A model generated the notes under the pieces. The model saw only the letters and a list, made by a program, of their open reading frames with translations. It was not told where the DNA came from and did not search any database. Of a DNA stretch of 30,782 nucleotides, positions 1-30,782 are shown piece by piece. This DNA comes from a virus: IMG/VR virus record IMGVR_UViG_3300020182_000125, positions 1 to 30,782 of that record; one strand, given 5' to 3'. Position numbers and translations under genes: made by a program. Each line of letters starts with the position of its first letter. Position 1 is the stretch's first letter.

Positions 1-354
1 ACCTTTTGCAATTGCAAACGGTGAAAGAGCTTCGTCACCAGCGTTAACGCCAGCTGCTGTTTCTGAGTAACGTACACGTAGTGTGTGGATTTGGCCTACT
101 GGGCCAGTCATTGGCTGTACGCCAACTAGTTCGTTAGCGATAACCGTTGGCATTACGCGACGGATTACCGGTAAGATAACTTTGTTCATTGTGGCAATGT
201 TGCCAGCCATTGTTGAGCCTGAGGCTGCAGATTCTGAAAGATAGCTCTTTGTGTTTTCAAGAACTGACTCCATTACTACCTTTTTATTGCCTGTTAGACC
301 GTCAGTTAGGGCGCCTTTTGTTACGTCCCAATTTTCGAATAAATTCTGTGACAT
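1..354 (-). CDS. 23: Major capsid protein gp23, N-terminal part (cut by window edge)
   Basis: The minus strand is open from an ATG at 354 to the window edge, giving the first 118 residues. The protein begins MSQNLFENWDVTKG and contains VMPTVIANELVGVQPMTGPVG, with the GVQPM-GPVG motif typical of T4-like gp23. This is the hexamer-forming shell protein of the head; in T4 its N-terminal propeptide is removed by protease gp21. A good ribosome binding site (AAGGAG) lies 7-8 bases before the ATG. It follows scaffold gene 22 in the T4 order 20-21-22-23, with 16 bases between the genes. The remaining roughly 350-400 residues lie outside the window. Confidence 0.95.
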   Translation of the reverse strand, partial: MSQNLFENWDVTKGALTDGLTGNKKVVMESVLENTKSYLSESAASGSTMAGNIATMNKVILPVIRRVMPTVIANELVGVQPMTGPVGQIHTLRVRYSETAAGVNAGDEALSPFAIAKG

Positions 355-370
355 TTTGGTATTCTCCTTA

Positions 371-1465
371 TTATTTGATACCAGCTAGTTTTTTAAGGTT
401 TATAATTTCGGCTTCGCTTTCAGATGTCTGTGTGCTGGCCTTATTACCTGTGATCTCAGTCTTCTGAGATTCTGTTAATGTACGTGATTTTGTTGTTGCA
501 CTGCTTTCGTTTAAAACTGTTGGCAGATACTTATTAAAGGCAGCTTGTAACTTGTTAGTTGCTACTGACTCTAGTAAGTTTGACATTAGTTCACGTTTGT
601 CTTTTGATAAAGGTGACATTAAAGTTGCAAGTGTTTCCTTGCGTGTGTTCGACTCTTGAATGCGCTTTGCGCTTTTAGTTGCCGTTTCAATTAATGCTTC
701 CTTTTCTGAAATTGTTTTCTCTGATTCAGCTAACGCTGATTTCATTGATGTAATTTCTGCATTCAACTTGGAAATTGTTGTTCCTTCTGAAAGATGTGAG
801 CTCATAAACTCAGCAGCGAATGTTTCAAAGATCTTACGACCAAACATATTTTCTTTTGCTGACTGAATATCTTCTTTAAGCACACTTAGTTCACTAGTAA
901 GTGTTGATTCAACAATACCTGCTAGTTTTTCACTTGCTTTAGAAATAAACTTCTCTTTCGTAGTTGCAATCATTTCCTTGCCTTCTTTCACTAGACGAAC
1001 TTTCTCTTCAATTAGAGCCTGTTTGTCTTGGTGAAATTCATTAAGTTCTGAAGTTAGTTGCTCCATCACGAAGTCCTCTAGCTTCTCGAAGTTGCCTTCT
1101 TGTAGTTTGCGGTCTTGACGTAGTTCTGCAATCTCTTTTTTAAGAGTTTCCATTACAAAGCCGTCAAGCAATGCTGCATGCTCAGCAATTTTGCGCTTGT
1201 ATTCTACTTGCGCTTCAACTGCTGCACGTTTGTCTGCTGCAAATTCCACTAACTCACTTTTGATTGTATCTGACATCATTGCATCTAGTGCTTCCACCAT
1301 CTGTGTTTTGTCAGTTTCATATCTCTGTGCAAACTCTTCACGTAGTTCAACTGTGATTTCCTCACGAGCTTCATTAAGTTTAGCATCAAATGCCTCACTT
1401 AGTGTTGAGCGCACTTCTTCTGAAAGTACTTCTGAACTTAGGAGTTGTTCAATTGCATTTGCCAT
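371..1465 (-). CDS. 22: Prohead core scaffold protein gp22
   Basis: This 364-aa protein is highly charged and almost entirely predicted helix/coiled coil (long Glu/Lys heptads from about residue 10 to 280). That fits the internal scaffold around which the T4-like prohead assembles and which gp21 then digests. A conserved-looking segment GRKIFETFAAEF sits in the middle, and the C-terminal third is Ser/Thr-rich with sites such as LTE and LNE that resemble T4 gp21 cleavage sites. It is longer than T4 gp22 (269 aa). Its ATG overlaps the gp21 stop in a TAATG junction, with AGGAG placed 6 bases upstream, so the two are probably translationally coupled. The assignment rests on composition plus strict position between gp21 and gp23. 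Confidence 0.88.
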   Translation of the reverse strand: MANAIEQLLSSEVLSEEVRSTLSEAFDAKLNEAREEITVELREEFAQRYETDKTQMVEALDAMMSDTIKSELVEFAADKRAAVEAQVEYKRKIAEHAALLDGFVMETLKKEIAELRQDRKLQEGNFEKLEDFVMEQLTSELNEFHQDKQALIEEKVRLVKEGKEMIATTKEKFISKASEKLAGIVESTLTSELSVLKEDIQSAKENMFGRKIFETFAAEFMSSHLSEGTTISKLNAEITSMKSALAESEKTISEKEALIETATKSAKRIQESNTRKETLATLMSPLSKDKRELMSNLLESVATNKLQAAFNKYLPTVLNESSATTKSRTLTESQKTEITGNKASTQTSESEAEIINLKKLAGIK

Positions 1466-2109
1466 TATCTTCTCCTAATATCTAGGTTATTAATAAATTT
1501 TAGCATCTCTTCCTGGAGATACTTTTGAGCTGCACCATCATGAGTAGCAGCGCCTGCAACGTCCATAAGGATATTGCCACGTTTACCATTCATAATCGCT
1601 TCATAAAGTGGGTCCGGATAAGCATCCGGAGCACTTGGGTTAGCAACGATATCAACAGTTTGAATTTCAAATTCTGAAACTACTCCACTGTCATTAACAT
1701 TACCACTTCCGCGACTTGATACACCAAGTTTTACGCCATTCTCCAGTAGGGTTTTACAAATATTTCCCATCGGAGTTGGCAATAATTTTAGACGACCATA
1801 ACCGTCTGCACCGTTCATCCACATTTTTTCAATCATGTGGCTTACACGATCCAAATTAACTTGTAAGTCATCTGGATGGTCGGCTTCACCTAATACACTA
1901 AACCCACTGCTGATCTTTTCTTGAATTGCATTAACTGCATTTGCGATTTGATCAACTGGGTATCGTCTTTTATTTTGGTTTTCTTTATTACCTTGCACAA
2001 AGATACCTTCCATATACAAGCTCTTGCCGCCCTTGCCGTCATCTTTGGCTTCGGTTACAATTTGAGCTTGATCAAATGATAGGCTTTCTTTTAGTGTAAA
2101 GTTATTCAT
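1465..2109 (-). CDS. 21: Prohead maturation protease gp21
   Basis: This is a 214-aa protein, close to T4 gp21 (212 aa). Such serine proteases (herpesvirus-assemblin-like fold) cut scaffold, core and capsid propeptides during head maturation. The two expected catalytic motifs are visible: GEADHP, with His78, and GVSSRGSG, with Ser131/Ser132. The segment SLYMEGIFVQGNKENQNKRRYP matches the usual N-terminal part of the family. It starts at an ATG that overlaps the stop of the acidic core gene (TAATG) and ends the same way with gene 22, so 67-21-22 look like one translationally coupled unit. Confidence 0.93.
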   Translation of the reverse strand: MNNFTLKESLSFDQAQIVTEAKDDGKGGKSLYMEGIFVQGNKENQNKRRYPVDQIANAVNAIQEKISSGFSVLGEADHPDDLQVNLDRVSHMIEKMWMNGADGYGRLKLLPTPMGNICKTLLENGVKLGVSSRGSGNVNDSGVVSEFEIQTVDIVANPSAPDAYPDPLYEAIMNGKRGNILMDVAGAATHDGAAQKYLQEEMLKFINNLDIRRR

Positions 2110-2960
2110 TACTCGGCGCTACCTTTTTTCTCAGCACCGTGGCCACGTGTTTCAGGTGATAGCTTTGCGCCGTCGCCTGGATGTGTCACGCCCATATCTT
2201 TTGCTTTTGCATCTGATAGGCCTTTTGCTGAACCAGCTGATGCTTTTGCACCAGTTTTAATAGTTTCGCCGCCCATGTCATTTTTACCTGCTGTTGGTGA
2301 TGATTTACCGTCATCGCCTGCTGGCATTTCTTTTGGGTGGATAGCATTTTCTTTACCAACCTTTTGTAGGTCAGCTGCTTCTTCAAGTTCTTCAACTTCT
2401 TCATCTAGCTCTTCATCTGACTCGTCTGATTCAAAAGCAAATGACTCTTCAGTCTCTTCTTCTTCGTCATCCATGTCCATGTCCATGTCACCCATTTCTG
2501 GTTCCATGTCATCGCCTTCAGCTTCGTCGTCGCCCATGATTTTAGCAAATTCTGCTTTTAGAGCTGCAAGCGCATCTTCTACGTTTGCTAGTTCTGCTTC
2601 AACGCCATCATCGCCGCCTTCCATGTCGCCCATTTCTGGTTCCATGTCCATGTCGTCGCCTGTTGCAAGTTCCATTTCAGCTTCTTCTTCGTCAGCTTCG
2701 CCGAACGCTTCTTCTGCTTCAATTTCTTCTTCATCAGTTTCGATGTCGTCAATAAAGTCACCGGCTTCTTCGTCGCCGATAGCTTCTTCTAGTTCTTCTT
2801 CTGAGATATCGTCTTCTACGATATCGTCTTGCTCTACAAGATCTGACCAGATCTCACGAGCACGTTCTACAAAAGCTTCGTGTAGTAGTTCAGAAGCTGT
2901 TGCTTCTTCGCCATTCACTAGGCTCTCAATAATTTTAGTATAACGATCTTGAGCACTCAT
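2109..2960 (-). CDS. 67: Acidic prohead core protein, gp67-like
   Basis: The protein has 283 aa from the ATG at 2960. An earlier in-frame ATG at 2975 would add MKEII, but the AGGAG ribosome binding site lies inside those codons, so 2960 is the likely start. The first 40 residues (SLVNGEEATASELLHEAFVE, then RAREIWSDL) resemble the N-terminus of T4 gp67. The rest is a very acidic Glu/Asp tract with Met-Glu-Pro-Glu-Met repeats, then a Gly/Lys/Ala-rich tail. T4 gp67 (80 aa) is also an acidic core protein encoded between genes 20 and 21, but this protein is over three times longer. It is probably an internal scaffold component degraded by gp21. The function is inferred from position, composition and the short N-terminal resemblance. 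Confidence 0.72.
   Translation of the reverse strand: MSAQDRYTKIIESLVNGEEATASELLHEAFVERAREIWSDLVEQDDIVEDDISEEELEEAIGDEEAGDFIDDIETDEEEIEAEEAFGEADEEEAEMELATGDDMDMEPEMGDMEGGDDGVEAELANVEDALAALKAEFAKIMGDDEAEGDDMEPEMGDMDMDMDDEEEETEESFAFESDESDEELDEEVEELEEAADLQKVGKENAIHPKEMPAGDDGKSSPTAGKNDMGGETIKTGAKASAGSAKGLSDAKAKDMGVTHPGDGAKLSPETRGHGAEKKGSAE
2491..2648. repeat. 20-bp direct repeat inside the acidic core gene
   Basis: The same 20 bases (CCCATTTCTGGTTCCATGTC on the plus strand) occur at 2491-2510 and 2629-2648, in the same reading frame. Each copy encodes part of a DMEPEMGDM peptide and is flanked by further ATGTCC-type micro-repeats encoding Met-Asp. The repeats suggest that the acidic domain grew by slippage or unequal recombination. 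Confidence 0.85.
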
Positions 2961-2992
2961 AATAATCTCCTTCATGATAGGTTATAACAATT

Positions 2993-3001
2993 GTATTTAA
3001 G
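2993..3001 (-). promoter_or_regulatory. Candidate late promoter for the 67-21-22-23 genes
   Basis: The minus strand reads CTTAAATAC, 33 bases upstream of the gp67-like start. It shares the TAAATAC core with other late-type motifs in this window and resembles the T4 late promoter TATAAATA recognised by gp55. It lies in the 124-base gap between the 64-aa gene and gene 67. The gap also holds a small 5-bp hairpin (3028-3043) without a clear T-run. Confidence 0.5.
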
Positions 3002-3084
3002 GCACATTGGTTGCGACTAGTACATAATGCGAATAGAATCGCACTTTTGGTTTAAAAAAATTTAAAATATAGTTTTATAAGCAG

Positions 3085-3279
3085 TTATTCACCAGACGGT
3101 CTAGCATATATGTCCTTAAAACTATTGACCATGTCCGAATGTTCCATTTTAGACATTTCACGTTTTTTGCGCATTTTATTTAAATGACGAAGTGTTAGCT
3201 TGGGGCGGCGAGTATCATCTAACTCCCAAGTACCATAATTGTCCTGTGTTGCATCTTGTGCAAGTTCATTAAATCTCAT
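3085..3279 (-). CDS. Small hypothetical protein (64 aa) after the portal gene
   Basis: The likely start is the ATG at 3279, which overlaps the end of gene 20 by 11 bases and follows a GGAGACGAAGCAA purine-rich stretch. The frame extends further upstream, but that part only shadows gene 20. The product starts MRFNELAQDATQDNYGTWEL, has a basic middle (RRPKLTLRHLNKMRKKREMSK) and ends in PSGE; no membrane segment is seen. In T4 the gene after 20 is 67, but this product is not acidic, and the gp67-like protein follows next. The MRFNEL-type opening is seen in many small proteins of marine T4-like phages. The function is unknown; close coupling to the portal gene suggests a head-assembly role. Confidence 0.65.
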   Translation of the reverse strand: MRFNELAQDATQDNYGTWELDDTRRPKLTLRHLNKMRKKREMSKMEHSDMVNSFKDIYARPSGE

Positions 3280-4921
3280 TTGCTTCGTCTCCTGTTTCTG
3301 TTCCACTTCCAACTGGGCTATCCATGTCTGACATATCATCTCCACCAGCTTCTTCAGCGTCAACATCAGTGGGTTCAAATCCTTCAACGTCTCCAGATCT
3401 AACACCTAAACCACCTAGTTCACTAGCCGCATCAAATCCTGAATCACTTTTTTCAGTATTCTCTTCTTTCCACATTTGTTCATTTTCTCTTAGTTCGTCT
3501 TCAGTTAATCCCAAGTATTTCTTCATAATGAAGCGCCTACTCATATAGTCTACACCTTCAACTTGTCCAAATAATTGAGCTCGTTGTGATTCAATTTCAA
3601 TATCACGATATTGACTGAAGCTCTGTGATTCGACAAATTTAAGATCAAAAAGGCTACTAGGCACTTCAATACCACGATGCTTTAGGAACATTTTAAATTC
3701 TTTATCCAAGTATGGTTGTAGGATATTTTGAATACGTTCACAATATTTTGCAAACCTGTATTCTTGAATTAATGCTGTGCCAACTCGGCCATCATTATAT
3801 GTCATTGTTCCATCATCTGCACCTGTGGGCAAATAACTTGATGGAATTCTCAGTCCACGCATTAGTTTATTGTTGAAATATTTCAAGTCATCAATTTCAC
3901 CCAAATTGTCACCCCCTGGTAACACTTCAACTTTACTACCACGTCCCTCTGCTGTTTGAGCGAAGAAATAATCTTCCATGATTGATAATGGGTTATATGC
4001 CGCATCCATTACGTTGGTGCCACCGCCGGACTTGTTTGGAATGCGAGTTTGGTGTACTTCATTTTTAGTACGTTCAACAAAAGCCATAGCTTTGTGTGCT
4101 GGCATGTTACCAACATCAATATAAAATACTCTACGTTCTGGCGCACGTTGTACGCGGTAGATAATAATACTATCTTCCAGCAATTCTTTTTGTTTATAAA
4201 CTTTGAAAACACTGTCAAGTATACTGTTGCCGAAGGGCCATCCTAAATTCATGCCATCAGTTAAGCTAACATGGATCATATGCTTTGCATCAACCGCAAA
4301 TTCTTGTGTGTTTGCCATACCTTGGTATGCTTGCGGCTGTCCGCCGCCTCTGCTGTTTGGCATAAACGGTGTTGTTGTTGAATTATCTGTTTTTCTAGTA
4401 TCAACCAAAACTTTGTCTGCGAGATTAAGTTGGATATTTTTTACAATGTACTGATCAATTTCTTTACCAGTTGATTCGTTAACCACTGCCTTGACAACAT
4501 CTGATGGATTAACCCAGTTTAGAACATAAGTTTCATCATCTCTAATAAAAAATTGATCACCATATTTGATTGCTGAACGGAACATACCAAATGCTCTACG
4601 CTCCCAGTCATTGATGTTACACCACTGACTTAATGCAGTCTCTAGTGCATTTACTTCACTTTCAGTCGCTTCATCTTTAAAATGTACCTTAAATGGTAAT
4701 TGATTATTTGAGTCAGTCTGTGTGCTAAATTCAGCAATAGTATCCAGCGCAGCATTGATTTCACTGTCTTGATCCATTTGATCATACTGGACATAACGCT
4801 CAACACGATTTGGTTGTCCGGAATATACTTCCGGTAGCCAACTTTGCCAACGTGATGTTGCTGTTTTTGAGCCACCGGTTGCACCGTCGTACCTCGTAAA
4901 ATGTTTCTTCCAACCTGCCAT
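3269..4921 (-). CDS. 20: Portal vertex protein gp20
   Basis: This 550-aa protein (T4 gp20 is 524 aa) forms the dodecameric portal at the unique vertex, through which DNA is packaged and to which the neck attaches. Characteristic T4-like stretches are RVERYVQYDQMDQDSEINAA near residue 40, the RRAFGMFRSAIKYGDQFF region, RAPERRVFYIDVGNMP and the LPGGDNLGEIDDLKYFNNKL segment. RIPSSYLPTGADDGTMTYND, a well-known signature of marine gp20, is also present. The C-terminus is acidic and low-complexity (AEEAGGDDMSDMDSP). Translation starts at an ATG 26 bases downstream of a perfect TATAAATA late motif, so gene 20 probably heads its own late transcript covering the head genes. Confidence 0.96.
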   Translation of the reverse strand: MAGWKKHFTRYDGATGGSKTATSRWQSWLPEVYSGQPNRVERYVQYDQMDQDSEINAALDTIAEFSTQTDSNNQLPFKVHFKDEATESEVNALETALSQWCNINDWERRAFGMFRSAIKYGDQFFIRDDETYVLNWVNPSDVVKAVVNESTGKEIDQYIVKNIQLNLADKVLVDTRKTDNSTTTPFMPNSRGGGQPQAYQGMANTQEFAVDAKHMIHVSLTDGMNLGWPFGNSILDSVFKVYKQKELLEDSIIIYRVQRAPERRVFYIDVGNMPAHKAMAFVERTKNEVHQTRIPNKSGGGTNVMDAAYNPLSIMEDYFFAQTAEGRGSKVEVLPGGDNLGEIDDLKYFNNKLMRGLRIPSSYLPTGADDGTMTYNDGRVGTALIQEYRFAKYCERIQNILQPYLDKEFKMFLKHRGIEVPSSLFDLKFVESQSFSQYRDIEIESQRAQLFGQVEGVDYMSRRFIMKKYLGLTEDELRENEQMWKEENTEKSDSGFDAASELGGLGVRSGDVEGFEPTDVDAEEAGGDDMSDMDSPVGSGTETGDEANEI

Positions 4922-4946
4922 TTGATTAATATACCTCTGTCTATAT

Positions 4947-4955
4947 GTATTTATA
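4947..4955 (-). promoter_or_regulatory. Late promoter of the head operon
   Basis: The minus strand reads TATAAATAC, an exact T4 late promoter octamer plus C, 26 bases before the gp20 ATG. It overlaps the stop codon of the upstream tape-measure-like gene (4951-4953). This is the best match to the gp55-dependent consensus in the window. Confidence 0.8.
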
Positions 4956-7266
4956 CATCTGCACTCTGATGGTTACGACGTCGTCGATTTGCCATTGTCA
5001 TCTGCTTTACTACAGACTCTAACTCTTGCAAGTATTGTACACTACTTTCACGTGCCTGTCGAATACTTTTTAATTCTGCAAGTCTTCCGCTATTGTTGCT
5101 TTGCATTGCTTGTTGATTAACTTGTACTTGAGGAGACATAATATTTTGATTTAGTTTAACATTTGCATTAACACTAAACCCGTCACTTGATGCCTGTCCT
5201 CCAATTGCGTTATTACTTAATATGGTTCCATTTTGCGAAGGTACAAAATATTCTGGTCCTGCCTCACCAGTTAAATATTTTTGCCCAGCGGACACTTGGC
5301 CGCCTGCACGCCTATTGCCAGTTGGTGCGCCGCCTCGCTGTGCATGAAATTCTCTCAACAAATCCTCATTTCCCGCGGCGCCAGTAAACCAATTGCTCTC
5401 GTCTCCGCCAGTTACACTTAGTGGCATCATATGATCTAATGGTTTTGCTAACATGTTTACACCTTTATTAAAATATCCAAGTGCTGCCCAAAATCCGCCA
5501 TCTTGAACTAACTCTTGGTTCTTTTGATCTGCTAAAAAGTAATACAGTTGTAATTGTTCGTCTTCGGTAATATTTTCTCCCGCTTCTATTCGTTGAGCAA
5601 TATTTTCAGCACTAACCACGTCCATTACTCCCAATTGATCGAAAAACTTATTAATGTCTTGTGCGGCGCCGGCAAATGTTTCACTAAGTGCAAGAACTTT
5701 AGTACTAGCTGTATCTAAATCAACAGTAAATGCATCTTGTAAGTTTCTGACACCAACAGCTAATGTATTCATAGCCACTGTACTTGTGCCAGCATTTGCA
5801 AGATTTTCTGCTGTTTTGTCAATTTCTGCTTGTATTTCTGCCTGTGTCATAGTTGCAATATTAGACAAACTAGATTGCATCAGTACACTTGCAGCTTGCA
5901 ATGCTTGTATTTCTGTAATTGCTGAACTACCAACACTTGTTGCTGCTGCAACTACTTCAGTATTCATGTTGACAAATTCTGTTACCAAGAAGTTTGCTTG
6001 GTTTTCAATTTCACCAGTTCGGTATGCTTGATTAATTTTGTCTAATAATCCAGGCATAGTATTTTCGATTGAAGTAATAGTACCAGCTGGCAATCTTCTT
6101 CTAATATCAAATTCACCAATATTATCTTTGGTTACAAACAGTTCCTCAGCAATTGCACTCTGTAGTTCACTTCCAGTTTCAACACCAGCTGCATCTAAAT
6201 GCGGTTTCAATAGAGTAAATTGCGTAGCTAGTGCTTCACTAATATCAACTTGACCAGTCAAACCAAGCTCATTTAATCTCTTGAGTGCAGCTGCCATTTT
6301 ACTTTGTGATAATATTTCATTTCTACCTGACAACAGCTCTGCACGATTCATACCAGTTAGTGACGCAAATGCACTTTGTTCCAGCATTAAGTTATTAAAA
6401 CTATTTTTAACTGCTGTTTGTTGATCTTGTGTGTCTCGATTAACAATACCAGTTAAACGCATAATTTCAACTTGTTCAGCGAGGGCAGTGATCATTTCAT
6501 TGTTACTTAGACCAAAATCTCCAAACTGATCTGCTGTATCAGCAATATCAGTAAACATGGATAAAAACTTGTCACTACCAGAACTAATGTCACCAGTTAG
6601 TGCAATCATAGAAGATCCAAAATTTCCAATCGTGTCCACAAATGTAGTATAGCTGATACCCACATCTGCTGTTCGTTTATATAACTCATTAAAGGTACCT
6701 GCATCATCAAACGCAATTGCGCCTGCATCAATCATTTTCTGCTGTGCCTCTGCAAACTGTTCAATCTTAGCCGCATTAAATCCCAACACTGCCATGCCCG
6801 CGGCACCAACAGCTTCCAATCCTGGCACAAAGTCACCAAAAATTTCTCCAACTTTTCCAAGTTTATTGGATCCGCTAGCCATACTTCTTGCACCATCTGC
6901 CATGGCACCTGTCATATCTCCAACCATATCTAACATTGATGTAAGTGGCTTGTCAGTGTCTCCCAATCTTGACAATAACTTTTCAGATGCACTGGATATA
7001 CTTTTAGCTACTTTGCTACCTGCGCCAGTTTTAGAGTCAACTGATCCAGCAACATCGCCCATTGCGTCAGCAGCTTCTTCAACTGATTCAGAAATATCAT
7101 CTGCGCTGATGTCGACTTTAGTTAGAAGTTGTATTAACTTTTCTTCGTTTCCTAAAACAGTTACAAATTTTTGTTTAACTTCTCGCAATGTCGATTCAGT
7201 AGCCCAAGCTGGTATTGCAACAGTCTCACCATTGGGTAATTTTATATTATATGTTTTCTCTGCCAT
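4951..7266 (-). CDS. Tape-measure-like tail protein (second of a tandem pair)
   Basis: This 771-aa protein is rich in Ala, Ser, Gln and Thr with long helical stretches. Near the C-terminus it has YLTGEAGPEYFVPSQNGTIL (GEAGPEYFVP at 667-676), a motif common near the end of phage tape-measure proteins (YLVGE-GPE-FVP). A short coiled-coil and a basic tail (NRRRRNH) follow. A central stretch (FGDFGLSNNEMITALAEQ to ASLTGMNRAELLSGRNEIL) aligns by eye with LGDMGYTTEQLSARF to ASLTGDSREAMLNARSEAL in the upstream 847-aa protein, so the two look paralogous. The likely role is setting tail-tube length or occupying the tube lumen, like T4 gp29 (590 aa). It starts at an ATG just inside the end of the upstream gene. 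It could instead be a virion protein ejected with the DNA. Confidence 0.7.
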   Translation of the reverse strand: MAEKTYNIKLPNGETVAIPAWATESTLREVKQKFVTVLGNEEKLIQLLTKVDISADDISESVEEAADAMGDVAGSVDSKTGAGSKVAKSISSASEKLLSRLGDTDKPLTSMLDMVGDMTGAMADGARSMASGSNKLGKVGEIFGDFVPGLEAVGAAGMAVLGFNAAKIEQFAEAQQKMIDAGAIAFDDAGTFNELYKRTADVGISYTTFVDTIGNFGSSMIALTGDISSGSDKFLSMFTDIADTADQFGDFGLSNNEMITALAEQVEIMRLTGIVNRDTQDQQTAVKNSFNNLMLEQSAFASLTGMNRAELLSGRNEILSQSKMAAALKRLNELGLTGQVDISEALATQFTLLKPHLDAAGVETGSELQSAIAEELFVTKDNIGEFDIRRRLPAGTITSIENTMPGLLDKINQAYRTGEIENQANFLVTEFVNMNTEVVAAATSVGSSAITEIQALQAASVLMQSSLSNIATMTQAEIQAEIDKTAENLANAGTSTVAMNTLAVGVRNLQDAFTVDLDTASTKVLALSETFAGAAQDINKFFDQLGVMDVVSAENIAQRIEAGENITEDEQLQLYYFLADQKNQELVQDGGFWAALGYFNKGVNMLAKPLDHMMPLSVTGGDESNWFTGAAGNEDLLREFHAQRGGAPTGNRRAGGQVSAGQKYLTGEAGPEYFVPSQNGTILSNNAIGGQASSDGFSVNANVKLNQNIMSPQVQVNQQAMQSNNSGRLAELKSIRQARESSVQYLQELESVVKQMTMANRRRRNHQSADV

Positions 7267-9809
7267 TATTTGCCTCCGCCACCGTTAGCAGCTCCATCGC
7301 TTTCTAGAGCTTCTCTGGTTCTTCTTATTGCGTCTGCTTCTGCAGCCGCTGCGTTTTCAATTCGTTCCAATTCTGCTTGTATTTCTGCATCATTGGATGG
7401 TGCTGTTGTAGTTACTGGTGCTTGCGGTCTAGGCTGTACTGGAGTATATGATCCGCCAGCCACTCTTGATTTCAAAATATCAGTTGATACTCCGCCGAAT
7501 GTGCTTAGTCCGCCGTATGTCCATGAAGATGCGCCAGCTCTAGTATCAACATGCATAATGTTTTGACCAAATCCAAAACTTGTAAATCCTGCTTCCATAG
7601 CACTGTTGAAAAGACGCATTTTTTCAGCATCGTTCATTCCCCGTATACTTAAATCTAATGCCCTTCCGTGAAAGTGCTGACTACCTGGGGTTTTAGTTTC
7701 TCTAGTGGTGCCCGACTTGGCAATAGCATCATTAATTGTAACTGGTGCGCCAAATATCCGTTGTAACTCAGCATATGGACCACTCAGTGTTTCTTGCATT
7801 TGTGCAGGAGCAGTATCCTGTGTCATTCTACTCGCTCCATCCAAACTAAACAATGGATTCATAGCTGAATTAGTAGTTACGTCTGAAAGATCAACATTGG
7901 TTGCTGCCGCTACTTGACCGGCTTGTCTTTCTTGTTGTAATCTAGACAATGTGGCAGATTCATTATCAGTTAATTCCATCCCATTATTTTGTCTTCTTTG
8001 TAAATCTTGATATAACAGCTCATCAGCAGATGGAGGAGGAGGCGCTACTCTATTTGGGTTAGCGTAATCCCACATTTCAGGTGTAAGTCCCTGTGTATCA
8101 GGACTACCTGGGTTTTGGTATCCTGGCATATATGATTGATATGCATTTGGATTTGAGTAAAATTCATTACGATTATTTTCTTCCTCTTCATCCTGTTCAT
8201 ATCGCGCTTGTTGTCGTCGAAGCTGTTCCTCATAACTTGCCATCTGTGGAAATACATATGAGATAACTCGGCCTAATGAATCAACTGTTCCACCAAATGC
8301 ACCAAGTGCAGTTGATGTTGTTTGAAACCCAGGCGTGATAGTATCAACAGTGGTTCTAAATGCAATCCTTGCTTGATCAATTGCATCGATCGAATCATCG
8401 GCTAATTCTGAATTACTTCCCACCATTTTACGCTGTGCTTGTATAGATTCCACAGTTGCATTTTTAATACTATCTAATGCAAGACTGGCTGTTGCTTGCA
8501 TTTCTCTAAATTTTACAGCATCAGCTGAATTTGAGAAGGTGGTAGGTGCATTGGAAAATCCTGCGGCAATAGTACCCACTGCGGCTACGATTTCGTTATC
8601 TGTTATGTCACCAACTGCCGCTCTATCAAAAATATCAAAAAACTGTCTTTGCACATCACCTGGTAAGAATTTTAAAACATTTTTTAGTTCTTCACTTGCG
8701 TCATTGACAGATGTTTTGTCATATTGTATATTTCTAACAGTGTTAGGTAACAAGTCTGCTACTAAAGCACCTATACCAGGTATTGCATTTTCAAATGCAG
8801 TTCCAATAATGGCCTGTGCTTCAGTAATTCTGTCGACTGATCCTTCGCCAAAGTTATCAATCAAATATGATTCATTTTGGTGAAGTGCTAAACGGAAGTT
8901 TACATCTTTTAGTGCTTCTGATCTTGCATTAAGCATTGCCTCACGTGAGTCTCCAGTTAAGCTGGCCATTACTGTTGCCATTTCTGAACTAGTGCGCAAA
9001 TTTTCATTAATGCGGCGCTGTGTTGATGTATTAACTGATTCAATCTGACCAAGTTTATATAATAGATCAGCCTCTTCTAAAAATCTAGCACTCAGTTGTT
9101 CAGTAGTATAACCCATATCACCAAGCACATTACTATTAGCCTGTACATTGGCGATAACTTGAGAAACTTCTCTGGCATTTCTAGCAAAGCCGCCGCCTGT
9201 ATTAACTAAGACATCTTTATATTGTGCAAATTGTGCAGTTAGTTCACTGAAACTCATGCCAGTAAATGCAGCTTGTTGTCTTATAGTGTCATAAATGCGC
9301 AAATCTTCAGGTAATAATCCCAAATCTATCATTGCTCGCATACTTTTTTCTTGTTCAGTTAAAACTTTAGCAAAGAATGCTGTAGCACCTAATATAGCGG
9401 CAGTACCTACCCTGACAGCGCCGGCGATCATGCTAACTCTTTTTCCAACTATCGGTACATTTCCAGCTAACTCAGCTGTTGATTCAGCTAACCCGTCTAC
9501 AAGTCCGCCTGCAATTTTTTGCATATCAATAATAGAGTTTAATGGATCCAAATCTCTATCAAATGTTCTAAGTGTTTCTGAAACAGCTTTCTCACCGCGT
9601 TGTAGTGCTTTTAGAGTTTTACTTGTTTCTTTTTTCAGCTTATCTGCGGCTCGTTCTGTTTGCAATGGATCTAATTGTACGCCAAGTTTACGCATTGCCT
9701 GTACCGCTTGATTATAACCGGCAGGATTAACACTTGCAATACTATCCATAGTAGCCTCACTGGCCCATGGGTAAGCTGCGTGTATCATTGCAATTAGATC
9801 TTCGTCCAT
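7266..9809 (-). CDS. Tape-measure-like protein with C-terminal M15-type peptidase domain
   Basis: This is an 847-aa protein. Residues 1-550 are helical and Ala/Gln-rich, with a possible hydrophobic segment near residues 125-150 (RVGTAAILGATAFFAKVL), as in tape-measure proteins. The region around residues 190-310 is paralogous to the next gene. A low-complexity Gln/Asn/Pro linker leads to a domain with SQHFHGRALDL, matching the SxHxxGxAxD zinc motif of M15 / D-Ala-D-Ala peptidases (His712, Asp719), and HVD (His753) as the third ligand. FGFGQ just before it also fits. The C-terminus is a short Ala/Glu helix ending GGGGK. A peptidoglycan peptidase on a tape measure would help the tail tube cross the cell wall. 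It faces gp26 across a divergent pair of late-type promoters. Confidence 0.75.
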   Translation of the reverse strand: MDEDLIAMIHAAYPWASEATMDSIASVNPAGYNQAVQAMRKLGVQLDPLQTERAADKLKKETSKTLKALQRGEKAVSETLRTFDRDLDPLNSIIDMQKIAGGLVDGLAESTAELAGNVPIVGKRVSMIAGAVRVGTAAILGATAFFAKVLTEQEKSMRAMIDLGLLPEDLRIYDTIRQQAAFTGMSFSELTAQFAQYKDVLVNTGGGFARNAREVSQVIANVQANSNVLGDMGYTTEQLSARFLEEADLLYKLGQIESVNTSTQRRINENLRTSSEMATVMASLTGDSREAMLNARSEALKDVNFRLALHQNESYLIDNFGEGSVDRITEAQAIIGTAFENAIPGIGALVADLLPNTVRNIQYDKTSVNDASEELKNVLKFLPGDVQRQFFDIFDRAAVGDITDNEIVAAVGTIAAGFSNAPTTFSNSADAVKFREMQATASLALDSIKNATVESIQAQRKMVGSNSELADDSIDAIDQARIAFRTTVDTITPGFQTTSTALGAFGGTVDSLGRVISYVFPQMASYEEQLRRQQARYEQDEEEENNRNEFYSNPNAYQSYMPGYQNPGSPDTQGLTPEMWDYANPNRVAPPPPSADELLYQDLQRRQNNGMELTDNESATLSRLQQERQAGQVAAATNVDLSDVTTNSAMNPLFSLDGASRMTQDTAPAQMQETLSGPYAELQRIFGAPVTINDAIAKSGTTRETKTPGSQHFHGRALDLSIRGMNDAEKMRLFNSAMEAGFTSFGFGQNIMHVDTRAGASSWTYGGLSTFGGVSTDILKSRVAGGSYTPVQPRPQAPVTTTAPSNDAEIQAELERIENAAAAEADAIRRTREALESDGAANGGGGK

Positions 9810-9827
9810 TAACTACTCACTTTATAG

Positions 9828-9836
9828 GATAAATAC
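9828..9836 (+). promoter_or_regulatory. Candidate late promoter for gp26
   Basis: The plus strand reads GATAAATAC, 41 bases upstream of the gp26 ATG. It has the TAAATAC core shared by other late-type motifs here. It lies back-to-back with a minus-strand copy at 9858-9866, so the two transcripts would overlap at their 5' ends. Confidence 0.6.
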
Positions 9837-9857
9837 AAATAGGATGCATTATATAAT

Positions 9858-9866
9858 GTATTTATT
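9858..9866 (-). promoter_or_regulatory. Candidate late promoter for the tape-measure pair
   Basis: The minus strand reads AATAAATAC, 48 bases upstream of the 847-aa gene start at 9809. With the plus-strand motif at 9828-9836 it forms a face-to-face promoter pair. Polymerases starting at each site would run across the other site. Confidence 0.55.
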
Positions 9867-9877
9867 TGGAGAAAACC

Positions 9878-10714
9878 ATGAATGACAACCCTTTAATAAA
9901 GGCCTACAGAAAACCAGCAATGTACATCACATTGCCCAGTGGTGGAGAATATTATGATCCAAAGCCGAAGCTTAGTGTAGACGGAGAGCTAGCAATTTAT
10001 AGTATGACTGCTAGAGATGAAATTATTACTAAATCTCCAGATGCACTGTTTAATGGAGAGGCGACTGTGAGTTTGATTAAAAGTTGCTGTCCTGATATTG
10101 CTGACCCTAACCAAATTCCAGTTAACGATCTATTAATGATAATGATTGGAATTAGACAAGCAAGTTATGGCAAAGAGATTGATATTGATATCGCATGTGA
10201 AAAATGCAGTGAGATGAACGCAATGAGTGTTGATGCAAACAGACTGATGGCGAGGCATACCCCAACTGAAGTATCAAATAAATTGAAATTGCAAAATGAC
10301 TTTGTTGTAAGATTAAAGCCTTACACATTAAGTGAAAGAACACTTATGCAAATTCAACAAGTTAAGCAACAAAAAATGATACAGGGCGTTCTTCAATCAA
10401 AAGACAACAGTGAAGAACAGCAAGCAAAAATATTTGGTCAAACATTTGTTGAACTAGCTGATTTGACGGTCAACTTAATTACTAACTGTGTTATGTCAGT
10501 TAGGATGCCGGATGACGAAGTTATTGACGACAAAGACATGATCCGCGAGTGGTTAAAGTCTATTACAAAAGATGATTATGAATCAATCAAAAAAGTAATT
10601 GAAGGTTTGAGCGACAGTGGTATTGATACTACATTTAAAACAACATGCCAAAGTTGCCAACACACTTGGGAAGCTGATGTTGATTTGGACATCTCAAATT
10701 TTTTCGTAGGTTGA
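9878..10714 (+). CDS. 26: Baseplate hub / tail assembly protein, gp26-like
   Basis: The product has 278 aa from the ATG at 9878, which has TTGGAG six bases upstream. An in-frame TTG at 9866 lies within that ribosome binding site and is unlikely to be used. The N-terminus (YRKPAMYITLPSGGEYY, MTARDEI, ALFNGEA) and the SYGKEI region match the T4-like baseplate hub assembly family that includes gp26. Two cysteine pairs, C107-x2-C110 and C257-x2-C260, could bind one zinc ion. It is larger than T4 gp26 (208 aa). In T4 gene 26 is followed by 51, as appears to be the case here. The last codons contain a slippery heptamer in the correct frame, so a fraction of ribosomes may continue into the next ORF. 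Confidence 0.8.
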   Translation: MNDNPLIKAYRKPAMYITLPSGGEYYDPKPKLSVDGELAIYSMTARDEIITKSPDALFNGEATVSLIKSCCPDIADPNQIPVNDLLMIMIGIRQASYGKEIDIDIACEKCSEMNAMSVDANRLMARHTPTEVSNKLKLQNDFVVRLKPYTLSERTLMQIQQVKQQKMIQGVLQSKDNSEEQQAKIFGQTFVELADLTVNLITNCVMSVRMPDDEVIDDKDMIREWLKSITKDDYESIKKVIEGLSDSGIDTTFKTTCQSCQHTWEADVDLDISNFFVG

Positions 10715-10730
10715 TCGCCACTAGTCAACC
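10696..10730 (+). promoter_or_regulatory. Candidate programmed -1 ribosomal frameshift signal
   Basis: In the gp26 frame the sequence is A AAT TTT (10696-10702), an X XXY YYZ slippery heptamer. Six bases later there is a perfect 6-bp stem, GGTTGA (10709-10714) with TCAACC (10725-10730), extended by a U-G pair, with an 8-base loop. The stem contains the gp26 stop codon. The -1 frame is open from the heptamer into the next ORF and ends at 10929. A slip would give a 350-aa gp26/ORF fusion (275 + 75 residues). This resembles the G/GT tail-chaperone arrangement next to tape-measure genes of other long-tailed phages. It is inferred from sequence only. Confidence 0.6.
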
Positions 10731-10929
10731 GAAAGAGATAGAAAAAATCGTCAATAGATATAATAAACAGCTTGAAGAAACTGAAAGCAATTATATGGAT
10801 CTATTGATGTATAGTGGATTAAACTTAAACTATCAGGACATAATGTCTATGCCTGTTGATAGCTTGCGAATGCTTGTGGAAAAAATAAATCATTACGAAA
10901 ACTCAAAATCAGGAAAGCAATTCCTATAG
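10711..10929 (+). CDS. Short gp51-position protein, or -1 frame extension of gp26
   Basis: The ORF has 72 codons if started at the TTG at 10711, which overlaps the gp26 stop as TTGA. It is also open upstream to the slippery site and so may be made mainly as a frameshift fusion. The product is hydrophilic and helical (KEIEKIVNRYNKQLEETESN, then MDLLMYSGLNLNYQDIMSMP, ending GKQFL). It occupies the place of T4 gene 51 (249 aa, hub assembly catalyst) but is much shorter, so homology is uncertain. No Shine-Dalgarno better than GTAGG precedes the TTG, which favours coupling or frameshifting over independent initiation. Its stop meets the opposite-strand gene stop in a 6-base convergent overlap. Confidence 0.65.
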   Translation: MIATSQPKEIEKIVNRYNKQLEETESNYMDLLMYSGLNLNYQDIMSMPVDSLRMLVEKINHYENSKSGKQFL

Positions 10930-11364
10930 TTTTGTAATATTCTCATAATAATCTTTTGGCCAACTGTCATAGTAAGTTGTAGTGTGCAAGAAACCACGCT
11001 TCTGTATAATATCAGCTCTTAACTGAATAAAAACACAATTAGTAAAGTTCTGTACAAAATGTCCGGACTCTGGAGTACTAGTAAAGTACAATAGATCCGG
11101 ATTTTCTTTTGATAACTCGTCAAGAACAACCTGTACATCAGTTATGTCTTGACCATCAACCCAAGCAATGGCGATCTCATAAGTTTCCTTATCAAACAAC
11201 TCATATTGTGATTTTAAGTTATCTCTACAATCTAAAAATTGTATCTTGTTGGTTAGTCTTGCCTTACGTGCAAATGGACAAACAGGAAAACCATCGATCT
11301 TTTTTGCTTCGACGTCTTGAATAATCCACTCGACAAATTTATCTTGGAATATTTTGAAGTTCAT
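10924..11364 (-). CDS. Conserved-looking hypothetical protein with CPFAR motif
   Basis: This 146-aa protein begins MNFKIFQDKFVEWIIQDVEA and contains GFPVCPFARKARL near residue 30, followed by a mixed alpha/beta pattern (YEIAIAWVDG, PDLLYFTS, NCVFIQLRAD). The PVCPFA motif early in the chain is reminiscent of DUF1415-like and other CPF-motif proteins, but I do not recognise a specific family. It has no signal peptide or membrane segment. It is alone on the minus strand between the gp26 region and the structured RNA region, and has its own promoter-like elements upstream. The start ATG at 11364 has only a weak ribosome binding site. The function is unknown. Confidence 0.75.
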   Translation of the reverse strand: MNFKIFQDKFVEWIIQDVEAKKIDGFPVCPFARKARLTNKIQFLDCRDNLKSQYELFDKETYEIAIAWVDGQDITDVQVVLDELSKENPDLLYFTSTPESGHFVQNFTNCVFIQLRADIIQKRGFLHTTTYYDSWPKDYYENITKL

Positions 11365-11379
11365 ATATTTCTACTCAGA

Positions 11380-11407
11380 ATTGTGACAATGTAAATTGTA
11401 CTGTCAA
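11380..11407 (-). promoter_or_regulatory. Possible sigma70-type promoter for the CPF-motif gene
   Basis: On the minus strand TTGACA (11402-11407) is followed after 16 bases by CACAAT (11380-11385), which is preceded by TG as in extended -10 promoters. The start codon lies 15 bases further on, implying a very short leader. Directly upstream is CATAAATA (11408-11415), a second, late-like motif. The -35 is perfect; the -10 matches at four of six positions. Confidence 0.45.
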
Positions 11408-11508
11408 TATTTATGAATCTTATCAAATGCTCTACGAGCATTATATCTTCTTAAAGCTATCGCTTTAATCGATATATTACTTTATTATTAAAGTTCGAAA
11501 AAATTATT

Positions 11509-11559
11509 ATGATATAAAAATAATGAACATATTATATAATCGTTCATTTATTATATCAT
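11509..11559. other. Long AT-rich stem-loop
   Basis: ATGATATA (11509-11516) pairs perfectly with TATATCAT (11552-11559). Inside it AATGAAC pairs with GTTCATT, leaving small bulges and an ATATTATATAATC loop. It has about 17 base pairs in all. Such an AT-rich hairpin could be part of the RNA, a DNA unwinding element or a processing site; there is no T-run to suggest a terminator. Confidence 0.65.
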
Positions 11560-11568
11560 TTCCTTGAA

Positions 11569-11612
11569 GTTTATTCACACTAAGCCTGGTTTTGGCCTAG
11601 TAATGAATAAAC
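11569..11612. other. Strong stem-loop with 9-bp perfect base
   Basis: GTTTATTCA (11569-11577) pairs exactly with TGAATAAAC (11604-11612). After a 1x2 internal loop, ACTAAGCC pairs with GGCCTAGT with one mismatch, closing a TGGTTTT loop. It abuts the next helix, which begins at 11612, so the two could stack. Neither strand has the T-run of an intrinsic terminator after it. Confidence 0.75.
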
Positions 11613-12012
11613 AATGATTGGTTATTTCCCGTCATTATTACACACATCATATTAACAAACCAATTATTGGGGAGGCGGTTACGCTGTACCTCTATTACAT
11701 GCTGCCTTGGTAGCACAGACTATAGTGTTTTTTGCCAATATGACAGCTAAAAACAGTCCATCAAGTTCCAAGTGTCAGGAGAGCTTGATCTTTTATTCAC
11801 ACATCTCTGTGTTACAACCTTTTAGACAATACAAAAGCACTCTCGCATAGGCAAGGTCTTTTAGGCATCCGGCGATTAAACCGGGTAGTGTATTGAATCG
11901 GACAACTGAATAGCCCATTGCTTACCGTCTCTATCAGGAACGGATTCGCAGCACGATAATATCTGGCGTGCCAACCTTATGATCAGTTTTTAAGGGAGTT
12001 TTGAGATGGTCT

Positions 12013-12465
12013 CTAGCAGTTTTTGTTTTTTTGTAGCTGTTCTGTTAGTATATGTGAGCCATGTACACGGACCTGTATGTGTCCGTTATAATAATCGTCT
12101 GATTCTAGTACTTTTCTGGTAAATTGTTCTCGTGCCTCAATGTAACTGCATTCTGCTTTGCTGTTACAATAAAATAATATTTCTCTTGTGAAGTTTTCGG
12201 TGCCTAAAGTTTCAATATCTGTTGTTAGTGCGTTTGATGAGCCATAATATGTTTTCCAGTCTGAGTCTATTTTTGATTTAATTTTTTTTCTAACTTTTTT
12301 GCCATTTTTTTGTGTGTGCATCTTGTATTTTGTTTTGGAAAACTTAGCTAGTTTCTTCCCAATATACATTCTGCCTGATTGTGTATTCGTGATTAAGTAT
12401 ACAAAGCCAGCGCAATCTTCCGGCAACTCAGTAACTGTCTCTCCGCTATACGTCCAAGGTAACAA
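12013..12465 (-). CDS. GIY-YIG family nuclease (homing-type)
   Basis: The 150-aa product starts MLPWTYSGETVTELPEDCAG, then FVYLI (21-25) and MYIGKK (33-38), which correspond to the GIY and YIG halves of the nuclease motif. A strongly basic insertion follows (KNGKKVRKKIKSK), then DWKTYYGSS and an SYIEAREQF helix that could supply the metal-binding Glu. It starts with TTG at 12465, preceded by AGGA 7 bases upstream, so TTG is the likely true start. This type of protein occurs in marine T4-like phages as a free-standing nuclease. It is the last gene of the minus-strand recombination operon and its 3' end borders the structured RNA region. The C-terminus LQKNKNC is encoded by an A-rich tract. Confidence 0.8.
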   Translation of the reverse strand: MLPWTYSGETVTELPEDCAGFVYLITNTQSGRMYIGKKLAKFSKTKYKMHTQKNGKKVRKKIKSKIDSDWKTYYGSSNALTTDIETLGTENFTREILFYCNSKAECSYIEAREQFTRKVLESDDYYNGHIQVRVHGSHILTEQLQKNKNC

Positions 12466-12491
12466 ATTGTTTCCTATAATATCTTACGATA

Positions 12492-12656
12492 CTACACTTC
12501 TTCATTATCGTCAATAACTCTTTTGAGTAATTGCCATATATCTATCCCCACGTCTTCGTGAGATTCTCCCAACATAAGGTGTCGGTCACGTTGTCCATAT
12601 TTGCGGCGATAAACTTTTTCATTATCCCGCTCATATATCCATTTTGAGTTAGGCAT
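12492..12656 (-). CDS. Small hypothetical protein (54 aa) after gene 46
   Basis: An ATG at 12656 overlaps the last codons and stop of gene 46 by 8 bases and opens a 54-codon frame ending at 12492. It fills most of the gap before the GIY-YIG gene. The product starts MPNSKWIYERDNEKVYRRKY, followed by GQRDRHLMLG and an acidic helical end (IDIWQLLKRVIDDNEEV). The aromatic/basic N-terminus and amphipathic C-terminus look like a real small protein. Support comes from the tight operon packing and plausible composition; no family is recognised. Confidence 0.6.
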   Translation of the reverse strand: MPNSKWIYERDNEKVYRRKYGQRDRHLMLGESHEDVGIDIWQLLKRVIDDNEEV

Positions 12657-14427
12657 CAACGATTTCTACTTCAGTATTGAAAGTAGTAAAGCCGTTTTCT
12701 TTAGTAACTTGCAATACGTTATTTACCCTTCCTACAAGCTCATCTCGGTGTGAGATCAGCAAAATATTTTTATATCTTTCTCGTTCCATTTTCTTGAGAA
12801 CGCCCAGTGCGCTCTCAACGCCAATTGTATCCATACCACTGTCAACTAGCTCGTCAATACAAACTAAGTTAATAGGATGGTTCATACTTTCAAACACATC
12901 ACGGAATGCCCAACTAAGTCCTAGGATAAGTCTGTTACGTTCTCCACGTGACAGGTTATCAAAATCTAAGTCTTGACCAAGTTGAACAATGCTTACATTT
13001 AGATCGCTTTGGAATTGCACTTCGTGCGGTAATCCAAGTTTAGTAATATAGTATTCCAAACGGTTGTTCATGAATTGTAAGTTTTGTTCAATAATCTTTT
13101 TACGAATAAAGCTATCCTTATTAGTTAGCAATTTAAGAAGAAAGTCTTGGTGCTCCTTGAGCTCAGTTAGTCTATTTACTTCAGTCCAATCAAGTTCTTG
13201 TAACCCGGTGTTCTTTAGAGCATCAATCTGATCAGCATACGGATCAGTTTCGCTTTGGGCGTTTTCTAAGTTATTGTTAGTTTGTTGGATTTTATTCTGA
13301 TGCTCAAATGCTTCTTGTACTGTGTTGTACTCAATGTGAGGTGCAGAACCAAGTTCACCAATCTCTGCAACAACAGCTTCATGTTCTTGTAGTTGTGTAT
13401 TATTAGCAAGCAATTGCATGGTAGCTTCTTGCTTTTGTTCTTCTTTTGCAGAGAGGATACTTTCTTGTTTATCATCGTGCATTTCTTGACCGCAAGCATA
13501 GCAAGTGTGTTCTTTAAGTAACTTGATTTCATCATTAAGTTTGGCGATAACTTTTTCTTGTTTCTTATCGTCAGAATTGAGACTATTAATCCATCTCTGC
13601 GCTGTTTCAATTTTAGACTTATTTTCATTAAATTCAGCAAACGCAACATGTGCTTGTAGTTCTTCTTCAATGTCGATATGTTCTAGTGCAAGTAAGTCTT
13701 TCTTATATTCATCGATATTTGATTGTTTCTTCTGCTGCCAGACACGTTGGCGACGTTCTAAATCAGTAATACTCTTGCCAATTCTTTCGTTAGCTTCTTC
13801 AGTAGCACGAATACGATATGTTTCTTCTTGTATTCTGTCTTTGCTTTGTTTGACAAGATCTTTCAGAATATCAGCTTTTTCAGACAATTGAGTAATACCC
13901 AAAAGTTGTTCAATCAACTCACGTTGATCATTTGCTCGCATACTGAGAAACGGTTCAGTATATGTATTAAGTGCAACAATGTGTTTGAACATTGTGTGAC
14001 TCATGCCCAAAACTTTTTCAATAGCAACTTGGCTCAGTTTACCTTCGCCTTGCATTTCGTCAGTTGCACCTTCCATATTGTTAATATCGTTAACTAGAAA
14101 CTTAAATAAGTTAGGCTTGCGTCCACGTTCAATACGATAGTTTGTGCCATCTTTTTCAAAGTCAACAGTAACAACCATTTGCTTGTTGTTTGTCTTATTG
14201 ACTAGGTTATCTTTTTTAATATTATATAGTGCATTACCAAAAAGGGCAAAGCTAAGTGCATTGACAATTGTTGTTTTACCAGTTCCATTACGTGAACCAT
14301 CGCCACCCAAGTCAATATTATTGCCCAGTACAAGTGTTAGTCCGGCAGTGTCAAACTGTACAGCTTGAGTAACATTACCTACACTCATAAAGTTTTTAAC
14401 AGTGATATTTTTGATATTCAATGACAT
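12649..14427 (-). CDS. 46: Recombination nuclease subunit gp46 (SbcC/Rad50-like ATPase)
   Basis: This 592-aa protein (T4 gp46 is 560 aa) shows all SMC/Rad50 landmarks. They are Walker A GSRNGTGKTT (44-53), long coiled coils on either side of a zinc-hook CYAC (Cys309, Cys312), the ABC signature LSRGERNRL (492-500) and Walker B LVCIDE (521-526). A His (ISHRDEL) lies near the end. With gp47 it forms the Mre11/Rad50-like complex that resects DNA ends for recombination-dependent replication and takes part in host DNA breakdown. It overlaps the gp47 stop by one base (TAATG), so the subunits are probably made in coupled fashion. A short insertion (NNIDLGGDG) precedes Walker A. Confidence 0.96.
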   Translation of the reverse strand: MSLNIKNITVKNFMSVGNVTQAVQFDTAGLTLVLGNNIDLGGDGSRNGTGKTTIVNALSFALFGNALYNIKKDNLVNKTNNKQMVVTVDFEKDGTNYRIERGRKPNLFKFLVNDINNMEGATDEMQGEGKLSQVAIEKVLGMSHTMFKHIVALNTYTEPFLSMRANDQRELIEQLLGITQLSEKADILKDLVKQSKDRIQEETYRIRATEEANERIGKSITDLERRQRVWQQKKQSNIDEYKKDLLALEHIDIEEELQAHVAFAEFNENKSKIETAQRWINSLNSDDKKQEKVIAKLNDEIKLLKEHTCYACGQEMHDDKQESILSAKEEQKQEATMQLLANNTQLQEHEAVVAEIGELGSAPHIEYNTVQEAFEHQNKIQQTNNNLENAQSETDPYADQIDALKNTGLQELDWTEVNRLTELKEHQDFLLKLLTNKDSFIRKKIIEQNLQFMNNRLEYYITKLGLPHEVQFQSDLNVSIVQLGQDLDFDNLSRGERNRLILGLSWAFRDVFESMNHPINLVCIDELVDSGMDTIGVESALGVLKKMERERYKNILLISHRDELVGRVNNVLQVTKENGFTTFNTEVEIVDA

Positions 14428-15452
14428 TAATTATGTAATCCATTATAAATGCTAATAAGCAAATCGTTTCTAATTGTATTACTGTCGATAGCATTCAATT
14501 GATTGAGAACAATTTGATCTACGTTTTCAATTTCAATTTCAGCACCAGTGTTCCAGTCTTGTGTGTGTTCTTCTTTTTTGCTGGGCAACAATGTAATCTC
14601 ACGGAGATTATACTGTTCTGCAAAAGTCTCCTTGATAAAGTTAGCTTCTTCATATGTGATGCCAACGTCAAGTGTAATACGACAGTGTGTCTTATTAGAC
14701 AATATTTCTTCAGGATTGTCAATCAATTTAGATAAGTTAATTGTACGATATTTTGGTGCATCTGTCCAGTTTACAAACTCTGGCTCATGGCCCCATTTGA
14801 GGAATGTGATACCACGTTCATCATCCCATGCATCAGCATAGTTATGTGGAAAGCAATTTCCAGGATAAATGATGTTACCACGTGTTTGCCGTTTGTGAAA
14901 GTGTCCACTGAACACCTTGTCAGCTTTGTTTAAATCATCTGGACGTAAGCCGTGCCCGTGATCAGGCATTTGTACCATAGCATTCATAAAGAAGTGCGGA
15001 AGCTCAAAGTGACCAAAGATATACTTTACGTTTAGTTCTTTTAGTTTCTTGTGTTCGTCCTCTACTAGCCATGGAACGAAAGCACAGTCATCAATAATTT
15101 CAGTACCGTCATTAATCATATGAATATTGGGATACTTGTCAACCATTGGAATACTATGAATCTCACGCTTTTCACGATAATACAGGTCGTGGTTGCCAGT
15201 GATCATAATAACTTCATCAAACGCATCATTTAAGCGTTGCAAGTTACTTGTGGTATAATTCATTGTACTGACATTAATGCTGGCTCGATTGTGATGCCAG
15301 TCACCCAAAAACAAACATTTTTTAATGTTTCTCTTGTGTGCTTCTTCAATCATCCAAATAATGAATTCTTCACAATCAGTATTGTGTACTCGTGAGTTAT
15401 TTTTCATACCGAAATGTATATCGGTAAAGATAACAGCTTCATCAAATAACAA
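14427..15452 (-). CDS. 47: Recombination nuclease subunit gp47 (SbcD/Mre11-like)
   Basis: This 341-aa protein is close to T4 gp47 (339 aa). The calcineurin-like phosphoesterase motifs appear in order: DIH (Asp11, His13), GDWHHNR (Asp51), GNHD (86-89), GHFE (147-150) and GHFH (183-186). These are the ligands for two metal ions of an Mre11-type nuclease. It partners with gp46 encoded directly downstream. It lies 2 bases after the gp55 stop codon and starts ATGTTATTTGATGAAGC, so it belongs to the gp55-47-46 operon. It probably acts on DNA in the cytoplasm during replication and recombination. Confidence 0.96.
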   Translation of the reverse strand: MLFDEAVIFTDIHFGMKNNSRVHNTDCEEFIIWMIEEAHKRNIKKCLFLGDWHHNRASINVSTMNYTTSNLQRLNDAFDEVIMITGNHDLYYREKREIHSIPMVDKYPNIHMINDGTEIIDDCAFVPWLVEDEHKKLKELNVKYIFGHFELPHFFMNAMVQMPDHGHGLRPDDLNKADKVFSGHFHKRQTRGNIIYPGNCFPHNYADAWDDERGITFLKWGHEPEFVNWTDAPKYRTINLSKLIDNPEEILSNKTHCRITLDVGITYEEANFIKETFAEQYNLREITLLPSKKEEHTQDWNTGAEIEIENVDQIVLNQLNAIDSNTIRNDLLISIYNGLHN

Positions 15453-15454
15453 TT

Positions 15455-16342
15455 TTATTCTCCGTCTTGCTCAGTTGTTTCAGTTTTATTTCTTAGTTTT
15501 TCATCTTCAATAGCAATTCGATCCTGTTGCGCTTGCCATTCTGCTGTAAATGTTCTAGTGCTAGAGGGGTTTAGGCCGCCTTGTTCTAGTAAATCGTCTC
15601 GAATGTTTTGGCTACGTTTTTCTAAATTTAGTACACGAGTAAAGCTATTGTTGATAGCCGCAGTATAATAAGCAAATGGATTTTGTGACTTCAATTCATT
15701 AAATTGTAAACCAATCTGTGTTAACTGTAGCAATGCTTGCCCACGCATTTCATCAACATATGTATAACCACGCCAGTTGCCACGCATACTATAACGGTGA
15801 CACAGCATCATATACATTTTAGCAAGCCTTTCATTGGTTTTTCCGTGATCTACGCTAAATTGACCATTACCAATCCCGCCTTCCCAATGACTGCGAACTA
15901 CTTCATCCCATTTACCATCAACAAGTGCAATGTGTTTAAATGGGGGGAAGTTGCAACGACTGTGATTGTCAGCCACTGTTTTTGGGTTGTTTTTGCGTTT
16001 TTCAAGAGGAACATGGTCAAATGTCATTACACGAATAACCAAGTCTTCGTCAGCAATAGATTCCATACTAACTACAAAGTCAGCAGCTCTGGGTTTAGTT
16101 TTACGATCAAGCTCTCCACGTTCCCAACGCTTTACTTCAGCTTCATGTGCTTGTTTCTGCATACGTGATGCACGATTCTGCCTCGCTTCATCAATATGAT
16201 CTTTTGTAATTTCTATGTCACCTTCAACAATTAAGTCAAAGTAAAAGTACTTGTCGTCTTTTACATAACTATAACTCATTTTAGAATTATGAATTTCTTT
16301 CAACAATTCTTTGTTTGATAGATAATGATTTTTTGCCGCCAT
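15455..16342 (-). CDS. 55: Late transcription sigma factor gp55 (long form)
   Basis: The product has 295 aa from the ATG at 16342, which has AAGGAG with 7 bases of spacing. An upstream in-frame ATG at 16363 would place that ribosome binding site inside the gene, so it was not used. The C-terminal 120 residues carry the sigma region 2-like part: YVDEMRGQALLQL, then NPFAYYTAAINNSFTRVLNL (from residue 221), comparable to T4 gp55. T4 gp55 has only 185 aa; here about 160 additional N-terminal residues (AAKNHYLSNKELLKEI onwards) precede it, as I recall for other marine T4-like phages. It would direct host RNA polymerase to TAAATAC-type late promoters. A strong sigma70-like promoter lies just upstream. 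Confidence 0.88.
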   Translation of the reverse strand: MAAKNHYLSNKELLKEIHNSKMSYSYVKDDKYFYFDLIVEGDIEITKDHIDEARQNRASRMQKQAHEAEVKRWERGELDRKTKPRAADFVVSMESIADEDLVIRVMTFDHVPLEKRKNNPKTVADNHSRCNFPPFKHIALVDGKWDEVVRSHWEGGIGNGQFSVDHGKTNERLAKMYMMLCHRYSMRGNWRGYTYVDEMRGQALLQLTQIGLQFNELKSQNPFAYYTAAINNSFTRVLNLEKRSQNIRDDLLEQGGLNPSSTRTFTAEWQAQQDRIAIEDEKLRNKTETTEQDGE

Positions 16343-16365
16343 CAGAACACTCCTTAGTTTCATAC

Positions 16366-16394
16366 ATTCTAGCGTGTTTATACTTGACTGTCAA
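16366..16394 (-). promoter_or_regulatory. Strong sigma70-type promoter for the 55-47-46 operon
   Basis: On the minus strand TTGACA (16389-16394) and TAGAAT (16366-16371) are separated by exactly 17 bases. The -35 is perfect and the -10 has one mismatch to TATAAT. The expected start would give a leader of about 17 bases containing AAGGAG. This is the clearest host-type promoter in the window and predicts expression before late transcription. Confidence 0.85.
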
Positions 16395-16410
16395 CCGGTT
16401 TCTTTTTATA

Positions 16411-16418
16411 CTAAATAC
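16411..16418 (+). promoter_or_regulatory. Late promoter of the plus-strand baseplate operon
   Basis: CTAAATAC lies 15 bases before the nucleotidyltransferase ATG at 16434, with GGAG (16422-16425) between them. CTAAATA-like motifs are the late promoter form reported for T4-like cyanophages. It is divergent from, and 17 bases away from, the -35 of the gp55 promoter. Confidence 0.65.
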
Positions 16419-16433
16419 TAGTGGAGATAAGCC

Positions 16434-17042
16434 ATGATTATTAGTGAAATTTTAAAAATAACAGAAAATGTAGACAATGCTGTAGTGTTCTATGGTGGAC
16501 GGTTTCAGCCTATGCACCAAGGACACCGTGATGTATACAAACATCTAGTCAATAAATTTGGCTCAGATAATGTATTCATTGCTACTACATTCAGTCAGAA
16601 AGCACAAAAAGCACACAGTGCTGGGGACTTTAGTGAGGATCCGTTTACATTCGATGAAAAGAAAAGTATTATGTCAAAAATGTTTGGTATACCTGTAGAT
16701 AAGATTGTCAACAGCAATCCATACCGTAGTGAGCCTACCACTGTGGGAAGAGACAACAACAGCACTGCTACTATATTGGTTTATGGTGAAAAAGATGCTG
16801 GAAGACTAGGCGGAGGCAGTATACAAAAACTGCCAAGTGATATGTCACAACTAACACCTCATAGTGACGGAACAATCTATGCTTATGTGGCACCTCTTAT
16901 GCAAGGTGGTATGAGTGCAAGCGATTTTAGAAAAGACATGGCTAGCGATATAGATCAAAATAAAAAAGCTGATGCTTTCCAAAAGTTTTTTGGTAAATTT
17001 GATCAGGAAATATTTAATTTTATCGAGGATAGGTTAACATGA
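16434..17042 (+). CDS. NadM-like nucleotidyltransferase
   Basis: This 202-aa protein is of the cytidylyltransferase/NMN adenylyltransferase superfamily. FYGGRFQPMHQGH (19-31) is the nucleotide-binding HxGH-type motif in its GGRFQPxHxGH form, and SASDFRKDM (161-169) stands where the ISSTxxR-type motif is expected. VYGEKDAGRL (117-126) is also typical. The usual reaction would be adenylyl transfer, for example onto nicotinamide mononucleotide in NAD synthesis, but the substrate cannot be read from sequence. It opens the late baseplate operon and overlaps the next gene as ATGA, an odd place for a metabolic enzyme. It may serve NAD supply or act on a virion component. Confidence 0.8.
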   Translation: MIISEILKITENVDNAVVFYGGRFQPMHQGHRDVYKHLVNKFGSDNVFIATTFSQKAQKAHSAGDFSEDPFTFDEKKSIMSKMFGIPVDKIVNSNPYRSEPTTVGRDNNSTATILVYGEKDAGRLGGGSIQKLPSDMSQLTPHSDGTIYAYVAPLMQGGMSASDFRKDMASDIDQNKKADAFQKFFGKFDQEIFNFIEDRLT

Positions 17043-17641
17043 GCGGCGGAGTAAGATGGAGTCAAAGAACAACATTAAAGACAAAGGATGCCAGTTGGCT
17101 ATCCGGTATATTGGCTCCTCTAACTAAAACTGGCAACGGCGTTAACTTCCCTTACACTCCAACAATCAACATGGCGCACAGTGCTAATTATGGATCATAT
17201 GATATAGCAGGGTCAGTATACCAGCCAAATTATTATGTTAATACTCCCAATCCACAGATTGATTTAACTGCAACATTCACTGCCCAGTCTAACACCGAAG
17301 CTGAATACACTGCTGCCTGCTTGCATTTTTTCAAAAGTGTACTCAAGGGAGATTACGGACAACAAACACGCAGTACTAGTGGAACCCCTCCGCCTGTATT
17401 ACTTCTAAGTTCTTATGGCAGTATGCACCTGGAAAATACTCCTGTAATTTTGCGTAGCTTTAACTACACATTGCCGGAAGATTTAGATTATGTTACGATT
17501 GAGACCGATGGGCAACTACAAACATTACCAACCCAGTTGCTGGTGAGCTTGAGCTTTACGCCACAGTACCCACCAACCAAGGTTAGAAAAGAATTTAATA
17601 TCAATACCTATAGATCAGGAAAAGCTGGAGGATTTATGTAA
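17039..17641 (+). CDS. 48: Baseplate tail-tube cap protein, gp48-like
   Basis: This 200-aa protein has the pattern FPYTPTINMAHSANYGSYD, IDLTATFTAQSNTEAEYTAA, GTPPPVLLLSSYGSMHLENT and SFNYTLPEDLDYV. I recognise this pattern from gp48/gp54-type tube cap and tube initiator proteins of T4-like phages. These sit on the baseplate hub and start tail-tube polymerisation. T4 gp48 has 364 aa and gp54 320 aa, so this is a compact version and could be either. The start ATG overlaps the preceding stop (ATGA) and the stop overlaps the next start (TAATG). The neighbouring gp53 and hub proteins fit a baseplate role. Confidence 0.75.
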   Translation: MSGGVRWSQRTTLKTKDASWLSGILAPLTKTGNGVNFPYTPTINMAHSANYGSYDIAGSVYQPNYYVNTPNPQIDLTATFTAQSNTEAEYTAACLHFFKSVLKGDYGQQTRSTSGTPPPVLLLSSYGSMHLENTPVILRSFNYTLPEDLDYVTIETDGQLQTLPTQLLVSLSFTPQYPPTKVRKEFNINTYRSGKAGGFM

Positions 17642-17925
17642 TGGCATCGTATCGTTCAGACAGTGCATATAGAAATACTCCGAAAGTAGAAGGCAAATAT
17701 CTCGACATTTATGAATCTACAGTCACTAACTTACAGGAATATAATCTAGTTGAGAAGGAAATATCTCCTAAATATCATCAACGCCCAGACTTAATGGCAC
17801 ATGACTTGTATGGAAATTCAAAGTTGTGGTGGGTGTTTTTAGAATTCAATCAGGATGACTTGGAAGACCCTATACTTGACTTTGTGTCAGGTTTAACTAT
17901 TTTAGTACCTACAAGGTTTTCATAA
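17641..17925 (+). CDS. 53: Baseplate wedge protein gp53-like (short)
   Basis: This 94-aa protein starts MASYRSDSAYRNTP and contains SPKYHQRPDLMAHDLYGNSKLWWVFLEFN. The RPDL-A---YG---LWW core is typical of the gp53 family, where it forms a LysM-like fold, and it is followed by a hydrophobic C-terminus ending LVPTRFS. T4 gp53 has 196 aa and completes the wedge by joining wedges together, so only the core domain is present here. It is coupled to the genes on both sides: TAATG at the start and a directly adjoining ATG at the end. I am fairly sure of the family from the LWW motif. Confidence 0.78.
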   Translation: MASYRSDSAYRNTPKVEGKYLDIYESTVTNLQEYNLVEKEISPKYHQRPDLMAHDLYGNSKLWWVFLEFNQDDLEDPILDFVSGLTILVPTRFS

Positions 17926-20352
17926 ATGACAGTTAGAAGTGTAAGAAATAACAATCCAGGAAATATTGAAATGGGCAGCTCACAATGGGTTGGCGCCACA
18001 CCTGGTACTGATTCTAGATTTGAAACGTTCGCTACGCCAGAACACGGTGTACGTGCGATGACAAAGACACTTTATACATATCAAGACAGACATCGCTTAT
18101 CCACTGTAAATCAGATGATTAGTCGCTGGGCACCTCCGTCAGAAAATAATACAAATGCGTACGCCAGTCACGTAGCAAGTGCAATGGGAGTAGACCCAAA
18201 TCAACCAGTTGATTTAAGAAATAATCCACAGTTAGCGGAACGCATGGTAAGTGCGATGATTAGAGAAGAAGGCGGTGCAGAAGCTTCTACTTACTTTAAT
18301 CCAGATGTAGTTGCTGGCGGCGTAGCACTTGCTAATAATCAGACTCCGCCACCACCTCGCACACAGGAAGAAGATCCAATATTATCTGAAACAACAGGCA
18401 CAGTGGGAGTTGATCCAGAAACTGGTGATTTAGTTGAATATGGTGTAGAGCCAGTTAATAGAAATGTTGCTACTGGCTTTGATGGATCTAAAGTACAAGA
18501 AAATTGGTTAAGTACAGTTAACTTGGGAACATATAAATGGACATTGTATCTAGTAAAGAGTAGTGTGTGGAATAGTCCGGAATCATTAAACAATGATACG
18601 TCAGTGTTAAATGCAGGTAACGCATTAATTATAGCTGAAACTGGAGTTGACTCTACATTTAATATTGAAAATATGCTAATGTTAACCAGACTTATTGAAA
18701 GCTCTGGTGACAACAGCGCTGCACTTGGAACATTTCAATTTGATCTAATAGAAACAATGGGCTTTACATTTGTTGATAGACTACTAGTATTTCAGAAAAG
18801 TTTCTTCCCAAGCGGCGGTATACCAAATGCGTTGTTTGTTCTCAAATTAGAGTTTTTGGGAAAAGATGAATATACTGACAAGTCAATCAAATGGCCTGGA
18901 CAAAGTATGTTTTATCCCTGTACATTTCAGACAATTAATGCCACTGTTGATGGTGGCGGCAGCAAATATAATATTATTGCTATGAACTCTCCAATGTCAG
19001 CATCACAACATGCTACGGTTGCGATAGATCTTAATGTGCAAGGAGTAGATACTATTCAATCATTTGCAACAGAACTCAGCTTGCAATTAAATGAGCATGA
19101 GCGAGTAATCCGCGCAGATGCTAGAAATCAAGTAACTGGTCCACCACCAGTTAGAAAAACTTGGAGAGTAGAATTTGATGCCAGTGCTACTAATGCTAGC
19201 TTGCCAGACGCATCTGGGCAATCGTTTAATTTAGCAGCACAATCATTTGGTACCACTGCTGACCAAGCAAGTGCTGGTATGTTAAGTGCAAATACTGATG
19301 ACCCAAACTACCGCGACGCTACTATTAACAGTGACACAAATATTGCAAATTATGTAACTATGCTGTTTACTAGAAACTGCCCCGGGTTTGCCGCATATGC
19401 TAGATACCACAGTGAAAATAGTATCAAGTCTCCTTTTATTAATACAGAAGTTGAGATTACGCACGGTGATGGAGTTGATCCAACTACATTTGAGAGAGAA
19501 AAGGAAATCATTGTTAAGATTGGAATTATTTGGACATATACTGCAAGGCCAGATAATCCACAGAGAGCCATTGAACAAGCAACCAATTCAGCATATCAAA
19601 ATGAAAGATTTGGACAGCTTCCTATTGCAAAAGCGTATAGATATAACTACAGTGGAGAAACAACTGAACTCATTGACTTTCAACTTGAATACAATAACCT
19701 GTTCGTAGTTGCACAGGATCCTGGGTTTGCAACTCGCTACGAGGAGCCAAGTGGTTCTCACGGATCAGCAATTGTTAACAGTACAACACAGTCAAACCTT
19801 GCAGAAGTAAGTGATTTAAATACAACAGCTAGTAGAATTTCAAATGCAACTTACTTGAGTGATGTCAAAATTGACCAGGATGATATTGTAATTGAGATAC
19901 CAAGCTATAGTTTTCAGTTGCTAGGCGGTAATTTACAAAATGCAAATGATCACAGCGCAGGCAACACTGACGGAATTAATGCAGTTAGAGACCTAATGTA
20001 CGCAGGCAGAAGTGCAGATTTTTTAGACGTGGAATTCCAGATCAGAGGAGACCCTTATTGGATGGGTACACCAGGTGCAATTTCATATGGCACCACAGAA
20101 ACATTATTGGAATATGCACGTGCTGATAGTTTAATTGCATTTACAAACTTTCATCCAAAAGAAGCAATGATGGAACCAGGATACCGTGGAAAGGCTGACA
20201 TGGATTTAGCCAGTAGTGGAGTTTATAGAATTACAGACGTTGAGAGTAGATTTCAACAAGGGCAATTTGTACAAACATTAAAAGGTTTTAGAGATACTAG
20301 GACAACTGCATCCTTGGTGAAAAATCACCTAGCAAATTTAACGAGTGAGTAA
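17926..20352 (+). CDS. Baseplate hub-like structural protein with N-terminal lysozyme-like domain
   Basis: In this 808-aa protein, residues 1 to about 115 read RSVRNNNPGNIEMGSSQWVG, RFETFATPEHGVRAMTKTL, TYQDRHRLSTVNQMISRWAP and PSENNTNAYASHVASAMGV. This is the RNNNPGNI-type lysozyme/muramidase-like domain seen in virion proteins of several phages. A Pro/Asp-rich linker (TPPPPRTQEEDPIL) follows, then about 620 residues of beta-rich structural protein. That part ends YRITDVESRFQQGQFVQTLKG, similar to the end of hub proteins such as gp27-type and other tail hub proteins. The position between gp53 and gp5 fits the central hub. Presumably it cuts peptidoglycan during infection. The hub assignment is inferred; the lysozyme-like domain is better supported. 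Confidence 0.68.
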   Translation: MTVRSVRNNNPGNIEMGSSQWVGATPGTDSRFETFATPEHGVRAMTKTLYTYQDRHRLSTVNQMISRWAPPSENNTNAYASHVASAMGVDPNQPVDLRNNPQLAERMVSAMIREEGGAEASTYFNPDVVAGGVALANNQTPPPPRTQEEDPILSETTGTVGVDPETGDLVEYGVEPVNRNVATGFDGSKVQENWLSTVNLGTYKWTLYLVKSSVWNSPESLNNDTSVLNAGNALIIAETGVDSTFNIENMLMLTRLIESSGDNSAALGTFQFDLIETMGFTFVDRLLVFQKSFFPSGGIPNALFVLKLEFLGKDEYTDKSIKWPGQSMFYPCTFQTINATVDGGGSKYNIIAMNSPMSASQHATVAIDLNVQGVDTIQSFATELSLQLNEHERVIRADARNQVTGPPPVRKTWRVEFDASATNASLPDASGQSFNLAAQSFGTTADQASAGMLSANTDDPNYRDATINSDTNIANYVTMLFTRNCPGFAAYARYHSENSIKSPFINTEVEITHGDGVDPTTFEREKEIIVKIGIIWTYTARPDNPQRAIEQATNSAYQNERFGQLPIAKAYRYNYSGETTELIDFQLEYNNLFVVAQDPGFATRYEEPSGSHGSAIVNSTTQSNLAEVSDLNTTASRISNATYLSDVKIDQDDIVIEIPSYSFQLLGGNLQNANDHSAGNTDGINAVRDLMYAGRSADFLDVEFQIRGDPYWMGTPGAISYGTTETLLEYARADSLIAFTNFHPKEAMMEPGYRGKADMDLASSGVYRITDVESRFQQGQFVQTLKGFRDTRTTASLVKNHLANLTSE

Positions 20353-20354
20353 AA

Positions 20355-21554
20355 ATGGCATATAGAGACGACAATAAAAATTTACCAGGTAGAACAAAAC
20401 AACAAAGCAGTGGCGGTGTCAATGCCCTGGCTGGGGTGTATACCGCAGTTGTAACAGACAATGAAGATAGTATTAACACTGGCAGAGTAAAAGTAAAAAT
20501 ACCACAATTTGGTGGTGAAGAAGTTAGTAGGCTTGTATTGTTGGTAACTCCGTTTGGCGGAGTAAGCAATGGACGTGAAAATTCTGATGATCCAGCAGAT
20601 GAAAAAGGAGCTCCTAAAAGTTTTGGAATGTGGCCACAGCCGCCAGCTATTGGAACAGAAGTTTTAGTTGCGTATACAACTGGACGGGAAGAAGGTTTTT
20701 TGGTTGGTAGCTTTATAGGCAAAGATAGAAACCACATGATGGGCGGACAGGCTAGTGCAGAAGCATATAATCCTGATGGTACGACTAGTTTTGGTCCAAC
20801 AGTGGAAAAAAACGTTCATGACAGTAATGACCAATCAACCAAACCTATGAATGTGGAAACGTCAGCAAGATTAAGCCAACAAGGCCTGGCTGGTGATTTA
20901 GTTAGAGGCCACAGTGCCAGTAGTGCAAGAAGAGAATCTCCAAGTAAAGTATTTGGTATCAATACAGCTGGCGGACATGTATTAACATTGGATGACGGAG
21001 ATGCAGAAGGCGGCAGTGCTAATATTCGTCTTCGCAGTAAGAATGGTGCACAAATATTATTGGATGACAGTAATGATATGATATTTGTAACTAATAGTAG
21101 TGGTAGTGCATATGTTGAAATAGATAGGGCAGGCATGATCGATGTTTATAGTGAAACCAGTATTAGTATGCATTGTGAAGGTAGTTATAATCTTCACGCC
21201 AAAGGAAACATTAATATGCAAGCTGATCAGGGCGTAAACATCAAGAGTGCAGGTGCTGAAGGAATCAAAGTAGAAGCAAGCGTTGGTAGTATCGATCAAT
21301 ATGCTGAGACAAATATCAATATTAATGCAGCCCGAAGTACCAACATATTAAGCAAGCATCATGTTGAAACTGCAAACATGATTGACATGAATGGACCACA
21401 GGCTATGACGGCAAGTAAAGTAACAATGCACAGTCAAGTAGCCAACAAGGGAGTTGCAGAGAGTGCAGTTGAAAGAGTACCAGAGCATCAGCCCTGGGAT
21501 GGCAAAACAAGCCTTCAGGAAACATTTAATACAAGCAAGGGAACGGTGTCATAA
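20355..21554 (+). CDS. 5: Central spike / hub protein gp5-like (no lysozyme domain)
   Basis: In this 399-aa protein, residues 20-130 form the gp5/VgrG-type OB domain (YTAVVTDNEDSINTGRVKVK, then MWPQPPAIGTEVLVAYTTGR and GFLVGSFI). Residues from about 200 on are beta-helix-like with GGHVLTLDDGDAEG, IRLRSKNGAQILLDDS and repeating short strands (SETSISMHCEGSYNLHAKGN). T4 gp5 carries a lysozyme domain between these parts and has 575 aa; it is absent here, and lysozyme-like sequences lie in the genes on either side. The protein probably forms the trimeric membrane-piercing spike. Its stop overlaps the next start (TAATG). Confidence 0.88.
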   Translation: MAYRDDNKNLPGRTKQQSSGGVNALAGVYTAVVTDNEDSINTGRVKVKIPQFGGEEVSRLVLLVTPFGGVSNGRENSDDPADEKGAPKSFGMWPQPPAIGTEVLVAYTTGREEGFLVGSFIGKDRNHMMGGQASAEAYNPDGTTSFGPTVEKNVHDSNDQSTKPMNVETSARLSQQGLAGDLVRGHSASSARRESPSKVFGINTAGGHVLTLDDGDAEGGSANIRLRSKNGAQILLDDSNDMIFVTNSSGSAYVEIDRAGMIDVYSETSISMHCEGSYNLHAKGNINMQADQGVNIKSAGAEGIKVEASVGSIDQYAETNININAARSTNILSKHHVETANMIDMNGPQAMTASKVTMHSQVANKGVAESAVERVPEHQPWDGKTSLQETFNTSKGTVS

Positions 21555-22282
21555 TGGCTAGGATAGTTTTACCAAATATTGTAACCGAAAAGGACCTTAT
21601 TGAATTTGATTTGTTTACAGTCAAAGATCCAGACGCAGTCAATGTTCTTTTACCATTAAATGAATTGGAAGCAAGTGAACTTTCATTAAACTTTTCTTTA
21701 CGTCAGACTCCTTGGAGAGGGTATAAAAACACCAACCCTGTAACCAAGTATTCACAAATCGGATATGGTACATCAAAGGATTTGGACAATAAATTGGGAT
21801 TAACTGAAAAGCAATCTTATAGTTATTGGATTGAGAATTATAAAAATGCAGAAAGAAAGTTTAAACGGCTTTTTCCTCTTGACTTTCTAACACAATCACA
21901 GTATGATGGATTAGTAAGTCTTTATTTTTCTACTGGTAGTTTTGATAAAGTTGGCACTGAAGATCGAAAGTTTGATTTGTCTCTGTTTATAAAAAACAAA
22001 CAATGGGAATATTTTGCAACTGCACTAACAATGAGTGGCTCAAATAGGATGATAAGACAGGGCGAAGCAAAAATTATAATGCTGGGCGACTATGGTCCAT
22101 ATAAAGATAGAAGTTTAATCAAAGAGCAAGGCCTGCAGGCATTAAGAAAAAACTATCCTGATAACTTTACTGATAGTATTAGTAGACAACAGGCAGAAAA
22201 TATATACTATGCTGAAACTGGAAGATTTTTACCTAAAATGACATTGTCAAGACAGCGAGAAGTGGTCAAGGTAAATACATAA
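21554..22282 (+). CDS. GH24 lysozyme-like protein with altered active site
   Basis: This 242-aa protein has IGYGTS (69-74), LTQSQYDGLVSLYFSTGSF (112-130) and NRMIRQGEAKIIMLGDYG (164-181). These correspond to the IGYGH, LT--Q-DALVSF-FN-G and R---E--L---G-Y blocks of phage GH24 lysozymes (T4 lysozyme and the gp5 lysozyme domain). The segment before IGYGTS reads SLRQTPWRGYKNTN where active enzymes have the E-G-----Y-D pattern, so the catalytic Glu and Asp appear to be Gln/Thr and Asn. It may therefore be a structural, non-catalytic domain split off from gp5. It overlaps gp5 (TAATG) and has an N-terminal extension of about 45 residues. The alignment was made by eye. Confidence 0.65.
   Translation: MARIVLPNIVTEKDLIEFDLFTVKDPDAVNVLLPLNELEASELSLNFSLRQTPWRGYKNTNPVTKYSQIGYGTSKDLDNKLGLTEKQSYSYWIENYKNAERKFKRLFPLDFLTQSQYDGLVSLYFSTGSFDKVGTEDRKFDLSLFIKNKQWEYFATALTMSGSNRMIRQGEAKIIMLGDYGPYKDRSLIKEQGLQALRKNYPDNFTDSISRQQAENIYYAETGRFLPKMTLSRQREVVKVNT
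22271..22278 (+). promoter_or_regulatory. Possible late promoter before the HNH gene
   Basis: GTAAATAC carries the TAAATAC core, 22 bases before the TTG start at 22301. It lies inside the last codons of the lysozyme-like gene. It would give the HNH gene, and perhaps gp25-gp6, a separate late start. The match is shorter than at gp20 and could be chance in AT-rich sequence. Confidence 0.35.
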
Positions 22283-22300
22283 AATAAAAAGGAATAACAC

Positions 22301-22861
22301 TTGCCTAGCGTACTATTACTTAACGCAGATGCACAACCACTAACGTATCTTCCACTAAGTACAATTAGCTGGCAGAGTGCAATAAAGGCTGTTTTTTCCG
22401 ATAAAGCGAGAGTTTTAGAAACATATCTCAGCCATGAAATACGCAGTGCTAACTTTAAGATGCAAATGCCCAGTGTTATCATCCTAACAAGATATCACAA
22501 ACAACCCCAAAGAGCAAAATTTACCCGACGTAACTTATATGTAAGAGATAATTACCAATGTCAGTACTGTGGTGATAAATTTAGTCATGGAGATCTGACA
22601 ATCGATCATGTAATTCCCAAAAGCCGAGGCGGCAAGTTAATCTGGGAAAATAGTGTAACTTCGTGTGGACCATGCAACGTCAAAAAAAGCAACAAGTTAC
22701 AGCGTCCTATCAAAAGTCCACATAGACCTAGTTGGCATGAAATCAACAATGCAGCTAGAACTTATAATTTAACAATTCCTGATGAAATTTGGCAACAATA
22801 CTTGCAATGGCCAGAAAATTTACTGTCCATTAATAAAAACATGGCAGACTTTCCAGCCTAA
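22301..22861 (+). CDS. HNH endonuclease (McrA-like)
   Basis: This 186-aa protein begins PSVLLLNADAQPLTYLPLST and contains FTRRNLYVRDNYQCQYCGD (CxxC 87-90), LTIDHVIPKSRGG (Asp102, His103), WENSVTSCGPCN (Asn117, CxxC 122-125) and KKSNK. This is a complete zinc-bound HNH nuclease of the type found as free-standing genes in bacteria and in T4-like cyanophages. It starts with TTG at 22301, with AAGGA seven bases upstream. It interrupts the baseplate gene order between the gp5-associated genes and gp25, as homing-type nucleases often do, but disrupts no gene. It could be a homing nuclease or a packaging/repair helper. Confidence 0.88.
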   Translation: MPSVLLLNADAQPLTYLPLSTISWQSAIKAVFSDKARVLETYLSHEIRSANFKMQMPSVIILTRYHKQPQRAKFTRRNLYVRDNYQCQYCGDKFSHGDLTIDHVIPKSRGGKLIWENSVTSCGPCNVKKSNKLQRPIKSPHRPSWHEINNAARTYNLTIPDEIWQQYLQWPENLLSINKNMADFPA

Positions 22862-22880
22862 AAAACCTTAGATTCTTTTA

Positions 22881-22888
22881 GATAAATA
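22881..22888 (+). promoter_or_regulatory. Late-type motif immediately before gp25
   Basis: GATAAATA lies only 5 bases before the gp25 ATG (22894). If it acted as a late promoter, transcripts would begin at or next to the start codon and be nearly leaderless. No Shine-Dalgarno is seen in this gap. It may instead be a chance AT-rich match, with gp25 read from upstream transcripts. Confidence 0.35.
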
Positions 22889-22893
22889 TCATT

Positions 22894-23277
22894 ATGAAGA
22901 AGATAATCGGTTATACAACAGTTGGCGAGCGATATGATGCTAGATATCTAACAGATCTAGAGCTTGCAAAGCAGGATTTAAAGAATCATTTCAATATCCG
23001 CAAAGGTGAGAAATGGACTAATCCTGAGTTCGGTAGCAATCTACCGTTATATGTATTTCAACCACTTGATGATCAAACACTCTACCTCATTGAACAGGAT
23101 GTCAGTGATGTAGTTACGTTTGATCCGCGGTTTGATTTGATAGATAAAAATGTAACAGTTGTACATGATGCTGGGGAAGTAACAGTGAGTATTAAGTTAA
23201 TGTATTTGCCTACAACCACTGCCACTGATTTGATATTAAAATTCGATGACGAATTTCAGGAAGATAAAGAGTTTTAA
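22894..23277 (+). CDS. 25: Baseplate wedge protein gp25
   Basis: This 127-aa protein (T4 gp25 is 132 aa) is from the GPW/gp25 family, the wedge-sheath linker conserved in all contractile systems (TssE in type VI secretion). It has DLELAKQDLKNHFNIRKGEK, WTNPEFGSNLPLYVFQPLDD and LIEQDVSDVVTFDPRFDLID; the NPEFGS/L segment is the family signature. It joins the inner baseplate to the first sheath ring. It is followed after 2 bases by gp6, its wedge partner. It has an unusual start context with no obvious ribosome binding site. Confidence 0.93.
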   Translation: MKKIIGYTTVGERYDARYLTDLELAKQDLKNHFNIRKGEKWTNPEFGSNLPLYVFQPLDDQTLYLIEQDVSDVVTFDPRFDLIDKNVTVVHDAGEVTVSIKLMYLPTTTATDLILKFDDEFQEDKEF

Positions 23278-23279
23278 AC

Positions 23280-26200
23280 ATGGCACAGAAAACAAGACAA
23301 TCTAGAATGTTTGCAGCAGAGGACTATGCAGCAGTTTACGATTCATATATTAATGCTGATTTCCAAGCGTATGATTACGATACGATTAGAACATCAATGG
23401 TTGATTATGTTCGTAACAATTACCCAGAAAATTACAATGACTGGATTGAAAGTTCAGAGTTTGTAGCAATACTAGATTTAATTGCTCGCTTTGGTCATAG
23501 TTTAGCATATCGTAACGACATTAACAGCCGCAACAACTTCCTGAGTACGGCTCAACGTCAAGAAAGTGTATTTAAACTCGCAGAATTTTTAGGTTACCAA
23601 CCAAAACGCCCTCTTCCTGCATTTGGTCAACTAAAGGTAGTAAGTGTAAAAACAAACGAGCCAGTTGTTGGCAGCAAAGGCACCAGCCTTGGTGGTCAAG
23701 AAATACGCTATGAAAGTTCAACAAATGTTGACAACTTGGATGATTTTATTACAGTACTAAATGCAGCGTTTGCTCCAAGTAACCAAATAGGTAGTCCTAG
23801 AAAACAAGCTACTATAAGCAATACACTAGTACAATTTTATAATATTAATAGTATTATTGATCAAATAAACTTTCAGTTCAACGGCAAAGTACAAGGCAGC
23901 AATTCAACATTCGATGCAATTGGATTAACATACAACAGCACACAAAAGTCAATTGAAGAAAATTCTCCTAATCCAAATGGCGCTTTTAGCGTAATTTATA
24001 AAAATGACGGCAAAGGAATTAGTAGCAACAACACTGGTTTCTTTGTTGGTTTTAAACAAGGATCATTGCAATTTCAGGACTTTCAAATTGACTCAAGTAT
24101 CGGTGAACAGTCTTTAGATATAAATGTCAACAATGTAAACAACAGCGATGTCTGGGTACAAACAATTGATGCTAATGGCAATCCTCTCAAAGAGTGGACC
24201 AAAGTTGATAGTGTGTTTGGTAGCAGTACTGCATTTAACACTATTGAAGCTGGTGTGCGTGACATCTTTAGTGTAAAGACACGCAAAGATAATCAAATTT
24301 CAGTACAGTTTGCTGACAATGCATTTGGTAACCAACCTAGTGGTATTGTTCGTGTTTGGTATCGCCCCAGTGCCAATCAAACATATGTGCTTCGTCCTGA
24401 TGATATTGGAAACAAAAAGATTGCAGTTAAGTATAAGGGTATTGACGGAAATACATACACAATTGCAATTGAATTGCAACTTAAAAATAGTGTACTAACA
24501 GCAAGTGAGAGCGAAACATTGGATAGTATCCGTGTTAATGCACCACGAGCATACAGCGCACAAGACAGAATGATTACAGCAGATGATTATAACAATTATC
24601 TAGTAAGTCAAAGTGAAGCAATTAAAAAGATTAAAAGCATTAATCGCACACACAGTGGGCACAGTAGATATGTTGACATTACAGATCCAACAGGAGCGTA
24701 CACTAGTTTGAGATTGTATGCAACAGATGGAATAATCAACAAGGAAGAAGTAACAAAAACACAATTTAGTAATAGTACAGTTGCATCGGTTATTTTTGAT
24801 AATCAGATAGCTCCGCTGTTATACGATGATGAAGTAATCAATTATTATTATGATGCTAATAGACTGGTGTTTTTAGATTTAAAAGCTGATGAATATGATG
24901 GCGCAAGTGACGAAAATGACAGGAAGTTCATCTGGGATAGTAGATTAAACATAAACTCAGATATAAGCACTGGTAACATTGTTAATGACGATGACAGCGT
25001 CGACGGCGGCGTTATTCAAAGATTGGGAAATGCAACCAACAATTATATGCGGCATGCCAAAGTTGGATCATTAGTTAAATTAAAACACACGCAAGTAATA
25101 GATAATGAAACAGTTGTAACTGATTATTGGACTAAAATTTCAAGAATTTACAATGATGGTTTAGGTGTAGAAGATAATAATGGTAATCCAACTGGATTAG
25201 ATAATCGCGGCCTAGGAGCAGTGGTGTTTGATACCCGTGTACCTGATGGCGCAGAGATTGAAATAATTTATCCTCCGTTTACTAGAAAGTTTACTGTTTC
25301 TGAAAGACAGTTGTTTATTGATGCACTATTAAGTAAACGTGACTTTGCAATTAATTACGATTATATCAACACTGAGTGGAGTTTAAATGAAGATCCGGAA
25401 TTAGATCTTAGTTGGATGATAAAAGTAGATTATGATACAACAACAAACATTAATAGATATATTATTACAAATCGTGTAATTAGATATTCAATTGAAAGTT
25501 CACAAATTGAGTTTGGCAATATTGGAAACCAATACAAGCTACAGAGTGAAAGCAACAAAAAGTTTAGAGATCAAATTGATATAAATTCTCAACAAGGCGC
25601 TCCATTAGGCAGCTTCTTTGTGTATGGTTATGAATTTGCAGAAAATGGACAAGAGACTGGTGTGTTTAACAACAACAAAGTATTACTTGTTATGAAAGAT
25701 AAAAACCAAGATGATCGTCCAAATAATCCTGATAGTTTCTTTGATGTAACGGGTGGAGAAGACACACTTTCTGAATTAAGATTAGAATGGACACACGTTC
25801 CAGATACAAATGAAATTATTGATCCAAGTTTTAGTAACATCATTGATGTGTTTGTGTTAACACAATCATATGATAGTTTATATCGTAGTTGGTTGTCTGA
25901 CAAAAGAACAACCAATCAAGAACCATTACCTCCAACAGTTACTGATCTAAATCAACAGTTTAAACAGGTCAATGCAAAAAAAGCAATGAGCGATACTATA
26001 ATTTATCGCCCAGTTAAATACAAAGTGTTGTTTGGAAACAAAGCGCCAAGTGAATTACAAGCAAAATTTAGAGCGATTAAAGTACAAAACGCTAGAATTA
26101 CAGACAACGAATTAAAGAGTTTGATAGTTAAGAGTATAGAAAACTTCTTTAGTATTGAAAACTGGGACTTTGGCGAAACGTTTTACTTTACGGAGCTCGC

Positions 26201-26390
26201 GGCACAAGTACATAAAGACTTGTCGGGATCACTAAGTAGTTTTGTAATTGTGCCATATGGCATAGAAGGTTCGTTTGGTGATTTATTCCAAATTACGCCG
26301 TTGGGAGATGAACTATTAATTCCAGATGTAAGTATAGACAATATTGATATTATTGATAATATCACAGCAGATAATATTAGAAGTCAGTAA
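23280..26390 (+). CDS. 6: Baseplate wedge protein gp6 (long form)
   Basis: This 1036-aa protein has the N-terminus YINADFQAYDYDTIRTSMVD, WIESSEFVAILDLIARFGHS and LAYRNDINSRNNFLSTAQRQ, followed by SVFKLAEFLGYQPKRPLPAF. This is the conserved opening of gp6 in T4-like phages (baseplate J-type family). PRAYSAQDRMITADDYNNYL in the middle and VKSIENFFSIENWDFGETFY near the C-terminus are also typical of J-type wedge proteins. T4 gp6 has 660 aa, so about 370 residues are added, mostly between the middle and C-terminal parts. gp6 dimers form the continuous ring of the inner baseplate. It sits between gp25 and the gp7-like gene as expected. Confidence 0.92.
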   Translation: MAQKTRQSRMFAAEDYAAVYDSYINADFQAYDYDTIRTSMVDYVRNNYPENYNDWIESSEFVAILDLIARFGHSLAYRNDINSRNNFLSTAQRQESVFKLAEFLGYQPKRPLPAFGQLKVVSVKTNEPVVGSKGTSLGGQEIRYESSTNVDNLDDFITVLNAAFAPSNQIGSPRKQATISNTLVQFYNINSIIDQINFQFNGKVQGSNSTFDAIGLTYNSTQKSIEENSPNPNGAFSVIYKNDGKGISSNNTGFFVGFKQGSLQFQDFQIDSSIGEQSLDINVNNVNNSDVWVQTIDANGNPLKEWTKVDSVFGSSTAFNTIEAGVRDIFSVKTRKDNQISVQFADNAFGNQPSGIVRVWYRPSANQTYVLRPDDIGNKKIAVKYKGIDGNTYTIAIELQLKNSVLTASESETLDSIRVNAPRAYSAQDRMITADDYNNYLVSQSEAIKKIKSINRTHSGHSRYVDITDPTGAYTSLRLYATDGIINKEEVTKTQFSNSTVASVIFDNQIAPLLYDDEVINYYYDANRLVFLDLKADEYDGASDENDRKFIWDSRLNINSDISTGNIVNDDDSVDGGVIQRLGNATNNYMRHAKVGSLVKLKHTQVIDNETVVTDYWTKISRIYNDGLGVEDNNGNPTGLDNRGLGAVVFDTRVPDGAEIEIIYPPFTRKFTVSERQLFIDALLSKRDFAINYDYINTEWSLNEDPELDLSWMIKVDYDTTTNINRYIITNRVIRYSIESSQIEFGNIGNQYKLQSESNKKFRDQIDINSQQGAPLGSFFVYGYEFAENGQETGVFNNNKVLLVMKDKNQDDRPNNPDSFFDVTGGEDTLSELRLEWTHVPDTNEIIDPSFSNIIDVFVLTQSYDSLYRSWLSDKRTTNQEPLPPTVTDLNQQFKQVNAKKAMSDTIIYRPVKYKVLFGNKAPSELQAKFRAIKVQNARITDNELKSLIVKSIENFFSIENWDFGETFYFTELAAQVHKDLSGSLSSFVIVPYGIEGSFGDLFQITPLGDELLIPDVSIDNIDIIDNITADNIRSQ

Positions 26391-26401
26391 AGGCACACAA
26401 C

Positions 26402-29400
26402 ATGAGTGATTATGAATCAAAAAATCCAAAGAAGGTCGAGAGAAAAAAGCGTTCTGGAGAATATAAAACTCAATACGTAAAGAGTAGTGAACATTTACCA
26501 CAAGTTTTTCAAACACCAGTTAATCAGAAATGGTTAGATGCATCCTTTGATCAGATGATATCCAAAGCTGACTTGGATGTAATGGCTGATTGGATTGGCA
26601 GTAAAAGCGGTAAACATAGAACAATACTAGATGGGTTTTTGCCTGACAACAGCGAATCACTGAGATCAGGACTACAGTTGGAGCCAGCAATTGTTACACG
26701 TGACGATGCTGGAAAGTTAGACACATTAATCAGTGTTGAGGACATTGCTAATAGAATTAATTTAGACTTTGATACTTACAACTACAATGGTGGATATAAC
26801 ACTCAAGGTTATGTTTTTAATCCTCCTATTGATACTGATAAATTTATCAATTATAACCAATATTATTGGACTACTAACATGCCAGTAATTGAAAGCGTTA
26901 ACACTGGCACAGTCAATCCAGATGTTATTGACACGATTAACGGAAATATTTTATATAACTTTAGTGATGATAATTATTCTTTTGAACTACAAAACGGCAT
27001 GCTTATTAAGTTTGACTCTGGTTATGGCCCAGTTGATGGAAATACATACTTGGTAACAGGTGTTGGTAATCGTATTAAATTACGTTTGTATAAAGACACT
27101 AATGGAAGAATTGTTTGGACTGATAAAGCACCTAATAGTCAAGTAATTGCAGACTATTGGGATGATATTGGGACCACTACATATTCCAGAGATAATTTGG
27201 TATTTAAAACTGGTAGAGAAAAAATAATTAGCTTTAATGCAACACCATTATCTAATACGAACCGTAGTATACACATAAGATTCCTTAATGCTGATAAACA
27301 AGTGTCTGAATCAGTACAAGACAACAAAATTATTACCTTTGACCAGACTTGGGATTACGGCAATGTAAGTACGATTGGAACCTTCAATCCTACAACTGGC
27401 TTGCCTGAATTGATGGATAATACACTAGTACCAGATGACGATGATGGTACACCTCCAAACGTATGGACATCATACACTGTAAATGCCGATGGGGCTTATG
27501 ATTTTGGTAATGGTCCAATTGAACTTAAAACTGGCGATGTTATTACATACAGTGTTGATGAAAAGAAATGGTTTAAAAACACTTGGCATTTAGATGTCTA
27601 TCGTGTATTTTTAACGGACATTACAGATTCTGGTAACCGTGTAGATTTAATTACATTAGTGGATGCAGAAACAGACGCAAACGGAAACGTTGTTCAATTT
27701 ATTCCAGGAGATTTAACACCTACACAAAAATACTTGGTGGAAAAACACCTTCAAGGCTGGGACACAGAAAATTATGATATTGAATATAAACTTAGCGAAC
27801 TAAAAGAATATATCGTAATGGATACTCGAGATCCAAAAGCAACTGCTTGGAGTAGATTGAATCATTGGGTACATATTACTACACTTGATGAAGTTTGTAA
27901 GCTCACTGGTACATCGAGTGTTGATATATTAAGCCAAGACAGAAAAGCAAAGCGTCCTATTATTGAGTTTAATTCACAACTAAGATTATTCGCACACACA
28001 ATTGACAACCAGCCTTCTGATACTAATATCTGGAAGGGACCGATTGACTTTGTGCTAGACGAGGTATCTGAAGATGAGAATTTATCTACCGGACAAACAT
28101 ATATTGTTCCAAATGATAATAAAATTTATACAGTGGGTAACTTAATTCCATTAACAGTTAACGACTTTGATACTGTATTGGTATTGAATGCACTAACTGA
28201 TGCCAACCGCACAACATATGTTAATCAAGATTTATACTGGAATACTGAGGTATGGAAAGTCGGACAGCCAAAACTAACACAAAACCAAGCGCCACTGTTT
28301 GATCTAAGATGCCAGTTTAGAGCTAGCTTAGAAGATCAAAATGTATACCCTGGTACTGACTTTACAGGAAGTAAAGTATTTGCATACAAAGAAGCAACTG
28401 GTACACCAGATCCTGAATTGGGATTTCCAGTGGAATATAGAGACAATGGAATATCAGCAGAAATTGTATTTTCAAATGAACTGCAAGCACAGCGATATAC
28501 ATACACTGTAGTAAACAGTCAAAATCAATCAATTGGCTCTCGCCGAGAAATTCCTGGTTACTATAGCTATATCCAAAGAAGCACAACTAAAAATAATTAT
28601 ATTCCTTCGTTCAAACCACTGGGCGCTAAAACTGAAATACAGGCACTTGTTGAAAATCCATTCTTGCCGTTAACATTTGATATTGGATATAGTAGTTGGA
28701 GAACAAACAATGAATTTTTGGTTACTGTAAATGCACTTGATAGAATGAATGTAGAAGAACTTTATATTGATGGTGTATATCACGATTATAAAATACCTGA
28801 TCCTAAATTAATCGTAGGTAGAGATATAACATACAATAGAGATATAACATACAAATTCCACGACTTAGTTGGAAATGATGTGGCGTCAGGCATTAAGTTA
28901 TACGACAAGGATGACAATGAAATTACTGATCCATCAATTGTCTCGTATATTGACGAAAACAACGACGGCTTTGCTGAAACAATGTGTGTTACATTTGACA
29001 GCAACAGTGCAGATTTTTATCACTATGGTTACGATAGTCGACCAAAAGGCACTATTGGTGTAGTGGATAGTACCGACTCATTATTCCACAAGGTATATGT
29101 AAATGGGCAATATGTAAATGCATCAGAATATACTGTAACTGGAGACACAATTAAGTTACCAAAAAACCTACTGGAGTTCGGCTATTTGGTTGATGTAGAA
29201 TATGTTAGTAATGATTCATCAGCTAGTTCATTAGACGCACGTGTTCCTGAAGTACACACTCACAATGCAAAAAACCAAATTATTTCAGAATTCACAATTG
29301 GTGAAACTACTGCACACTGGCAGAGCTTGCTACAAAATACAGTTGGGCTTGAAGGCCAAACTCACGGAAAAAATAACTCACACAAAAGACTCACAGTGAA

Positions 29401-30782
29401 AACTAACGGCGGCGAAATATTCCTGCATAATGATATCAGTATCATGCATGACATGACATACTCAGATAAACGAATCGACATTAACGAAGCACTGTATGAA
29501 CAAGGCAGAGATTGGGATAGTTTCAAGTCTAGATTTGCTAATCAAGTGAGAAGATTGTATCAAGTTAATGCATATGATTCAGTAAGTGACTTGACAAATG
29601 CTGCAATTGATAGTATAACAACAACACGCCGCGGCGGAGAGTTATATCGCAAATCTAATATGGCATTTACGTTTGATGATAAAATGGAAAAAATAGATCT
29701 AACTGGGTCTAATCAAACATTTACTACAAGGTTTGCATTTAATACAGACTTGAACCAGAAGGACCACGTGTACGTTTACCTAACAGACAATCGTGACAAC
29801 AATGGACAGTTTATTACAAGAATATTGATTGAAGGTGTTGATTACTCAGTAGATGGAAGTGAAATAACATTAAATGTAACAGCTATTGGTAAGACAAATT
29901 TACTTCCATATGTTACAGTTTATTGGCATGGTATGGATTATGATAGTTATATTCCGCCAAGCATGGCTAAATTGGGACTGTCATTTCCAGTACAGCCACA
30001 CATTAACAACAATGGCATTGTTGGACATGATGGCAACTATTACTTTACTGACAGCTCACGTGAATTAGAAAACATGCTGGATGAAAACTTTGATCCAGTA
30101 GCAGCAGCAATTTATGATCTTGAAATTAGAATCTATAATGGCCTGACAAAGTTTGAAAGATATGAAACACCGTATCGCTTTTATCCAACACAAAGCCGTA
30201 GCACTTGGTATACACTACAAAAAATTGACAACTATCTTGAAAAGTATTTTGCAATGTGGATGTCGGACAAGGGATATGAAAGTTTAAATGTTGATACATA
30301 TTATGATGCAGGTAATCCACGTACATGGAATTACAGCACTATAGAATTAGGTGAACACTTTAGTGGAAACCGTCTACCTGGGCATTGGCAAGGCATATAT
30401 ATGATGCTGTTTAACTGCCGCCGCCCTGACAAGACACCTTGGAATATGTTGGGTTTCGCCCTTAAACCAAGTTGGTGGGACGATCATTATTCATGGGATG
30501 ATGTTGCACAACGTGCTGAAATGATTAATGCATTTAAAAAGGGTATCATAAGCGAGCCAGGACAGCCAGTTGTCCAAGACACTGTGTATGCAATGTACTA
30601 TTGGGATTGGGATAATAATGCTCCAGTCGATTCTGCTGGTGAGTTTAGAGAACCACATCTAGTCTTGACAACCGAAAAATTTATAGCCACACAAGGACAG
30701 GAAATATTTGAATTAAATTTAGCTGCTAACTGGGATATACAATCAATAACAGTAAACGGTAATAGTGTAACAAACTTTACTA
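26402..30782 (+). CDS. 7: Giant baseplate wedge protein, gp7-like (3' end outside window)
   Basis: The frame is open from the ATG at 26402 to the window edge, at least 1460 codons. It begins MSDYESKNPKKVERKK and includes HLPQVFQTPVNQKWLDASFD, YVFNPPIDTDKFINYNQYYW and, near the end, LPGHWQGIYMMLFNCRRPDK, followed by TPWNMLGFALKPSWWDDHYS. I recognise these blocks from the very large structural protein encoded after gene 6 in marine T4-like phages, in the place of T4 gp7 (1032 aa, wedge initiator). It is beta-rich with many Asp/Asn-rich turns and probably has several repeated Ig-like domains. It starts 11 bases after gp6 ends, with only a weak ribosome binding site. Direct homology to T4 gp7 is uncertain. 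Confidence 0.82.
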   Translation, partial: MSDYESKNPKKVERKKRSGEYKTQYVKSSEHLPQVFQTPVNQKWLDASFDQMISKADLDVMADWIGSKSGKHRTILDGFLPDNSESLRSGLQLEPAIVTRDDAGKLDTLISVEDIANRINLDFDTYNYNGGYNTQGYVFNPPIDTDKFINYNQYYWTTNMPVIESVNTGTVNPDVIDTINGNILYNFSDDNYSFELQNGMLIKFDSGYGPVDGNTYLVTGVGNRIKLRLYKDTNGRIVWTDKAPNSQVIADYWDDIGTTTYSRDNLVFKTGREKIISFNATPLSNTNRSIHIRFLNADKQVSESVQDNKIITFDQTWDYGNVSTIGTFNPTTGLPELMDNTLVPDDDDGTPPNVWTSYTVNADGAYDFGNGPIELKTGDVITYSVDEKKWFKNTWHLDVYRVFLTDITDSGNRVDLITLVDAETDANGNVVQFIPGDLTPTQKYLVEKHLQGWDTENYDIEYKLSELKEYIVMDTRDPKATAWSRLNHWVHITTLDEVCKLTGTSSVDILSQDRKAKRPIIEFNSQLRLFAHTIDNQPSDTNIWKGPIDFVLDEVSEDENLSTGQTYIVPNDNKIYTVGNLIPLTVNDFDTVLVLNALTDANRTTYVNQDLYWNTEVWKVGQPKLTQNQAPLFDLRCQFRASLEDQNVYPGTDFTGSKVFAYKEATGTPDPELGFPVEYRDNGISAEIVFSNELQAQRYTYTVVNSQNQSIGSRREIPGYYSYIQRSTTKNNYIPSFKPLGAKTEIQALVENPFLPLTFDIGYSSWRTNNEFLVTVNALDRMNVEELYIDGVYHDYKIPDPKLIVGRDITYNRDITYKFHDLVGNDVASGIKLYDKDDNEITDPSIVSYIDENNDGFAETMCVTFDSNSADFYHYGYDSRPKGTIGVVDSTDSLFHKVYVNGQYVNASEYTVTGDTIKLPKNLLEFGYLVDVEYVSNDSSASSLDARVPEVHTHNAKNQIISEFTIGETTAHWQSLLQNTVGLEGQTHGKNNSHKRLTVKTNGGEIFLHNDISIMHDMTYSDKRIDINEALYEQGRDWDSFKSRFANQVRRLYQVNAYDSVSDLTNAAIDSITTTRRGGELYRKSNMAFTFDDKMEKIDLTGSNQTFTTRFAFNTDLNQKDHVYVYLTDNRDNNGQFITRILIEGVDYSVDGSEITLNVTAIGKTNLLPYVTVYWHGMDYDSYIPPSMAKLGLSFPVQPHINNNGIVGHDGNYYFTDSSRELENMLDENFDPVAAAIYDLEIRIYNGLTKFERYETPYRFYPTQSRSTWYTLQKIDNYLEKYFAMWMSDKGYESLNVDTYYDAGNPRTWNYSTIELGEHFSGNRLPGHWQGIYMMLFNCRRPDKTPWNMLGFALKPSWWDDHYSWDDVAQRAEMINAFKKGIISEPGQPVVQDTVYAMYYWDWDNNAPVDSAGEFREPHLVLTTEKFIATQGQEIFELNLAANWDIQSITVNGNSVTNFT
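28819..28854. repeat. Exact 18-bp tandem duplication inside the gp7-like gene
   Basis: TAGAGATATAACATACAA occurs twice back to back (28819-28836 and 28837-28854) with no mismatch. The duplication is in frame and adds six residues (RDITYN then RDITYK). The perfect identity suggests a recent slippage event, or an assembly artefact. Confidence 0.9.

Follow-up and report, generated by a model that had tools for sequence, protein, structure and literature searches.

The window (the whole stretch of viral DNA analyzed here, 30,782 bases) contains a gp26-like gene whose UGA stop codon lies close to the start of a long open −1 frame. The question is whether this frame is read as an extension of the gene, through ribosomal slippage, or as a gene of its own. 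The original prediction was a programmed −1 frameshift in a chaperone gene of the G/GT type, and it is strongly supported by conservation, covariation, selection in the −1 frame, and the lack of a usable start. Judged from sequence comparison, the locus probably belongs to a marine phage of the T4 superfamily and comprises one tail-assembly-chaperone gene with a programmed −1 frameshift, and we put the probability of this reading at roughly nine in ten. The predicted coordinates and the product sizes of 278 and 350 aa were correct by translation, as was the openness of the −1 frame. The features of the locus are as follows.

9868–9871, + strand: GGAG, the likely Shine-Dalgarno sequence of the TAC-N gene, 6 nt 5′ of the ATG at 9878 (read from the sequence)
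9878–10714, + strand: TAC-N gene (gp26-like, PF12322), 278-aa short form (open reading frame and translation)
10696–10702, + strand: AAATTTT, the heptamer first proposed; in phase (A AAT TTT) and overlapping T TTT TTC, itself not conserved
10699–10705, + strand: slippery heptamer T TTT TTC (U UUU UUC), zero-frame codons Phe275-Phe276; conserved in homologues
10705–10929, + strand: TAC-C, the −1 extension of 74 aa plus stop; open to 10926, stop at 10927–10929 (translation)
10709–10730, + strand: stem-loop GGTTGAT (10709–10715) / GTCAACC (10724–10730), with six Watson-Crick pairs, one U-G pair, and an 8-nt loop; encloses the zero-frame UGA (covariation)
10712–10714, + strand: zero-frame stop UGA, two codons past the slip site

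The gene product and its neighbors

The 278-aa protein matches PF12322 ("T4_baseplate", gp26/gp51; E = 1.3e-22) and phrog_150 ('baseplate hub'; E = 1e-25). It contains two zinc-ribbon-like CxxC pairs (C107/C110 and C257/C260), and both pairs and the final Phe-Phe (Phe275-Phe276) are invariant in an alignment of 19 diverse homologues. For the short form, an AlphaFold model (pLDDT 87.9) matched viral 'baseplate hub assembly' proteins in Foldseek, with a best E value of 3.4e-26. The fold search with this model found no solved tail-chaperone structure, and neither sequence nor fold search found a solved relative in the PDB. From its family, the 278-aa/350-aa protein would act as a chaperone. The record, at 30,782 bases possibly a fragment, has a single copy of PF12322.

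The neighboring divergent ORFs (847 and 771 aa) show weak similarity to jumbo-phage structural proteins at that position, as judged from the neighbors in RaK2 and PA5oct. A weak likeness to peptidase M15 (PF08291, E = 1.2e-4, narrowly missing the cut-off) lies toward the C-terminal end of the 847-aa ORF (7269–9809, − strand), which runs divergently from the chaperone gene, and either this ORF or the adjoining 771-aa ORF (4954–7266) may encode the tape measure protein. On the 5′ side of the chaperone gene, GATAAATA at 9829–9836 (+ strand) resembles the T4 late promoter TATAAATA. The window also carries a late sigma factor gene (phrog_12791) at 15458–16363 (− strand) and, amid baseplate genes, a homing-endonuclease-like HNH endonuclease gene at 22301–22858 (+ strand).

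The slip site and the hairpin

Across the junction, the codons in the zero frame are TCA AAT TTT TTC GTA GGT TGA. The original prediction placed the slippage on AAATTTT, and this heptamer is indeed present in phase, but the conserved slip site is T TTT TTC, which begins three bases further on. Both the base before the T run and the preceding codon vary among homologues (AAT, GGT, GCT, AGT, CAT, GAT, CGT), and AAATTTT is therefore not a conserved element. Where the preceding codon is GGT, GCT, AGT, CAT, GAT, or CGT, it is lost and TTTTTTC stays, as in L194, L197, L011, and other relatives.

The relatives were gathered from IMG/VR and from annotated phages. The 19-sequence alignment contained no stretch conserved enough for scanning viral contigs, and narrower alignments were used. 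The resulting 170 distinct reading frames comprise 62 from the marine clade of the window, 3 of a deeper type, 30 from jumbo and similar phages, and 75 that are cyanophage-like; among the 62, a few represent the same contig with different starts, and the distinct 50-nt junctions number 50. A phase-correct TTTTTT[C/T/G], located 1–11 codons 5′ of the stop and leading in each case into an open −1 frame, was found in 169 of the 170 genes, and the sequence is exactly TTTTTTC in 166. Carriers of the slip site span four lineages, some of them only about 20–30% identical to the window protein, and the site is likewise present in the KVP40-type Vibrio phage VH7D, Aeromonas phage Aswh_1, and cyanophage S-RIM8. 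In the clade of the window, the spacing of two codons between slip site and UGA is constant (62/62).

The heptamer is missing, with the −1 frame still open, in Ackermannvirus PhiSH19 (L217), Vibrio phage K369 (L220), and Pseudomonas phage Cygsa01 (L032), whose gp26 junctions have only xTTTTC (ATTTTC or CTTTTC) before the stop. A TAATG overlap, which could permit reinitiation, occurs in K369 and Cygsa01 and not in PhiSH19. Relatives lacking the heptamer or the stem, or having a strong ribosome binding site for the second ORF, had been named in advance as counter-evidence; the search for them was run and did not refute the frameshift.

Of the 42 ORFs in the window that reach 90 aa, 9878–10714 is alone in having a heptamer in the right phase within its final 12 codons together with a long open −1 frame, and codon use in the same genes predicts T TTT TTC in only 4.5–9.4% of N-Phe-Phe contexts, against its near-universal occurrence. 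For these two reasons, the slip site is more than a product of chance. Because Phe275-Phe276 is invariant and the genomes are AT-rich, TTTTTTC might be seen as mere conserved Phe-Phe coding, with the −1 ORF as a chance overlap or a degenerate gene. The synonymous codons, however, go unused, the heptamer being observed in essentially 100% of cases, and purifying selection acts on the −1 frame, which contains no stops (see below). The conservation of that frame refutes the chance overlap, and this explanation is almost certainly wrong.

The 6-bp stem with one additional U-G pair that had been described around the zero-frame stop is present (GGTTGAT / GTCAACC, UGA inside), whereas the 6-base spacer reported with it shrinks to 3 nt when counted from T TTT TTC, which is below the typical length. 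Across the 50 distinct junctions, 93.0% of the cells of an 8-pair stem are paired versus 87.9% in shuffles. The covariation score is 0.153 versus 0.090 ± 0.010 for the shuffles (0/500 as high), and slid controls reach at most 0.069. Pair 15–32 is unbroken in the 50 sequences (C-G in 25, U-A in 17, U-G in 8), and pair 12–35 is G-C in 27 and A-U in 4. On the gene tree, pair 15–32 changes state at least 15 times, with few of these changes on strongly supported branches, and the statistically supported independent covariation events for the hairpin are few. The fold of the region has a z score of −1.97. Downstream hairpins differ among lineages in sequence and strength: cyanophages have a different stem, often stronger and up to 12 bp, and those of the jumbo phages are varied and weaker, in some cases weak. 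The covariation suggests that the stem-loop at 10709–10730 is a probable stimulator of frameshifting.

The same element bears on whether the extra forms might arise from slippage of RNA polymerase on the T6 run instead of from the ribosome. A six-T run is present in nearly all cases, as this would require, but it is nearly always exactly six T followed by C, which is the ribosomal heptamer U UUU UUC, and selection for polymerase slippage should favor longer runs. The covarying hairpin just 3′ also fits a ribosomal stimulator better. We regard polymerase slippage as highly improbable and ribosomal frameshifting as the preferred reading.

The −1 frame extension and its start

The long form consists of residues 1–276 followed by the 74 residues of the extension (350 aa). 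Extensions are 68–83 aa in the clade of the window, about 70–80 aa in jumbo phages, and about 60–66 aa in cyanophages; three shorter lengths probably reflect truncation at contig ends. The −1 frame has no stop codon past the zero-frame stop in any sequence; in the 62 relatives of the marine set, the two other frames contain 437 and 576. The median dN/dS of the extension is about 0.48 in the marine set, 0.20 in cyanophages, and 0.13 in jumbo phages (few pairs). By these measures, the −1 frame extension is under purifying selection.

The marine and jumbo-phage extensions are homologous by HMM comparison (E about 1e-16), and the HMM of the cyanophage extension matches residues 200–244 of T4 gp51 (E = 1.8e-5, Z = 1000), so that the marine extension is linked to T4 gp51 via the jumbo-phage and cyanophage intermediates only. 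Identification of the short ORF as gp51 has to be revised accordingly: it matches only the C-terminal extension, while T4 gp51 is a full PF12322 paralogue of gp26 plus the extension. Pfam and PHROG searches with the extension gave no meaningful family; MbeD_MobD fell below the cut-off and was rejected as a probable coiled-coil artefact.

The −1 ORF could also be an independent gene that begins at TTG 10711, overlaps the UGA, and is translated by coupling or reinitiation. This TTG overlaps the stop codon in the window (TTGA), TTG is found at that codon in 32 of the 62 clade members, and in cyanophages the ORF is annotated as a separate gene, with ATG there in most. On the other hand, 26/62 clade members have no ATG, GTG, or TTG within the first 30 codons of the extension, 59/62 reach their first ATG no earlier than codon 30, and no Shine-Dalgarno match precedes any extension start in 56/62. 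TTG 10711 is itself one partner of a covarying base pair and changes to CTG together with its paired base in relatives. Start positions vary among lineages, the slip site remains constant, and the cyanophage ATG sits within the predicted stem. An independent start was rejected for the clade of the window, which has no conserved start or Shine-Dalgarno site, and a separate gene is very unlikely.

In the cyanophage-like loci L041–L065, the hairpin just 3′ of the slip site holds the ATG at which the annotated 'gp51 baseplate hub assembly catalyst' begins. Because this ATG lies in the hairpin, the annotated start is probably wrong. In the jumbo-phage loci L017, L019, L020, L023, L025, L027, and L028, annotators entered the extension as a truncated hypothetical protein of its own or, for RaK2 (L023), left it unannotated. 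Most of the records examined from jumbo phages and cyanophages either misannotate the −1 extension as a separate hypothetical protein or omit it, which can be corrected.

Proposed mechanism and comparison with known systems

The frameshift is supported because the slip site, its phase, the hairpin pairing, and the −1 coding frame are conserved, because the protein is homologous to gp26/gp51, and because there is no alternative start. To the limit of comparative genomics, we consider it very probably confirmed. Here, we propose the following mechanism. We infer that slippage occurs in the host, with an efficiency such that most ribosomes would halt at UGA 10712 and release the short form of 278 aa (gp26-like TAC-N). 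A smaller share, holding tRNA-Phe in both the P and the A site, would slip back one base on U UUU UUC at 10699–10705, probably aided by the hairpin at 10709–10730. These ribosomes would read the −1 frame to 10926 and produce the 350-aa long form (TAC-NC). By analogy with lambda gpG/gpGT, both forms may cover the tape measure protein and bring in tail subunits.

T4 gp26 and gp51 both match PF12322 and phrog_150 and are therefore paralogues. T4 gp51 extends about 48 residues past the shared domain. Given this shared membership in PF12322 and the match of the cyanophage extension to the C-terminus of gp51, T4 encodes each of the two forms, short and long, in a gene of its own, and gp51, with its match at residues 200–244, resembles the frameshift product written in one frame. 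The same shift spans several T4-superfamily lineages, namely the Rak2-type jumbo phages, the cyanophages, the KVP40-type vibriophages, and the marine clade of the window, with T4 representing a split two-gene solution. T4-like frameshifting has reportedly been summarized in an earlier abstract as conserved in several T4-like groups, with T4 itself using genes 26 and 51. A combined proposal, which we advance tentatively and which may well fail, is that this uncultured marine clade uses UUUUUUC with a very close (3-nt), covarying, stop-containing hairpin, unlike typical bacterial −1 sites, and that the two-gene gp26/gp51 arrangement of T4 was derived from this older frameshift by duplication and fusion.

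G-T frameshifting was described as conserved in long-tailed phages 'except T4' (Atkins et al. 2016; PMC5009743). The original prediction knew of no described case for T4-type gp26/gp51; this is superseded by work that, as represented in later citations, identified the tail assembly chaperones of T4-like phages (Vladimirov, Gautam & Davidson 2022, Virology 566:9-15). Papers citing it attribute to it poly-T frameshift signals in TAC-N genes of T4-like phages (PMC12846349) and, in some T4-like phages, a short gene accompanied by a long fusion gene (PMC10885494). In view of this earlier work, the locus is a well-supported new example of a described arrangement, not a discovery. What is added here is the corrected heptamer, the wide conservation in a 170-gene survey, and the covarying hairpin.

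The slip site of lambda is G GGA AAG and that of the window is U UUU UUC; the two systems are likened by working mode and not by sequence homology, the window protein being a PF12322 member with two CxxC pairs. Like the window, lambda gpG/gpGT combines a short chaperone with a low-frequency −1 shift near the 3′ end and a C-terminal extension (PMC5009743). In Pakpunavirus Adele and the Vandenendeviridae, TAC-N likewise has a conserved −1 frameshift, with a poly-T motif and no stops in the −1 frame (PMC12846349); the motif is GTTTTT there versus TTTTTTC here, and the likeness drawn is one of motif type and frame. The T4-like tail assembly chaperones, as later papers cite them, belong to the same gene family and have short and long forms (Vladimirov, Gautam & Davidson 2022). 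In the clade of the window, the downstream ORF lacks a conserved start and ribosome binding site of its own, such as a T4-type separate gene would have. PF12322 and phrog_150 are common to T4 gp26, T4 gp51, and the window protein, but T4 has two separate, divergently oriented genes where the window has one gene and a shift.
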